Shown: piece after piece, positions 1-64,000 of the stretch
Layout: each line of letters starts with the position of its first letter
How positions within the stretch are numbered: the first letter of the stretch is position 1
NCBI GenBank assembly: GCA_945787015.1
Contig: CALZGM010000003.1
Coordinates: 95,493 to 159,492 of the forward strand
From: an uncultured Roseburia sp.
GTDB lineage: Bacteria > Bacillota > Clostridia > Lachnospirales > Lachnospiraceae
Direction of reading: 5' to 3'
DNA: 64,000 nucleotides
Notes under the pieces: generated by a model
Databases searched by the model: none
The model's input: only the letters and a program-made list of their open reading frames with translations
Told to the model about the DNA's origin: nothing
Translations under genes and position numbers: made by a program

Positions 1-1
1 G

Positions 2-1345
2 GGTAAGCTTGGCATTGAGGCTGCATTTACAGAAAAGCCGGCGGAGACCTTAAAATATGTCTGCTATGAAGCATATACTGCCTATGTTACGAAAAAGGCA
101 ATGGAGGAAGAACTAAAAGCCACAGAAATGTATATGCTTTTTAGAGAAATCGAGATGCCTTTGGTATATACGCTGGCGGACATGGAAGAAACAGGAATTA
201 TTTTAGATACCGCAGCGTTAAAAGAATACGGAGATAAACTGGCTGTCCGCATTGCAGAATTAGAAAAACAGATATATGAGGAAGCAGGAGAAGCGTTTAA
301 CATTAATTCTCCGAAACAGCTGGGCATTATTTTATTTGAAAAATTAGCACTGCCATACGGAAAGAAAACAAAGACAGGATATTCTACAGCAGCAGAGGTA
401 TTGGAAAAACTGGCACCGGACTATCCAATCGTGGCAGATATTTTGGAATACAGACAGCTTGCAAAGTTAAAATCTACCTATGCAGATGGATTGGTACACT
501 TTGTGGCAGAGGATGGCAGGATTCATACGAACTTTAATCAGACGATTACGGTGACAGGGCGTTTGAGTAGTACGGACCCGAACCTACAGAATATTCCGAT
601 GCGAATCGAGCTTGGAAGACTGATCCGGAAAGCATTTCTTCCAAGAGAGGGATTTGTTTTTATGGATGCGGACTATTCCCAGATAGAGCTTCGTGTGCTG
701 GCACATATGTCCGGGGACGAAAAACTGATTGATGCTTACAAGCAGGCACAGGATATTCACAGGATTACTGCTTCGCAGGTGTTCCATATTCCATTTGATG
801 AAGTTACTGATTTACAACGTAGGAACGCAAAAGCAGTAAATTTCGGAATTGTATATGGTATCAGCTCTTTTGGACTAAGTCAGGACTTAAGCATCAGCAA
901 AAAAGAAGCGGAAGCCTATATTAACAGCTATTTTGAAACCTATCCTAAGATAAAAGGATTTTTGGATAAATTGGTGGCAGATGCTAAAGAAAATGGCTAT
1001 GTAACTACTATGTTTGGCAGACGAAGACCAATCCCGGAGTTAGCGAGCAGCAATTTTATGCAGCGTTCCTTTGGAGAGCGTGTGGCAATGAATGCGCCGA
1101 TTCAGGGAACTGCGGCAGATATCATAAAGATTGCCATGAACCGTGTCCATGATGCACTGATTACAAAGGGCTTAAAATCACGTCTGATTGTAACGGTACA
1201 CGATGAACTGCTGATTGAGACGGCAAAGGATGAAATCGAACAAGTACGGGAAATTTTAGTAAACGGCATGAAGCAGGCGGCAGAACTTTCTGTTACATTG
1301 GAAGTAGAGGAGCATACCGGAGAAAATTGGTATGAAGCCAAGTAG
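2..1345 (+). CDS. polA: DNA polymerase I, C-terminal part (5' end outside window)
   Basis: The reading frame is open from base 2 with no start codon needed, so the gene is cut by the window edge; about 448 C-terminal residues are present. It is the family A polymerase domain used in Okazaki-fragment maturation and repair. Visible motifs are motif A (DADYSQIELR), motif B on the O-helix (RRNAKAVNFGIVYG) and motif C (VHDELL), which carry the metal-binding Asp residues and the nucleotide-binding Lys/Tyr. The upstream part, holding any 5'-3' nuclease and the (usually inactive in Firmicutes) 3'-5' exonuclease domain, is not in view. The next gene starts 12 bases downstream, so the two probably share a transcript. 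The identification is secure; only the N-terminal domain content is unknown. Confidence 0.97.
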   Translation, partial: GKLGIEAAFTEKPAETLKYVCYEAYTAYVTKKAMEEELKATEMYMLFREIEMPLVYTLADMEETGIILDTAALKEYGDKLAVRIAELEKQIYEEAGEAFNINSPKQLGIILFEKLALPYGKKTKTGYSTAAEVLEKLAPDYPIVADILEYRQLAKLKSTYADGLVHFVAEDGRIHTNFNQTITVTGRLSSTDPNLQNIPMRIELGRLIRKAFLPREGFVFMDADYSQIELRVLAHMSGDEKLIDAYKQAQDIHRITASQVFHIPFDEVTDLQRRNAKAVNFGIVYGISSFGLSQDLSISKKEAEAYINSYFETYPKIKGFLDKLVADAKENGYVTTMFGRRRPIPELASSNFMQRSFGERVAMNAPIQGTAADIIKIAMNRVHDALITKGLKSRLIVTVHDELLIETAKDEIEQVREILVNGMKQAAELSVTLEVEEHTGENWYEAK

Positions 1346-1357
1346 GATGGAGAAGAA

Positions 1358-4018
1358 ATGAGATTTATTGGAATTACCGGCGGAGTCGGTGCAGGGAAAA
1401 GTGCGATTTTACAGTACTTAAGTGAAAAAGAGCATACAAAAGTCATGCTGGCAGATGAAATTGCCCATAACTTAATGGAGCCGGGAACGAAATGTTTTGT
1501 GCAGCTTGCGGAAAAATTTCTGGAGGAAGATATTTTTGCACCGGATGGCAGCTTTGACCGCAAAAAGCTGGCAGGTATGATTTTTTCTTCTGATGAAAAA
1601 CGTCGGAAACTGAATGCGATTGTACATCCTGCAGTGAAAGAATATGTCAGGGAACAGCTTCGAATCGAACGGGAAAAAAACGAACTGGAGTTGTTGGTTT
1701 TGGAAGCTGCACTGCTAATTGAAGAACGGTATGATGAGATTTGCGATGAATTATGGTATATTTATACAACACCGGAAAATCGCGCAAATCGTCTGATGGC
1801 GTCCAGAGGATACTCAAAGGAAAAGGTGGAGCAGATTTTTGCGAGCCAGCTACCGGAAGAAACATATCGCGAAAAGTGTAAAGTTATCATTGACAATAAT
1901 GGAGATTTATCGGAAACTTTTTTACAGATAGATCAAGCGTTGACAAAGGAGAAGATAGTCAGAATGGAACAGCCATTTGTATTTGGATTGGATATCGGGA
2001 CAAGAAATGTTGTAGGTACAGTTGGATACCGAGAGGATGAGCATAGCTTTATCGTGGTGGCGCAATGCATTATGGAGCATGAGACCAGAGCAATGATTGA
2101 CGGTCAGATTCATGATATTGGAAGGGTCGGAAAGACGATTGCAAAAGTAAAAGAGCAGCTGGAAGCCCAGATAAAACAGCCGTTAACCGAAGTGTGTATT
2201 GCTGCCGCAGGTCGTGTGTTAAAGACGATAACCGTAAATGTAGAATATGAATATCCGGAAGAAACGGTGGTAACCAATGAAGATGTACATACTCTGGATT
2301 TGCTTGGAATTGAGAAGGCACAGATGCTTTTAAAAGAACAGAATGATACGAAATATAAATTCTACTGTGTCGGTTATACCGTAGTGAAATATTATTTAAA
2401 TGATGAAATCTTTTCCAATGTAGTAGGACACAAGGCAGATAAAATTAGTGAAGATATCATAGTTACTTTCCTTCCGGAAGATGTAGTAGATGGTTTGTAT
2501 TCTGCGGTTAATCTGGCAGGACTTACGGTTGCTAATCTGACCTTAGAGCCTATTGCGGCTATTAATGTAGCGATTCCGGAAGCTTTCCGTATGTTAAATA
2601 TTGCTTTGGTGGATATTGGAGCGGGAACTTCCGATATTTCTGTAACAAAGGACGGCAGTATCATTGCTTATGGAATGATTCCATTAGCCGGTGACGAGTT
2701 AACAGATTTGATTGTGCAAAATTATCTGGTTGATTTTAAAACGGCGGAGCAGATTAAGCTTGCCAGCGGAAGCGGGGAGCCGATTACCTATAAGGATATT
2801 ATGTTGATTGAACATACCATTCCGGCAGAAGAGGTATGGGAGCTGACAGCACCGGTTGTAGACCGTATGACTAGTGCAGTTGCAGCTAAAATTAAAGAAT
2901 TGAATGGGGATAAATCTGTCAGCGCAGCGTTCATTGTAGGCGGAGGCGGAAAAATCCATGGCTATACCGAGATGCTTGCGGAAAAACTTTCCATTGTGAA
3001 AGAGCGTGTGGCATTGCGAGGCGAGGAAGTGTTGCAGGAGGTTCATTTTGAACAGGAAGGAATTAAAAAGGATCCATTACTGGTAACACCAATCGGTATC
3101 TGCCTGAATTATTACGACCAGCATAATAGCTTTATTATGGTGCATATCAATGGAGAGCGCATTAAGCTCTATAATAATAGCAAGCTGACGATTATGGATG
3201 CAGCATTACAGGCAGGCTTCCAAAACGAAGATTTGTTCCCGAAACGCGGAAAAGAGATTCACTATACGGTAAATGGTGTGAATCGGGTAATCAGAGGTGT
3301 GGCAGGCGAATCTGCAATTATTACGATGAATGGGAAACAGGTTGGAATTACTGCGCCTTTAGAGCCAAATGCTGAAATTGAAATTGTCTTGTCTACACGC
3401 GGCGAAGATGCGGTACGTCAGGTGAACCAACTGGAAGAGTTCCAAGGACAGGAAGTAAGCTTTATCGTTAATGGTAAAAAAATAGTCTGTCCGAAATTTG
3501 TAGAGGTAAATGGCAGGTTAGAGCCTGGTACCTATGAGATTATGGATGGAGATTCGATTGAGACAAGACCATTCTATACGGTTGCGCAGGTAGCGGAGTT
3601 TATGGATGTGAAAATAGATATGACACAGGAAGTCCGTGTAAATAATCTTGAAGTGGGAACGGATGCACTTGTCTATGATAATTTTTCCATTGAATGGGCA
3701 ACATTGGATTTTGCAGAAGCAGAGGAACAATCTGTGGAACAGAACATAGATGAGATGCCGGAGGAAGAAAAAGCCACAGAGGATGAAGTGCCGGTTCCTA
3801 AGTTAATCAAGGATGTGCAGGTGTATATCAATGGAATCCCTGTTTTATTGGAAGGCAAAAGTGAATACATATTTGTAGATATTTTCGATTTTTATGCCTT
3901 TGACTTAAATGCCGGAAATGGAAGAGAGATTATTACAAAATTAAATGGAGAAAATGCACAGTTTACGGCTGTCCTGAAGGAAGGCGACCGTATTGAACTG
4001 GCTTGGAAAGAGTTTTAA
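1358..4018 (+). CDS. coaE: Dephospho-CoA kinase fused to an FtsA/PilM-like actin-fold ATPase
   Basis: Residues 1 to about 200 are a full-length dephospho-CoA kinase (last step of CoA synthesis), with P-loop GGVGAGKS near residue 8 and the usual 200-residue length. Residues about 203-886 form a separate protein type. It has an actin-like ATPase core of the FtsA family (phosphate-1 GLDIGTRNVVG, phosphate-2 VDIGAGTSDIS, adenosine motif VGGGGKIHG), then a long C-terminal region of about 340 residues containing an acidic linker and no recognisable FtsA membrane-targeting helix. The frame is continuous, with no stop between the two. An in-frame ATG at 1964 (residue 203) is preceded by AAGGAGA at 1946-1952, a good ribosome binding site, so the second half may also be made alone. 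In related bacteria I expect two genes; here they are joined, or the stop was lost. Only the CoaE half justifies the symbol. The role of the actin-like half is unproven. Confidence 0.9.
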   Translation: MRFIGITGGVGAGKSAILQYLSEKEHTKVMLADEIAHNLMEPGTKCFVQLAEKFLEEDIFAPDGSFDRKKLAGMIFSSDEKRRKLNAIVHPAVKEYVREQLRIEREKNELELLVLEAALLIEERYDEICDELWYIYTTPENRANRLMASRGYSKEKVEQIFASQLPEETYREKCKVIIDNNGDLSETFLQIDQALTKEKIVRMEQPFVFGLDIGTRNVVGTVGYREDEHSFIVVAQCIMEHETRAMIDGQIHDIGRVGKTIAKVKEQLEAQIKQPLTEVCIAAAGRVLKTITVNVEYEYPEETVVTNEDVHTLDLLGIEKAQMLLKEQNDTKYKFYCVGYTVVKYYLNDEIFSNVVGHKADKISEDIIVTFLPEDVVDGLYSAVNLAGLTVANLTLEPIAAINVAIPEAFRMLNIALVDIGAGTSDISVTKDGSIIAYGMIPLAGDELTDLIVQNYLVDFKTAEQIKLASGSGEPITYKDIMLIEHTIPAEEVWELTAPVVDRMTSAVAAKIKELNGDKSVSAAFIVGGGGKIHGYTEMLAEKLSIVKERVALRGEEVLQEVHFEQEGIKKDPLLVTPIGICLNYYDQHNSFIMVHINGERIKLYNNSKLTIMDAALQAGFQNEDLFPKRGKEIHYTVNGVNRVIRGVAGESAIITMNGKQVGITAPLEPNAEIEIVLSTRGEDAVRQVNQLEEFQGQEVSFIVNGKKIVCPKFVEVNGRLEPGTYEIMDGDSIETRPFYTVAQVAEFMDVKIDMTQEVRVNNLEVGTDALVYDNFSIEWATLDFAEAEEQSVEQNIDEMPEEEKATEDEVPVPKLIKDVQVYINGIPVLLEGKSEYIFVDIFDFYAFDLNAGNGREIITKLNGENAQFTAVLKEGDRIELAWKEF

Positions 4019-4021
4019 GTT

Positions 4022-4819
4022 ATGGAATTATGCAGCATTGCAAGCGGCAGTAGTGGAAATTGTATTTATGTGGGCACGGAAGGAAGCCATATTTTAATTG
4101 ATGCCGGAATCAGCGGCAAGCGCATCGAAGAGGGATTAAATAGCTTAGAACTGAAAACGGCAGATATACAGGGAATTCTGGTGACACATGAGCATATTGA
4201 CCACATCGCAGGACTGGGTGTTCTGGCAAGAAGATATGGAATCCCTCTTTATGCCACAGGTGGTACAATCGAAGCGGTAAAACAGACCAAGTCCATAGGA
4301 GTAATTGAGGACTCGTTATTTTGTGTGATTGAACCGGAAACTACGTTTACCATCGGAGACATGACGATTGAGCCGATTGCCATCTCTCATGATGCGGCAG
4401 CTCCGGTTGCTTATAAAATCAGGCAGGGGGAAAAGTCTGCAGCGGTAATGACGGATTTGGGGACCTACGATGAAAAAATAGTACAGAAACTGAAACAGTT
4501 AGATGTGCTGCTACTAGAAGCAAATCATGATGTGCGCATGCTACAACTTGGACCTTATCCATATCCGCTGAAACAGCGTATCTTAGGAAATAAGGGACAT
4601 TTATCCAATGAGAATAGTGGCAGGCTTCTTAGTGAAGTACTGCATGATAATTTTAAAACCGTTATTTTAGGACATTTAAGCAAGGAGAATAATTACCCGG
4701 ATTTGGCATATGAAACAGTTCGCGTGGAAGTGGATATGAGCGACAACCCGTATCGGGCAGATGATTTTCCGATGTATGTTGCAAAGAGGGATCAGTTATC
4801 CTGCAGAGTTGCTTTTTAA
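4022..4819 (+). CDS. walJ: MBL-fold metallohydrolase, WalJ/YycJ family
   Basis: A 265-residue metallo-beta-lactamase-fold protein. The metal-binding signature THEHIDH lies near residue 57, and the N-terminus CSIASGSSGNC is typical of the YycJ/WalJ family, whose members are nuclease-like hydrolases linked to cell-wall and DNA-repair phenotypes in Firmicutes. It begins 3 bases after the previous stop, so it is probably co-transcribed with the coaE fusion. It is not next to walKR here, so the WalJ name rests on sequence type alone. The substrate is unknown. Confidence 0.85.
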   Translation: MELCSIASGSSGNCIYVGTEGSHILIDAGISGKRIEEGLNSLELKTADIQGILVTHEHIDHIAGLGVLARRYGIPLYATGGTIEAVKQTKSIGVIEDSLFCVIEPETTFTIGDMTIEPIAISHDAAAPVAYKIRQGEKSAAVMTDLGTYDEKIVQKLKQLDVLLLEANHDVRMLQLGPYPYPLKQRILGNKGHLSNENSGRLLSEVLHDNFKTVILGHLSKENNYPDLAYETVRVEVDMSDNPYRADDFPMYVAKRDQLSCRVAF

Positions 4820-4837
4820 AAAGACATATGATAAGAT
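4809..4837 (+). promoter_or_regulatory. Putative sigma-A promoter for the ACT/PFL pair
   Basis: TTGCTT (4809-4814) and TAAGAT (4832-4837) are separated by exactly 17 bases. The -35 box overlaps the last codons of walJ. The predicted start near 4844 leaves a 40-base leader before the ACT-domain gene. Confidence 0.5.
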
Positions 4838-4883
4838 AGTGGGAAAATACGTTAAAGTGCTAAAGTGCCAGATGGAGGTTAGA

Positions 4884-5168
4884 ATGGAAAACAACGCAGA
4901 GAAGACAATTATCACAGTAGTTGGAAAAGATACGGTTGGAATTATTGCAAAGGTTTGTACTTACCTTTCAGAGAATAAAATTAATGTATTAGACATTTCC
5001 CAGACCATTGTATCCGGTTATTTTAATATGATGATGATTGTAGACAGAAGTGCAGCTACAAAATCTTTTGCAGACTGTCAAAAAGAGTTAGATGTGCTTG
5101 GCGAAGAAATTGGAGTGTCCATTAAGTGCCAGCGTGCAGAGATTTTTGATATGATGCATAGAATCTAA
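4884..5168 (+). CDS. ACT domain-containing protein (UPF0237 family)
   Basis: A 94-residue single ACT domain starting [17 protein letters not shown], the regulatory ligand-binding fold found in amino-acid enzymes and GcvR-like proteins. The ATG at 4884 is chosen because GGAGG lies at 4874-4878; longer in-frame starts run back into walJ. It is followed after 25 bases by the PFL-family (UPF0210) gene, and this two-gene pairing is widespread in Firmicutes and archaea. The ligand and function of the pair are unknown to me. Confidence 0.88.
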
Positions 5169-5193
5169 GCGAATCGATAGTGGGAGAATGACA

Positions 5194-6558
5194 ATGATTA
5201 ACAGATATGAGGTATTTGAGACAAATAATATGGTAGAGCACGAAAATCTTGACGTGCGTACCATTACCATCGGAATCAGTCTCTTAGAGTGTATTGATTC
5301 TGATTTGAATAAGTTAAATGAAAACATTTATAACCGCATTACTACAGTAGCAAAGGATTTAGCATCGGTAGGTGAAAAAATTGAACGGGAATTCGGAATT
5401 CCGATTGTAAATAAGCGTATTTCCGTAACGCCAATCGCTTTAGTCGGCGGTTCCGCCTGCAAAAAACCGGAGGATTTTGTGACAATTGCAAAAACCTTAG
5501 ATCGTGCAGCCGAGACGGTGGGTGCGAATTTAATCGGTGGATATTCTGCGCTGGTTAGCAAAGGAATGACAACTGCGGACGAAATGCTGATTCGTTCCAT
5601 TCCGAAGGCACTTTGCAGTACGCAACGTGTGTGCAGTTCGGTCAATTTAGCCTCCACGAAGACCGGTATCAATATGGATGCGGTGAAGTTGATGGGTGAG
5701 ATTTTATTAGAAGTAGCAGAAGAATCAAAAGACAGGGACTCTGTTGACTGTATGAAACTGGTAGTATTCTGTAATGCGCCGGATGACAACCCGTTTATGG
5801 CAGGTGCTTTCCATGGCGTCACAGAAGCAGATGCCATTATTAATGTCGGTGTCAGCGGACCCGGTGTTGTAAAAACCGCCTTGGAAAAGGTGCGTGGTGA
5901 GAATTTTGAGGTCCTTTGTGAGACCATTAAAAAGACCGCATTTAAGGTTACCCGTGTCGGCCAGCTTGTAGCCCAGGAAGCATCCAGACAGCTTGGTATT
6001 CCATTTGGTATCGTAGACCTATCGCTTGCTCCGACTCCGGCAGTTGGTGACAGTGTGGCTGATATTCTTTGTGAAATCGGTTTAGAGTATGCAGGTGCAC
6101 CCGGTACGACTGCAGCTTTAGCACTTTTAAATGATCAGGTGAAGAAGGGCGGCGTTATGGCTTCCTCTTATGTGGGCGGATTAAGTGGTGCATTTATTCC
6201 TGTAAGTGAAGACCAGGGAATGATTAATGCAGTGGAAGCCGGTGCAATTACTTTAGAAAAGCTGGAAGCAATGACCTGCGTATGTTCCGTAGGACTTGAC
6301 ATGATTGCGATTCCCGGTGATACTAAAGCTACCACTATTTCCGGTATTATTGCAGATGAAATGGCACTTGGAATGATTAATCAAAAGACTACAGCAGCGC
6401 GTTTGATTCCGGTCATTGGAAAGGGTGTGGGTGAGAGTGTTGAATTTGGCGGTTTATTTGGTTATGCACCAATTATGCCGGTAAATCAGTTCTCCTGCGA
6501 TGATTTTATCAATCGTGGCGGAAGAATTCCGGCTCCGATTCATAGCTTTAAGAATTAG
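5194..6558 (+). CDS. PFL family protein (UPF0210/DUF711)
   Basis: A 454-residue protein of the UPF0210 family, whose structure resembles pyruvate formate-lyase/ribonucleotide reductase barrels but whose reaction is not established. The ATG at 5194 is preferred over the one at 5188 because GGGAG (5182-5186) then has a 7-base spacing. It is glycine-rich with many conserved small-residue loops ([28 protein letters not shown]). It lies directly behind the ACT-domain gene, suggesting that protein is a regulatory partner. A hairpin with a T-run follows at 6653. Confidence 0.88.
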
Positions 6559-6621
6559 AACTATTAGTTGTACTTATGAAATTAAGTAAATAAATTCATG
6601 AGGCTAATAAACTGATATACA

Positions 6622-6650
6622 TTGTAAAAACAATATGGAGATGATAGAAT
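6622..6650 (+). promoter_or_regulatory. purO: Putative promoter for the purO-purV pair
   Basis: TTGTAA (6622-6627) and TAGAAT (6645-6650) have a 17-base spacer. The predicted start near 6657 falls inside the hairpin at 6653-6675, so transcripts from this promoter would contain only part of that hairpin. Confidence 0.45.
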
Positions 6651-6652
6651 AG

Positions 6653-6683
6653 GGTTGGAAACTTGCTTTCCAACCTTATTTTT
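6653..6683 (+). terminator. Rho-independent terminator after the PFL gene
   Basis: The 9-bp perfect stem GGTTGGAAA / TTTCCAACC has a 5-base loop and is followed by TTATTTTT. It can end transcripts from the ACT/PFL pair. It sits 37 bases before the purO start codon, so read-through control of purO is also possible. Confidence 0.75.
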
Positions 6684-6719
6684 GCAACAAAAGAGAATCA
6701 CTATCATATGGAGGTTACT

Positions 6720-7436
6720 ATGAAATTATTATCATTAAAAGAGGAATTAGCTGGAAATTCTTATCCGGGACGTGGAATCGTAATTGGTAAATCAAAGGAT
6801 GGAAAACATGCTGTAACTGCATACTTCATCATGGGAAGAAGTGAAAACAGCCGTAATCGTGTATTTGTAGAAGACGGTGAAGGCATTCGCACACAGGCTT
6901 TTGACCCTTCTAAACTTAGTGATCCAAGCTTAATTATATATGCGCCGGTACGGGTACTTGGCAATAAGACCATCGTAACAAACGGTGACCAGACAGATAC
7001 CATTTATGAATTGATGGATAAACAACAGACCTTTGAACAGGCACTTCGTACCAGAGAGTTCGAGCCGGATGGTCCAAACTATACACCGAGAATTTCAGGT
7101 ATCATGCACATTGAAAATGGAACATACAATTATGCAATGTCTATTTTAAAGAGCAATAATGGCAATCCGGATGCTTGCAACCGTTATACCTTTGCTTACC
7201 AGAATCCGGTAGCGGGCGAAGCACATTTTATTCATACCTATATGGGCGATGGCAATCCGCTTCCAAGTTTTGAAGGAGAACCAAAGTGGGTTGCATTAGA
7301 GGGAGAAGATATCGATACCTTCACAAATATGGTATGGGAGAACTTAAACGAAGAAAATAAAGTATCTTTATTTGTAAGATACATTGATATTGAAACAGGC
7401 AAGTACGAGACGAGAATTGTAAATAAAAATCAATAG
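6720..7436 (+). CDS. purO: IMP cyclohydrolase, PurO type
   Basis: A 238-residue protein of the archaeal-type IMP cyclohydrolase family, closing FAICAR to IMP in the last step of purine synthesis. The N-terminal GRGIVIGKSKDGKHAVTAYF and the string SENSRNRVF are family features, and the length is close to the usual 200-240. The ATG at 6720 is used because GGAGG lies 5-9 bases ahead of it; a longer start at 6663 lies inside the terminator hairpin. The next gene, 11 bases on, is a stand-alone AICAR transformylase, so together they replace the two-domain PurH. Confidence 0.85.
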   Translation: MKLLSLKEELAGNSYPGRGIVIGKSKDGKHAVTAYFIMGRSENSRNRVFVEDGEGIRTQAFDPSKLSDPSLIIYAPVRVLGNKTIVTNGDQTDTIYELMDKQQTFEQALRTREFEPDGPNYTPRISGIMHIENGTYNYAMSILKSNNGNPDACNRYTFAYQNPVAGEAHFIHTYMGDGNPLPSFEGEPKWVALEGEDIDTFTNMVWENLNEENKVSLFVRYIDIETGKYETRIVNKNQ

Positions 7437-7447
7437 GAGAGAAAAAC

Positions 7448-8626
7448 ATGAAAGAATTAGAATTAAAATATGGCTGTAACCCAAACCAGAAGCCTTCCAG
7501 AATCTATATGGAAGAGGGCGAACTTCCAATCAAAGTATTAAACGGAAAACCGGGATACATCAATTTCCTGGATGCATTTAACGGCTGGCAGTTAGTAAGT
7601 GAATTAAAGAAAGCAACCGGACTTCCGGCAGCTACTTCCTTCAAACACGTATCACCGGCAGGTGCAGCAGTTGGTCTTCCATTATCAGATGTAGAGAGAA
7701 AAATTTACTGGGTTGATGATATGGATGTAGAGTTCACCCCGCTTGCAAATGCATATATCCGCGCAAGAGGCGCAGACAGAATGTCTTCTTTCGGTGATTT
7801 CATTTCATTATCAGATGTTTGTGATAAAGAAACCGCATTAGTCATCAAACGTGAAGTGTCAGACGGTGTGATTGCTCCGGGCTACACAGACGAAGCATTA
7901 GAAATCTTAAAAGCGAAGAAAAAAGGCAATTACAACGTCATTGAAATTGATCCTAATTATGTTCCGGCTCCAACCGAACGAAAAGAAGTATTTGGCATCA
8001 CCTTTGAACAGGGCAGAAACGAATTGGTCATTGACGAGCATTTCTTTGACAACATTGTAACCGAGAGTAAAGAACTTCCGGAACAGGCTAAGATTGACCT
8101 CGCAATCGCTATGATTACTTTGAAATATACACAGTCTAACTCTGTATGTTATGTAAAAGGCGGACAGGCAATCGGCATCGGTGCAGGACAGCAGTCCAGA
8201 ATCCATTGTACCAGACTTGCAGGAAGCAAGGCTGATAACTGGTGGTTACGTCAGTCCCCGAAGGTTTTAGGTCTTCAGTTCTTAGACAAGATTGGTCGTG
8301 CTGACAGAGATAACGCCATTGATTTATACATCGGTGAAGATTACATGGATGTTTTGGCAGATGGCGCATGGGAGAACATTTTCAAAGAAAAACCGGAAGT
8401 GTTTACAGCAGAAGAGAAACGCGCATGGTTAGACAAGAATACAAACGTAGCGCTTGGTTCCGATGCATTCTTCCCGTTCGGCGACAACGTAGAACGTGCT
8501 CACAGAAGCGGAGTAAGCTATATCGCTCAGCCGGGCGGTTCTATCCGTGATGATCATGTCATTGATACCTGTAACAAATATGGTATTACCATGGCATTTA
8601 CAGGAATTAGATTGTTCCATCACTAG
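7448..8626 (+). CDS. purV: Stand-alone AICAR transformylase (PurH-like transformylase domain, PurV)
   Basis: This 392-residue protein matches only the AICAR formyltransferase half of PurH; the N-terminal MGS-like cyclohydrolase domain is absent. It transfers a formyl group from 10-formyl-THF to AICAR. Recognisable segments are LKYGCNPNQKPS at the start, SFKHVSPAGAAVG near residue 64, and the C-terminal part containing FFPFGDNVERA and YIAQPGGSIRDD. The SD AGGAGAG lies a few bases before the ATG. It follows purO closely, and a clear terminator ends the unit. The folate operon at 53.6-57 kb supplies the cofactor, although the two are not adjacent. Confidence 0.9.
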   Translation: MKELELKYGCNPNQKPSRIYMEEGELPIKVLNGKPGYINFLDAFNGWQLVSELKKATGLPAATSFKHVSPAGAAVGLPLSDVERKIYWVDDMDVEFTPLANAYIRARGADRMSSFGDFISLSDVCDKETALVIKREVSDGVIAPGYTDEALEILKAKKKGNYNVIEIDPNYVPAPTERKEVFGITFEQGRNELVIDEHFFDNIVTESKELPEQAKIDLAIAMITLKYTQSNSVCYVKGGQAIGIGAGQQSRIHCTRLAGSKADNWWLRQSPKVLGLQFLDKIGRADRDNAIDLYIGEDYMDVLADGAWENIFKEKPEVFTAEEKRAWLDKNTNVALGSDAFFPFGDNVERAHRSGVSYIAQPGGSIRDDHVIDTCNKYGITMAFTGIRLFHH

Positions 8627-8642
8627 AAACAAAAACACAAAG

Positions 8643-8684
8643 ACCTTGCAACGATGCAAATAAAACATCGTGCAAGGTTTTTTT
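8643..8684 (+). terminator. Rho-independent terminator of purO-purV
   Basis: The stem ACCTTGCA-(A)-CGATG pairs with CATCG-TGCAAGGT, with one bulged A, a 9-base loop and then TTTTTT. It lies 17 bases after the purV stop codon. Confidence 0.9.
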
Positions 8685-8707
8685 GATATAAGAATTAGTT
8701 AAGCTGC

Positions 8708-8736
8708 TTGACGGTATTATAAATTAGCTGTATAGT
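8708..8736 (+). promoter_or_regulatory. Promoter of the hydrogenase-chemoreceptor gene
   Basis: TTGACG (8708-8713) and TATAGT (8731-8736) have a 17-base spacer, a near-consensus sigma-A promoter. The predicted start near 8743 gives a leader of about 47 bases with AAGGAG at 8771-8776. The gene therefore has its own promoter between two terminator-like structures. Confidence 0.7.
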
Positions 8737-8789
8737 TGAGTTATAGGTGCATTGGGGAATAGATTCAATGAAGGAGAAAAGGTATATAT

Positions 8790-10730
8790 ATGAACGAAAG
8801 AAGGCTTGTTTATACAAAAGAAAACTGTGTTGGATGTAATCGCTGTATCGGAGTGTGCCCATGTCCGGGTGCGAATGTTGCCACAGTAAACGAAAACGGA
8901 GAAAATAAGATTGAAGTAGATTCTACAAGATGCATTGCATGTGGTGCCTGCTTTGATGTGTGTGAACACAACGCACGTGCATTCGATGATGATACACAGC
9001 GTTTTTTTGATGATTTAAAAGCCGGCAAGAAAATATCCATTCTTATTGCACCTGCATTTAAGGCTAATTATCAGAAGGAATACGAAAAATATCTTGGGCA
9101 GTTAAAGGCCTATGGCGTGAATCGTATGATTAGTATTTCATTTGGTGCAGACATTACAACTTGGGCATACATAAAATATATTACTGAAAATCATTTCTAT
9201 GGTGGAATATCACAGCCATGTCCTGCAGTTGTTGGATATATTGAAAAATATATACCGGAGCTTATTCCAAAGCTTATGCCGGTACATTCTCCAATGATGT
9301 GTGGAGCAATCTATGCAAAAAAATATATGGGCGTGAAAGATGACCTGGCATTTATCAGTCCATGTATTGCTAAGAAAAATGAAATTGATGATACAAATTG
9401 TGGCGGATATATTCGCTACAACGTTACCTTTGAACATTTGGTTGATTATTTAAAGAAGAATCCAATTAGTGCAGAGCCTTTCACAGATGAAATAGAGTAT
9501 GGTCTTGGCTCTATCTATCCTATGCCTGGTGGGCTTAAGGAAAATGTATACTGGCTATTGGGAGAGGATGCATTCATTCGCCAGATCGAAGGTGAAAAGC
9601 ATATGTATCATTATCTTGATAAAAATAAACATCTTATTGCTGATAATAAGACGCCATACCTTTTTGTTGATGCGCTAAATTGCTCCGGTGGTTGTATTTA
9701 CGGAACAGGAATTGAAGAGTCAAAGAATGACGATGAAGGCATTTTTATGGAAATCCAGAAAATCAGACTGGATAGTAAAAAGGATAGTAAGAAGAATGGC
9801 CCCTGGAGTAGAAAACTTACCCCTGAAAAACGTCTTAAGGCTCTTAATAAGCAGTTTGAAAACCTAAAATTAAGTGATTTTATTCGACATTATACAGATA
9901 AAAGTGCAAGTTGCAAGAATGCAGTTCCATCCAAAACAGAACAGCAAACTATTTTCCATACTATGATGAAAGATACCGTTGAGTTACAGGGAATTAACTG
10001 TAGCGGTTGCGGGTATGATACTTGTCATGATATGGCCGTGGCCATTTTTAATGGTTTTAATTATAAAGAGAATTGTGTATTCTATGAAAGAGATTTGGCA
10101 ATCAGAGAAAGAGCCGAAAATAAGGCACTTCTGGATGAAATTCATTCGCAAAAAGAGGAAGCGGACAGACTTAAGGAAGATGTTGTGGAACGAATTAATG
10201 AGAGTTTTAATGATCTTGGAACTACTATTATGACGATTGAAGAAGGATGTGTTCAAAATACGAACGATAGTATGTCAATCTCTGAGGCTATGAATACAGT
10301 TACGGCTTTTTCAGAAGAACTGCGGTCTGTATTAAATCGTATAAACGAATGTTTAGCTCTTCTTTCAAAGAATAATCAGGATGTCATTAACATCGCAGAT
10401 CAGACAAACCTTTTGGCTCTTAATGCTTCCATAGAGGCTGCGCGCGCGGGAGAAGCCGGCAAGGGATTTGCGGTTGTTGCGGGTGAAATCAAGGTGCTGG
10501 CTGAAAATTCAAGAAAGACTGCAGATGATTCAAATTATAATAATGATGAAGTGCAGAGACTATTGAATGAGTTATCCCAAAATGCAGAAAAACTTTCGGA
10601 AGTTATTGCCGGCGTTAACGACAAAACGCAGAATCTGGTGGCTTCAGCAGAGGAAACTACATCTGCAATGGATGTGGTTGCAAAAACTCTTGATGAGGCA
10701 AGAGATAGATTAAAAGAGATGATGGTATAG
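8790..10730 (+). CDS. [FeFe]-hydrogenase-like sensor fused to a methyl-accepting chemotaxis signalling domain
   Basis: A 646-residue soluble protein with four parts. (1) A 2[4Fe-4S] ferredoxin domain with two CxxCxxCxxxC motifs (Cys 13/16/19/23 and 48/51/54/58). (2) A [FeFe]-hydrogenase large-subunit domain, residues about 80-330. All four H-cluster cysteines are kept in diverged motifs: SQPCPAV (Cys144), SPCIAKKNE (Cys192) and NCSGGC (Cys298, Cys302). (3) A 4Fe-4S Fes-type domain with Cys 404/407/412/429. (4) A coiled coil and MCP hairpin with tip [20 protein letters not shown] near residues 537-556. The proton-relay Cys of the usual TSCCP motif is replaced by Pro (QPCP), and the SPQQMF-like segment reads SPMMCG, so catalysis may be weak and the role may be sensing H2 or redox state. 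There are no membrane segments. The protein ends at an ordinary stop whose last base begins the adjoining repeat element. Confidence 0.88.
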
Positions 10731-10910
10731 ATATTTAGCTCACTAAATTATTTTAACATAAAGTAGTTACACAATAAGAAAGAGTATCCTTTATTTTTAG
10801 ATGCGGTTATAAATGTATAAGAAACTCTTCATTCCAAAACGCACTTAAAATAAAGGATACTCTTTCTTATTGCAATCTACTTTATGAAAATAATTTATTG
10901 AAGCTAGATA
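10730..10910. repeat. Inverted-repeat unit 1
   Basis: The arms run roughly 10730-10805 and 10840-10910, with a 34-base loop between them. A 26-bp core is perfectly inverted (10772-10797 against 10847-10872). Outside it the arms keep pairing with small bulges out to GATATTTAGCT on the left and AAGCTAGATACC on the right. Confidence 0.85.
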
Positions 10911-10945
10911 CCAGCTTTAAAAACTTCGTAAGCCTTGGGAAGCTA

Positions 10946-11260
10946 GGATTTAGTTGCAGAATTTAATTTATCGTTACGTATATTGAAGAGAGAAAGAGAC
11001 AGACATTTTTTATGTTCGTTTGGGAGCATACTAGAAGTTCTTTATCTATACTTCACAGACAGCGGGAAAATGGCATGGATGCCATTTTCAACGGCAAGTG
11101 ACATGGATGTCACTTTGCCGTGACGCGTAATGATGAATAAAAATTTCATGTATAGATAATAGAACTTCTTATATGCGTACATACGAATAGAAAAAAGTCA
11201 GTCTCTTTCTCTCTTCCTCAATATACAAAACTATAAATCTAAATTCTGCACTAAATATCT
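10946..11260. repeat. Inverted-repeat unit 2 with twin inner hairpins
   Basis: The arms 10956-11051 and 11150-11250 align as inverted repeats at about four positions in five over about 100 bases, including GAGAGAAAGAGAC and AGAAGTTCT blocks. The roughly 98-base centre carries two more hairpins. The apparent compensating changes and short indels suggest folding or old duplication rather than a recent perfect palindrome. Confidence 0.82.
11067..11121. repeat. Twin hairpins with identical ATGGAT loops
   Basis: Hairpin A (11067-11088) has arms AAAATGGC / GCCATTTT around ATGGAT. Hairpin B (11091-11121) has arms ACGGCAAGTGAC / GTCACTTTGCCGT, with one extra base, around the same ATGGAT loop. They sit side by side at the centre of unit 2. 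Neither is followed by a T-run, so they are not ordinary terminators. Confidence 0.85.
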
Positions 11261-11272
11261 TTTTATATCCTA

Positions 11273-12589
11273 TTAAAATGAAACCCGGATAATCTCCTGC
11301 GCATACTCGCTTTTTGGTGTTTTTTTGCATTTATAAGCACAAATCTGCTCATACAAATCTGCAGCAAAAATATCTGCTTTCAGCATTTTTATAACATTTT
11401 CATCTAAGTAGGAGGAAGCATCTGCAAGTTTTGAGATAATCGGTACGTTGGTGTAAGATTTCAGCTCTTTTAGTAGAGAAGAAGCATCCTTTCGAAATCC
11501 AAGTATTCGCAGATAAGGAATATAATCCAATTCCTTACCAAACAGATAATCCTGATTGGTAATTCCAAGAATGAAATGTAGCAGTACACGGCTCATTCTG
11601 GTATAAGTCACATCCTTGCTTTTGCATAATTCGCAGAACTGCTCAAAGGAAGAGAAACTCATGCGATTTTTAAAAAGCCGGTTTGCAATATCAGGGGTTG
11701 AGTCCCCGATGTCTGCCAAAAAATCTGAATCTGTTGTCAGTAATCGATACCCTAAAATAGAAGAAAAATCGTTTGCCTGAATCAGAGAATCAGTTGACAA
11801 ATAATCTTTTAAAATCTCTAATGCGGTGGCAGGCATAGCGGAGGTAAATACCTCTGTAAACTGACATGCATTTTCGTTAGAAATATGCCCTAAGAACTTA
11901 CGAATTGCCGTTGCAGAAGCGGTAGGAGGGCTATCTATATCGGTCAATGAGGGTGTATCCAAAATCTTATCTTCATGATATCCGGCACCCTCACGCATTA
12001 TCAAATGAGGTGTCATAGAAGAATTTCTGCGTTTTATCGCTTTGAGATATTCAATTGCTAAGATGTTATTTGGTTCATTTAATATAGAAGAGACCGTTTC
12101 AAAAGCATACTTGCAAGAGGGGGCATCCGAAGCAGCAAAATAATCGCAAAGAGCTCTGCTTCTTGCAACCGGGAAGGAAAGTCCTTCTTTTAAATAAGAG
12201 GATAATGCATTACGATAGAGAATAGGTTCCTTTACTAACACTTCTGCAATCATGGAAAGTAATGCTAAATCATCCGTTTCTGCACCAAAACAGATACCAT
12301 CAACACATCTCATTTTATCAAAGAGAGTAACGCCGGCCATAGCAAAATATTCTGCAGAAGAAGTAGCCCATAATACGGGTAGTTCCATGACCAGGTCTGC
12401 ACCACAACCCAAAGCCATTTTTGTACGGGTATATTTATCTGCAATGGCAGGAGTGCCACGCTGCACAAAATTACCACTCATAGCAACTACAACAAAGTCT
12501 GCATGGAGTTCTTCCTTTATTTTTTTTATCTGATATGCATGTCCGTTGTGAAACGGATTATACTCTGCAATAATACCAATGATTTTCAT
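11273..12589 (-). CDS. tmcAL: tRNA(Met) cytidine acetate ligase
   Basis: A 438-residue nucleotidyltransferase-fold protein (formerly YlbM). In Bacillus the family activates acetate with ATP and acetylates the wobble cytidine (C34) of elongator tRNA-Met. The N-terminus GIIAEYNPFHNGH contains the HxGH-type nucleotide-binding motif, and GNFVQRGTPAIADK and CGADLVMELP are family segments. Length fits the family. It is divergent from ackA and convergent with the hydrogenase-MCP gene; its 3' end abuts the 530-bp repeat element, which may double as its terminator. Confidence 0.93.
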   Translation of the reverse strand: MKIIGIIAEYNPFHNGHAYQIKKIKEELHADFVVVAMSGNFVQRGTPAIADKYTRTKMALGCGADLVMELPVLWATSSAEYFAMAGVTLFDKMRCVDGICFGAETDDLALLSMIAEVLVKEPILYRNALSSYLKEGLSFPVARSRALCDYFAASDAPSCKYAFETVSSILNEPNNILAIEYLKAIKRRNSSMTPHLIMREGAGYHEDKILDTPSLTDIDSPPTASATAIRKFLGHISNENACQFTEVFTSAMPATALEILKDYLSTDSLIQANDFSSILGYRLLTTDSDFLADIGDSTPDIANRLFKNRMSFSSFEQFCELCKSKDVTYTRMSRVLLHFILGITNQDYLFGKELDYIPYLRILGFRKDASSLLKELKSYTNVPIISKLADASSYLDENVIKMLKADIFAADLYEQICAYKCKKTPKSEYAQEIIRVSF

Positions 12590-12723
12590 TTGATTTTATT
12601 CTCCCAAACTTCAATATAGTTATCATATCACATCAAAGAAAAGAAAACTAGAAGACATTCCTGTGCGTTAAAATTTTGACGAGATGTTTTCCATTTTATA
12701 CATGTTTTCTACCCAAAAGAAGC

Positions 12724-12752
12724 TTGTTTATCTGAGCAGATGGGGGTATACT
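12724..12752 (+). promoter_or_regulatory. ackA: ackA promoter
   Basis: TTGTTT (12724-12729) and TATACT (12747-12752) have a 17-base spacer. The predicted start near 12759 leaves a leader of about 65 bases before the ackA ATG. The rest of the 235-base divergent gap with tmcAL shows no clear structure. Confidence 0.65.
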
Positions 12753-12824
12753 TAAAATTAAGAGTGCTTTGTGATAAAAAGTACCAAAAGAAACGGAAAA
12801 AGAAGAAAAAATGGAGGTTTTTCA

Positions 12825-14021
12825 ATGAACGTATTAGTTATTAACTGCGGAAGCTCATCTCTGAAGTATCAGTTAATCGATTCAGAGACAGAAGCTGTAT
12901 TAGCAAAAGGACTTTGTGAAAGAATCGGTATTGACGGAAGACTGGTTTATCAGAAGACAGGTCTTGACAAAGAAATTACAGAGGCACCGATGCCTACACA
13001 TAAACAGGCAATCCAGATGGTATTAGATGCCCTTGTAAATCCAAAAACAGGTGCAATTGCAAGCCTTGCAGAAGTAGATGCAGTAGGACATCGTGTGGTA
13101 CATGGTGGCGAGAAGTTCTCAGAGGCTGCTTTAGTAAATGATGAAGTAATCAAGGCAGTAGAAGAATGTAACGATTTGGCACCGCTTCATAATCCGGCGA
13201 ACTTAATCGGTATCAATGCATGTAAAGAATTAATGCCAAACGTACCTATGGTTACGGTATATGATACTGCATTCCATCAGACCATGCCAAAGAAAGCATA
13301 TTTATATGGTCTTCCATATGAATACTATGAAAAATATAAAGTAAGAAGATATGGTTTCCATGGAACCAGCCACAGCTTTGTCTCAAAGCGTACAGCTGAA
13401 TTTTTGGGAATGGATATCAACAATTCCAAGATTATTGTTGCACATTTAGGAAACGGAGCTTCTATCAGCGCTGTATTAAATGGAAAATGTGTAGATACCT
13501 CCATGGGTCTTACACCATTGGAAGGTCTTGTAATGGGAACACGTTCCGGTGACATTGATCCGGCTATTATGGAATTCATTGCAAAGAAAGAAAACCTTGA
13601 TATTGAAGGCGTGATGAATGTATTAAACAAAAAGTCAGGCGTACAGGGAATTTCTCAGTTGTCTAGTGACTTCCGTGATTTGGAAGCTGCTTATTTGGAA
13701 GGAAACGAGCTTGCAATCAATGCGATTGAAGTATTCTGCTATCGAGTAGCAAAGTATATCGGAGCTTATGCAGCATCTATGAATGGTGTTGATGCAATTG
13801 CATTTACTGCCGGTATTGGTGAGAATACAGAAATTGTTCGTGAAAAGGTATTAGAGTATCTTGGATATCTGGGAATTACACTGGATAAAGAAGCAAACAA
13901 AAAACGCGGAGAGGATAATCTGATTTCTACACCGGATTCAAAAGTAAAGGTTTGCGTCATTCCTACAAACGAGGAACTTGCAATTGCAAGAGAAACAGTT
14001 GCAATTGTAAAAGGTAACTAA
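12825..14021 (+). CDS. ackA: Acetate kinase
   Basis: A 398-residue acetate kinase, which makes ATP and acetate from acetyl phosphate in fermentation. Signatures are NVLVINCGSSSLKYQL at the N-terminus, RRYGFHGTSH near residue 175 and FTAGIGENT near residue 323. The ATG at 12825 follows GGAGG by 8 bases; an in-frame ATG at 12771 lies close to the predicted transcript start and lacks a site. The usual partner pta is not in this window next to ackA. A separate strong promoter drives the following yceD-rpmF unit. Confidence 0.97.
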   Translation: MNVLVINCGSSSLKYQLIDSETEAVLAKGLCERIGIDGRLVYQKTGLDKEITEAPMPTHKQAIQMVLDALVNPKTGAIASLAEVDAVGHRVVHGGEKFSEAALVNDEVIKAVEECNDLAPLHNPANLIGINACKELMPNVPMVTVYDTAFHQTMPKKAYLYGLPYEYYEKYKVRRYGFHGTSHSFVSKRTAEFLGMDINNSKIIVAHLGNGASISAVLNGKCVDTSMGLTPLEGLVMGTRSGDIDPAIMEFIAKKENLDIEGVMNVLNKKSGVQGISQLSSDFRDLEAAYLEGNELAINAIEVFCYRVAKYIGAYAASMNGVDAIAFTAGIGENTEIVREKVLEYLGYLGITLDKEANKKRGEDNLISTPDSKVKVCVIPTNEELAIARETVAIVKGN

Positions 14022-14040
14022 AAATAAGTTAAAAAAGTGG

Positions 14041-14069
14041 TTGACAAACCAAGGCCCGCTATGTATAAT
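14041..14069 (+). promoter_or_regulatory. Consensus sigma-A promoter for yceD-rpmF
   Basis: Perfect -35 TTGACA (14041-14046) and perfect -10 TATAAT (14064-14069) have a 17-base spacer. This is the strongest match to consensus in the window, fitting a ribosomal-protein gene. Confidence 0.92.
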
Positions 14070-14115
14070 CATTTAGGTGTGAAACCTTGTCGATAAGATG
14101 AGGAGGGAGAGAACC

Positions 14116-14640
14116 ATGCGTATAGATCTTTCAAACGTTATAACTTGTGAGAACAAAGTAGTAACTGAAAACGTTCCAATCGAGCTTGAGTCGTTTAAAT
14201 CTAGACTGGGCGATTTCCCGATAATAGAAAAAGCACCGGTGGAGCTTAGAATTGCTAACCAGGAGAACAAGCAGCTGCTTATCCATGGTGTGGTTGATTT
14301 TACAGCGCTGATACCGTGTGGTCGTTGTCTGGAAGAAGTTCCGACAAACATCCATTTCGAAATTGAGAAAGAGATGAAATTAGAAAACTCTGCAGTCAAT
14401 GATGAAGAGATGGATGATACAGACTACCTGATTGGATTTGATCTGGATGTAGATAGATTAATCTACGAAGAGATTTTGGTAAACTGGCCGATGAAGGTTC
14501 TGTGCAGCGAGGATTGCAAAGGAATTTGCAAAGTGTGCGGAATCAACCTGAATAAGGGTGACTGCAATTGCCAGAGAACAGAACTGGATCCAAGAATGGC
14601 AGCATTCCAAGATGTCTTTAACAAATTTAAGGAGGTGTAG
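14116..14640 (+). CDS. YceD family protein (DUF177)
   Basis: A 174-residue DUF177 protein, almost always encoded before rpmF and linked to rRNA accumulation in other bacteria. The ATG at 14116 follows AGGAGGGAG (14101-14109) at a good distance; an upstream ATG at 14098 lies before that site. It has the conserved CGRCLEE segment (about residue 68) and a second cysteine cluster, CSEDCKGICKVCG with a later CNC, that may bind metal. The rpmF start lies 4 bases downstream. The biochemical function is not established. Confidence 0.9.
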   Translation: MRIDLSNVITCENKVVTENVPIELESFKSRLGDFPIIEKAPVELRIANQENKQLLIHGVVDFTALIPCGRCLEEVPTNIHFEIEKEMKLENSAVNDEEMDDTDYLIGFDLDVDRLIYEEILVNWPMKVLCSEDCKGICKVCGINLNKGDCNCQRTELDPRMAAFQDVFNKFKEV

Positions 14641-14644
14641 GTAA

Positions 14645-14824
14645 ATGTCAATTTGTCCAAAGAATAAATCTTCCAAAGGAAGAAGAGATAAAAGAAGAGC
14701 AAACTGGAAAATGTCTGCTCCGGCATTAGTTAAATGCAGCAAATGTGGAGAATTAATGATGCCACACAGAGTTTGCAAGAACTGCGGATCTTATAACAAA
14801 AAAGAGATTATCGCTCAGGACTAA
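14645..14824 (+). CDS. rpmF: 50S ribosomal protein L32
   Basis: A 59-residue zinc-ribbon ribosomal protein. The N-terminus SICPKNKSSKGRRDKRRA and the pattern CSKCGELMMPHRVCKNCG (two CxxC pairs) identify bL32 in its zinc-binding form. GGAGG in the yceD tail provides the ribosome binding site. It is followed by a strong terminator, which closes the yceD-rpmF unit. Confidence 0.97.
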   Translation: MSICPKNKSSKGRRDKRRANWKMSAPALVKCSKCGELMMPHRVCKNCGSYNKKEIIAQD

Positions 14825-14842
14825 TCAAGAACAAAAACCATG

Positions 14843-14870
14843 AAGGGTTTCCGAGAGGAAACCCTTTTTT
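14843..14870 (+). terminator. Terminator after rpmF
   Basis: The perfect 10-bp stem AAGGGTTTCC / GGAAACCCTT has a GAGA loop and a following T-run. Confidence 0.93.
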
Positions 14871-14928
14871 ATGTCGTGTGTCCGGCAAAGCTGGACCACA
14901 CTTGCATACAGAGTTTATAAATATTTAA

Positions 14929-14957
14929 TTGCCACATGCTTTACTTTGTAGTATCAT
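14929..14957 (+). promoter_or_regulatory. Putative promoter for the yesL-like gene
   Basis: TTGCCA (14929-14934) and TATCAT (14952-14957) have a 17-base spacer. The predicted start near 14964 is 30 bases ahead of the coding region. Confidence 0.55.
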
Positions 14958-14993
14958 ACGTTTTGTGGATTATTTTGGAAAGGATCATGGAGT

Positions 14994-15647
14994 ATGGATC
15001 AGATTTTTAATTTGGATAATAAATTTTTCAGAGGAGTTGCGAAGATTGTTGATTGCGTGTGGCTAAGTCTGCTATGGCTGTTTTGCTCAATCCCAATAGT
15101 TACGATCGGAGCTTCTACTACAGCATTGTATTATGCAGTGAATAAATGTTTGCGGAATGACAGAGGATATGCTTCGTCAGAGTTTTTTCATTCCTTCAAG
15201 GAGAATTTTAAGCAGTCCACGATTATCTGGCTGATTCTATTAGTGATTTATGCGGTATTGGGTTTTGACTATTATGTAATGAAGCAGTTCGCAGAGGCAG
15301 GACAGGAGATAGGAAAATTATATATTTGTTTCTTTGTGTTTGCAGCAATCGTTACCATGTGGGGATTTTATATTTTTCCTTATATCGCACGTTTTGAGAA
15401 TACTGTGAAAAATATTATGAAAAATACTGTCTATATGGCAATCAGCAATGTCCATTGGACGATTTGCATGACCGTTTTGTTCATTGCAATGTGGCTGGGA
15501 TTGTATCTTTTCCCGGTGGCTGTTGTTATTATGCCTGCATTATATAATTTATTAAAAAATCTGATGTTAGAGCATGTGTTTAAAAAGTATATGACACCGG
15601 AAGACCTTGAGGCAGAGCAGGAGCGGAACCGGAATTTCTATAATTAA
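14994..15647 (+). CDS. YesL family membrane protein (DUF624)
   Basis: A 217-residue integral membrane protein with about five hydrophobic segments, at residues 20-44, 76-94, 106-128, 151-173 and 175-190. The stretch WLFCSIPIVTIGASTTALYY near the N-terminus is the DUF624/YesL signature. The family often lies with sugar-uptake genes, but here it stands between rpmF and plsX under its own promoter. Function is unknown. Confidence 0.85.
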   Translation: MDQIFNLDNKFFRGVAKIVDCVWLSLLWLFCSIPIVTIGASTTALYYAVNKCLRNDRGYASSEFFHSFKENFKQSTIIWLILLVIYAVLGFDYYVMKQFAEAGQEIGKLYICFFVFAAIVTMWGFYIFPYIARFENTVKNIMKNTVYMAISNVHWTICMTVLFIAMWLGLYLFPVAVVIMPALYNLLKNLMLEHVFKKYMTPEDLEAEQERNRNFYN

Positions 15648-15725
15648 ACATCGTCTTTTTATGTATTGATTTATGGAAAAAGTTATAGTATATTTTTTAT
15701 AGCGATTAGAAATGGAGAAGAAAAG

Positions 15726-16751
15726 ATGCAGGAAATGACAAAGGTTGTAGTGGATGCAATGGGTGGAGACTACGCACCGGCTGAACCGGTTAAAGCTGCA
15801 GTAGATGCTGTTAATGGAGCGGACAATATAAAGGTCGTGCTTGTAGGACAACGGGATGTGGTCGAAGCAGAGTTAAGTAAGTATACTTATCCAAAGGAGC
15901 AGATTGAGGTAGTGCATGCAGAGGAAGTGATTGAGACTGCTGAGCCACCTGTAAATGCGATTCGCAAGAAAAAACAGTCGTCCATGGTCATAGGTATGAA
16001 CATGGTCAAGAATAAAGAAGCAGATGCCTTCGTTTCATCAGGAAGTTCCGGAGCTGTTTTGGTAGGAGGACAGGTTTTGGTAGGACGCATCAGAGGGATT
16101 GAACGTCCACCGCTTGCGCCACTCATTCCTACAGAGAAGGGAGTTTCCTTATTGGTTGACTGTGGAGCAAACGTGGATGCAAGAGCATCACATCTTGTAC
16201 AGTTTGCAAGAATGGGTTCCATCTATATGGAACATGTTGTTGGAATTAAAAATCCTCGCGTTGCGATTGTAAATATCGGTGCTGAGGAAGAAAAGGGAAA
16301 TGCGTTGGTAAAAGAGACGCTTCCTTTATTAAAAGAGTGTACAGATATTAATTTTATCGGCAGTATTGAAGCGAGAGAGATTCCAAAGGGCGGAGCAGAT
16401 GTGATTGTTTGTGAGGCATTTGTAGGAAATGTAATTTTAAAGCTATATGAGGGACTTGCTTCTACCTTAATCAGCGTAATTAAGAAGGGATTAATGAGTA
16501 CGCTTGTAAGTAAGATTGGTGCTGCATTAGCCTTGCCGGCTCTTAAGAAGACGTTAAAGGCTTTTGATGCTACGGAATATGGCGGAGCACCTTTGCTGGG
16601 GCTTAATGGTTTAGTTGTGAAAACACATGGCAGCGCGAAGGCAGTTGAGATTCGAAATGCCATTTATCAATGTGTAACATTTAAAGAGCAAGACATTAAT
16701 GGAAAAATCAAGAAAAATATTATATGTTCGGATGAACAGGAAGGGATGTAA
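15726..16751 (+). CDS. plsX: Phosphate acyltransferase PlsX
   Basis: A 341-residue enzyme making acyl-phosphate from acyl-ACP, the donor for PlsY (encoded here at 44708). The N-terminal [12 protein letters not shown] and the segment [14 protein letters not shown] are family signatures. The ATG at 15726 is used because GGAG is 8 bases upstream; an in-frame start at 15666 lacks a site, and an ATG at 15735 is also possible. It is followed after 2 bases by acpP, so synthesis of the two is coupled. Confidence 0.95.
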
Positions 16752-16753
16752 AA

Positions 16754-16987
16754 ATGGAATTTGAAAAGTTGAAAAAAATCATTGCAGAGGTATTAAATGT
16801 AGACGAGGAAGAAATCACAATGGATACAACATTTGTGGATGATCTCGGGGCAGATTCTTTAGATATTTTCCAGATTATTATGGGATTAGAGGAAGAATTT
16901 GATATTGAAATTGCAAATGAAGAGGCTGAGAATATCGTTACCGTAGCAGATGCAGTAGAACAGATTAAAAATGCTTTGAATTCATAA
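16754..16987 (+). CDS. acpP: Acyl carrier protein
   Basis: A 77-residue acidic protein with the phosphopantetheine attachment motif GADSLD (Ser about residue 37). It lies 2 bases behind plsX, the usual order. An overlapping pair of hairpins follows, the first of which is a terminator. Confidence 0.96.
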
Positions 16988-17021
16988 TTGCAGCAAAACA
17001 GGATTCATCATGGATTATAAG

Positions 17022-17046
17022 GCCCTTGTAGCAACAAGGGCTTTTT
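17022..17046 (+). terminator. Terminator after acpP
   Basis: The stem GCCCTTG / CAAGGGC has a 6-base loop, then TTTTT. Its 3' arm is shared with a longer alternative hairpin (17037-17101). Confidence 0.85.
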
Positions 17047-17101
17047 ATTTCATGGCAGCTCATTTCTTTTAGGTGTATGATGTCATGAAATAAAAAGCCC
17101 T
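17037..17101. repeat. Alternative 18-bp inverted repeat competing with the acpP terminator
   Basis: AGGGCTTTTTATTTCATG (17037-17054) is perfectly inverted at 17084-17101 with a 29-base loop. It uses the same AGGGC bases as the 3' arm of the terminator at 17022-17046, so in RNA only one of the two can form. On the minus strand it would also read as a hairpin. It lies about 50 bases before rnc. Confidence 0.85.
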
Positions 17102-17150
17102 GTATAAACTGTGTACGAATAGTGGACAGTAGAAAGTATGGAGATGACGT

Positions 17151-17840
17151 ATGTCAAAAATACAGGAATTAGAAAAAAAAATAGACTATCAGTTTCAAAA
17201 TCCAAGGCTTTTACGTCAGGCATTAACACATAGTTCTTATGCGAATGAGAAGCATTTAAAGAAACATTCTGATAATGAGCGGTTGGAATTTTTGGGCGAT
17301 GCGGTATTGGAAGTAATATCAAGTGAATTTTTATTTAAAAATTATCCAAATCTGCCGGAAGGAGAATTGACAAAGCTTCGCGCCAGCCTCGTCTGTGAGC
17401 CGACACTGGCTTTGTGTACAGCTGAAATCGATTTGGGCAGTTATTTGTATCTTGGAAAGGGAGAAGACTTAACCGGTGGAAGAAACCGGAAATCGATTCT
17501 TTCTGATGCAATGGAGGCAGTCATTGGTGCCATTTATCTGGATGGTGGCTTTGAGGCTGCCAAAGCATATATTTATCGTTTTATTTTGGTAGACATTGAA
17601 CATAAAAAGCTATTTCATGACAGTAAGACGATTTTACAGGAAGTGGTACAGGGAAATTACAAAGAAGAATTGCATTATGAGTTGATTGGTGAAGAGGGCC
17701 CTGACCATGATAAGAGTTTTAAGGTTGAGGCCAAAATTGGAGAGCGCGTCATTGGACATGGAAGTGGGCATACCAAAAAGGCGGCGGAGCAGGAAGCTGC
17801 ATATGAAGCACTATTAAAGCTTCAAGCGGAGAAGAAATAA
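17151..17840 (+). CDS. rnc: Ribonuclease III
   Basis: A 229-residue double-strand-specific RNase for rRNA and mRNA processing. The catalytic signature ERLEFLGDAVLE is near residue 43 and the second acidic site is at DAMEAVIGAIYLD. The C-terminal double-stranded RNA-binding domain (from about residue 157) ends GSGHTKKAAEQEAAYEAL. It is followed by smc after 16 bases, the usual rnc-smc-ftsY order. Confidence 0.97.
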   Translation: MSKIQELEKKIDYQFQNPRLLRQALTHSSYANEKHLKKHSDNERLEFLGDAVLEVISSEFLFKNYPNLPEGELTKLRASLVCEPTLALCTAEIDLGSYLYLGKGEDLTGGRNRKSILSDAMEAVIGAIYLDGGFEAAKAYIYRFILVDIEHKKLFHDSKTILQEVVQGNYKEELHYELIGEEGPDHDKSFKVEAKIGERVIGHGSGHTKKAAEQEAAYEALLKLQAEKK

Positions 17841-17856
17841 GAAACGGAGTTAGAAA

Positions 17857-20800
17857 ATGTATCTTAAAAGCATAGAGGTGCAGGGTTTTAAATCATTTGC
17901 AAACAAAATTGTATTTGATTTTCATAATGGGATTACCGGTATTGTAGGACCAAACGGAAGCGGTAAAAGTAACGTTGCGGATGCGGTACGTTGGGTTTTA
18001 GGCGAGCAGAGTGCAAAGCAGCTTCGTGGTGCAAGCATGCAGGATGTTATTTTTGCCGGTACAGAGAACAGAAAGCCATTGAGTTATGCCTATGTAGCAA
18101 TTACAATGGATAATTCGGATCATCAGCTTGCAATTGATTTTGAAGAAGTTACAGTAGCCAGACGTGTCTATCGTTCCGGTGAAAGTGAGTATTTAATCAA
18201 TGGCAGCCCATGTCGTTTAAAAGACGTTACGGAGCTGTTTTATGATACGGGTATCGGAAAAGAAGGATATTCTATCATCGGTCAGGGTCAGATTGAAAAG
18301 ATTTTAAGCGGAAAACCGGAAGAACGTCGAGAACTCTTTGATGAAGCAGCGGGAATCGTAAAATACAAAAAGAGAAAAGCAACTGCCCAGAAAAAGTTAG
18401 AAAATGAACGGGAAAATCTGGTACGAGTAAATGATATTTTATCGGAACTGGAACGACAGGTCGGACCATTAGAAAAACAGGCAGAAAAGGCCAAGATTTA
18501 TTTAAAGAAAAAAGAAGAATTAAAGACATACGATGTGAATATGTTCCTATTAGAGATGGAGCGTATAGAGACTGCTCTCGGCGAAATCAAGGAAAAGTAT
18601 GAAATCGCAAATCAGGAATATCAGGATGCAAATGAGTCTTACGAGAACATAAAGTCTGAATATGAGAAAATGGAGCAGGATATCGCGGAGATGGATGAGA
18701 AAATTAATTCCATCCGTGAAAATATGAATCAGTCCCGTCTTACAAAAGGAAATTTGGAAAGCCAGATTAATCTTTTAAATGAGCAGATCCGTTCGGCAGA
18801 GAACACAGACGAGCTCATGCAGAGCCGTTTAGATGCTTTAGATAAGGAAAAAGAGGAGCGTTTTTCATATAAAGCAGAGTATGAATCAGAAAAGTTTGCA
18901 CTGGATGAACAAATTGCAGAGATAGAGGGAAAACGTCAGGAAGCAAAGGCAGTTTTAGACAGTATTCAGAGTGAGATTTCACGTTGCACGGACGAAATTG
19001 AGCGTGGAAAGAGTGAAATCATTGAGTTGTTGAATAATAAAGCTTCCATCAAAGCAAGGCAACAGCGCTTTGATACCATGGCAGAACAGGTAAACATCCG
19101 TAAGGCACAGTTAAACCAGCGTCTTTTGTCCAGAAAGTCAGAAGAGGCTGATTTGGATGCTGTTTTACAGGAGTATCAGAAGGAATTAGAGGATGTAAAT
19201 GCGGCGATTGCTAATTGCCGGGCTCTCGCTCTAGAGATGGAGGAGCAAAAGAACAGCTGGCAGAAAAAGGCTGCCATGACCAGTCATGAGCTGGAGGAGG
19301 CAGTTACAGAATTCCATAAAGCGCAGTCAAAATTAGAGTCTTTAAAGAATATTGCAGAGCGTTACGACGGCTATGGCAACAGTATCCGTAAAGTGATGGA
19401 GCAAAAGGCAGAAAATAAGGGACTTCTTGGTGTGGTATCTGACCTGATTCAGGTAGACAAAAAATATGAGACTGCGATTGAAACTGCATTAGGCGGTAAT
19501 ATTCAGAACATTATTACAGAAGACGAAGATACAGCGAAAAAGATGATTGCCTTTTTAAAGGAAAATCGTCTCGGAAGAGCCACCTTCCTTCCGCTTACCA
19601 GTGTGGATGGTAAAGGCAATTTTAAAAATCAGGATGCTTTAAGCGAACCGGGTGTCATTGGTCTGGCAAATACGTTGGTAAAATGTGATAAAAGATATGA
19701 AGGGATTGCAGCTTACTTATTAGGCCGCGTCATTGTAACAGAACACATTGATTATGCAATTGCACTGGCTAAGAAAAATCATTACTCGCTTCATATTGTA
19801 ACCTTAGAGGGAGAATATTTAAGCCCGGGTGGTTCCATGACCGGTGGTGCGTTTAAGAATACCAGTAGTCTCCTTGCAAGAAAACGTGAAATTGAGGAGT
19901 TTGAGCAGAAGGTTGCCCGGTTAGAGGATAAAATCAAAGAATATCGTAATCGTCTGGAGGAGATTAAGACAGCACAGAGTCTCTTAAATGACGATATGGA
20001 AGAAAACAAAGCGAAACTGCAGGAACAGTATATTTTACAGAATACAGCGAAACTAAATGTGGAGCGGGCCACCCAGCAGAAGACTGAGAGCGAAAATGTA
20101 TTTGCCGGTCTTATGCTAGAAAACAGCGAGATCGAAAAGCAACTTAGAGAAATTAATGAAAATAAGGATAAGATTGCAGAAGAAATTGAGTATGCAAAAA
20201 AACGTGAAACAGAGATTCAAGAAGAAAATGCAAAGCTGCAGAAGATATTAGAAGAAAATGCCGGAAAGGAAGAGGCCGCAGTAAAGGCGGTTTCCGATAT
20301 TCAGGTAGAAGAGGCAGGTATTCGTCAGAAGGCAGAATTTGTATTGGAGAATTTAAAGCGTGTTAATGCAGAAATCCAAAAATACGAGCAGGAGCGCGAC
20401 CGCGTTATGGGTGAGGCAAAGGATGCCAAAGTGGATGCCGAGAGAAAACGTCAGGATATTGAGGCGATTCGTCAGACCATTCTTGCTTCCGATGAGAATT
20501 ATGCGGTGCAGGAAGCTTCTCTGAAGGAAAACATTGCAAAGAAGGAAGAAATGTCTGCCATTTACAAAGGTTTCTTCCAAAAGCAGGAGGATGTGTCTAA
20601 AAAGATTTCAAATCTGGATAAGGAAATCTTCCGTTTAAACAGCCAGAGAGAAAAATTGGAAGAATCCGGTGAGAATCAGACGAATTACATGTGGGAAGAG
20701 TATGAATTGACCCCGCATGCGGCGTTGAACCTGAAAAATGAGGAATACGAAGATCTTCCGGAATTAAAGAAGCTGATTGCGGGTATTAAAGATGATATCC

Positions 20801-21414
20801 GAAAACTTGGAGATGTGAATGTCAATGCGATTGAAGATTTTAAAGAAGTATCGGAGCGGTATTCATTCCTAAAAACACAACATGATGATTTAGTAGAAGC
20901 AGAGCAGACCTTAATAGGAATTATCGAGGAACTGGATGCCGGCATGAGAAAACAGTTCATGGAGAAATTCACAGAAATTCAACGTGAATTCGATATGGTA
21001 TTTAAGGAATTGTTTGGTGGCGGAAAGGGTACTCTCGAATTAGTAGAGGATGAAGATATTTTAGAGTGCGGTATCAGGATTAATGCACAGCCGCCGGGAA
21101 AGAAATTGCAGAATATGATGCAGATGTCCGGTGGAGAGAAATCCTTAACAGCCATTTGTCTTTTGTTTGCAATTCAGAACTTAAAACCGTCCCCATTCTG
21201 TCTTTTAGACGAAATTGAGGCGGCATTGGATGATTCAAACGTAGGAAGATTTGCGAAATATTTACATAAACTAACGAAGAGCACACAGTTTATTGTAATC
21301 ACACACAGACGTGGTACGATGGCTGCTGCAGACCGTCTTTACGGTATCACCATGCAGGAAAAAGGTGTTTCGACCTTAGTTTCTGTAAATCTGGTTGAAG
21401 GAGATTTAAAATAG
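17857..21414 (+). CDS. smc: Chromosome segregation protein SMC
   Basis: A 1185-residue condensin ATPase. It has the Walker A segment [10 protein letters not shown] near residue 32, two long coiled coils, a hinge domain around residues 510-650 ([19 protein letters not shown]), and a C-terminal head with signature [10 protein letters not shown] and Walker [14 protein letters not shown]. Length is as expected for bacterial SMC. The stop codon overlaps the ftsY start by one base. The ScpA/ScpB partners are not in the window. Confidence 0.98.
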
Positions 21415-22349
21415 TGAGCGAAGAGAAGAAAGGCTTCTGGGGTCGTCTGGTAGAAGGCCTTAGCAAGACCAGAGCAAATATTGTTGCGGGAATTGACGCA
21501 GTATTTAGTGGTTTTTCCAATATTGATGAGGAGTTTTATGAGGAAATTGAAGAAATTCTAATCATGGGAGACATTGGCGTCAGGGCGACAGAAGAAATCA
21601 TCGAGAATCTAAAGAAAAAAGTAAAAGAAAATCATATCAAAGAACCGGCAGACTGCAAGGAGTTATTAATTCGCAGTATAAAAGAGCAAATGGATGTAGG
21701 GGAGACTGCCTATCGTTTTGAAAATGAAAAATCCGTTGTGCTTATGATTGGAGTAAATGGTGTTGGCAAGACTACCTCTGTTGGGAAAATGGCTGCGAAA
21801 CTAAAGGAACAGGGAAAGCGTGTGATACTTGCAGGTGCGGATACCTTCCGCGCAGCAGCAGGAAATCAGCTTTTGGAATGGGCAAACCGCGCCGGGGTAG
21901 AGATGATTGGCGGCCAGGAAGGTGCGGATCCCGGATCCGTGGTTTACGATGCTGTGGCAGCAGCAAAAGCCAGAAATGCAGATGTTCTTTTGTGTGATAC
22001 AGCGGGCAGACTTCACAACAAGAAAAATTTGATGGAAGAGCTTAGAAAAATTAACCGCATTTTAGAAAGAGAGTATCCGGATGCATTCCGTGAGACGTTA
22101 GTAGTTTTAGATGCTACAACCGGGCAGAATGCATTAGCGCAGGCAAAGGAGTTTTCAGAGGTTGCAGAAATTACGGGTATTATTTTAACAAAGATGGATG
22201 GAACAGCAAAGGGTGGCATTGCGGTTGCAATTCAGTCCGAACTCGGTATTCCGGTGAAATACATCGGAGTTGGAGAATCCATTGATGATTTACAGAAGTT
22301 CGATTCAGAAGAATTTGTAAATGCGTTGTTTGAAGTGAGAGAAAGTTAA
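21414..22349 (+). CDS. ftsY: Signal recognition particle receptor FtsY
   Basis: A 311-residue SRP-receptor GTPase with an N-domain and G-domain and no long acidic A-domain, as in Firmicutes. Motifs are GVNGVGKTT (G1), DTFRAAA, DTAGRLHN (G3) and TKMDGTAKGG (G4). It starts with GTG inside the smc stop (TAGTG), giving translational coupling. Its partner Ffh is encoded at 25833. Confidence 0.97.
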   Translation: MSEEKKGFWGRLVEGLSKTRANIVAGIDAVFSGFSNIDEEFYEEIEEILIMGDIGVRATEEIIENLKKKVKENHIKEPADCKELLIRSIKEQMDVGETAYRFENEKSVVLMIGVNGVGKTTSVGKMAAKLKEQGKRVILAGADTFRAAAGNQLLEWANRAGVEMIGGQEGADPGSVVYDAVAAAKARNADVLLCDTAGRLHNKKNLMEELRKINRILEREYPDAFRETLVVLDATTGQNALAQAKEFSEVAEITGIILTKMDGTAKGGIAVAIQSELGIPVKYIGVGESIDDLQKFDSEEFVNALFEVRES

Positions 22350-22370
22350 GACATGGATGGAGGAAGAACA

Positions 22371-23582
22371 ATGTTGACATTAGACAAATTTGAAGAGGCT
22401 TCAGAAAAAGTCAAAGAGGTTACGCTTGAAACGAAGCTGGTATATAGTGACTATTTAAGCAGGCAGACCGGAAATAAAGTATATTTGAAACCGGAAAACA
22501 TGCAGTTTACAGGTGCCTATAAGGTGCGTGGTGCTTATTACAAAATCAGTACGCTTACGGAAGAAGAAAGAGCAAGAGGACTGATTACTGCTTCCGCAGG
22601 AAACCATGCACAGGGTGTGGCATATGCCGCAAAATGTTATGGATGCAAAGCAGTGATTGTAATGCCGACCGGTACGCCACTCATAAAGGTAAACCGTACG
22701 AAGAGTTATGGTGCGGAAGTGGTACTGTATGGCGATGTATACGATGAGGCTTGCCAGAAGGCATATGAACTGGCAGAAAAAGAGGGCTATACCTTTATTC
22801 ATCCTTTTGATGACCTTGCAGTAGCAACCGGACAGGGAACCATCGCCATGGAAATTTTTAAAGAACTTCCTTTAGTGGAGTATATTTTAGTTCCAATCGG
22901 AGGAGGAGGTTTGGCAACGGGTGTATCGACGCTTGCAAAACTTTTGAATCCGAAAATAAAAGTAATTGGCGTGGAACCGGCAGGCGCAAACTGCATGCAG
23001 GCATCCCTTGCATCCGGAAAAGTGACAACACTGCCTCAAGTGAATACCATAGCAGATGGTACCGCTGTAAAAACACCGGGAAGCAAGATTTTCCCATACA
23101 TCCAACAAAACCTGGATGATATTATTACGGTCGAGGATGATGAACTTGTTGTTGCATTCCTTGATATGGTAGAAAATCATAAGATGATTGTGGAAAACTC
23201 AGGCTTGTTAACCATAGCCGCATTAAAGCATCTGGATATTACAGATAAGCGTGTTGTATCCATTATAAGCGGTGGTAATATGGATGTGATTACCATGTCA
23301 TCGGTTGTACAACAGGGTTTGATTTTCAGAGACAGAATTTTTACCGTATCTGTTTTACTACCGGATAAGCCGGGTGAATTGTCAAAGGTAGCGGCAAACA
23401 TTGCCTCTGTTCAGGGAAATGTCATTAAACTGGAACATAATCAGTTTATTTCTACCAACCGAAATGCAGCGGTAGAACTTCGTATTACGTTAGAATGCTT
23501 TGGAACGGAACACAAAAAAGAAATTATGAAATCATTAGAAAATGAAGGTTACAAACCAAAACTGGTTCGTACCAGCCTATAG
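22371..23582 (+). CDS. ilvA: Threonine ammonia-lyase with C-terminal ACT domain
   Basis: A 403-residue PLP enzyme deaminating threonine to 2-oxobutanoate. The PLP lysine is in FTGAYKVRGAY (Lys51), and the glycine loop GGGGLATG binds the phosphate. The last 75 residues form an ACT-like domain (VSVLLPDKPGELSKVAANI). Length and the single ACT domain fit the 400-residue TdcB/short-IlvA type, so the anabolic or catabolic role cannot be decided. The ATG at 22371 is chosen over 22353 because GGAGG (22359-22363) is then 7 bases upstream. Confidence 0.9.
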   Translation: MLTLDKFEEASEKVKEVTLETKLVYSDYLSRQTGNKVYLKPENMQFTGAYKVRGAYYKISTLTEEERARGLITASAGNHAQGVAYAAKCYGCKAVIVMPTGTPLIKVNRTKSYGAEVVLYGDVYDEACQKAYELAEKEGYTFIHPFDDLAVATGQGTIAMEIFKELPLVEYILVPIGGGGLATGVSTLAKLLNPKIKVIGVEPAGANCMQASLASGKVTTLPQVNTIADGTAVKTPGSKIFPYIQQNLDDIITVEDDELVVAFLDMVENHKMIVENSGLLTIAALKHLDITDKRVVSIISGGNMDVITMSSVVQQGLIFRDRIFTVSVLLPDKPGELSKVAANIASVQGNVIKLEHNQFISTNRNAAVELRITLECFGTEHKKEIMKSLENEGYKPKLVRTSL

Positions 23583-23600
23583 GCGAAGGAGGAAAATATA

Positions 23601-24125
23601 ATGAAGAAAATTGAAGAATACGTTAGAACAATACCGGATTTCCCGGAACCGGGAATTATGTTTCGAGATGTAACAAGTGTATTACAGGATCCTGATGGAT
23701 TAAAACTGGCGATTGATGAAATGATTCATTTATTGGATGGTGTGGAATTTGATGTTATTGCAGGAGCAGAATCCAGAGGATTTATTTTCGGTGTGCCGGT
23801 TGCGTATGAATTAGGGAAAGCATTTATCCCTATCCGGAAAAAAGGAAAGCTTCCATGCGAGACGGTAAGTGCAGAGTATGAATTAGAGTATGGCACAGCC
23901 TGCATTGAAATTCATAAGGATGCGATTAAGCCGGGTCAGAAGGTAGTGATTGTAGATGACTTGATTGCAACAGGCGGAACGATTGAAGCTGCTACTAAGC
24001 TAGTGGAACAGCTTGGCGGAGAAGTAGTAAAGATTATTTTCTTAATGGAACTTGCCGGCTTAAAGGGAAGAGAAAAACTGGCAGGATATGATGTTGCATC
24101 TGTCATTACATACGAAGGAAAATAA
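23601..24125 (+). CDS. apt: Adenine phosphoribosyltransferase
   Basis: A 174-residue purine-salvage enzyme converting adenine and PRPP to AMP. The PRPP-binding motif VVIVDDLIATGGT is near residue 113, and the N-terminus IPDFPEPGIMFRDVT is typical. It lies 18 bases after the threonine ammonia-lyase gene with a GAAGGAGG site, and probably shares its transcript. Confidence 0.97.
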   Translation: MKKIEEYVRTIPDFPEPGIMFRDVTSVLQDPDGLKLAIDEMIHLLDGVEFDVIAGAESRGFIFGVPVAYELGKAFIPIRKKGKLPCETVSAEYELEYGTACIEIHKDAIKPGQKVVIVDDLIATGGTIEAATKLVEQLGGEVVKIIFLMELAGLKGREKLAGYDVASVITYEGK

Positions 24126-24127
24126 AA

Positions 24128-24280
24128 ATGAAACAAATTCCACTCATCTTGTGTATCTGTATGTTTTTATTTACTACGGTTGGTTTTTATAAAACGGATG
24201 AAAAAACGGAAATATTATATGGAGTATGTTCGATTGGAAGTGTGATTTGTGGTATTTTACAACTAGCCATTATTTTCTAA
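24128..24280 (+). CDS. Small two-segment membrane protein, unknown function
   Basis: A 50-residue open frame beginning 2 bases after the apt stop, with GAAGGA at the end of apt as a possible ribosome binding site. It has two hydrophobic stretches (about residues 4-20 and 32-50) flanking a short charged turn (YKTDEKTE). Its composition and position argue for a real gene, but no family is recognised. Confidence 0.6.
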   Translation: MKQIPLILCICMFLFTTVGFYKTDEKTEILYGVCSIGSVICGILQLAIIF

Positions 24281-24317
24281 TTGTTGTACAATAAGGGAGA
24301 AGGGGCTGCGGTATCAA

Positions 24318-25397
24318 ATGAAGAAAATACTTATAGTTGATGATGTGAGATTAAATCGGGAGATGTTAAAAGATATCCTGAAAGAAGAATACGATATCGA
24401 ACTGTTAGAAAATGGAGAACAGGCAATTAATAGAATTGCCGAGAATGAAGAAGACATCTTAGGAATTCTTCTGGATTTATATATGCCTGTAAAAGATGGT
24501 TTTTGCGTGATTGGGGAAATGAAAAAAAGGGGATTGATGGGTAAAATCCCGGTTTTAATTATCTCCAGTGAGCGTTCTGTTGCAATTGAAAAGCAATGCT
24601 TTCATCTGGGGGTTAGTGATTTTATTCACAGACCATATGATCCTATTCTGGTCAAAACACGTATCAAAAATATTCTTAATCTATTTTCTTATAAAAATAA
24701 TCTGGAGAATCATGTAAAGAAGCAGACGGATACGATATATCGTCAGTATTTGACGCTAAAGGAACAGGCGAAAAAGTTAGAAGAAAGCAATGAGAAGATT
24801 ATTGATATTCTCGGTACAGTAGTAGAAAGTCGCAATTTAGAGAGCGGAGAGCATATTAAGCGCGTTAAGGGACTTACAGGTGTCCTTGCATTGCAGGTAA
24901 TGGAGGACTATCCGGAGTATGGGCTGGATGAACAGAAAATAGAGGCAATTGTAGCAGCCAGTTCGTTGCACGATGTAGGAAAGATTAGTATTCCGGATCA
25001 AATTTTGTTAAAACCGGGTCGTCTGACGGAAAAAGAATTTGAATATATGAAGCTGCATACGACAAAGGGCTGTGAGATTTTGGATAAAATCGAAGGTATC
25101 TGGGATGAAGAGTACAAAGAGATGAGCTATGAAATCTGCAGATATCATCACGAAAGATATGACGGAAAAGGTTATCCGGATCATTTGGAAGGAGAGCAGA
25201 TTCCGATTTCGGCACAGATTGTATCAATTGCAGACGTTTATGATGCCTTGGTATGCGAACGTGTTTATAAGAAGGCCTTTCCAAAGGACATGGCATTTCA
25301 TATGATTATGAATGGAGATTGTGGTGTTTTTTCACCAAAATTGTTAGAGTGTTTCCAAAAAGTAAAAAATGAGTTTGAGCGTATCGCCGGCGTATAA
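24318..25397 (+). CDS. Response regulator with HD-GYP cyclic-di-GMP phosphodiesterase domain
   Basis: A 359-residue two-domain protein. An N-terminal receiver has acidic pocket D8/D9 and phosphoacceptor D53 in LLDLYMP. After a coiled linker (about 125-165) comes an HD-GYP domain with HDVGK at 218-222 and HHERYDGKGYP at 277-287, the motifs of c-di-GMP hydrolases. The receiver's usual conserved Lys near the end (K-P) reads Arg-Pro (HRPYDP). No histidine kinase gene is adjacent, so the input is unknown. Translation is from ATG with GGGAGAAGGGG upstream. Confidence 0.92.
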   Translation: MKKILIVDDVRLNREMLKDILKEEYDIELLENGEQAINRIAENEEDILGILLDLYMPVKDGFCVIGEMKKRGLMGKIPVLIISSERSVAIEKQCFHLGVSDFIHRPYDPILVKTRIKNILNLFSYKNNLENHVKKQTDTIYRQYLTLKEQAKKLEESNEKIIDILGTVVESRNLESGEHIKRVKGLTGVLALQVMEDYPEYGLDEQKIEAIVAASSLHDVGKISIPDQILLKPGRLTEKEFEYMKLHTTKGCEILDKIEGIWDEEYKEMSYEICRYHHERYDGKGYPDHLEGEQIPISAQIVSIADVYDALVCERVYKKAFPKDMAFHMIMNGDCGVFSPKLLECFQKVKNEFERIAGV

Positions 25398-25403
25398 CAT
25401 GAG

Positions 25404-25448
25404 GTGTCAAGTATTTTTTCTTTACTGTAAAGAAAAAATGCTTGACAC
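25404..25448. repeat. 22-bp palindrome with 1-base centre, overlapping the ylxM -35 box
   Basis: The arms 25404-25425 and 25427-25448 are inverted with one mismatch around a single T. In RNA it would act as a hairpin just past the HD-GYP stop, but without a trailing T-run on this strand. The right arm includes the TTGACA of the ylxM-ffh promoter. It may be a terminator, an operator, or both. Confidence 0.8.
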
Positions 25449-25470
25449 TTACTTTTTGTTATGATAAGAT
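25442..25470 (+). promoter_or_regulatory. ylxM-ffh promoter
   Basis: Perfect TTGACA (25442-25447) and TAAGAT (25465-25470) have a 17-base spacer. The predicted start near 25477 is only about 10 bases ahead of the ylxM start codon. The -35 box lies in the right arm of the palindrome at 25404-25448. Confidence 0.75.
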
Positions 25471-25486
25471 AGCACACGGTGATGAA

Positions 25487-25831
25487 ATGGAAGAAAAGAT
25501 AGAACAGGCTTATCTGTATGACTTTTACGGAGAATTGCTGAATGAACACCAGAGAAGAATCTATGAAGATTTTGTTTTTAATGATTTATCTCTTGGGGAA
25601 ATCGCAAGTGAAGAGGGAATTAGCCGTCAGGGCGTGCATGATATGATTAAGCGGTGCACGAAAACCCTTGAGGGATATGAAGCGAAGCTTCATTTGATTG
25701 AGAAGTTTCAAAATGCAAAGACAAAGGTGGAGCAGATTCACACTTTGACAAAACAGTTTCATCAGAATCATGACGAGACATTAATCGGGGAAATCGAACA
25801 GATTTCCAATCAGATATTAGAGGAGCTATAA
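25487..25831 (+). CDS. ylxM: YlxM family DNA-binding protein (UPF0122)
   Basis: A 114-residue helix-turn-helix protein related to sigma-70 region 4 ([20 protein letters not shown]) and nearly always encoded before ffh. In streptococci the homologue associates with the SRP pathway. The ATG at 25487 is preferred; a longer in-frame frame would start inside the promoter. It ends 1 base before ffh. Confidence 0.92.
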
Positions 25832-25832
25832 G

Positions 25833-27191
25833 ATGGCATTTGACAGCTTATCTGAAAAACTTCAAAATGTATTTAAAAACCTGCGAAGCAAAGGACGTCT
25901 GACGGAAGAAGACGTAAAGACTGCATTAAAGGAAGTTAAGATGGCGCTTTTAGAGGCGGATGTTAACTTTAAAGTGGTAAAGCAGTTTGTGAAAGATGTG
26001 CAGGAACGTGCAATCGGACAGGATGTCATGAACGGTCTGAATCCGGGGCAGATGGTAATCAAGATTGTAAATGAAGAAATGGTGAAGCTTATGGGTTCTG
26101 AGACGACAGAGATTAAGCTTCAGCCGGGAAAAGCATTGACAGTCATTATGATGGCCGGTCTTCAGGGTGCAGGTAAGACCACTACCGCAGCAAAGCTTGC
26201 AGGTAAGTTTAAACAGAAGGGCAAAAAAGTGTTACTTACCGCATGTGACGTTTACCGTCCGGCAGCGATTGAACAGCTGCAGATTAATGGTGAGAAGCAG
26301 GGCGTGGAAGTATTTGCAATGGGCGATAAAAATAAGCCGGTGAACATTGCAAAGGCAGCAATCGAGCACGCAGTCAAGAATGCATTTAATATTGTAATCA
26401 TCGATACTGCCGGACGTCTTCATATTGATGAAGATATGATGGAAGAGTTGATTGAAATAAAAGAAAACATTGAGATTCATCAGACCATCTTAGTGGTAGA
26501 TGCCATGACGGGTCAGGATGCTGTCAATGTTGCGTCCATGTTTGATGAGAAAATCGGGTTGGACGGCGTTATTTTGACGAAGTTAGACGGCGATACAAGA
26601 GGCGGTGCAGCACTTTCTATCAGGGCTGTAACCGGAAAGCCGATTCTCTATATTGGTATGGGAGAGAAGCTGTCTGACTTAGAACAGTTCTATCCGGACC
26701 GTATGGCATCAAGAATCCTTGGCATGGGTGATGTCTTAACGCTGATTGAAAAGGCGCAGGAAGACATTGACCTGGAAAAAGCTAAATCCATCGAGCAGAA
26801 AATGCGAAAAAATCAGTTTGACTTTGAAATGTATTTGGATTCTATGAGTCAGATGAAAAAAATGGGCGGCCTTTCCAGTATCATGGGAATGATGCCCGGA
26901 CTTGGAATGGGCATGGGAAAAGGTAAGATGCCGGATATCGATGAAGCAGCCGCTGAAAAGAGCATGGCAAGAACGGAAGCGATTATTCTTTCCATGACAC
27001 CGGAAGAGCGAAGAAATCCTTCTCTTATGAATCCGAGCAGAAAGCATCGCATCGCAAAAGGCGCCGGTGTTGATATTGCAGAGGTGAACCGCTTAGTTAA
27101 GCAGTTCGAGCAGATGAAGAAAATGATGAAGCAAATGCCGGGCATGATGAAGCGGGGCAGACGGGGCGGCTCCTTCCGTTTCCCGTTTTAG
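25833..27191 (+). CDS. ffh: Signal recognition particle protein Ffh
   Basis: A 452-residue SRP54 GTPase. The N/G domain has GLQGAGKTTT, DTAGRLH and TKLDGDTRGG. The methionine-rich M domain from about residue 300 binds 4.5S RNA and signal peptides, and has typical strings such as MGMMPGLGMGMGKGKMP and a C-terminal MKQMPGMMKRGRRGG. It pairs with FtsY at 21414. No SRP RNA gene was seen in the window. Confidence 0.98.
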   Translation: MAFDSLSEKLQNVFKNLRSKGRLTEEDVKTALKEVKMALLEADVNFKVVKQFVKDVQERAIGQDVMNGLNPGQMVIKIVNEEMVKLMGSETTEIKLQPGKALTVIMMAGLQGAGKTTTAAKLAGKFKQKGKKVLLTACDVYRPAAIEQLQINGEKQGVEVFAMGDKNKPVNIAKAAIEHAVKNAFNIVIIDTAGRLHIDEDMMEELIEIKENIEIHQTILVVDAMTGQDAVNVASMFDEKIGLDGVILTKLDGDTRGGAALSIRAVTGKPILYIGMGEKLSDLEQFYPDRMASRILGMGDVLTLIEKAQEDIDLEKAKSIEQKMRKNQFDFEMYLDSMSQMKKMGGLSSIMGMMPGLGMGMGKGKMPDIDEAAAEKSMARTEAIILSMTPEERRNPSLMNPSRKHRIAKGAGVDIAEVNRLVKQFEQMKKMMKQMPGMMKRGRRGGSFRFPF

Positions 27192-27284
27192 TAACAGGTT
27201 AGAATCGTGTAAATGCAAAAGAAGCTGACACGTTTTTTAATAAAATAAGAATATCATATTTTTTAATTTTAGGAGGAAAATGAA

Positions 27285-27530
27285 ATGGCAGTAAAGATTA
27301 GATTAAGAAGAATGGGACAGAAGAAAGCTCCTTTCTACAGAATCGTAGTTTCTGATTCAAGATCACCAAGAGATGGTAGATTCATCGAAGAAATCGGAAC
27401 CTATGATCCAACAAAGAACCCAACAGAATATCATGTTGATGAAGAATTAGCTAAGAAATGGTTAAACAACGGTGCACAGCCAACAGAAACAGTTGCCAGA
27501 ATTTTAAAGAGCGCTGGTATCGAAAAATAA
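27285..27530 (+). CDS. rpsP: 30S ribosomal protein S16
   Basis: An 81-residue S16 with N-terminus [26 protein letters not shown] lies 8 bases before the ATG. The 93-base gap after ffh has a weak CGTGT/ACACG hairpin followed by a T-run, possibly a leaky terminator. It starts the rpsP-khpA-rimM-trmD-rplS series. Confidence 0.98.
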
Positions 27531-27548
27531 GTATAGTGAGGTGGACTA

Positions 27549-27779
27549 ATGAAGGAATTAGTTGAAGTAATTGCCAAATCACTAGTTGACAATCCTGATG
27601 AAGTGGTTGTAACACAAACCGAGAGCGAAAAAGCCATTGTGATTGAACTGCGTGTTGCACAGTCAGATATGGGTAAAGTAATCGGTAAGCAGGGCCGTAT
27701 TGCAAAAGCAATTCGTGCCGTTGTGAAAGCAGCATCTTCAAAAGAAGAGAAAAAAGTTATTGTAGAAATTATGCAATAA
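27549..27779 (+). CDS. khpA: KH-domain RNA-binding protein KhpA (YlqC)
   Basis: A 76-residue single KH domain with the GxxG loop in GKVIGKQGRIAKAIR. In Firmicutes it pairs with KhpB/Jag to bind RNA and affect cell division. Its usual place is between rpsP and rimM, as here. It is followed by a terminator-like hairpin. Confidence 0.94.
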   Translation: MKELVEVIAKSLVDNPDEVVVTQTESEKAIVIELRVAQSDMGKVIGKQGRIAKAIRAVVKAASSKEEKKVIVEIMQ

Positions 27780-27788
27780 AGTGATTTT

Positions 27789-27821
27789 AAAAGCTATCTC
27801 ATTTCATGAGGTAGCTTTTTT
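27789..27821 (+). terminator. Terminator between khpA and rimM
   Basis: The stem AAAGCTATCTCAT / ATGAGGTAGCTTT, with one T-G pair and a 3-base loop, leads into TTTTT. It splits an otherwise continuous ribosome-maturation cluster, so rimM-trmD transcription depends on read-through or an unseen promoter. Confidence 0.85.
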
Positions 27822-27858
27822 ACCAAGGAACTTTCTATTATCATGAATAGGAGAGCGC

Positions 27859-28374
27859 ATGGAACAGAGATTTCAAGTAGGTGTTATCACTTCTACCCAT
27901 GGGGTAAGAGGGGAAGTAAAAGTATTTCCAACGACAGATGACCCGGCCAGATTTAAAAAATTAAAGCAGGTCATCTTAGATACGGGAAAAGAAGATATGG
28001 AATTAGAAATTACCGGTGTGAAGTTTTTTAAAAATATGGTGATTTTGAAATTCAAAGGCATTGACGATATGGATACAGCGAACAAATACCGGCAGAAGAG
28101 CCTGTATGTTACAAGAGAAAATGCTGTAAAACTGGAAAAAAACGAGTATTTTATTGCAGACTTAATTGGACTTGCGGTGTCTTCTGAGGAAGGCGAAGAC
28201 TTAGGGTTTATTGATGATGTATTACAGACTGGTGCCAATGATGTCTATGTCATCAAAAAAGCAGGTGAAGAGGACCTCCTTTTGCCGGCGATTAAAGACT
28301 GCGTAAAAGAAGTGGATATAGAAGGGGGCAAGATGGTGGTTCATGTGCTTCCGGGGTTAAGAGATTTGAATTAG
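27859..28374 (+). CDS. rimM: 16S rRNA processing protein RimM
   Basis: A 171-residue two-domain 30S maturation factor. The N-terminal RimM barrel has [18 protein letters not shown], and the PRC-barrel includes DLIGLAV and [14 protein letters not shown]. The gene precedes trmD by 22 bases, as is usual. Confidence 0.96.
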
Positions 28375-28396
28375 AACTGATTTGGCGGAGAGTACT

Positions 28397-29905
28397 ATGA
28401 ACTTTCACATTTTGACTTTGTTTCCGGAAATGGTAATGCAGGGCTTATCAGAAAGCATTATTGGAAATGCAACAGAAAACGGCTTGCTTTCCATAGAAGC
28501 CATCAATATCCGGGATTTTACAAAAAATAAACATAAAAAAGTAGACGATTATCCTTACGGAGGCGGTGCAGGCATGCTGATGCAGGCACAGCCTGTTTAT
28601 GATGCATGGAAATCGGTGGCAGATAAAATCGGACATAAACCAAGAACCGTTTACCTGACGCCGCAGGGGCAGACCTTTACCCAGCAGATGGCAAAGGAAC
28701 TTGCCACAGAACAGGATTTAATCCTGCTTTGCGGTCACTACGAAGGGATTGACGAGCGTGTGTTAGAGGAAATCGTGACGGATTACATGTCAATCGGTGA
28801 TTATGTGCTGACCGGTGGCGAGCTTCCTGCCATGGTGATGGTGGATGCGATTTCCCGCATGGTACCGGGTGTGCTGACGAATGAAGAATCCGGCTGTACG
28901 GAATCCTTTGAGGGAAACCTGCTTGAATATCCGCAGTATAGCCGTCCGGAGGTATGGCAGGGAAAAGCGGTACCATCCGTGCTGTTATCCGGTAATCAAA
29001 AGAACATCAGAGAATGGAGAAAGGAAGCGGCTATCGAAAGGACAAAGGAACGCCGCCCGGATCTCTATATGAAATACGAAGCCTTGGATCGGTGCCGTGA
29101 GATTCTAAGAAAGCAGAAGCTGCTTCATATTGATATGACAGAGCTCATTGCCAGAGGACAGGCAGAGCTTGTGTATGCAAAGGGCGCGACCATCTGCCTT
29201 TTTGACAAAGTCAGCCGCATCTATTTTCATACAACAGATGAGAAAGAAACAGGACGTCTGGCATTAGAGGCGATAAAGGAGCACGCTCCAACCCATGCTT
29301 ATAAGGGTATTGCAGACCTTATCGTATTGCATCAGGCTTTTATGAAGCCTGATGCGGAAGAAATATTGGGCTTGCATGAGATTATGGTTTGCAAACAAGC
29401 CGTGTATACAAGGAGGGAAAAACTGCCAATCACCGGGCTGTACCGCGTAGATGGGAAGGATGCCGAAGATGGAATGGTAACGATTCAAAGAATCGGAAAA
29501 GAATATCTGGATGCAGTAGTGGCACATTATCAGACCATTGATGATCCAGCTTACATCATAGAACGCATGGAGAAGGGGGTCATGTATGGAGCCTTTTTAA
29601 ACGACGAACTGGTTGGTTTTATCGGAACACATGGCGAAGGAAGCATTGGGATGCTGGAGGTTTTCCCGGAATACCGCAGAAGAAAGATTGGGAAGGCATT
29701 AGAAACCTATATGATTAATTTGGCTTTAGAAGCAGGTCAGACTCCGTTTGGTCAGGTGGCAGAGGGGAATGAGAACTCATTCCGGCTGCAGGAGTCGCTG
29801 GGGCTGTGCTTTTCGAAGGCGGATGTGTATTGGATGGAGAAAAAGAATATAAAAAATACTTGCAATCAGCAAGAAAACATGTTAAAATATCCAAGTTGTG
29901 AGTAG
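28397..29905 (+). CDS. trmD: tRNA (guanosine37-N1)-methyltransferase fused to a GNAT acetyltransferase domain
   Basis: Residues 1 to about 245 are a complete TrmD (SPOUT fold, m1G37 in tRNA), with family segments FHILTLFPEM, GGGAGMLMQ, LLCGHYEGIDERV and SIGDYVLTGGELPA. Residues about 247-502 form a second unit ending in a GNAT fold. The acetyl-CoA loop RRRKIGKALE follows strand GSIGMLEVFPEY, and a later segment is GNENSFRLQESLGL. The frame is continuous and no ribosome binding site precedes the in-frame ATG at 29135, so this looks like a true fusion. The ATG at 28397 (GCGGAG 7 bases ahead) is preferred over a TTG at 28382. The acetyl acceptor is unknown. The rplS promoter lies inside the 3' end. 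Confidence 0.92.
   Translation: MNFHILTLFPEMVMQGLSESIIGNATENGLLSIEAINIRDFTKNKHKKVDDYPYGGGAGMLMQAQPVYDAWKSVADKIGHKPRTVYLTPQGQTFTQQMAKELATEQDLILLCGHYEGIDERVLEEIVTDYMSIGDYVLTGGELPAMVMVDAISRMVPGVLTNEESGCTESFEGNLLEYPQYSRPEVWQGKAVPSVLLSGNQKNIREWRKEAAIERTKERRPDLYMKYEALDRCREILRKQKLLHIDMTELIARGQAELVYAKGATICLFDKVSRIYFHTTDEKETGRLALEAIKEHAPTHAYKGIADLIVLHQAFMKPDAEEILGLHEIMVCKQAVYTRREKLPITGLYRVDGKDAEDGMVTIQRIGKEYLDAVVAHYQTIDDPAYIIERMEKGVMYGAFLNDELVGFIGTHGEGSIGMLEVFPEYRRRKIGKALETYMINLALEAGQTPFGQVAEGNENSFRLQESLGLCFSKADVYWMEKKNIKNTCNQQENMLKYPSCE
29860..29888 (+). promoter_or_regulatory. rplS: rplS promoter inside the trmD 3' end
   Basis: TTGCAA (29860-29865) and TAAAAT (29883-29888) have a 17-base spacer. 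The predicted start near 29895 is at the end of the trmD frame, giving a leader of about 73 bases. Confidence 0.7.
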
Positions 29906-29968
29906 AAGAGATGGTCCTCTGTTACGAATAGGCGTATTAAGAACATCCAAATAATAGGAGGTCACAAA
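29896..29968 (+). promoter_or_regulatory. rplS: Possible structured leader of rplS
   Basis: The leader contains short paired elements (AGAG/CTCT at about 29910-29924, GATG/CATC around the 29914-29950 span) before the strong AGGAGG site. Several Firmicutes carry autoregulatory L19 leaders. Whether this one belongs to that class cannot be told by eye. Confidence 0.3.
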
Positions 29969-30322
29969 ATGAACGCAAGTGAAATTATTAAGAACATTGA
30001 AGCTGAACAGTTAAAAGCAGAAGTACCGGAGTTCCGTGTTGGTGATACTGTAAAAGTTTACGGTAAAATCAAAGAAGGTAACCGTGAAAGAATTCAGGTA
30101 TTCGAAGGCGTTGTTTTAAAGAAACAGGGCGGAAGTAACCGTGCAACATTCACAGTTAGAAAAATCTCTAACGGTGTAGGTGTTGAAAAGACCTGGCCAT
30201 TACATTCTCCAAACGTTGAAAAGGTAGAAGTAGTTCGTACCGGTAAGGTAAGACGTGCTAAATTATTCTACTTAAGAGATCGCGTTGGTAAGAGCGCTAA
30301 GGTTAAAGAATTAGTTAAATAA
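29969..30322 (+). CDS. rplS: 50S ribosomal protein L19
   Basis: A 117-residue L19 with [16 protein letters not shown] and the C-terminal [25 protein letters not shown] lies 8 bases before the ATG. It has its own promoter and a terminator 17 bases after the stop. Confidence 0.98.
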
Positions 30323-30339
30323 TTTATGTTCAGACAAAA

Positions 30340-30367
30340 ACCGGCATCCGTAGGATGTCGGTTTTTT
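30340..30367 (+). terminator. Terminator after rplS
   Basis: The stem ACCGGCATCC / GGATGTCGGT, with one G-T pair and loop GTA, is followed by TTTTT. Confidence 0.9.
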
Positions 30368-30388
30368 ACATCAGTGCAGAGGTGCAAA

Positions 30389-31744
30389 ATGAAAAAAGAA
30401 GTAAAATGCGGATATTTGTTTTCAAATACGGATTTAAGAAAATTGATCATTCCATTAATTTTGGAGCAGACATTGGCGATTACGGTTGGAATGGCAGATA
30501 CGATGATGATTTCTTCCGTTGGAGAGGCGGCAGTATCCGGTGTCTCCCTGGTGGATATGCTTAACATGCTGATTTTTAGTGTTCTGGCAGCACTATCTAC
30601 CGGTGGAGCGGTGGTTACCAGTCAAAGCCTTGGAGCAAAAAGAATCCAGGATGCATGTAAATCAGCGAAACAGTTAGTGTTTACGGTTGTAGCTTGCGGT
30701 GTCCTTATGGCAGCAACGATGATTCTGTTTCGCCAGGGCTTGCTACGGTTGTTTTTTGGAAGTATTGAAGCAGATGTAATGAAGGCTGCGCTTATCTATT
30801 TAGTAATTTCTGCGGTTTCCTTTCCTTTTTTGGGAATTTATAATGCCTGCGCAGCACTTTTTCGTTCTATGGGGAAATCAAATGTGACATTTGCGGTATC
30901 CGTAATCGGAAATGTAATCAATGTGGTTGGAAATGCAGTCTGTATTTTCGGACTCCATATGGGAGTAGCCGGTGTTGCATTGCCTTCCCTTTTATCCCGT
31001 GCGATTATGGGAGTGATTTTGTATCTATTGCTTAAAAATCCAAACTATGAGATTCACTTCAATAAGGAGACTTTTCATATTGATCGGGAAATTGTAAAAA
31101 AGATTCTCTATATAGGGATACCAAGCGGGGTAGAAAATGGCATTTTTCAGTTGGGAAGAGTTTTAGTTGTCAGCATTATTTCCGGTTTTGGAACCGTTCA
31201 GATTGCTGCGAATGGTGTGGCAAACAGCCTTGACAGTATGGGCTGTATTATCGGACAGGGAATGAATCTGGCCATGATTGCAGTGATTGGACGCTGCGTT
31301 GGTGCAGAAAGCAAAGAACAGATTCGTTATTATACCAAGAAATTATTATTGATTACTTATGTGGCAACAGCCATCTTAAACAGTATTTTACTGCTGAACC
31401 TCGGTACTGTCCTGGGGTGGTATGGCTTAGGTGCAGAAACGACGGCTTTGGCATATAAACTGGTGATGATTCACAATGGAATGGCGATCTTTTTATGGCC
31501 GTTGTCTTTTGTATTCCCGAATATGCTAAGAGCCTGCAATGATGTGCGTTATCCGATGGTGATGTCGATTCTTTCCATGTTTGTTTTTCGGATTGGTTTT
31601 AGTTACATTCTTGGTGTACAATATGGTATGGGTGCCATCGGTGTCTGGATTGCGATGGTATTTGACTGGATATTCAGAGTGATTTGTTTTGTGGGAAGAT
31701 ATTTTCACAGAGACTGGGAAAAGACCATGTATAAGCTAAAATAA
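30389..31744 (+). CDS. MATE family efflux transporter
   Basis: A 451-residue membrane protein with 12 expected helices, of the multidrug/toxin extrusion family. It has the N-terminal segment KLIIPLILEQTLAITVGMADTMM and the repeat-half feature PSGVENGIFQLGR. The ATG at 30389 follows AGAGGTG; an in-frame ATG at 30326 lies within the rplS terminator and is rejected. The substrate is unknown. It stands alone between L19 and signal peptidase. Confidence 0.93.
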   Translation: MKKEVKCGYLFSNTDLRKLIIPLILEQTLAITVGMADTMMISSVGEAAVSGVSLVDMLNMLIFSVLAALSTGGAVVTSQSLGAKRIQDACKSAKQLVFTVVACGVLMAATMILFRQGLLRLFFGSIEADVMKAALIYLVISAVSFPFLGIYNACAALFRSMGKSNVTFAVSVIGNVINVVGNAVCIFGLHMGVAGVALPSLLSRAIMGVILYLLLKNPNYEIHFNKETFHIDREIVKKILYIGIPSGVENGIFQLGRVLVVSIISGFGTVQIAANGVANSLDSMGCIIGQGMNLAMIAVIGRCVGAESKEQIRYYTKKLLLITYVATAILNSILLLNLGTVLGWYGLGAETTALAYKLVMIHNGMAIFLWPLSFVFPNMLRACNDVRYPMVMSILSMFVFRIGFSYILGVQYGMGAIGVWIAMVFDWIFRVICFVGRYFHRDWEKTMYKLK

Positions 31745-31751
31745 CAGTGCC

Positions 31752-31780
31752 TTGCGTGTGTTTTGCGATTATGGTAAAGT
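31752..31780 (+). promoter_or_regulatory. lepB: Putative lepB promoter
   Basis: TTGCGT (31752-31757) and TAAAGT (31775-31780) have a 17-base spacer, with a predicted start about 25 bases before the ATG. Confidence 0.5.
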
Positions 31781-31811
31781 AAAAAATAAAAGTACAAAAG
31801 GGTAAGCAAAG

Positions 31812-32396
31812 ATGAGTCGACGCAAAAGAAGCGGTTTGAATTTTAACCGGAGAAAAAGAAAAGCGAATATGAAAATTATAAAGGAAGTATTGATATGGAT
31901 TGCAGAGATTGCAATTGCCATTCTGCTTGCATTTACCATAGTCTATTTTGTGGGTTTAAGGACCAGTGCAGTAGGACAGTCTATGGCCGGTACGATATAC
32001 AATGGAGATACCATTCTGGTGAACCGCTTTGTTTATCTGGTGTCCGATCCGAAACCGAACGATATTATAGTATTCAGACCAAATGGTAATGAAAAATCTC
32101 ATCTATATATCAAACGAGTCATTGCAGGACCGGGAGATACGGTAGAAATCCGACAGGGCGTTGTGTATGTCAATGGCGAAATTTTTCGTGAGGCAGTGGA
32201 AGTCGCTTCCATTGAAGAAGCGGGAATTGCTTCAGAACCAATCAAACTTGGAACGGATGAATTCTTCGTGCTTGGTGATAACCGCAATAATAGTGAAGAC
32301 AGCCGGTTTGCCAACATAGGAAATGTAAAAAAAGAGTATATTATAGGAAAAGTATGGTTTCGAATCACATCCCTTCGGGAATTCGGAATTTTATAA
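31812..32396 (+). CDS. lepB: Signal peptidase I
   Basis: A 194-residue type I signal peptidase of the Gram-positive form, with a very basic cytoplasmic N-terminus (SRRKRSGLNFNRRKRK) and one membrane anchor (about 24-48). The catalytic Ser57 is in GQSMAG and the general-base Lys101 in YIKRVIAG. A conserved box GDNRNNSEDSR follows. It cleaves signal peptides of exported proteins at the outer membrane face. The start at 31812 has a weak site; an ATG at 31869 would remove the basic tail. Confidence 0.95.
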   Translation: MSRRKRSGLNFNRRKRKANMKIIKEVLIWIAEIAIAILLAFTIVYFVGLRTSAVGQSMAGTIYNGDTILVNRFVYLVSDPKPNDIIVFRPNGNEKSHLYIKRVIAGPGDTVEIRQGVVYVNGEIFREAVEVASIEEAGIASEPIKLGTDEFFVLGDNRNNSEDSRFANIGNVKKEYIIGKVWFRITSLREFGIL

Positions 32397-32417
32397 AGAG
32401 AAAGTTGAGGAAAAAAG

Positions 32418-33275
32418 ATGCAGTTTCAATGGTATCCGGGGCATATGACGAAGGCAAAACGTCAGATGCAGGAAGATATAAAGTTAATTGATTTAGTGAT
32501 AGAACTGGTAGATGCAAGAATTCCTTTAAGCAGCCGGAATCCGGATATTGATGAGCTTGGGAAAAATAAATCCAGACTGATTATTATGAATAAGTCTGAT
32601 TTGTCTGATGAGACATTGAATATGACATGGGCGGCTTATTTTAAAAAATTAGGCTATTTTGTGGTTCAGTTGGATTCCCGCTCGAAGGCTGGTATGAAAA
32701 CAGTGACTAATGTAGTGATGGATGCCTGCAAGGAAAAGATTGAGCGGGACCTGAAACGCGGAATTAAAAACCGCCCGGTTCGTGCGATGGTTGTTGGAAT
32801 CCCAAACGTTGGAAAATCTACCTTTATTAATTCCTATGCGGGAAAGGCTTGTGCAAAAACCGGAAATAAGCCGGGTGTGACGAAGGGAAAACAGTGGATT
32901 CGTCTGAATAAAAACGTGGAGCTTTTGGATACACCGGGAATTTTATGGCCGAAGTTTGAAGACCAGGCAGTAGGTCTGTGTCTGGCACTGATTGGCTCGA
33001 TGAATGATGAAATTTTAAACAAGGATGAGCTTGCTTTAGAGCTCATTCAGATTTTAACAAAATCTTATCCGGGTGTCTTAAACGAGCGTTATGAAGTGGA
33101 CGAGGGTACAGAACCGACACAGATATTGATTCAGATTGCCAAAAATCGCAAGTGTATTTCAAAAGGAAATGAACCGGATTACAGTAAGGCTGCAGCTTTG
33201 CTGATTGAGGAGTTCCGTAGTGGAAAAATAGGGAGAATTACCTTAGAACAACCACCGGAGGCAGAAACAAAATAG
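32418..33275 (+). CDS. ylqF: Ribosome biogenesis GTPase YlqF/RbgA
   Basis: A 285-residue circularly permuted GTPase for late 50S assembly. The G4 motif NKSD (about residue 54) precedes G1 GIPNVGKST (about 123) and G3 DTPG. The N-terminus QWYPGHMTKAKRQM is typical. It lies between lepB and rnhB, the same order as in Bacillus. Confidence 0.96.
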   Translation: MQFQWYPGHMTKAKRQMQEDIKLIDLVIELVDARIPLSSRNPDIDELGKNKSRLIIMNKSDLSDETLNMTWAAYFKKLGYFVVQLDSRSKAGMKTVTNVVMDACKEKIERDLKRGIKNRPVRAMVVGIPNVGKSTFINSYAGKACAKTGNKPGVTKGKQWIRLNKNVELLDTPGILWPKFEDQAVGLCLALIGSMNDEILNKDELALELIQILTKSYPGVLNERYEVDEGTEPTQILIQIAKNRKCISKGNEPDYSKAAALLIEEFRSGKIGRITLEQPPEAETK

Positions 33276-33292
33276 GCGAAAGAGAAACGGAC

Positions 33293-34054
33293 ATGGAAGA
33301 AAAGAAAATAGGAATCATTAAAGATGAGTTGAAAAATACACCGGATGAAGCATTGGCAGACTTTATTGCCGTTTATGGCAGCGATGAACGTGCCGGAGTG
33401 ATAAAAATTGTTGAACAGGCAAAAAAGCGTATGGCTAAGCTCGAACAGGAAAAACAGCGTATCTGGAACCTGAGCGCTTTTGAACGTGAATACGAACAGT
33501 TCGGTTACGTATGCGGGATAGATGAAGTGGGACGAGGACCTTTGGCGGGACCTGTGGTTGCTGGTGCTGTAATTTTGCCAAAGAATTGCGGTATTTTATA
33601 TATTAACGATTCCAAGCAGCTTTCTGCCGCTAAAAGAGAGGAACTCTATGATGTGATTATGGAGCAGGCAGTGGCTGTAGGGATTGGAATGGTTGGACCG
33701 GGACGCATTGATGAAATTAATATTTTACAGGCAACTTACGAAGCAATGCGAAAAGCTATTAGTAAATTGAGCGTAAAACCCGATATATTATTAAATGATG
33801 CAGTTACGATTCCGGGCGTCGATGTGCGTCAGGTACCGATTATCAAAGGGGATGCAAAAAGTATTTCCATTGGTGCAGCAAGCATTGTAGCAAAGGTCAC
33901 AAGAGATCGCCTGATGGAAGAATATGACAAGGTATTTCCAGAATACGGCTTTGCATCCAATAAGGGCTATGGATCCGCAGAACATATTGCGGCATTGAAA
34001 AAATATGGCCCGACACCAATCCATAGAGCAAGCTTTATCAAAAATTTTGTTTAA
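33293..34054 (+). CDS. rnhB: Ribonuclease HII
   Basis: A 253-residue RNase HII removing ribonucleotides from DNA. The catalytic core starts at CGIDEVGRGPLAGP (residue about 74), with later acidic sites in NDSKQLS and the VTRDR box. The N-terminal extension of about 70 residues is typical of Firmicutes enzymes. Confidence 0.96.
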   Translation: MEEKKIGIIKDELKNTPDEALADFIAVYGSDERAGVIKIVEQAKKRMAKLEQEKQRIWNLSAFEREYEQFGYVCGIDEVGRGPLAGPVVAGAVILPKNCGILYINDSKQLSAAKREELYDVIMEQAVAVGIGMVGPGRIDEINILQATYEAMRKAISKLSVKPDILLNDAVTIPGVDVRQVPIIKGDAKSISIGAASIVAKVTRDRLMEEYDKVFPEYGFASNKGYGSAEHIAALKKYGPTPIHRASFIKNFV

Positions 34055-34065
34055 ATGAGGAAAAT

Positions 34066-35811
34066 ATGCAGATTTCAAATTTAGTGAGTCAGTATCAGCG
34101 CAATACAAACAGCAACAGTACAGACGAATTAAAAGGCGCCAGCAGTATGCAGAAACTGGTATCTTCCATAGGAGAACTGGCGACAGGCAGTGTTTTTGAA
34201 GGAACGGTTTCCTCTGTAAGAGGAGGAAAGGTGACACTTGCCCTTAGCACAGGGCAGCAGATTGTGGCACAGCTGGACGGTAAAGTGCGTCTGACCATTG
34301 GCCTGCCAATGTTTTTTCAGGTAAAAAGCAATGAGGGAGGCGTCATGGCGATTCGCCCCTATAACGGAAACGGGACGGGCGGCAATCCGATTCTTTTAAA
34401 CGCACTTACTTCAGCAGGTGTACCGGTAACAGAACGGAATCTTGAAATGGTAAATGCGATGATGCAGCGCCAGATGCCAATCAATAAGCAGAGCATTCTT
34501 GAAATGATAAAAGTGGTGAGCACCTACGAAAACACCTCAATACAGACACTTGTAGATATGACACGCCTGGGACTTCCGGTGGATGGGGAACTGGCAGCAC
34601 AATTTGAAAAATATCAACGGGATGATTATGCGTTAGTGGGGAAAATGGATACTGCACTGGAGCAGGTGATAGATTTGCTTGGAAGTGAGAAGCTATCACC
34701 GGAGCAGGCTGTGGATGTGAATCAAAAACTTATTGCTATGACGAATCGACCGGAATTAACCTCGCAAGCCGCATTAGATGATGTAGAACAGCTTTTGCTG
34801 GGAAAATCTGATGCTAAGCAGGAGGGAGTAACGCTTGAACTTCATACGGCACTGCAGAATACAGCAGAAACAGTACCATTTGCGAATCAGATACTTAAGA
34901 ATCTTTTCTCTGAGGAACAGCTTATGAGCCTGACAAAAATGTTACAGAGCACGCCATCTCTGGTAGAAAATCCGGAGCTGTTTGTTACAGAGAGCGGAGA
35001 AGAGATTTTTGTGAACACGTTGTCGGAAGAGGAAAGTCTGCCGGAAAAGATACAGGAATCTGTTGGACAGGCAGCGGGAAAACAGACTTTGAATTCAGAA
35101 CTTACTGTTGAGGAGTTTTTAAGAAGTGTTCAGGATAACTTAACCAATAAGCAGGAGTTTGGATTCCTTGGTGTACAAAAGCTTTTTTCCAGTAGAGAAT
35201 ATCGTTTTTTGTTAAAAAATGTGATACAGGAGCAGTGGCTGCTAAAGCCGGAAGAACTAAAGTCTGATAAAGTGTCCGAGACCTATGAACGTCTGGTTCG
35301 ACAGTTAGACCAGATGGAGCAGATCGTAAAAGCAACCGGGACAGAACAAGCAAAACTTTTGGAGACGACAGCAGACATCCGCAGTAATGTAGAGTTTATG
35401 AACCAGATTAATCAGGTATATACCTATGTGCAGCTGCCTTTGAAACTGACAGGACAGCAGGCAAATGGTGATTTATATGTTTATACAAATAAAAAGAATT
35501 TAAATGATCCGGACGGAGAATTGTCGGCCTTTTTACATCTGGATTTAGAAAATTTAGGTTCTACGGATGTATCTGTGAAGATGCAAAGGAAACATGTAAA
35601 AACAAATTTCTATTTTTCAGATGATTTGTCTTATGATTTAGTGCAGAAACATCTGCCGCTTTTAGAGTCCCGATTAAATAAAAAGGGCTATACCTGTACT
35701 TTTACCGTATCTAATGAAGAAAAAAAGATGGACTTTGTAAATGATTTTTTGCGTAAGGATTTACCATCGGCAGGAACCCTGCACCGTTATTCCTTTGATG
35801 TCAGGACCTAA
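34066..35811 (+). CDS. ylqG: FliK-like protein (YlqG type)
   Basis: A 581-residue protein with a Gln/Ser-rich, partly disordered N-terminus and a long helical middle. The C-terminal domain (about 440-570: VYTYVQLPLKLTGQQANGDLY, then LHLDLENLGSTDVSVKM) resembles the hook-length-control FliK C-terminus. It lies between rnhB and an FlhB-C-like gene, exactly the ylqG-ylqH position known in Bacillus, away from any flagellar locus. Function of this pair is not established. The call rests on position plus the C-terminal domain. Confidence 0.75.
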   Translation: MQISNLVSQYQRNTNSNSTDELKGASSMQKLVSSIGELATGSVFEGTVSSVRGGKVTLALSTGQQIVAQLDGKVRLTIGLPMFFQVKSNEGGVMAIRPYNGNGTGGNPILLNALTSAGVPVTERNLEMVNAMMQRQMPINKQSILEMIKVVSTYENTSIQTLVDMTRLGLPVDGELAAQFEKYQRDDYALVGKMDTALEQVIDLLGSEKLSPEQAVDVNQKLIAMTNRPELTSQAALDDVEQLLLGKSDAKQEGVTLELHTALQNTAETVPFANQILKNLFSEEQLMSLTKMLQSTPSLVENPELFVTESGEEIFVNTLSEEESLPEKIQESVGQAAGKQTLNSELTVEEFLRSVQDNLTNKQEFGFLGVQKLFSSREYRFLLKNVIQEQWLLKPEELKSDKVSETYERLVRQLDQMEQIVKATGTEQAKLLETTADIRSNVEFMNQINQVYTYVQLPLKLTGQQANGDLYVYTNKKNLNDPDGELSAFLHLDLENLGSTDVSVKMQRKHVKTNFYFSDDLSYDLVQKHLPLLESRLNKKGYTCTFTVSNEEKKMDFVNDFLRKDLPSAGTLHRYSFDVRT

Positions 35812-35829
35812 GGAAGGGAGGTATATGCT

Positions 35830-36156
35830 ATGGCAGAACGTAAAACGCCAAATATCTGGGGCTTCCCCCAAAAAGAAGAAAAACAGGATAAAACGGCTGT
35901 TGCGATAGCATATGAGCCGGGAGAAGCGGCACCAAAGATTTTAGCCAGCGGAAAAGGAGAAGTGGCGGAACGAATCATTGAGACCGCAAAGGAAAATCAT
36001 GTTCCCTTTTATCAGGATCATAAATTAGCTGAAACCTTATCGAAACTGGAAATTGGCGATGCAATTCCACCGGAACTTTATGATGTGGTAGCTGAAATCT
36101 TAGTATTTGTAGATGATATGGACCGGTTGAAAGCAAAACTGGCAGGAAAGTTATAA
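35830..36156 (+). CDS. ylqH: FlhB C-terminal domain homologue (YlqH type)
   Basis: A 108-residue soluble protein matching only the cytoplasmic substrate-switch domain of the export protein FlhB. It has TAVAIAYEPGEAAPKILASG, AKENHVPFYQDHKLAETL and GDAIPPELYDVVAEIL. The membrane part is absent, and the self-cleavage site NPTH is not present (the sequence reads DKTAVAIAY there). It follows the FliK-like gene by 18 bases with GGGAGG. Partner domains of a flagellar switch are kept together, but the task is unknown. Confidence 0.88.
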   Translation: MAERKTPNIWGFPQKEEKQDKTAVAIAYEPGEAAPKILASGKGEVAERIIETAKENHVPFYQDHKLAETLSKLEIGDAIPPELYDVVAEILVFVDDMDRLKAKLAGKL

Positions 36157-36169
36157 ATTTTCAAAAGGC

Positions 36170-36203
36170 GGGATGTATACAAATCAAAGCTTGTGTACAT
36201 CCC
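36170..36203. repeat. 13-bp hairpin between ylqH and yraN
   Basis: GGGATGTATACAA pairs with TTGTGTACATCCC, with one G-T pair and an 8-base loop. No T-run follows, so it is a weak terminator candidate or an mRNA-stability hairpin. Confidence 0.7.
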
Positions 36204-36263
36204 AAAATCTTAAGTGTCGTTCGATACAAATTCCCAACATGAAATTTCATATAGGAGGCAGAA

Positions 36264-36638
36264 GTGGAAAAAGTTTTGAATAAGCGGCAGATTGGTAGTA
36301 AATATGAGGAGCTGGCTGCTGCGTATTTGGTGAAAAAAGGATATAAAATTATCGAAAAAAATTATCATGCAGGCCGATATGGAGAACTGGATATCATTGC
36401 GGAAGACGAAGAGGGAACCCTGGTCATCTGTGAATGCAAATACCGTTCAAAGAGCAAGTGGCAAGATCCATCGGCAGCGGTCGATGTCAAGAAACAACGT
36501 CAGATTTGCAGAACAGCATTATATTATTGTATGAAGCGTGGATATGGGGTAGAGCATCCATGCAGATTCGATGTGATTGCAATCTATGGAGATGAATCCA
36601 TCCGGCATATTGAAAATGCTTTTGAGTTTCGACGTTGA
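36264..36638 (+). CDS. yraN: YraN family endonuclease-like protein (UPF0102)
   Basis: A 124-residue protein with a restriction-endonuclease-like fold signature: AAAYLVKKGYKIIEKNYH, then GELDIIAEDE and VICECKYRSK (the D-x(n)-ExK core). It starts with GTG at 36264, placed 5 bases after AGGAGG. It commonly follows rnhB in Firmicutes. Its cellular task is unclear. Confidence 0.93.
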   Translation: MEKVLNKRQIGSKYEELAAAYLVKKGYKIIEKNYHAGRYGELDIIAEDEEGTLVICECKYRSKSKWQDPSAAVDVKKQRQICRTALYYCMKRGYGVEHPCRFDVIAIYGDESIRHIENAFEFRR

Positions 36639-36663
36639 AATAAAGAAATGAGAATGTTACAAT
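36635..36663 (+). promoter_or_regulatory. pgeF: pgeF promoter
   Basis: TTGAAA (36635-36640) and TACAAT (36658-36663) have a 17-base spacer. The -35 box overlaps the yraN stop codon. Confidence 0.7.
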
Positions 36664-36696
36664 ACTACTGGAAAAAATTTAGAGTGAGTAATTACC

Positions 36697-37554
36697 ATGA
36701 TACAAAAAAATGACAAACAGATTTTGATAGAACGAATGCATGAAATCAAGCCGGGTATACAGGTCCCACTTCTGCATTTTCCTCTGCTGGAGAAATGCAG
36801 CTTCATCACACATGCATTTACAACCCGCATGGGCGGGGTGAGCACCGGAGACTGTACAAGTATGAATTTAAGCTTTACCAGAGGGGATGATGAAGCAGCG
36901 GTTAGGGAAAATTACCGTAGAATTGCAGCTGCTTTGGAAACAGATGAAAAACAGTTTGTATGCTCAGACCAGACACATACCACAAATATAAGGAGAGTAA
37001 CGAAAGCAGACGCAGGAAAAGGTGTGGTCATTCCGAAAGACTATACAGATGTGGACGGACTGATTACCAACGAACCGGGCATCGTATTGTCTACTTTTTA
37101 TGCAGACTGTGTTCCCTTGTATTTTGTGGACCCGGTACATCGTGCCATTGGATTGTCTCATTCAGGCTGGCGTGGAACAGTAAATAAAATGGGCCAGGTG
37201 ACGATTGAGGCAATGAAACGTGAATTTGAAAGCAGGACAGAGGATTTATACTGTGCCATTGGACCGTCTATCTGCCAGGACTGCTATGAAATAAGTCGGG
37301 ATGTGGCAGAGGAATTCATGAAAGTATTTCCGGAACATGTGAGTGACATTTTGATACGAAAATCTGAAGAAAAATTTCAGTTGGATTTATGGAAAGCAAA
37401 TGAAATTGTGATGCTTAAAGCTGGTATATTACCGGAGCATTTGGCGGTGACCAATATCTGTACCTGTTGTAATCCGACAGAATTATTTTCGCATAGGGCA
37501 AGTAAGGGAAAACGGGGAAATTTAGCCGCTTTTCTTATGATAAAAGAGGAGTAA
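36697..37554 (+). CDS. pgeF: YfiH/LACC1-family purine nucleoside phosphorylase (PgeF)
   Basis: A 285-residue protein of the former 'laccase domain' family. Signatures are CSDQTHTTNI, ADCVPLYFVDP, GLSHSGWRGTV and AIGPSICQDCYE, containing the zinc-binding His/Cys residues. Members phosphorolyse or deaminate purine nucleosides, and the E. coli protein also edits peptidoglycan precursors. The last part, CTCCNPTELFSHRASKGKRG, completes the family pattern. The next gene starts 5 bases after it. Confidence 0.9.
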   Translation: MIQKNDKQILIERMHEIKPGIQVPLLHFPLLEKCSFITHAFTTRMGGVSTGDCTSMNLSFTRGDDEAAVRENYRRIAAALETDEKQFVCSDQTHTTNIRRVTKADAGKGVVIPKDYTDVDGLITNEPGIVLSTFYADCVPLYFVDPVHRAIGLSHSGWRGTVNKMGQVTIEAMKREFESRTEDLYCAIGPSICQDCYEISRDVAEEFMKVFPEHVSDILIRKSEEKFQLDLWKANEIVMLKAGILPEHLAVTNICTCCNPTELFSHRASKGKRGNLAAFLMIKEE

Positions 37555-37559
37555 AGAAA

Positions 37560-38597
37560 ATGAAAACGAAAAAATATGTAGATTATATTATTGAGGAGAC
37601 TAAAAAGATTCTTGCAATCGACAGCCCATCCGGATTTACGAAAGAAGTAGCTGATTATGTGATGAAAGAGTATCGTGCATTAGGTTATGAACCGCAGCTT
37701 ACGGTAAAAGGCGGTGTACTGGTAGCAGTTGGCGGAAAAAAGAAAAACGATGCTGTCATGCTGGAGGCGCATATTGATACCTTAGGTGCCATGGTGACAG
37801 AAATCAAAGGCAACGGCAGATTAAAGGTGTCGCCAATCGGCGGCATGAATGCCAATAATGCCGAGGCGGAAAACTGTCGTGTGTACACTAGATTTTCCGG
37901 AAAATACGAGGGAACTTTCCAGTTAAACAATGCATCGATTCATGTGAATGGAGATTACAACGACGAAAAACGGAAATATGATGCCATGGAAGTCGTTTTA
38001 GATGAAAAAGTAAAGAGCAAAGAAGATGTGGAAAAACTCGGTATTATGGCAGGTGATGTGGTCTGTTTTGACCCGAGAACCGTTGTGACAGATTCCGGTT
38101 ATATTAAGAGTCGTTTCTTAGATGACAAGTTAAGTGTCGGCATTTTACTTGGCTATGCAAAATATCTAAAAGAAGAAAAAGTAGAACCGGAGCGTATGAT
38201 TTATCATCATATTACGGTATTTGAAGAGGTTGGACACGGAGGAGCAGCATCCATTCCGGATGGTGTCACAGAAGTGATTTCGGTCGATATGGGCTGTGTC
38301 GGAGATGGATTATCCTGTGAAGAAACACAAGTTTCCATTTGTGCGAAGGACAGCCGCGGACCGTATAACTATGATGTGGTGACAGGACTTATCAAAGCAG
38401 CAAAAGAAAATAACATTGATTTTGCGGTAGATGTATACCCATACTATGGATCTGACGCAGATGTGGCGCTTACTGCAGGTTATGATATCAGACATGGCTT
38501 AATCGGTTCCGGTGTGTATGCATCCCATGGCTATGAGAGAAGCCATAAGGATGGGGTAAAGAATACCTTTAAGCTGATTTGTGCATATCTTGGCTAG
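37560..38597 (+). CDS. M42 family metallopeptidase
   Basis: A 345-residue aminopeptidase/endoglucanase-type M42 enzyme. Metal-binding segments are EAHIDTLGAMV (His/Asp), SRFLDDKLS (bridging Asp), FEEVGHGG (catalytic Glu) and SVDMG, and a terminal ASHGYERSHKDG carries the last His. Such enzymes cut N-terminal residues from peptides as large cytosolic assemblies. It is probably co-transcribed with pgeF. Confidence 0.92.
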   Translation: MKTKKYVDYIIEETKKILAIDSPSGFTKEVADYVMKEYRALGYEPQLTVKGGVLVAVGGKKKNDAVMLEAHIDTLGAMVTEIKGNGRLKVSPIGGMNANNAEAENCRVYTRFSGKYEGTFQLNNASIHVNGDYNDEKRKYDAMEVVLDEKVKSKEDVEKLGIMAGDVVCFDPRTVVTDSGYIKSRFLDDKLSVGILLGYAKYLKEEKVEPERMIYHHITVFEEVGHGGAASIPDGVTEVISVDMGCVGDGLSCEETQVSICAKDSRGPYNYDVVTGLIKAAKENNIDFAVDVYPYYGSDADVALTAGYDIRHGLIGSGVYASHGYERSHKDGVKNTFKLICAYLG

Positions 38598-38636
38598 GCT
38601 TAAAGAAAAATTAATAATTTCATAGGATTATCTTTA

Positions 38637-38665
38637 TTGAATGAGAAAACCTCTCATGCTATATT
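38637..38665 (+). promoter_or_regulatory. Promoter of the gntR-ABC operon
   Basis: TTGAAT (38637-38642) and TATATT (38660-38665) have a 17-base spacer, with a predicted start near 38672, inside the operator described next. Confidence 0.75.
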
Positions 38666-38668
38666 AAG

Positions 38669-38689
38669 TGTACTAAAAGAGATAGTACA
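38669..38689 (+). promoter_or_regulatory. Operator for the YtrA-type GntR repressor
   Basis: A perfect inverted repeat, TGTACTA (38669-38675) and TAGTACA (38683-38689), has a 7-base spacer. It covers the predicted transcription start directly behind the -10 box, an ideal position for self-repression by the first gene of the operon. Confidence 0.85.
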
Positions 38690-38715
38690 GATAATACAGA
38701 TGGGAGGTTTGCTTT

Positions 38716-39090
38716 TTGATTCAGTTAAATTACAGAGATGCAAAACCGATATATGAGCAAATAAAAGAGGGATTACGGAAGCTTGTAGCAAAAAGAGCGT
38801 TAAATGCTGGAGATAAGCTGCCTTCTGTGCGTGAACTGGCATCCCAGCTTGCAATCAATCCCAATACGATACAAAGGGCATACCGCGATTTGGAAAGCGA
38901 AGGATACATTTATACGATTGTAGGAAAAGGGACTTTTGTGGCAAAACGGGAGAATATTTACGATGACAGACAGAAGGAGCTATTAGATGAATTTGATGGA
39001 TTAGTAACAGAGCTTGTCTATCTGGATGTTCCCAAAGAAGATTTATGTGACAGGATAGAAAAAGTGGCAGAGGGGAGAGTGGAAGCATGA
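38716..39090 (+). CDS. GntR family transcriptional regulator, YtrA subfamily
   Basis: A 124-residue repressor with a winged-helix domain (YEQIKEGLRKLVAKRALNAG, then LPSVRELASQLAINPNTIQR) and only a short helical C-terminus, the hallmark of YtrA-type GntR proteins. It starts with TTG at 38716, 8 bases after GGGAGG. Its stop overlaps the ABC ATPase start by 4 bases. In Bacillus, YtrA represses its own ABC transporter operon and responds to cell-wall antibiotics. The inducer here is unknown. Confidence 0.93.
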   Translation: MIQLNYRDAKPIYEQIKEGLRKLVAKRALNAGDKLPSVRELASQLAINPNTIQRAYRDLESEGYIYTIVGKGTFVAKRENIYDDRQKELLDEFDGLVTELVYLDVPKEDLCDRIEKVAEGRVEA

Positions 39091-39986
39091 TAGAGGTAAG
39101 CGGACTTTATAAGTCTTTTGATAAATTCAAAGCGCTAAACGGCGTTAACATGCATGTGGAAAAAGGTAATATTTACGGATTGGTAGGACCGAACGGAGCA
39201 GGGAAATCTACTCTGATTCGACATCTGACCGGTGTATACCGGGCAGATGCAGGAGAGATTTTAATTGATGGACAGCCGGTGTATGAGAATCGGGCTATTA
39301 AGGAAAAAATTGTCTGCATTCCGGATGAACTGTTTTATTTTTTACAGGCAGATACATTGGAGATGAAACGTTTTTATAAGGGAATATATAAAAACTTTGA
39401 TGAAAAATTGTTTGAACGAATGAAGGATTATTTCCCGACAATTGATGTAAAACGCAGTATCCGAAGACTTTCGAAGGGTATGCAGAAACAGGTTGCATTC
39501 TGGCTTGCCATTTGCTGCAAACCGGAGGTCTTAATCTTAGATGAGCCGGTGGATGGACTGGATCCGGTCATGCGCAGACAGGTCTGGAGTATTTTGATGT
39601 CTGAAGTGGCAGAGAGGGAGATGACGGTTTTGGTATCTTCCCATAACCTCCGCGAACTGGAGGATGTATGTGACCATGTGGGAATTATGCATAAGGGACA
39701 GATTATGATTGAACGTTCCTTAAGCGATTTGCAAGGGAATATTTCAAAAATACAGGTGGCATGCGCAAGTGGTGTTCCTAAATTGCCGGAACAGTTTGAT
39801 GTGATACATATGTCGAACACAGGTCGTGTGTATACCTTAATTGTAAAAGGTGATCCGAAAGAGGCAGAAAATTATCTGTTGGCAGAAAAACCTGCTGTGG
39901 TAGATGTGTTACCGCTTACTTTGGAAGAAATCTTTATTTATGAAATGGGAGGCGCAGATTATGAAATCAAAGATATCCTGTTTTAA
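39087..39986 (+). CDS. ABC transporter ATP-binding protein
   Basis: A 299-residue ATPase with Walker A GPNGAGKST (about residue 34), a signature reading LSKGMQKQ instead of LSGGQ, and Walker B VLILDEPVDGLD. This variant signature is usual in YtrB/BcrA-type exporters. It overlaps the repressor by 4 bases and the permease by 26 bases, so the three proteins form one tightly coupled unit. Confidence 0.95.
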   Translation: MIEVSGLYKSFDKFKALNGVNMHVEKGNIYGLVGPNGAGKSTLIRHLTGVYRADAGEILIDGQPVYENRAIKEKIVCIPDELFYFLQADTLEMKRFYKGIYKNFDEKLFERMKDYFPTIDVKRSIRRLSKGMQKQVAFWLAICCKPEVLILDEPVDGLDPVMRRQVWSILMSEVAEREMTVLVSSHNLRELEDVCDHVGIMHKGQIMIERSLSDLQGNISKIQVACASGVPKLPEQFDVIHMSNTGRVYTLIVKGDPKEAENYLLAEKPAVVDVLPLTLEEIFIYEMGGADYEIKDILF

Positions 39987-41901
39987 TAAGACCATTTTTA
40001 AGAAAAATTTGACACAGTTCTGGCCATTGTGGGGGGCCTATCTGGTATATATGGTAGCTGCCGGCCCTATTAATCTGTATCAGCGCATGTCAGTAAATTA
40101 TCCTAGTACATATGCTCTGGACAGACAGCTGAGAGCGGTGGCAACTGTCTTCCGGCAACTGACGAATCCGGCTATCCTTTTTGTGTTCTCAATTGCAGCG
40201 ATTATGGCGACTTTTTCCTATTTATTTTCTGCAAAGAATGCAAATGGAATTCATGCCTTGCCGGTGACCAGGCTGGAGTTGTTTTGTACGAATGTACTAT
40301 CTGCATTCGGTATTTTGTCTGTGATTGATGTATTGGTATTTATTATTTCCATTTTTGTGGGAATTTCCTGTAGTGTGACTAACCTGGAAGTTTTGTTTTC
40401 TGCAATGCTATATCAGATAGGAATCACATTTTTTGCAGTAGCGTTTGCGTCAGTCATTGCAATGCTGACCGGACATCTTTTAATCCTGCCGGTGTATTTC
40501 TTTATTGCGAATTTTTTGTATGTGGGAATTTGGACGATTCTGGGGTATCTGATAGAACGGCTTACGTTTGGGATGGTATATGAATGGAGAGAAAAAGCAT
40601 CCTATGCTTTCTCACCATTATACTATATGTCACAACATATTACGGCAAATACACATTATAATCAAAAGCTGTCAGTGATAGATGCAATTGAAATAGAAGG
40701 CGGCGGTGTAGTGGCAGCTTATGCGGCAGCAGGAGTACTTTTGTTTCTATTGGCTTTTCAACTTTATCGGAAACGGCAGTTAGAGACAGCAGGGGATGTG
40801 ATAGCAGTTTCGTTTATGAAGCCGATTTTCCGTTTTGGTGTAGGTATTTGCGGCGGACTGGCAGCAGGTATAGGGATAGCAGAGCTTTTGTTTCAGGCGA
40901 CAAATCCGAGCGACAGAACTTTTTGGTATATATTATTATGCAGCATTTTTTCCGGAATCATTGGTTTCTTTGGAGCAGAAATGCTGATGCAGAAAAACTT
41001 TCGTGTGTTTAAAAAACGAATTTTAATCGAAGGTGCCTGTGTACTTGTTGTGATACTTGGAATCACAGGAAGCTTAAAACTGGATATGTTTGGTTTGGAG
41101 AAAAAGCTTCCGGATACACAAGAGGTTGTATATGCTTATGTGGATATGGACTATCCGATCTGCTTTGAGGGAGAAGATGTGGAAGAACTTCTGGCTCTTC
41201 ATAAACAGGTATTGGAGCACAAAGACGAGAGCATTGCAGCACTGGAAGGTGATGACGAAATCAGATATACAGAATTTCGCTACAAACTGTCGGACGGGAC
41301 GTTATTTAAACGTGCCTATTATCTTCCAATCGACACGGAAAACCCATTTAGCGAGGAACAGGTAAGCGGCAAGCTCCTTACATTGGAAGTGGATGCGGAA
41401 CATATGTCAAAGCATCTGTTTGGTAATCATTATCATACGAATAAATATTTATCCGGCTATGTCAACCTTTATGATCAGTATCAGAACTATTTTGATTATC
41501 GCATGTCTGAGGAGGAACTTGATATTCTTTCAGCGGCAATCATGAAGGATATCCAGGCAGGAAACCTTGGGATCTATCAGATTTATGCAGTACCTGACAA
41601 CCAGATAGGACGATACATGAATGGCATCTGTCTGACTTTTTATAATGAAGAAGGAATTGAACGGGATGAGGATAGATTTTACGGTAATTTGGAAGAAACA
41701 TCAGAAATAGCGACTGTGACTTCACAAGCTGCTTTTGATACAAAATTTAATTCTACTGTTGATACGGAGAGTGTCTATCTGGAATTTGGTGAACGATGTA
41801 CAAATGTGATTCACACGTTGGAAGAATTGGGGATTGTAAATGATACCTGGAAGCTTTATACCTATGAGGAATATGATGCATTGTCCCAGATAGAAGAATA
41901 A
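39961..41901 (+). CDS. ABC transporter permease with large C-terminal extracellular-type domain
   Basis: A 646-residue protein. About the first 370 residues carry membrane segments (for example ATVFRQLTNPAILFVFSIAA and FFAVAFASVIAMLTGHLLIL). After a last helix (ILIEGACVLVVILGITGSL, about 357-375), a soluble domain of about 270 residues follows, probably outside the cell. The ATG at 39961 is used because GGGAGG is 8 bases ahead. The fold suggests an ABC-2-type exporter of the YtrC/D class; the substrate is unknown. A strong terminator follows. Confidence 0.85.
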   Translation: MKSKISCFNKTIFKKNLTQFWPLWGAYLVYMVAAGPINLYQRMSVNYPSTYALDRQLRAVATVFRQLTNPAILFVFSIAAIMATFSYLFSAKNANGIHALPVTRLELFCTNVLSAFGILSVIDVLVFIISIFVGISCSVTNLEVLFSAMLYQIGITFFAVAFASVIAMLTGHLLILPVYFFIANFLYVGIWTILGYLIERLTFGMVYEWREKASYAFSPLYYMSQHITANTHYNQKLSVIDAIEIEGGGVVAAYAAAGVLLFLLAFQLYRKRQLETAGDVIAVSFMKPIFRFGVGICGGLAAGIGIAELLFQATNPSDRTFWYILLCSIFSGIIGFFGAEMLMQKNFRVFKKRILIEGACVLVVILGITGSLKLDMFGLEKKLPDTQEVVYAYVDMDYPICFEGEDVEELLALHKQVLEHKDESIAALEGDDEIRYTEFRYKLSDGTLFKRAYYLPIDTENPFSEEQVSGKLLTLEVDAEHMSKHLFGNHYHTNKYLSGYVNLYDQYQNYFDYRMSEEELDILSAAIMKDIQAGNLGIYQIYAVPDNQIGRYMNGICLTFYNEEGIERDEDRFYGNLEETSEIATVTSQAAFDTKFNSTVDTESVYLEFGERCTNVIHTLEELGIVNDTWKLYTYEEYDALSQIEE

Positions 41902-41906
41902 TGATG

Positions 41907-41943
41907 GCCGGAATAACAAAAAAGTTGTTATTCCGGCTTTTTT
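41907..41943 (+). terminator. Terminator of the gntR-ABC operon
   Basis: A perfect 13-bp stem, GCCGGAATAACAA / TTGTTATTCCGGC, is followed by TTTTTT. Confidence 0.95.
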
Positions 41944-42002
41944 GTTGTAAACTAGTAATGTTAATTTGTGATAAGCAAAGATAGAAGTATTTGGAGTATT
42001 TT

Positions 42003-43361
42003 ATGAAAGCTAAGAAACATATTATAAATACCATTGAACCGGGCAGCATTGCAGAAGAGATGGAATTGGAACCGGGAGATGAATTAATCAGCATCAACGG
42101 TCAGAAGATAGAGGATGTATTTGATTACCATTATCTGATTCATGATGAATATCTGTTAGCCGTTTTTAAAAAACCAAACGGGGAAGAATGGGAATTAGAG
42201 ATTGAAAAAGACTATGATGAGGATTTGGGAATAGAGTTTGAAAACGGATTGATGGATGATTACAAATCCTGTCAGAATAAGTGTATTTTCTGCTTCATTG
42301 ACCAGATGCCAAAAGGCATGAGAGATACCTTATATTTTAAGGATGATGATTCAAGGTTGTCCTTTTTACAGGGAAATTATGTGACCCTGACCAATATGAA
42401 GAAAGCGGATATTGAACGGATTATTCACTATAAGCTGGAACCGATTAATATTTCGGTACAGACCACCAATCCTGATTTGCGGTGTATGATGTTACACAAC
42501 CGTTTTGCGGGAGAGTCTTTGAAAAAGATTGATTTGCTCTACGAAGGCGGCATTCATATGAATGGGCAGATTGTCCTTTGCAAGGGTGTGAACGATAAGG
42601 AAGAACTGGAGCGGTCTATTAAAGATTTGTCCAAGTATCTTCCACTTATGGAAAGTGTATCCGTTGTTCCGGTGGGACTTTCCAAATTCAGGGAAGGCTT
42701 ATATCCACTGGAGCCATTTACAAAAGAGGATGCCATAGAGGTGCTTGAAACCATTCACCAGTGGCAGACGGTATGTATGGAAAAATACGGCACGCATTTT
42801 GTACATGCCAGTGATGAGTGGTATTTGTTAGCGGAAAAGCCATTGCCGGAGGAAGAAAACTACGATGGTTATATCCAGCTGGAAAACGGTGTGGGAATGC
42901 TGCGACTTTTAATCAATGAATTTGAAGAGGCCTTGACCGGTTTATTGGTAGATTTGGAAGAAGAATTGCCACAGGAACTTCGTCCGGATTCTAAGGAACC
43001 ACATCATGTGACGATAGCAACCGGAAGGCTTGCAGGACCATTTATTGAAGATTTAGCACAAAAATGCAGTGAGAGGTTCCCTAATTATAAAATAGATGTG
43101 GTACAAATCCGAAATGATTTTTTTGGAGAACGGATTACGGTTTCAGGGCTTTTGACGGGGCAGGATCTGCTCGCACAGCTAAAAGGCAGAGATTTGGGTG
43201 AACGCCTGCTCTTACCCTGCAACATGCTTCGCTGCGGCGAGGAAGTTTTTTTGGATGATGTGACAGTGACAGAACTTTCCGGGGCTTTACAAGTTCCGGT
43301 TACTATTGTAAAATCGAGCGGGCAGGATTTGTTGGAGGCAATGCTTGGTATTGGCTATTGA
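42003..43361 (+). CDS. DUF512 family radical-SAM-like protein with PDZ domain
   Basis: A 452-residue protein. The N-terminal PDZ-like domain (GSIAEEMELEPGDELISING) precedes a radical-SAM-like region with the cysteine motif CQNKCIFC (Cx3Cx2C), then FIDQMPKGMRDTLYFKDDD, and the DUF512 domain at the C-terminus. The ATG at 42003 has GGAG at a good distance; a TTG at 41991 is less likely. It is commonly encoded before der in Clostridia, and its reaction is unknown. The gene starts 60 bases after the previous terminator. Confidence 0.92.
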   Translation: MKAKKHIINTIEPGSIAEEMELEPGDELISINGQKIEDVFDYHYLIHDEYLLAVFKKPNGEEWELEIEKDYDEDLGIEFENGLMDDYKSCQNKCIFCFIDQMPKGMRDTLYFKDDDSRLSFLQGNYVTLTNMKKADIERIIHYKLEPINISVQTTNPDLRCMMLHNRFAGESLKKIDLLYEGGIHMNGQIVLCKGVNDKEELERSIKDLSKYLPLMESVSVVPVGLSKFREGLYPLEPFTKEDAIEVLETIHQWQTVCMEKYGTHFVHASDEWYLLAEKPLPEEENYDGYIQLENGVGMLRLLINEFEEALTGLLVDLEEELPQELRPDSKEPHHVTIATGRLAGPFIEDLAQKCSERFPNYKIDVVQIRNDFFGERITVSGLLTGQDLLAQLKGRDLGERLLLPCNMLRCGEEVFLDDVTVTELSGALQVPVTIVKSSGQDLLEAMLGIGY

Positions 43362-43382
43362 TGATTGAAAAGGAGAATGATT

Positions 43383-44711
43383 ATGAGTAAACCGGTCGTA
43401 GCGATTGTGGGACGTCCAAATGTCGGAAAATCCACGTTGTTTAATACACTTGCGGGAGAGCGTATTTCGATTGTAAAAGATACCCCGGGTGTAACGAGAG
43501 ATAGAATTTATGCAGATGTTACATGGCTAAACCATGAATTTACCATGATTGATACCGGTGGTATCGAACCGGACAGCAGTGACGTTATTCTGTCACAGAT
43601 GAGGGAACAGGCGGAAATTGCCATTGCGACAGCGGATGTCATTATCTTTTTAACCGATGTCAGACAGGGCTTGCAGGATTCCGATTCCAAGGTGGCAGAC
43701 ATGCTGCGCCGTTCGAATAAACCGGTTGTTCTGGTTGTGAATAAGGTAGACAGCTTTGAAAAATTCATGCCGGATGTCTATGAATTTTATAATCTGGGAA
43801 TCGGTGAACCGTTCCCTGTTTCTTCTGCGTCTATGTTAGGATTGGGAGATATGCTGGATGAGGTTGTAAAATATTTCCCGGAATACAATCCGGAGGAGGA
43901 AAAAGATGACAGACCAAAGGTTGCTGTGATTGGGAAACCGAATGTCGGAAAGTCTTCGCTGATTAATAAGCTGGCGCAGGAGGATCGTGTCATCGTTTCT
44001 GATATTGCGGGAACGACCCGTGATGCCATTGATATGGACATTAAATACAATGGAAAAGAATATGTATTTATTGATACAGCAGGAATCCGTCGTAAGAATA
44101 AGATAAAAGAGGAAATTGAGCGTTACAGTATTATTCGTGCAGTGGCGGCAGTAGAACGGGCAGATGTCTGCATTATTATGATTGATGCGACAGAGGGTGT
44201 AACCGAACAGGATGCAAAGATTGCAGGAATTGCTCATGACCGTGGCAAGGGTGTCATCATTGCAGTAAATAAATGGGATGCCATTGAAAAGGATGATAAG
44301 ACAATATATAAACATACAGAAAAAATTCGTGACGTATTAAGCTTTATGCCATATGCTGAAATTTTATTTATTTCAGTAAAATCAGGACAGCGAATCGGAA
44401 AGATTTTTGAGACCATTGACGCAGTTATTGAAAATAACAGCATGCGTGTGGCAACCGGTGTGTTAAATGAAATCGTAGCAGAAGCAGTTGCAATGCAGCA
44501 GCCACCATCAGACAAGGGAAAACGTCTCCGCATCTATTATGTGACACAGGTATCGGTGAAACCGCCTACCTTTGTTATTTTTGTAAATGATAAGGAACTG
44601 ATGCATTTTTCTTATACACGTTATCTGGAAAATCGTATTCGTGAAACCTTCGGATTCCGTGGTACCGCTCTTAAATTTATTATTCGTGAAAGAAAGGAAG
44701 AAAAAAAATGA
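43383..44711 (+). CDS. der: Ribosome biogenesis GTPase Der
   Basis: A 442-residue protein with two tandem GTPase domains, G1 motifs GRPNVGKST and GKPNVGKSS, and a C-terminal KH-like domain (from about 355) for 50S assembly. The ATG at 43383 has AAAGGAG 7 bases ahead; other in-frame starts at 43365 and 43377 sit on or before that site. Its stop overlaps plsY by 4 bases. Confidence 0.97.
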
Positions 44712-45352
44712 TAGTAGCAAGGTTGATTTCGCTTGTAATAGGCTACGCATTTGGTCTGTTTCAGACCGGTTATTTTTACGGAAAAAGTCAGGGCATTGAT
44801 ATCCGCAAGGAGGGAAGCGGGAATGCGGGAGCGACAAATTCCCTTCGTGTATTGGGAATCAAAGCCGGAGCAATTACATTTTTGGGCGATTTGATGAAAG
44901 CAATTTTGTCAGTAGCAATCGTATATTTCCTTTTTAGAAACAGTTATCCGGAAAGCGTAAAGGTATTAGAACTTTATGCCGGCTTTGGTTCCGTTATCGG
45001 ACATAACTTTCCATTTTATCTGGGCTTTAAAGGAGGAAAAGGTATTGCCTGTACATCAGGTATGATTTTGGCAGTATGCCCAATGGCAGCGCCGGTTTGT
45101 CTGATTTTATTTATCGGAGCAGTGGCGATTACGAGATATGTATCATTAGGTTCTATTTTAGTAGTAAGCGCATATCTGATTCAGGTAATTTTCTTTGGGC
45201 AGATGGGCTGGATTGGCTTGGAAAACGCTTATTTGCCGGAGTTTTATGTAGTAAGTGCCTGCTTTACCGCAATGGCATTATGGAGACACCGCGCAAATAT
45301 TGTCCGCCTGCTCAATGGTACAGAAAATAAGCTTGGAGTAAAGAAAAACTAG
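44708..45352 (+). CDS. plsY: Glycerol-3-phosphate acyltransferase PlsY
   Basis: A 214-residue membrane acyltransferase using acyl-phosphate from PlsX (15726). It contains the conserved loops [31 protein letters not shown] and [16 protein letters not shown]. It overlaps der by 4 bases and precedes gpsA, so glycerol-3-phosphate supply and acylation are encoded together. Confidence 0.96.
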
Positions 45353-45365
45353 AGAGGAAATTGGG

Positions 45366-46379
45366 ATGTCTAAGGTAGGAGTAATCGGTGCCGGAAGCTG
45401 GGGAATTGCCCTTGCAAAGGTACTTTATACAAACGGAAATCAGGTCAGTGTCTGGTCAATCGTAGAGAGCGAAATTGCAATGTTAAAGGAAAAACATGAG
45501 CATGTTGATAAGCTGCCGGGTGTAAAACTACCGGAAGATATGGTGTTTACAACAAATTTGCCAGAGGCCATTAATGGAATGGATTATTTAATTCTGGCAG
45601 TACCTTCCGTATTTACCAGAAGTACTGCGAAATCCATGGCACCATATGTGAAAGCAGGACAGGTAATTGTCTGTGTGGCAAAGGGAATTGAGGAAGCTAC
45701 GCTCATGACACTGTCTGAAATTGTAGAGCAGGAAATCCCGGCTGCAGAGGTGGCGGTCATGTGTGGACCAAGCCATGCGGAAGAGGTCGGAAGAGGAATG
45801 CCGACAACTGTAGTAGCAGGAGCTAAAAAGCGTTCAATAGCAGAGGGCGTACAGGATATCTTTATGAACGAGGTATTCCGCGTCTATACAAGCCCTGATG
45901 TACTCGGAATGGAGTTGGGCGGTTCCTTAAAGAATGTCATTGCATTGGCAGCCGGAATGCTGGATGGTCTGGGCTATGGGGATAATACAAAAGCAGCACT
46001 CATCACCAGAGGAATCTCAGAAATGAGTCGTCTTGCCATGAAAATGGGAGCGAAAGCAGAGACCTTAAATGGTTTAACCGGTATCGGTGACTTAATTGTA
46101 ACCTGTGAAAGTAAGCACAGCCGTAACCGCAAGGCGGGTATGTTAATGGGGCAGGGCTATACCATGCAGCAGGCTATGGACGAAGTAAAGATGGTAGTAG
46201 AAGGTGTCTATTCAGCGAAAGCGGCAATTGCCCTGGCCAAAAAGTATGAAGTAGGTATGCCGATTATTGAGGCTGTGAATAAGGTATTGTTCGAAAACAA
46301 ATCTGTAAAAGAAGCAGCTGCCGAATTAATGATGCGTGATAAAAAATCCGAAAACAGTGATTTGGGCTGGAAAGAATAA
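45366..46379 (+). CDS. gpsA: NAD(P)H-dependent glycerol-3-phosphate dehydrogenase
   Basis: A 337-residue enzyme reducing dihydroxyacetone phosphate to sn-glycerol-3-phosphate for phospholipids. The nucleotide-binding motif [13 protein letters not shown] is at the start, with GPSHAEEV and [19 protein letters not shown] later. It follows plsY by 13 bases. Confidence 0.97.
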
Positions 46380-46405
46380 TTCCTGAAACAGAAAGGATAA
46401 GCAGA

Positions 46406-46846
46406 ATGGAAAAAGAGACAATCCGTATAAAATATCATTCAGATGCAATTGAAAAATTAACCTATATTGAAGGCAAGAGTGACTGGATTGATCTGCGCTC
46501 AGCAGAAGATGTTGTTATGAAACAGGGGGAGTTTCATCTAATTAAACTAGGTGTGTCCATGCAGCTTCCTGCCGGCTATGAAGCAGTAATTGTGCCGAGA
46601 AGCTCTACCTATAAAAATTTTGGCATTATACAGACTAATCACATGGGGGTCGTGGACGAGACTTACTGTGGTGACAATGACGTGTGGATGATGCCAGCGC
46701 TTGCAATGAGAGATACAGAAATTCATGTGAATGACCGTATCTGCCAGTTCCGTATTCAGAAACATCAGCCACAGATTCAGTTTGAGGAGGTAGAAGCACT
46801 TGGGAATGCTGACAGAGGTGGTATTGGAAGCACCGGGAAACAGTAG
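46406..46846 (+). CDS. dut: dUTP diphosphatase
   Basis: A 146-residue trimeric-type dUTPase. Motif I is DLRSAED, motif [13 protein letters not shown], motif III (about 72-82) [11 protein letters not shown], motif [10 protein letters not shown] and the C-terminal motif V RGGIGSTG. Motif V reads GGIGSTG rather than the common GGFGSTG. It hydrolyses dUTP to dUMP and keeps uracil out of DNA. It probably ends the der-plsY-gpsA-dut unit. Confidence 0.9.
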
Positions 46847-46910
46847 TACCAAGGTATTAGTCAAAATACCTGAAAAACTTGTACAAATCCGTCAACTTGA
46901 CGAATGATAG

Positions 46911-46997
46911 AAAAACCCACCAAAATCACTGTGAGATTATACAAGAAAAAGATTTTTTTTTGTGTAGGTCACATATGGCGTTTTTGGCGGGTTTTTT
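46911..46997 (+). terminator. Long composite hairpin between dut and ugpC
   Basis: The outer arms 46911-46925 and 46982-46996 pair with one A-C mismatch and end in a T-run. Inside, TGTGA (46930-46934) pairs with TCACA (46969-46973), and A-rich and T-rich stretches continue the helix. Total span is 87 bases. It can terminate the dut transcript, or act as a leader element if transcription of ugpC starts upstream. Confidence 0.6.
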
Positions 46998-47050
46998 GTA
47001 TAGTATATGTATCGTAAACAAGTGTATTTAATTTAGGAGGTAATTTTCAA

Positions 47051-48163
47051 ATGGCAAGTTTATCAATGAAAAACATTTGCAAAGTATATGCAAACGGCTT
47101 TGAAGCTGTTAAGGATTTCAATCTTGAAGTAGAAGATCAGGAATTTATCATCTTCGTAGGACCATCAGGTTGTGGTAAATCTACAACACTTCGTATGATT
47201 GCAGGTTTGGAAGAAATTTCTTCCGGTGAATTCTACATTGATGGAAAATTAATGAACGATGTAGAGCCAAAGGACAGAGATATCGCAATGGTATTCCAGA
47301 ACTACGCTTTGTATCCACATATGACCGTATTTGACAATATGGCATTCGGATTAAAGTTAAGAAAGGTTCCGAAGGATGAAATCAAGAGAAAAGTAGAAGA
47401 AGCTGCTAAGATTCTTGACCTTGAGAAATTATTAGATCGTAAACCAAAGGCTTTATCAGGTGGACAGAGACAGCGTGTTGCTATGGGACGTGCTATCGTT
47501 CGTAATCCTAAGGTATTCCTTATGGACGAACCTCTTTCAAACTTGGATGCAAAATTACGTGTTCAGATGCGTTCTGAAATTGCTTCTTTACATAACAGAT
47601 TAAAAGCTACTATCATTTATGTAACACATGACCAGACAGAAGCTATGACCTTAGGTACCAGAATCGTTGTATTAAAAGATGGTGTTATCATGCAGGTTGA
47701 TTCTCCACAGAAATTATACAATGAGCCTAATAACTTATTCGTAGCAGGCTTCATCGGATCTCCACAGATGAACTTTGTAGATGCTGTATGTAAAGTAGAA
47801 GGCGAAAAAGTAACACTTAGCTTTGATCAGACATCTGTTGTTCTTCCTCCTGCAAAGGCTAAGAAATTAATCGATGGCGGTTATGATGGAAAGACAGTTG
47901 TTATGGGTATCAGACCTGAAAATATCGGCGATTCTGAAATCGAACTTGAAGCACACAAGGATGCTTCCTTCGAGACAGATGTAACAGGATATGAATTATT
48001 AGGTTCTGAAGTATTATTATACTTCACAGTTGGTGGTGCTAACATGACAGCTAAGGTTGATTCCAGAACACCGGCTCGTTTAGGCGACCACATCAAGTTA
48101 GCTCTTGATCCTGAGAAGATTCATGTATTTGACAAAGAAACAGAATTGACAATTACCAACTAA
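47051..48163 (+). CDS. ugpC: Carbohydrate ABC transporter ATPase, UgpC/MsmK type
   Basis: A 370-residue ATPase. Walker A GPSGCGKST (37-45), the Q-loop FQNYALYPHM, signature LSGGQRQR, Walker B FLMDEPLSNLD and a C-terminal TOBE/OB region (about 240-365) place it with the multi-sugar ATPases that energise several different sugar uptake systems. No permease or binding protein lies beside it, which is typical of a shared ATPase. AGGAGG is followed by ATG. Codon use is strongly biased, suggesting high expression. Confidence 0.94.
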   Translation: MASLSMKNICKVYANGFEAVKDFNLEVEDQEFIIFVGPSGCGKSTTLRMIAGLEEISSGEFYIDGKLMNDVEPKDRDIAMVFQNYALYPHMTVFDNMAFGLKLRKVPKDEIKRKVEEAAKILDLEKLLDRKPKALSGGQRQRVAMGRAIVRNPKVFLMDEPLSNLDAKLRVQMRSEIASLHNRLKATIIYVTHDQTEAMTLGTRIVVLKDGVIMQVDSPQKLYNEPNNLFVAGFIGSPQMNFVDAVCKVEGEKVTLSFDQTSVVLPPAKAKKLIDGGYDGKTVVMGIRPENIGDSEIELEAHKDASFETDVTGYELLGSEVLLYFTVGGANMTAKVDSRTPARLGDHIKLALDPEKIHVFDKETELTITN

Positions 48164-48192
48164 TTCGGTAAAATTAAATGAACTTAAAAAAT

Positions 48193-48224
48193 AAAAACTG
48201 GGTACATCTTTGTACCCAGTTTTT
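48193..48224 (+). terminator. Terminator after ugpC
   Basis: A perfect 14-bp stem, AAAAACTGGGTACA / TGTACCCAGTTTTT, has a TCTT loop. Confidence 0.93.
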
Positions 48225-48247
48225 CTAATGAAAAAAGGAACATGAAT

Positions 48248-49330
48248 ATGCTTTCAAATCACAAAATTCAGCTGATGCTTGAGGAGATGCGTGATATCTC
48301 TAAAACGGATATGGCAGTATACACAGAAAAAGGAAAAATGGTTGCATCAACATTTGAGACAGAGATGGACATGGAAGAGGCTGTTGTGGCTTTTTCTGAT
48401 TCTATGGCTGAAAGCCAGATGCTCTCAGGCTGTTTTTTCTTTAAAATCGAAGTAGATGGAGCACTGGAATATATTTTGTTAGCACATTCTTCATCCGAAG
48501 AGGCTTATATGGTTGGAAAGCTGGCAGCTTGTCAGTTAAGGAATCTGGCATCTGCCTACATGGAGCAGTTTGACCGCAATAATTTTATGCAGAATATTCT
48601 GCTTGGAAACATGCTTGTGGTGGACATGTATAATAAAGCACAGAAGTTACATATTGAGCAGGCAGAGCGTGTTGTATTTGTGATTGAAATTGAAGGCAAA
48701 AAAGATACCATGGTTATGGAAACCGTGAAAAATCTTTTTGTGACTAAGACAAGAGACTTTGTGACAGAAGTGGATGAGAAGAGTGTAATCCTGGTGAAGG
48801 ACTGCCGTGATATGAAGAGGGAAGAAGAACTTCATTCTCTTGCAAGTATGATTGTAGATAATATGCATACTGAGGCGATGGTGAAAGTACGTGTTGGTTA
48901 TGGAAACCGTGTGCATAATTTGCAGGATATTGCCAAATCCTATCAGGAAGCAAAAATGGCATTAGAAGTAGGCCGTATTTTTTATATGGAGAAAGAAATT
49001 GTATGCTATAGTCAGCTTGGAATTGGGCGTCTAATTTATCAGCTTCCGATGAGTTTGTGTGAGATGTTTATCAAAGAAGTATTTACAGATGGAGTACCTG
49101 ATATTTTCGATGAGGAAACAATGGTCACGATTCAAAAGTTCTTTGATAATAATTTAAATATTTCAGAGACTGCCCGCCAACTCTATGTGCACCGAAATAC
49201 ACTGGTGTACCGTCTGGAGCGGTTGGAAAAGCTTTTGGGGTTAGATATTCGTAAGTTTGAGGATGCAATGACATTTAAAATTGCACTTATGGTTATGTCC
49301 CACATGGAATCACAGAAGAATGAGATATAA
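48248..49330 (+). CDS. PucR/CdaR-type helix-turn-helix regulator
   Basis: A 360-residue regulator. The C-terminal PucR HTH (LNISETARQLYVHRNTLVYR, then LERLEKLLGLDIRKFEDAM) is clear. The middle has the GGDEF-like fold segment VRVGYGNRVHNLQDIAKSYQEAKMAL seen in CdaR proteins, and the N-terminus is a putative sensor. The ATG at 48248 has AGGA 8 bases ahead; an ATG at 48242 is also possible. Following ugpC, it may control sugar use, but its ligand and targets are unknown. Confidence 0.85.
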   Translation: MLSNHKIQLMLEEMRDISKTDMAVYTEKGKMVASTFETEMDMEEAVVAFSDSMAESQMLSGCFFFKIEVDGALEYILLAHSSSEEAYMVGKLAACQLRNLASAYMEQFDRNNFMQNILLGNMLVVDMYNKAQKLHIEQAERVVFVIEIEGKKDTMVMETVKNLFVTKTRDFVTEVDEKSVILVKDCRDMKREEELHSLASMIVDNMHTEAMVKVRVGYGNRVHNLQDIAKSYQEAKMALEVGRIFYMEKEIVCYSQLGIGRLIYQLPMSLCEMFIKEVFTDGVPDIFDEETMVTIQKFFDNNLNISETARQLYVHRNTLVYRLERLEKLLGLDIRKFEDAMTFKIALMVMSHMESQKNEI

Positions 49331-49351
49331 TGGAAAGGTGAGGGATAGAAA

Positions 49352-51274
49352 ATGGCAGGAAAATCATCCTATGATGAGAGCAGTATATCGGTATTGGAAG
49401 GACTGGAGGCAGTCCGTAAAAGACCGGGTATGTATATTGGAAGTGTTTCAAGAAAGGGCTTGAATCACTTGATTTATGAAATTGTAGATAATGCAGTAGA
49501 TGAGCATTTAGCCGGAGCGTGTGACACTATTTACGTTACACTGGAAGCAGATGGCTCCTGTACTGTTGAAGATAATGGACGAGGTGTACCGGTTGGTATG
49601 CATGCAAAAGGAGTGTCTGCGGCACGTCTGGTATATACGACGCTGCATGCAGGTGGAAAGTTCGATGACTCTGCATACAAGACCAGTGGCGGGTTGCATG
49701 GTGTAGGTTCTTCGGTTGTAAATGCGCTATCGACTTACATGGATGTGCAGATTAGCAGAGAAGGTTATATTCATCATGATCGTTATGAAAGAGGCGTGCC
49801 TACAATCGAACTTGAGAATGGACTGTTGCCGAAAATCGGTAAAACAAAAAAGACGGGAACCAGAGTCAATTTTTTACCTGACCCGGAAATTTTTGAAAAG
49901 ACCCGGTTTAAGGAAGATGAAGTAAAGAGCCGTATGCATGAAACGGCATACTTAAATCCGAAGCTTACTATTATTTATGAGGACCGCCGCGGTGAAGAAG
50001 TAGAGCATATTGAGTATCATGAAGAAGAAGGAATCAGGGGATTCGTAAAGGATATCAATAAAAATGCGGAAACACTTCATGATGTGGTCTATTTTAAGGG
50101 CACGAGTGAAGGAATTGAGGTAGAGGCTGCTTTTCAGTACACCAATGAATTCCATGAAAATATTTTGGGCTTCTGTAATAATATTTTTAATGCTGAGGGT
50201 GGAGCTCACATTACCGGATTTAAGACTATTTTTACAACGGTCATTAATAATTACGCAAGAGAACTTGGTATTTTAAAAGAAAAGGATGCAAACTTTACCG
50301 GTGCAGATGTGCGTAATGGTATGACAGCAGTAGTGTCAATTAAGCATCCGGATCCGAGATTCGAAGGGCAGACGAAAACAAAGCTTGACAATCAGGATGC
50401 AGCCCGTGCCACATCGAAGGTGACAGGGGATGAAATACAGCTGTTTTTTGATAAAAACTTAGAAACCTTAAAAACGGTCATTTCCTGTGCGGAAAAAGCT
50501 GCAAAAATCCGTAAGACAGAGGAAAAAGCAAAGACGAATCTGCTCACAAAGCAAAAGTTTTCTTTTGACTCCAACGGAAAGCTCGCAAACTGTGAAAGCA
50601 GGGATGCCTCCATTTGTGAAATTTTTATCGTAGAGGGGGATTCTGCGGGCGGTTCCGCAAAGACAGCCAGAGACCGTAATTTCCAAGCTATTTTACCAAT
50701 CCGTGGTAAAATCTTAAATGTAGAGAAGGCCAGTATTGATAAGGTCCTTGCAAATGCAGAGATTAAGACCATGATTAACGCGTTTGGCTGTGGTTTTTCG
50801 GAAGGTTATGGAAATGACTTTGATATCAGTAAGCTTCGATATGATAAGATTATTATCATGGCCGATGCCGATGTAGATGGTGCTCATATCTCTAACTTGC
50901 TTTTAACGCTGTTTTATCGCTTTATGCCGGAGCTGATTTATGAGGGACATGTTTATGTGGCTATGCCGCCTCTTTATAAGGCAATTCCGTCTAAGGGAGA
51001 GGAAGAGTATTTATATGATGATGCTGCGTTAGAGCGTTACCGCAAGACACATAAGGGCAACTTTATTTTACAGCGATACAAAGGTCTTGGCGAAATGGAT
51101 GCGGAACAACTTTGGGAGACGACTTTAGATCCGAAGCGCCGCATGTTAAAGCGTATTGAAATTGAAGATGGCCGTATGGCATCCGACATTACGGAGCTAT
51201 TAATGGGAAACGATGTGCCACCAAGAAAAGCATTCATCTATGAGCATGCTCACGACGCGGAGTTAGACATATAA
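49352..51274 (+). CDS. parE: DNA topoisomerase IIA subunit B (ParE-like)
   Basis: A 640-residue ATPase subunit. It has GHKL motifs EIVDNAVDEHLAG and DNGRGVPVG, the K-loop-type segment GGLHGVGSSVVNAL, and a TOPRIM domain with EGDSAGGSA and DADVDGAHI, ending in FILQRYKGLGEMDAEQLWET. It precedes a subunit A gene lacking the gyrase box, and lies outside a dnaA-recF context, so topoisomerase IV is the better guess. A second gyrase type cannot be excluded. Confidence 0.9.
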   Translation: MAGKSSYDESSISVLEGLEAVRKRPGMYIGSVSRKGLNHLIYEIVDNAVDEHLAGACDTIYVTLEADGSCTVEDNGRGVPVGMHAKGVSAARLVYTTLHAGGKFDDSAYKTSGGLHGVGSSVVNALSTYMDVQISREGYIHHDRYERGVPTIELENGLLPKIGKTKKTGTRVNFLPDPEIFEKTRFKEDEVKSRMHETAYLNPKLTIIYEDRRGEEVEHIEYHEEEGIRGFVKDINKNAETLHDVVYFKGTSEGIEVEAAFQYTNEFHENILGFCNNIFNAEGGAHITGFKTIFTTVINNYARELGILKEKDANFTGADVRNGMTAVVSIKHPDPRFEGQTKTKLDNQDAARATSKVTGDEIQLFFDKNLETLKTVISCAEKAAKIRKTEEKAKTNLLTKQKFSFDSNGKLANCESRDASICEIFIVEGDSAGGSAKTARDRNFQAILPIRGKILNVEKASIDKVLANAEIKTMINAFGCGFSEGYGNDFDISKLRYDKIIIMADADVDGAHISNLLLTLFYRFMPELIYEGHVYVAMPPLYKAIPSKGEEEYLYDDAALERYRKTHKGNFILQRYKGLGEMDAEQLWETTLDPKRRMLKRIEIEDGRMASDITELLMGNDVPPRKAFIYEHAHDAELDI

Positions 51275-51344
51275 GGTGGTAAGTTAATGAGGCGCGTCGT
51301 GATGGGATGCAGAACTAGATGTATAAAGAGAGGGTTAACTATAA

Positions 51345-53582
51345 ATGAGACAGGAAGAACAAATCATCAGTACCGAGTATTCGGAACTGATGCAGAAATC
51401 TTTCATCGACTATGCCATGAGTGTTATCATTGCCCGTGCATTGCCGGATGTGAGAGATGGTTTAAAACCGGTACAGAGACGTACCCTATATGATATGTAT
51501 GAACTGGGAATCCGTTACGACAAGCCGTACAGAAAATGTGCGCGTATCGTCGGTGATACCATGGGTAAATATCATCCACATGGTGACAGTTCTATTTATG
51601 AAGCCTTAGTCGTGATGGCACAGGATTTTAAAAAGGAGCTTCCACTGGTAGATGGACATGGTAATTTCGGCTCTATCGAAGGAGATGGCGCTGCAGCTAT
51701 GCGATATACCGAAGCCAGACTTCAGAAGATTACGCAGGAAGCTTTTTTGGCGGATTTGGATAAGGATGTTGTAGACTTTGTGCCAAACTTCGATGAAACG
51801 GAAAAAGAACCTGCCGTGTTACCGGTGAAGATACCAAATCTATTGGTTAATGGTTCAGATGGCATTGCGGTTGGTATGGTAACCAGTACACCGCCTCATA
51901 ATCTGGGTGAAGTGATTGATGGTGTGATTGCTTATATTAAGAATCCGGACATCAATACAGAACAGATGATGAAATATATTCCGGGACCGGATTTCCCTAC
52001 CGGAGGCATTGTCGCTAATAAGGATGATTTGCTGGCAATTTATTCTACCGGACAGGGGAAAATCAAAGTCCGCGGTAAGGTAGAAGTGGAAAAAGGAAAG
52101 GGCGGCAAAGATAAGGTTGTCATTACAGAGATTCCATATACCATGATAGGTGCGAATATCGGTAAATTCTTAAATGATGTCTATAGTCTGGTTGAGACAA
52201 AGAAGACCAGTGATATCGTAGACATCACAAACCAGTCTTCAAAAGAAGGAATCCGTATCGTTATTGAACTTCGAAAGGGAGCAGACCCACAGAAGCTGAT
52301 TAATCTTTTATATAAGAAAACCAAATTGGAAGATACCTTTGGTGTCAACATGCTTGCCGTAGCGGATGGCAGACCGGAAACCTTAGGACTTGTTCCGATT
52401 ATCCGTCATCATGTGAATTTCCAGTACGAGCTTGCAACCAGAAAGTACACCACACTTCTTAAAAAAGAGCAGGAGAAAAAAGAAATTCAGGAAGGCTTGA
52501 TGAAGGCCTGCGATGTCATCGATTTGATTATCGAAATCTTAAGGGGAAGTGCCAATGTAAAAGAAGCCAGAGCCTGCTTACAGGATGGCGTGACAGATAA
52601 CATCAAATTCAAATCTGCACAGTCTAAAAAAGATGCAGCAAAGCTCCGGTTTACCGAACGCCAGACGACTGCAATTTTAGAGATGCGTCTACAGAAATTA
52701 ATCGGTTTGGAGATAGAAGCATTACTGAAAGACCACGAAGAGACTTTGAAAAATATTGCTTTCTATGAGGATGTTTTAGGAAGCCGCGCTTCTATGGCAA
52801 AGGTGATTATCAAAGAACTTCAGAATTATAAAAAGGAATATACAAAAGAGCGCCGGACGGTCATCGACAATTTGGAAGAGGCCGTCGTAGAGGAAAAGAA
52901 GATTGAGGAAATCGATGTGGTCTTCTTGATGGACCGCTTTGGCTATGCAAAGACGATTGATACCAATATTTATGAACGGAATAAGGAGACCGTAGACTCC
53001 GAGAACCGTTATGTATTGACCTGTAAGAATACAGACAAGATTTGTATTTTCACGAATAAAGGCCAGATGCATTTGCTTAAGGTGTTAGACCTTCCTTATG
53101 GAAAATTGAGAGATAAGGGAACGCCAATTGATAACGTCAGCAATTATAACAGCAGTGAAGAAAACTTTGTCTATATCAATAATTTAGAAGCAATTAAAGG
53201 CATGAAACTGTTATTTGGCACTAAGACCTCTATGGTGAAGCTGGTGGACGGAGCTGAGTTTGATGTGGCAAAACGTACAACAGCAGCGACAAAGCTAAAA
53301 GAGGGAGACGAAGTATTATTTATCTCTGCGGTTACAGGAAGCGAAACGCTTGTAATGCAGTCTACAAAGGACATGTTCCTTCGAATTGAAGTATCTACAA
53401 TTTCGGAACAGAAGAAGGTTGCGACCGGAATCCGTGGCATGAAGTTAGATGCAAAGGATGAATTGACAGGAATGTATCTGTTGGCGCCGGGTGTGAATTA
53501 CGAAGTGGAAGTAAAGGGCAAGAAATATGATTTGAATCGTCTCCACATTGGAAAACGTGATACAAAAGGAACGAAAAAATAA
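51345..53582 (+). CDS. parC: DNA topoisomerase IIA subunit A (ParC-like)
   Basis: A 745-residue DNA-cutting subunit. The winged-helix segment includes YHPHGDSSIYEALV, and the active-site Tyr is in AAMRYTEARL (about residue 120). A C-terminal beta-pinwheel follows from about residue 500. The GyrA box (QRRGGKG type) is missing at its usual place, where the sequence reads YGKLRDKGTPIDNVS. That favours decatenating topoisomerase IV over gyrase. The C-terminus is shorter than typical GyrA. It directly abuts folC. Confidence 0.9.
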   Translation: MRQEEQIISTEYSELMQKSFIDYAMSVIIARALPDVRDGLKPVQRRTLYDMYELGIRYDKPYRKCARIVGDTMGKYHPHGDSSIYEALVVMAQDFKKELPLVDGHGNFGSIEGDGAAAMRYTEARLQKITQEAFLADLDKDVVDFVPNFDETEKEPAVLPVKIPNLLVNGSDGIAVGMVTSTPPHNLGEVIDGVIAYIKNPDINTEQMMKYIPGPDFPTGGIVANKDDLLAIYSTGQGKIKVRGKVEVEKGKGGKDKVVITEIPYTMIGANIGKFLNDVYSLVETKKTSDIVDITNQSSKEGIRIVIELRKGADPQKLINLLYKKTKLEDTFGVNMLAVADGRPETLGLVPIIRHHVNFQYELATRKYTTLLKKEQEKKEIQEGLMKACDVIDLIIEILRGSANVKEARACLQDGVTDNIKFKSAQSKKDAAKLRFTERQTTAILEMRLQKLIGLEIEALLKDHEETLKNIAFYEDVLGSRASMAKVIIKELQNYKKEYTKERRTVIDNLEEAVVEEKKIEEIDVVFLMDRFGYAKTIDTNIYERNKETVDSENRYVLTCKNTDKICIFTNKGQMHLLKVLDLPYGKLRDKGTPIDNVSNYNSSEENFVYINNLEAIKGMKLLFGTKTSMVKLVDGAEFDVAKRTTAATKLKEGDEVLFISAVTGSETLVMQSTKDMFLRIEVSTISEQKKVATGIRGMKLDAKDELTGMYLLAPGVNYEVEVKGKKYDLNRLHIGKRDTKGTKK

Positions 53583-54893
53583 ATGACCTACGAAGAAGCA
53601 AAGGCATATATTGAAGAAGTGAGCCGTACAGGCAGTATTTTAGGCCTGGAGAACATTAAAAATCTAATGAAGGAACTTGGGGATGTGCAGGAAAAACTGC
53701 ACATCCTTCACATTGCAGGGACAAATGGTAAAGGCTCTGTGGGAGCGTTTATCGAATCTGTTTTGCTTGAGGCAGGATACCGGGTAGGGCGTTATACCTC
53801 ACCTGTAGTTTTTGAACCATTTGAGGTGTGGAGAATCAATCAAAAAAACATTGCAATGGAAGACTATCTGGAATGTTTGGAAGAGGTAAAGACTGCCTGT
53901 GAGAGGATGCTTGCAAAAGAAATGGTACAGCCTACCGTATTTGAAGTGGAGACGGCACTGGCGTTTCTTTATTTTTACAAGAAAAAATGTGATTATGTAT
54001 TGTTAGAAGTAGGTATGGGCGGCGAAACGGATGCAACTAATCTGATTACGGCACCGGTATGTTCTGTGATTACTTCCATCAGCATGGACCATATGCAGTT
54101 CCTGGGAAATTCTCTCGCAGAAATTGCACGCGCAAAAGCAGGAATTATCAAAGAAGGCTGCCCTGTAGTGACAGGAAGCACTCAAAAAGCAGAAGCGCTG
54201 GATGAAATTCAAAAGATGGCAGAATACAAGGGCGCCAGACTTCTGATAGCAGAAGAGAATCAAATCAAAAATGTGGAGATTGCTTTGGAAGGGATTTCTT
54301 ACGAGCATGAAAGGCTTGGAAGGGTGCAGTTAAAACTGGCAGGAATGTATCAGATTGAAAATTCAAATCTGGCAATTACTGTATGTAAGGAAGTTTTACA
54401 ACTACCCGAAGAAATCATCGTTAAGGGATTAGAAAAGGCAACCTGGCCGGGGCGATTTGAAGTACTTTCAAAAAAGCCGCTTATTATTTTAGACGGAGCG
54501 CATAATGAGGATGCGGCAGAAAAATTGTTCGCTACTTTAAAAATGCATTTTACAAACCAAAAGATTACTTATATAATAGGGGTGCTTGCAGATAAAGAGC
54601 ACGAAAAGATGTTAATGCGTATGCTCCCTATGGCGGAACGTATTTTTACAGTAACACCGCCGAACAAAAGAGCACTTGCGGGAGAAATCTTAGCAGAAGA
54701 AGTAAGAAGCTTTGGCCATGACGCAGTCTTTTGTGAAAGTATGAACCGGGCAGCAGAACTGGCATTAGCAAATGTGGAAGAAGATGGCGTCATTCTCGCG
54801 TTTGGTTCGCTTTCTTATCTGGCAGTATTAAAGGAAGCATTTTTGGAGAGGTTAAAATGGACAGAGAAAAAATCATGCAGGGAGTCAGATTAA
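53583..54893 (+). CDS. folC: Folylpolyglutamate/dihydrofolate synthase
   Basis: A 436-residue Mur-ligase-type enzyme adding glutamate to folates. The ATP loop is [14 protein letters not shown], followed later by [14 protein letters not shown] and [14 protein letters not shown]. The ATG directly follows the parC stop, with no strong ribosome binding site visible. It overlaps folE by 37 bases, and starts the folate operon. Confidence 0.95.
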
Positions 54894-55408
54894 TATTAGA
54901 AGGTGTTGGCGAAAATCCGGACAGGGAAGGTTTAGTGGATACACCGGACCGGATTGCCCGTATGTATGAGGAAATTTTTGCAGGAATCGGACAGGAGGCA
55001 GCAGAACCCTTATCAAAAACCTTTCATGCAGAAAATAATGAGATGATTCTTGAAAAGGATATCACCTTTTATTCTACCTGTGAGCATCATTTGATGCCGT
55101 TTTATGGAAGGGCTCACATTGCTTATATTCCGGACGGAAAAGTAGTTGGCATAAGTAAGCTTGCCCGAACATTGGAGGTATATGCGAAACGTCCACAGCT
55201 CCAGGAACAGCTGACTGCACAGGTCGCAGACGCCTTGATGGAATATTTAAAGCCACAGGGAGCTATGGTGATGATTGAAGCAGAGCATACCTGTATGACC
55301 ATGCGCGGGGTGAAAAAGCCCGGCAGTAAGACGGTAACCTATGTATGCAGAGGGGCATTTGCCGAAAATGAGAAATTACAAAATCAGTTTTTTGCGTTGG
55401 TAAAGTGA
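54857..55408 (+). CDS. folE: GTP cyclohydrolase I
   Basis: A 183-residue enzyme making dihydroneopterin triphosphate from GTP. Zinc and active-site residues are in [15 protein letters not shown] and [18 protein letters not shown] lies 7 bases before the ATG. The gene starts within the folC 3' end. Confidence 0.97.
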
Positions 55409-55409
55409 A

Positions 55410-56213
55410 ATGAAAATTGGAAATACAGAATTTGATTTAAAAAACAGAACTTATATTATGGGAATTTTGAATGCAACGCCGGATTCTTTTTCCGATGGCG
55501 GACACTATCATAAGCTGGATGCAGCATTAAAGCATGCAGAAGAGATGATTGGGGAGGGCGCCCATATTATAGATATCGGTGGTGAATCTACCAGACCGGG
55601 TTATACACAGATTTCGGAGGAAGAAGAAATTGAGCGTGTCGTTCCGGTCATTGAGGCAGTCAAGCGTAATTTTGACATTCCGGTATCAATCGATACTTAT
55701 AAAAGTAAGGTGGCACAGGCTGCTGTAGCGGCGGGGGCTGACCTGATTAATGATATCTGGGGATTAAAATACGATGCAAAAATGGCAGAAGTGATTGCCA
55801 ATCATGACGTGGCATGCTGTTTGATGCATAACCGAAAAGCTGCGGTGTATCAGGATTTCTTTGCAGATGTAATAAGCGATTTGAAGGAGTGCGTTTCTAT
55901 AGCAGAAGCAGCCGGCATTGATAAGGGAAAAATCATTCTGGATCCGGGTGTGGGCTTTGCAAAAAGCTATGAACAGAACTTAGAGGTTATTCGTAGAATT
56001 GGGGAATTTAATCAACTGGGATTTCCTATGTTGCTGGGGACCTCCAGAAAATCTGTAATAGGACTGACTTTGGATTTGCCAGTCACCGAGCGGGTAGAGG
56101 GCACTCTTGTCACTACCGTGCTTGCGGTTATGGGAGGCTGTTCTTTTGTAAGAGTACATGATGTGTTGGCGAACGCAAGAGCAATAAAAATGACGGAGGC
56201 ATGCCGTGGATAG
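55410..56213 (+). CDS. folP: Dihydropteroate synthase
   Basis: A 267-residue TIM-barrel enzyme joining pterin to p-aminobenzoate, the sulfonamide target. Signatures are ILNATPDSFSDGG, DIGGESTRPG, DLINDIWG and LLGTSRKS. It follows folE by 1 base and overlaps folBK by 8 bases. Confidence 0.97.
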   Translation: MKIGNTEFDLKNRTYIMGILNATPDSFSDGGHYHKLDAALKHAEEMIGEGAHIIDIGGESTRPGYTQISEEEEIERVVPVIEAVKRNFDIPVSIDTYKSKVAQAAVAAGADLINDIWGLKYDAKMAEVIANHDVACCLMHNRKAAVYQDFFADVISDLKECVSIAEAAGIDKGKIILDPGVGFAKSYEQNLEVIRRIGEFNQLGFPMLLGTSRKSVIGLTLDLPVTERVEGTLVTTVLAVMGGCSFVRVHDVLANARAIKMTEACRG

Positions 56214-57030
56214 AATTAAGATTACAGGATTAAAAGTGTTTGCACACCATGGAGTTTTCCCGGAAGAAACAAAAAACGGGCAGGACTTTTTTGTGAATGC
56301 AACACTTTTTTTAGATTGCAGGTCGGCAGGAATGAGTGATGATTTGACAAAATCCGTGCATTATGGTGAAGTCAGCCAGTTTATCACTGATTTTTTGCAG
56401 GAGCATACTTATCAATTGATTGAAACAGCAGCGGAACAGACGGTAAAAGCCTTACTGTTTGCCTTTCCATTGATTGAAAAAATAGAATTTGAACTGTGTA
56501 AACCACATGCACCAATCGGGCTTCCGTTTGAAAATGTGTCGGTAACCATTGAAAGGGGCTGGCATACGGTTTATCTTGCAGTGGGTTCCAATATGGGAGA
56601 GAAAGAAGCCTATATTGAACAGGGAATCGAAGAGCTTCGCGCGATTCCCGAAATTCAGATAGAGAAGGCTTCAGATTTGATTGTGACAAAACCGTATGGC
56701 GGGGTAGAACAGGATGACTTTGTAAATGGAGCCATAAGAATCAGGACATTGCTTACCCCTCATGAGTTGTTGGATGTACTACATGAAGCAGAGGCACACG
56801 CGAATCGGAAACGTGTCATTCACTGGGGACCAAGAACCTTAGATTTAGATATTATCTTTTATGATGATTTGGTTTTCTCTGATGATACATTAATTATCCC
56901 TCATGTAGATATGGAAAATCGTGATTTTGTTTTAAAGCCGCTATTGGACTTGTGCCCTAATAAACGGCATCCGCTGTTGGGGAAGACCGTGGCACAGCTT
57001 TATGAGAAACTGCAGGAGAGAGAACAATGA
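56206..57030 (+). CDS. folBK: Bifunctional dihydroneopterin aldolase / HPPK
   Basis: A 274-residue fusion. Residues 1-118 are FolB (GLKVFAHHGVFPEETKNGQ with the active-site Glu) and residues about 121-274 are FolK (AVGSNMGEKE, then KPYGGVEQDDF and GPRTLDLDIIFYDD with the metal Asp pair). It makes the pyrophosphorylated pterin used by FolP. The start is GTG at 56206 with ACGGAGGC 6 bases ahead, inside the folP 3' end. The fusion is known in other bacteria. Confidence 0.95.
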   Translation: MDRIKITGLKVFAHHGVFPEETKNGQDFFVNATLFLDCRSAGMSDDLTKSVHYGEVSQFITDFLQEHTYQLIETAAEQTVKALLFAFPLIEKIEFELCKPHAPIGLPFENVSVTIERGWHTVYLAVGSNMGEKEAYIEQGIEELRAIPEIQIEKASDLIVTKPYGGVEQDDFVNGAIRIRTLLTPHELLDVLHEAEAHANRKRVIHWGPRTLDLDIIFYDDLVFSDDTLIIPHVDMENRDFVLKPLLDLCPNKRHPLLGKTVAQLYEKLQEREQ

Positions 57031-57812
57031 TTTGGAATATTTGGAATGTGTTATATCCAATTGTGCTATATTATGTAGTTTCCGGTTTTGCATTTTTCGG
57101 AATGACGATTTTGATGGGAGAATCGCCGGAGATTTATATGATAAAACAGCTGGTGAGTTCTGCAGTTACGATTCCGTTTTTACTGTCCCTGTGGAAACAG
57201 GAGACCTATGTGGAAACGGTGGTTTACGGAAAAGGCGAAAAGGAGCCATTTGGTCGATTTATCCTTCAGGGCATTCTGCTTTGCGTTGGAACAGCATGCA
57301 TAGGAATGGCCTTGAACAATTTTATAGCGATGACACCATTGATAGAGACTTCAACAGGATTCAAGCAGGCGAATTTATTCTTTTTTTCGGGAGGAATTCT
57401 TATACGTATTCTAACATCCTGTATTGTGGTTCCGATTGCGGAGGAAGTATTATTCCGTGGTATCGTATTAAGACGTGTAACGAGAATGACAGATGAACGC
57501 TGGGGCATCTTTTTCTCGGCGGTTCTATTCGGTATTGTACATGTGAATCTGGTACAATTTCTTTATGCGACGTTACTTGGTGTAGCGTTAGCAGTCATTG
57601 TAATGAAAACAAAAAAAGTGTCTTTTGCTGTATTGGCTCATGGAATGACCAATCTGGCAGCAATTGTCAGGTCGGAAACGGGAATTTTGGATTTTTCTTA
57701 CAAGGCGGATGCGATTGGAATGCTGTTTTCCTGTCTGTTGTTATTGGCAGGAATCTTTACGCTTCATTTTGTGCTTTTTTCCAAAACACTAAAAAAAACG
57801 GGAACTTCATAA
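57027..57812 (+). CDS. CPBP family intramembrane metalloprotease
   Basis: A 261-residue protein with about seven membrane segments. The catalytic Glu pair and Arg are in AEEVLFRG, the later His motif is at FGIVHVNLVQFLYA, and HGMTN follows. The family cuts proteins within membranes and is often linked to bacteriocin immunity. It overlaps folBK by 4 bases, so it is translated as part of the folate unit, although its task is probably unrelated. Confidence 0.92.
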   Translation: MIWNIWNVLYPIVLYYVVSGFAFFGMTILMGESPEIYMIKQLVSSAVTIPFLLSLWKQETYVETVVYGKGEKEPFGRFILQGILLCVGTACIGMALNNFIAMTPLIETSTGFKQANLFFFSGGILIRILTSCIVVPIAEEVLFRGIVLRRVTRMTDERWGIFFSAVLFGIVHVNLVQFLYATLLGVALAVIVMKTKKVSFAVLAHGMTNLAAIVRSETGILDFSYKADAIGMLFSCLLLLAGIFTLHFVLFSKTLKKTGTS

Positions 57813-57861
57813 ATTATTAAGAAAAAAAGTGTGTTTCCTTCATGAAACGGAAACAAATGAG

Positions 57862-57904
57862 AAAAAGATATTTGCTATAGTAACAATAGTGAATATCTTT
57901 TTTT
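57862..57904 (+). terminator. Terminator of the folate operon
   Basis: The stem AAAAAGATATTxxCTAT pairs with ATAGxxAATATCTTTTT, with two mismatches, and is followed by more T. A smaller TGTTTCC/GGAAACA hairpin lies just upstream (57831-57855). Confidence 0.8.
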
Positions 57905-57949
57905 GAGTGGATATTCAAAAGAAATAAAGAGCAAGGAAAGATAGGGCAA

Positions 57950-58993
57950 ATGAAAGCGAGACTGGATGTCATTGATGTCAATGAAAAGGCGGGGAAAAAA
58001 CAGGAACAGGAGCAGATGGAAAACCGAAGACGTCAAAGAGAGCGGATAAGGGCAAAAAAGCTGGCGAGGCAGCGCAAAAGAAGAAAACAGCTGATACGTT
58101 TGGGAGCTTCGGTAATTATCATTGTCCTGCTTATCTGTGTCATTAAGGATATGGGAAAGAAGGATACAGTGGCAGAAGCAAGCGACTGGCAGGACAAGCA
58201 GCAGACAGAGGAAACAGAAGCTACTTATACACTGGCTTATGAAGTGGTTTATCCGGAATTTTATAAATATCATTCACCGAGAAAACTGGAGGAGTCGGAG
58301 ACTTACCGTGCATTAAAAGAGCTGGCAGAAACGTATTCTGAGTTTGAGGCAATTTATGAGGAAAGGGATAAGTACCCGGTTAAGTTACTTTCTGTTCTTT
58401 GCAATAACCCGGAAATGTTATCCTATGTGGAAGGTTATTTAAAATATGAAAATGGTGATAAAACTGTTGCTGGGGAAGCGGAGCTGACTTCCGAGGAGAA
58501 AGAACAAAAATTTCCGCTTTTTCTACAGTGGGACAAGCGCTGGGGATATGAAGAATACGGCGATTTTAATATTGCACTGTCCGGATGCGGACCAACCTGC
58601 CTATCCATGGTTCTTGTGGCACTAAATAAAGATTATGATATGACACCCAAAAAGGTTGCAGATTTTGCAATGAAAAATGGTTTCTATGTGGAAGGAACCG
58701 GAACGGCATGGAGTCTTATGAAAGAGGGAGCAAAAGAATTAGGACTATCGGCAAAAGAGGTTTCGCTGGATGAGGATGTGATGAAAAATCAGCTGGATGC
58801 CGGGAAAATGCTTATCTGTTCTGTGGGACCGGGTGATTTTACTGCACAGGGACATTTTATTGTAATCTACGATTATGATGAACACGGATTCCTAATTAAT
58901 GACCCGAATTGCGTTTATCGCAGCAGCAAAAGCTGGAGTTATCGTGAGATTGTTTCACAAATAAAAATCTTATGGGCTTATGGTAAAAAATGA
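57950..58993 (+). CDS. Membrane-anchored C39-like cysteine peptidase
   Basis: A 347-residue protein. A very basic, Arg/Lys/Gln-rich cytoplasmic tail of about 45 residues leads to one membrane segment (about 48-64), then an outside domain with a C39-type papain-like fold. The catalytic Cys is in ALSGCGPTCLSMVL and the His in GHFIVIYDYDEHGF, followed by NDPN. It is probably a type II membrane protein acting on cell-surface peptides. Substrate unknown. Confidence 0.85.
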   Translation: MKARLDVIDVNEKAGKKQEQEQMENRRRQRERIRAKKLARQRKRRKQLIRLGASVIIIVLLICVIKDMGKKDTVAEASDWQDKQQTEETEATYTLAYEVVYPEFYKYHSPRKLEESETYRALKELAETYSEFEAIYEERDKYPVKLLSVLCNNPEMLSYVEGYLKYENGDKTVAGEAELTSEEKEQKFPLFLQWDKRWGYEEYGDFNIALSGCGPTCLSMVLVALNKDYDMTPKKVADFAMKNGFYVEGTGTAWSLMKEGAKELGLSAKEVSLDEDVMKNQLDAGKMLICSVGPGDFTAQGHFIVIYDYDEHGFLINDPNCVYRSSKSWSYREIVSQIKILWAYGKK

Positions 58994-59004
58994 GAAAAAA
59001 GTAC

Positions 59005-59033
59005 TGGAAATTGTGTCTCATACAGATTATAAT
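59005..59033 (+). promoter_or_regulatory. Promoter of the six-TM chemoreceptor gene
   Basis: TGGAAA (59005-59010) and a perfect TATAAT (59028-59033) have a 17-base spacer. The leader is about 43 bases with GGAGG 8 bases before the ATG. Confidence 0.6.
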
Positions 59034-59082
59034 AGAGAATAGAGGTTCGTCAAATAATACTATTTTCTAATGGAGGCACCCT

Positions 59083-60582
59083 ATGAAAGACACAAATGAA
59101 AAGCAGTTCCTATATAATGATATCAAGGAGCGTTATAAGCTGGTAAACAAGATTTACTTCATTGCTATGAATGTGATGTATCTCATGTTTGCAGTTTATC
59201 TGGTGATGCGTGTAGGAATGGGAAGTATTAGTAAGGGATTTGCATTTGCCAACCTTGCAATTGTCATTGTATTTATGATTATAAATGGTGTTAGTTATTT
59301 TAAAGACAAGGCAGGGGAAAAGTACAGTACCATTCAGCTGATTTTAGCAGGAATTGAAATATTCCTGGTGGGTATGAACACAGATGCTCAGTTCATTTTC
59401 TATGCATTGATTATTGTTTATTGTATGCAGATTCCATATTACAATTCCAAAAGAATTGCAAAAATGTGTATTATTGCTGGAATCGGTTTTCTGATTGTAC
59501 AGGTATTCCGTTTTAACCGGGGAATCGGACTAATGAATGTAGATGCTTTATGCTGTATGCTTTGTGTCATTTTCGGTCTCTATATTGACTGGAGAATCGG
59601 AAATATTACACAGATTTTTAACGAACATGCATTGGGATCCGTTGCTCAGCAGACAGGAACCATTCAGGAAATGTTTGATGGAATTGTAGATCTCTCTAAA
59701 GTGGTGCAGGATGAAGCAGCAAAGAGTACGGAAACTGTAGAAAAGCTGTTTGAGACCACGCAGAATGTTACTGTCAGTATGCAGGAAATCGTTGATTCTG
59801 CTACTATGACAGCACAGAGTATTGAAGAACAGAACCAGATGACTCAGAACATTCAGAGTTCGATTGCACAGACCGGAGAACGTTCGAAAAAGATGGTTGA
59901 AATTGCAACGGAATCCAATGAAAGTATTCAGAATAACATGAAGGTTATGGAGGCTTTACAGGTACAGTCTAAGCAGATTGCATCTACAAACTCAGAGGTA
60001 AGTGCTTCGATGGTTCGGTTGCAGGAAAAGACCAAAGAGGTAGAGGAAATTGCCGGTATGATTCTTGGAATCTCCAGCCAGACAAATTTACTGGCATTAA
60101 ATGCTTCGATTGAAAGTGCCCGTGCAGGAGAAGCAGGGCGCGGATTTGCAGTTGTTGCAGATCAGATTCGTCAGTTGGCTGAACAGACCAAACAGTCAAC
60201 AGAGGAAATTACCAGAATTATTAATGAATTGAATGCAAATGCAAATGAAGTAGTTGCGTCTGTTGAGAAATCTGTAGCAGCTACAGAAGATCAGAATCGT
60301 AAGATTGCTTCTGCATCCGAAGCATTTAGTAAGCTGAATGAAGATATGACCGTCTTAATTAGTGATATCAATGAGATGGATAAAGAAATCTTAGACTTAT
60401 CCGATTCCAATAATGTTATCGTAGATAATATTTCTCATTTGTCAGCTGCAACAGAAGAAGTGACTGCGAATGCAGAACAGGTACTGAACATGAGTGAAAA
60501 TAATCTGGAATTTGCGGAAGGTGTAAAGAATTCCATTGAAACAATTGAGCATTCAACCGACCAGATGAAAAAATATGTATAA
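59083..60582 (+). CDS. Methyl-accepting chemotaxis protein with six-helix membrane sensor
   Basis: A 499-residue chemoreceptor. Six hydrophobic segments fall between residues about 20 and 175, with very short loops and no periplasmic-type ligand domain or HAMP visible. A cytoplasmic coiled coil follows, with the signalling tip [20 protein letters not shown] near residues 338-357. Such a sensor would read a membrane-soluble or membrane-state signal. It stands alone and is closed by a strong terminator. It is unlike the soluble hydrogenase-MCP at 8790. Confidence 0.93.
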
Positions 60583-60606
60583 AGAATAATGTTATCGGAT
60601 ATGAAA

Positions 60607-60635
60607 AAGACCGCTAAAGTCAGCGGTCTTTTTTT
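60607..60635 (+). terminator. Terminator after the chemoreceptor, overlapping the convergent gene's stop
   Basis: A perfect 9-bp stem, AAGACCGCT / AGCGGTCTT, has a 6-base loop and is followed by TTTTT. The minus-strand stop codon (60620-60622) lies in the loop, and the preceding A-run lets it work in both directions. Confidence 0.9.
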
Positions 60636-61198
60636 GAAGGTTTTTTTACACTATATCCAAAGGTACCAAGCTTTTTCCCCAAGAGGAAATATTCGCCATG
60701 GGAATAAGTAACCAGTCCCGTATCGTTCAAATGAAATTTCCCCTTTTCATCCAGATAAGTCTCGTCAATAGAGACCCCAAGCACATCAGCAAGAAACAGG
60801 GAATGACTGCCAAGCTCTATCACTTCGCGAACCTTACATTCAATATTGACAGGGCTCTCCGTGATTCCCGGAGCAAGGATGTGCTGTGATGACTGCGGTG
60901 TCAGTTTCATTTCATTGAATTTATCCACATCTTTCCCGGAACGAACTCCGCAATAATCAGTAGCGTAGGTCAACTCCTCTGTAACCAGATTAATGACAAA
61001 TTCACCGGATTCTTTTAGGATATGATAAGAATAGCGTTCCGGACGAATGGAGATGGAAACCATGGGGGGATTCGTACAAACGGTTCCTGCCCAGGCAACT
61101 GTAATAATATTTGGTTTTTCATCTGCATGCTGACAACTGACCATGACAGCCGGGAGAGGATAGAGCATATTACCCGCTTTCCAATGTTGTTTTGCCAT
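60620..61198 (-). CDS. Flavin reductase family protein
   Basis: A 192-residue FMN-binding split-barrel protein. Recognisable parts are the N-terminal YPLPAVMVSCQ and the flavin loop TVAWAGTVCTNPPMVSISIRPERY, then GEFVINLVTEEL. It likely binds FMN and reduces flavin or a related substrate with NAD(P)H. It is the last gene of the minus-strand block. Confidence 0.9.
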   Translation of the reverse strand: MAKQHWKAGNMLYPLPAVMVSCQHADEKPNIITVAWAGTVCTNPPMVSISIRPERYSYHILKESGEFVINLVTEELTYATDYCGVRSGKDVDKFNEMKLTPQSSQHILAPGITESPVNIECKVREVIELGSHSLFLADVLGVSIDETYLDEKGKFHLNDTGLVTYSHGEYFLLGKKLGTFGYSVKKPSKKDR

Positions 61199-61208
61199 AA
61201 AGACTCCT

Positions 61209-61724
61209 TTATTTCATCAAGATGTCCATCAGGTACATGTAGACATCTTCGTTTTGTTTTTTCCAGTTGTTACAAATGGCTTCTGCCTGTTCTTTCGTTT
61301 TCACAGATAAGGTTAGGTCAATCAGATTCGTATCCTTCTGGCGATATTGGCATCGCACAGCAAAATCACGGTTTGGAGTACGATAGTAGTCTGCGATAAT
61401 GGAATTATCATTGCGAAGCTCTAATTTGTTCTCTGCAAAATAATTGATAATATCCAGTTCAATGGCATCGGAAATTTTGTCTTTTAACAGGTTTAAGGTC
61501 TCTTTCCCGGCAGCAGTAATATAGTAATGGGTATTGTTGTGTGTGGACTCGGTACGAATCAGTTCCGCATCCAATAAGTCACTAATGACCTGCTGTACAC
61601 GAAAATAATCTGTATATTCATGCTCTAAGAAAAAATTGGTAAGCTGAGTATTGGAAAGTGGAAAATCCACTTTATCCAACATATTTAAAATGGTTAATTT
61701 ATAGATTGTAAATGGTTCAGCCAT
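61209..61724 (-). CDS. DUF4364 family winged-helix protein
   Basis: A 171-residue protein with an N-terminal winged-helix-like region (YKLTILNMLDKVDFPLSNTQ, then VQQVISDLLDAELI) of the DUF4364 family, widespread in Clostridia. It is likely DNA-binding, but no targets are known. It is separated by 10 bases from the flavin reductase gene. Confidence 0.85.
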   Translation of the reverse strand: MAEPFTIYKLTILNMLDKVDFPLSNTQLTNFFLEHEYTDYFRVQQVISDLLDAELIRTESTHNNTHYYITAAGKETLNLLKDKISDAIELDIINYFAENKLELRNDNSIIADYYRTPNRDFAVRCQYRQKDTNLIDLTLSVKTKEQAEAICNNWKKQNEDVYMYLMDILMK

Positions 61725-61766
61725 AGGATTCCTTTCTAACTTATGACAAATGAAACATTTTGCGCT

Positions 61767-62693
61767 TCACTTGCTGCCTGATGGGGAAAACAAACGTCCC
61801 TGCCAGGTATCACGTTCTTTTAAACGTTTGTGAATCGTGTTTAAGACACGTTTTTTGTCTGTGCTCCAAAGAGGAGCTATTAAAAGATTTCTTGGTCCGT
61901 CTCCGGTAAGCCGATGTAAAACGATGTGCTTTGGTAAGCGCTCGATACAGTCTACGATGAATTCACAGTATTCTTCTAAGGAGAAGAGAACAAACGGATT
62001 TGCTTCATAATAAGAAGCCAAATCAGTGTGTTTTAACACATGCAGAAGCTGCAGCTTGATACCGCTTATTGGCATATGGGCGACATGAGAAAGAGACGCA
62101 AGCATCATCTCTTTGGTTTCACCCGGTAAACCGAGAATCAGATGGACAATCACATCCAGTTTTCTCTGATTCAGGGCCAAAACCGCTGTATCAAACTGTG
62201 ATACGGTAAAGCCACTGCGGATAAACTGTAAGGTCTGCGGATGAATGGTCTGTAGACCTAACTCCACCCAGACCGGTTTGATTTGGTTGCATTCTACTAA
62301 TAAATCAAGTATTTCATCAGAGAAACAGTCACAACGTGTGGCAATGGAAAGTGCTACAATATCAGGATGTCCGATTGCTTCAAAAAACACTTTGCGCAAG
62401 TAGGGAACCGGTGCATAGGTATTGGTGTAGGCCTGAAAGTAAGCTATATATTTGGTGCACTTTGTTTTTTCCTGAATACGAAGCTTTGCTTCCTCTATCT
62501 GCTCTGTAATAGAGAGGGAAGGAGTGGCTGCAAAGTCACCGGAACCGCCTGCACTGCAAAAAATGCAGCCTCTGGTATCCAATTTTCCGTCACGATTCGG
62601 ACAGGTCATACCGGCATTTAAAGAAAGTCTATAGACCTTTTCTCCGAAAGTATTTTTTAAATAAGTATCCAGTGAATAGTAACGTGCTTCCAT
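61767..62693 (-). CDS. TIGR01212 family radical SAM protein (YtqA type)
   Basis: A 308-residue radical SAM enzyme with MTCPNRDGKLDTRGCIFC, the family's spaced Cys set for the 4Fe-4S cluster. Also seen are GLQTIHPQTLQFIRSG and HLILGLPGETKEMM. The family's reaction is unknown. It starts 1 base after the malic enzyme stop. Confidence 0.92.
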   Translation of the reverse strand: MEARYYSLDTYLKNTFGEKVYRLSLNAGMTCPNRDGKLDTRGCIFCSAGGSGDFAATPSLSITEQIEEAKLRIQEKTKCTKYIAYFQAYTNTYAPVPYLRKVFFEAIGHPDIVALSIATRCDCFSDEILDLLVECNQIKPVWVELGLQTIHPQTLQFIRSGFTVSQFDTAVLALNQRKLDVIVHLILGLPGETKEMMLASLSHVAHMPISGIKLQLLHVLKHTDLASYYEANPFVLFSLEEYCEFIVDCIERLPKHIVLHRLTGDGPRNLLIAPLWSTDKKRVLNTIHKRLKERDTWQGRLFSPSGSK

Positions 62694-62694
62694 G

Positions 62695-63846
62695 TTATTT
62701 GATATGAGATTTTACCGCCTGACTGACAACATCGGCAACACGAGGGTCAAATGCTTCCGGCATGATAAAATCATCATTCAATTCTTCATCGGAAACAAGG
62801 TTTGCCAAAGCTTCTGCAGCAGCAAGCTTCATTTCTTCTGTAATCTGGCTTGCGCGGCCTTCTAAAGCGCCTTTAAAGATTCCCGGGAAAGCGATGACAT
62901 TGTTTACCTGGTTCGGAAAATCGCTTCGTCCGGTTCCTACCACACGTGCGCCGGCAGCTTTTGCCACATCCGGCATGATTTCCGGAACAGGGTTTGCCAT
63001 TGCAAAGAGGATAGAATCCTTATTCATGGAAGCAACCATTTCTGCTGAAACGATATTCGGAGCGGATACTCCGACAAAAATGTCGGCTCCCTTTAAAGCA
63101 TCTGCTAAGGTGCCTGTCTGATTTTCTAAGTTGGTGACTTCTGTCATTTTTTTCTGCATCCAGTTTAAGTTCGGATAATCTTTTCCAATGATTCCTTCTC
63201 TGTCACACATGGTAACATGAGAAAAACCATAGGTCAGTAATAGCTTTGTAATGGCTACTCCGGCAGAACCGGCACCGTTTACAATTACCTTGCAGTCTTC
63301 TTTTTTCTTTCCGGTTAACCGTAAACCGTTGATAATACCGGCTAATACAACGATAGCAGTTCCGTGCTGGTCATCGTGGAAAACAGGAATATCTAACATT
63401 GCTTTTAAGCGCTCTTCAATTTCAAAACAGCGTGGGGCAGAAATATCCTCTAAATTAATGCCGCCGAATCCCGGCGCAAGATTTTTAATCGTGGTAATGA
63501 TTTCTTCGGTATCCTGTGTATCGAGACAGATTGGAATCGCGTTTACGTTTCCAAATTCTTTGAACAGGACGCATTTACCTTCCATAACTGGCATAGCAGC
63601 GTATGGTCCGATATTTCCGAGACCTAAAACAGCACTTCCGTCTGAAATGACAGCGACCGTATTGGCCTTCATGGTATAAGTGTAGGCAGCCTCTTTGTTT
63701 TCTGCGATGACCTTACAAGGCTCTGCAACACCCGGTGTATATGCAATTGCTAAATCCTCACGGGAATTTACTTTTGATTTTGCGGTGGTTTCTAATTTTC
63801 CATTCCATTCTTCATGCATCTTAAGTGCTTTTTCTTTCAAGTCCAT
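62695..63846 (-). CDS. maeA: NAD(P)-dependent malic enzyme
   Basis: A 383-residue decarboxylating malate dehydrogenase of the short bacterial type, making pyruvate and CO2 from malate. Family features are AIAYTPGVAEPCK, DGSAVLGLGNIGP, FHDDQHGTAIV (metal Asp residues) and NGAGSAGVAITKLL for the dinucleotide. The start at 63846 has GGAGGT 5-10 bases ahead; a longer frame to 63864 would begin upstream of that site. It leads the minus-strand block. Confidence 0.94.
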   Translation of the reverse strand: MDLKEKALKMHEEWNGKLETTAKSKVNSREDLAIAYTPGVAEPCKVIAENKEAAYTYTMKANTVAVISDGSAVLGLGNIGPYAAMPVMEGKCVLFKEFGNVNAIPICLDTQDTEEIITTIKNLAPGFGGINLEDISAPRCFEIEERLKAMLDIPVFHDDQHGTAIVVLAGIINGLRLTGKKKEDCKVIVNGAGSAGVAITKLLLTYGFSHVTMCDREGIIGKDYPNLNWMQKKMTEVTNLENQTGTLADALKGADIFVGVSAPNIVSAEMVASMNKDSILFAMANPVPEIMPDVAKAAGARVVGTGRSDFPNQVNNVIAFPGIFKGALEGRASQITEEMKLAAAEALANLVSDEELNDDFIMPEAFDPRVADVVSQAVKSHIK

Positions 63847-63882
63847 AATAGACCTCCGTTCCATTCTTTTCTAAACAAGACA

Positions 63883-63911
63883 ATCATAGCATTTCAGTTT
63901 TCATTTATCAA
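63883..63911 (-). promoter_or_regulatory. maeA: maeA promoter (minus strand)
   Basis: Read on the minus strand, TTGATA (63911-63906) and TATGAT (63888-63883) have a 17-base spacer, and the start codon is at 63846. Confidence 0.75.
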
Positions 63912-64000
63912 GAAAAAAGGACTTCCCTTTTGAGAAAAAATAAGTTATAATCCCATCTTTGACAGTCAAAATGCGAGGAGCCGCAGTATTTACGCAGAAT
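63912..64000 (+). other. Right-edge intergenic DNA, possible divergent promoter
   Basis: A perfect TATAAT lies at 63946-63951 with only a weak -35 candidate (TTCCCT at 63922). A small palindrome, TTTGACAGTCAAA, lies about 10 bases further. No gene can be supported before the window ends. Confidence 0.3.

Follow-up and report, generated by a model that had tools for sequence, protein, structure and literature searches.

What occupies the space between two convergent genes of an uncultured Roseburia, where some 530 bp of DNA form two large palindromes, is the question raised by this locus. Within the window, the whole stretch of 64,000 nucleotides that was analysed, a first-pass annotation had described two palindromic units enclosed by an outer inverted repeat of 9 bp, had proposed either a tandem pair of related, possibly mobile miniature units or a very large structured RNA, and had recognised no named class. 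The analysis reported here places the sequence as one copy of a modular, dispersed repeat that carries an RNA of a known family at the tip of one unit.

A modular palindrome in many copies

The left-hand gene (8790..10730, + strand) encodes an Fe-hydrogenase C-terminal domain and an MCP signalling domain by Pfam, and is a sensor-type hydrogenase judged by these domains. The right-hand gene (11273..12589, − strand) belongs by Pfam to the HIGH nucleotidyl transferases (PF05636), and we take it to be TmcAL. The element fills the gap between the two, as annotated: the TAG stop of the left gene ends at 10730, a base that is also the element's first, and the stop codon of the right gene starts at 11273, 14 bases past the element's last base. 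An empty version of the locus was sought through the right-hand gene, which is matched in 54 genomes and for which 30 loci were fetched (the host and 29 relatives). In 2 of the 29 relatives there was a hydrogenase-like match, 36-38% identical in the MCP part; neither synteny for the window locus nor an empty site was thus obtained.

Inverted-repeat and fold analysis, together with the other copies, delimited the whole element, which as such has no strand, to 10730..11259, comprising two palindromic units and a linker. The left outer end, GATATTTAG (10730..10738, + strand), starts on the final base of the TAG (10728-10730) that closes the left gene, and the right outer end, CTAAATATC (11251..11259, − strand), is a perfect inverted copy of it followed by TTTTT; because this 9-bp repeat ends at 11259, the right edge was set there and not at 11260. 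Unit A (10730..10912, − strand) measures 183 nt and has no tip in the window copy, unit B (10946..11259, + strand) measures 314 nt and bears TwoAYGGAY at its tip, and the linker between them (10913..10945) is itself an imperfect hairpin. In unit A the arm blocks reach 29 nt at 97% complementarity, and those of unit B are 71-92% complementary. The perfect outer repeat, the two units of about 180 and 315 bp, the variants of the unit-end motif and the absence of a coding frame (the longest stop-free run is 62 codons) were thus all confirmed. Folded as RNA, the + strand reached −219 kcal/mol compared with −98 ± 5.4 in 100 shuffles (z −22.4), and the − strand was about as extreme (z −20.3).

Searched at the DNA level, the 59 contigs (3.3 Mb) of the host genome yielded 93 element matches, from whose edges 54 outer ends with flanks were mapped by reading, in agreement with the expectation of multiple copies with the same kind of ends at other loci. 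As many copies sit at contig ends, the 54 ends correspond to roughly 27 to 54 elements. The end type is (TA)GATATTTAG...CTAAATATC(TA), with RTATTTAG as the common end. The host has 14 copies of TwoAYGGAY (RF01731). The fullest element copy (C25:13826-14486) bears this RNA twice, in unit A (− strand) and in unit B (+ strand); unit A of this copy (C25:13826-14137) holds about 120-130 bases more than that of the window copy, which contain the − strand TwoAYGGAY, and unit A at C13 also bears this RNA. One copy (L093) lacks both tips, and another (L094) reads as an A/B chimera. The element is therefore modular, given that tips are lost and that other unit types and a chimera occur among the copies; one to three units in a row, joined by linkers, were seen per copy.

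Several copies depart from this plan. A third type of palindromic unit, with a different tip and without TwoAYGGAY, lies at L095 (G000:C24, about 16350-16525, G000 being the host), has the same ends and adjoins a TwoAYGGAY unit. Other repeat-like sequence is apparently nested between the units of a copy of about 1.1 kb (L092, G000:C32:32600-34358). Two element ends flank a 303-aa ORF at L224 (G000:C25:83-994), for which a Pfam search gave no family and which by eye is like PD-(D/E)XK/Rpn-type proteins. At least 30 host contig ends fall inside element copies by eye (for example C5:1, C14:1, C21:6, C23:1, C29:1 and C37:1, with C7, C9, C10, C24 and C53 as further contigs ending in this way), and since so many contigs begin or end inside copies, these repeats are a main cause of assembly breaks in the host draft.

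Of 40 genomes searched by DNA match, two gave the element, namely the host and its sister genome G021, whose flanks on one contig are 91-95% identical to those of the host. Within the genus, 24 of the 60 genomes have RF01731, with a maximum of 38-39 copies per genome; across species the arms and ends of its stems differ and the tip is kept. Paired tips are oriented outward: among the 298 places listed for 18 genomes, all 13 TwoAYGGAY pairs at most 1 kb apart, from 8 genomes, are (−,+), and within 3 kb there are 17 (−,+) and 2 (+,+) pairs, one G014 and one G016 pair among the outward ones being orthologues. Two widely spaced, orthologous pairs (2.1-2.2 kb) enclose a gene that is secreted-nuclease-like by eye, and no transposase.

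The tip RNA and the level of selection

RF01731 at the tip of unit B (11019..11183, + strand) scored 106.3 bits against a cut-off of 43 over the complete model (1-168) and is the sole above-threshold Rfam match in the whole window, so that the earlier verdict of no named class was wrong for this tip. Besides a covariance score above the gathering threshold, the sequence has the two hairpins with AYGGAY-type loops, both reading AUGGAU on the + strand (loop 1 at 11075..11080, loop 2 at 11103..11108). These lie 28 nt apart, the median in units with both loops being 29. Our search detected two GGA-loop hairpins in 68 of 105 units and both in the window copy; the GGA of hairpin 1 is lost in 4 of 11 aligned host-family units.

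Two earlier papers bear on this RNA, Weinberg et al. 2010 and Gardner and Eldai 2014. The portion of the former considered here (PMC2864571) lists TwoAYGGAY as a probable RNA that is probably not cis-regulatory and has no assigned function; neither its position at the tip of a dispersed palindrome nor outward pairing is described in that portion. The corresponding part of the latter (PMC4333381, 2014) gives TwoAYGGAY as predicted to bind CsrA, with validation then in progress. Paired GGA hairpin loops, as in a CsrA sponge, are present in the window copy. CsrA is the leading candidate and would most likely be the protein bound by the tip RNA. A CsrA gene was found in 56 of 60 genus genomes, the host included, and in 30 of 30 high-quality genomes; being near-universal in the genus, its presence was rejected as a discriminator.

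Whether the hairpins are kept as RNA or as DNA was judged from mispairs. An RNA-kept hairpin tolerates G-U on the sense strand and does not tolerate A-C, whereas a DNA-kept one should yield equal counts. The main test scored GU and AC symmetrically in 105 units from 15 genomes, a set that holds 6 of the host's 14 RF01731 copies and counts related copies separately; it was drawn up without L070, L072, L075, L078 and L082 (strand absent from the listing), L066, L067, L076 and L077 (cut by contig ends, or from G021) and L073, L085, L197 and L198 (second copies of one place). The two tip hairpins gave 37 GU versus 9 AC (p 4e-5) and the core stem 99 versus 60 (p 0.002), together 136 versus 69, whereas the outer arms gave 342 versus 414 (p 0.01 in the opposite direction). 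Bootstrapping, with the genome as the only level of resampling, placed the GU fraction at 0.54-0.78 for tip plus core and at 0.40-0.50 for the arms. Two smaller arm counts, both overlapping the 105-unit set, gave GU 20 / AC 17 in the first 8 host-family units, obtained by applying a motif rule to 17 source loci, and GU 141 / AC 164 in 41 other units. The tip was not significant in a smaller 47-unit set (10/4 and 41/33), six host units had no hairpin GU bias (1/3), and a tRNA control on the acceptor stems of 5 tRNAs was uninformative, with 0 GU and 0 AC.

These counts indicate RNA-level selection that is restricted to the tip, none being seen in the long arms. Since the arms have no GU excess, they are kept palindromic at the DNA level, or equally on both strands. 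That palindromy itself is maintained follows from compensatory double changes at 31 of 99 pairs (11 units, two arm types). Accordingly, the proposal of a very large structured RNA survives for the tip (RF01731, GU excess) and falls for the long arms; the arm changes do preserve pairing, as had been noted, and the selection on folding that they were said to suggest holds, as RNA, for the tip but not for the arms.

Gene ends and turnover

About half of the host ends abut a stop codon: at 29 of 54 outer ends, a stop lies within −6 to +3 nt. Only stops that close open runs of 240 nt or more were counted; a 39-codon ORF seen by eye at C11 is not among them. With the boundary shifted 10-230 nt outward, the same was true of 151 of 11,626 positions (1.3%). 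Seven more host ends lie 7-31 nt from a stop. Within the window, 5 of the 56 gene ends have a simple hairpin that starts at most 6 nt away, and the closeness of native terminators therefore explains only part of the abutment. In G016, abutment is looser, with 6 of 46 unit edges at most 12 nt from a stop (runs of at least 240 nt), a count made by eye on imprecise edges. Across 39 units from several species a gene was called on 69 sides, and on 48 of these it is directed toward the element. On the + strand of the window copy TTTTT comes directly after the stem, and other host ends are mostly CTATTT-like. Judging by position alone, the element appears to stand in for an ordinary bidirectional terminator between convergent genes. 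One gene, at G000:C37:16585 and at G021:C8, has a frame that in both species apparently closes on the TAG of the end motif TATTTAG, and the element may thus supply its stop codon.

The slots turn over fast. Sixteen host slots were matched to G021 and their terminal 50-60 nt scored against four end types; the tally leaves out the G021 contigs C312, C209, C264 and C27, which either stop short of the element end or have no counterpart site in the host. The end type is the same in five slots (host/G021: C25/C88, C24/C67, C21/C46, C11/C277 and C1 left/C73) and different in nine (C26/C283, C37/C8, C1 right/C121, C35/C165, C30/C182, C6/C21, C53/C215, C57/C147 and, with an ambiguous host type, C25:1544/C81), and two slots have no element in the host (C41/C94 and C5/C293). 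At C25/C88 the left flank alone matches, with about 79-82% identity. The genes at C41/C94 are, on our assumption, asnB-like and PAP2-like; the host slot at C41 has a compact bidirectional terminator right after the asnB-like stop and before the PAP2-like gene, and in G021 an element end lies directly at the PAP2-like stop. The terminator site at C41 may itself be a remnant, and at C5 the host may have kept a scar. Both flanks of one G021 element map to two different host contigs, which fits recombination between copies. Inversion of the whole element as the source of slot differences was rejected at C1, where the left unit is of the same type and the right unit of a different one.

Change in place was followed between the close relatives G016 and G014, whose flanks are mostly 95-98% identical. 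Three of 13 compared units are inverted within the same flanks (L199/L306, L202/L084 and L216/L308), and the other 10 keep their orientation; L304, L313, L315 and L320 were not counted, their matches lacking flanks, stopping at the element or being complex. At four further G016 sites the G014 counterpart is shorter: a deletion between AAAG repeats left part of one arm at L209, remnants are left at L201 and L204, and at L207 an outward pair has collapsed to one chimeric unit. Clean transposition was rejected at all four, which bear deletion scars or chimeras, and as far as the sequences tell, the differences look like hairpin-driven deletion and inversion. Two stretches present in G016 only, of about 330 nt (L197) and about 205 nt (L203), proved not to be this element; the latter (about 3366-3571), with inverted ends CAAACTTCCCATAT/ATATGGGAAGTTTG, is absent from the same place in G014 and looks like an unrelated miniature inverted-repeat insertion.

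Competing explanations and related systems

The annotated tandem pair of related miniature units is real, and its dispersal supports mobility, but no target duplication, mover or clean transposition was found. The short perfect terminal repeat, the lack of coding capacity and the many copies would suit a classical MITE whose 9-bp terminal repeat is the recognition site of a mobilising DDE transposase, but in the seven two-ended host copies read by eye no target-site duplication was seen. TA stands at both junctions in some copies only, where it is also expected from palindromic flanks, the ends vary, and units are exchanged between slots. The precise placement of the element at stop codons is, to our knowledge, not typical of MITEs, and we regard such an origin as decidedly improbable. 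Membership of the REP/BIME/REPIN group would make the element a non-autonomous palindrome that a RAYT (Y1) transposase mobilises in the form of single-stranded DNA. This agrees with dispersed extragenic palindromes that are near stops, lack a target duplication and, in 13 of 13 listed pairs, oppose each other as BIME-1 units do, and the host does have one Y1_Tnp protein (L150). Opposite orientation and nearness to stop codons are described for REPs in the consulted parts of two papers (PMC2817692, PMC12306157), and the part used of a third gives their usual size as 20-40 nt (PMC3733652), against the 183-314 nt of the units here. GTAG or CGTC is close to 8 of 54 ends and absent near 46, which is not the constant foot tag of a REP. 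No element copy adjoins the host Y1 gene, G016 (one contig, 38 copies) has no Y1 match, and Y1 matches occur in 9 of 24 RF01731-positive versus 11 of 36 negative genus genomes; RAYT was rejected as the mover because Y1 presence does not follow RF01731. As the tests of size, tag and RAYT flanked by repeats failed, the element was not filed as REP/BIME, an assignment that we hold to be improbable. Neither plasmid and phage collections searched by blastn nor viral contigs searched with one exact 32-base pattern contained an element match; the exact pattern matched one genome contig, from the sister MAG. No autonomous partner with the same ends was seen among the fetched copies, and the literature search found no papers on transposons that target terminators, nor any on miniature inverted-repeat elements of Lachnospiraceae that contain noncoding RNA.

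The two remaining alternatives differ in what selection would act upon. That all 530 nt form a single giant structured RNA selected as such is suggested by the very strong fold, the compensatory changes and the Rfam RNA at the tip, yet it is hardly credible given arms without a sense-strand GU excess (20/17 in 8 units, 342/414 in 105), a fold about equally strong on both strands, and arms and ends that vary between species while the tip is kept. Conceivable, if on balance unlikely, is a neutral selfish palindrome, for which stop-to-stop sites are the least harmful places to insert and whose RNA tip serves the element and not the host. Fast turnover, internal deletions and the failure to find RF01731 in 36 of 60 genus genomes speak for it; the RNA-level conservation of the tip and the outward pairing, which is constant, argue that something is under selection, and harm avoidance alone does not predict abutment at zero distance.

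The element is probably a dispersed BIME-like repeat of about ten times the normal size, which serves convergent genes as a common 3′ end and exposes a protein-binding RNA. The modular palindrome occupies gene 3′ ends, often stop to stop between convergent genes. As a DNA palindrome, it would give a large 3′ hairpin to the transcript of either strand and might therefore act as a shared terminator or 3′ stabiliser. Upon sense transcription, the TwoAYGGAY tip would present two GGA-loop hairpins to a protein, most likely CsrA. Spread and remodelling would proceed by palindrome-driven recombination, through tip deletion, in-place inversion and chimera formation, possibly aided by some transposase acting in trans. 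A more speculative extension, which we think rather unlikely, is a self-spreading regulator that takes over shared convergent 3′ ends and multiplies outward pairs of CsrA-decoy RNA, with tip inversion switching which gene's transcript bears the decoy; if so, the number of copies and the way they face would set the tuning of the global CsrA network.

RF01731, an RNA without established function that came previously from sequence surveys only, is hereby linked to a dispersed, constantly reshuffled DNA repeat. It gains a genomic setting at the tips of palindromes at gene 3′ ends, outward when paired and in many species of one gut genus, in which its function becomes testable. The element also offers a case in which RNA selection can be separated from the maintenance of a DNA palindrome within one unit.

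Among known systems, the BIME-1/REP sequences of enterobacteria and pseudomonads, in the parts of the accounts consulted (PMC2817692, PMC12306157), are likewise mosaics of opposed palindromic units that are extragenic, in some cases near stops, and preserve complementarity. Unlike these, the present element has roughly ten-fold larger units, an Rfam RNA at its tip and stop-to-stop placement, and it shows neither a RAYT association nor a constant REP tag. Mycobacterial MIRUs, as presented in the portion consulted (PMC12548453), are small repeats located precisely at a translation signal and thought to be mobile, but they sit at start codons and are not giant palindromes between convergent genes. 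The sponge sRNAs of the Csr/Rsm systems, such as CsrB and RsmZ, likewise carry several GGA-loop hairpins; those are dedicated sRNA genes, whereas here the GGA sites ride on a repeat, in up to about 39 copies per genome.
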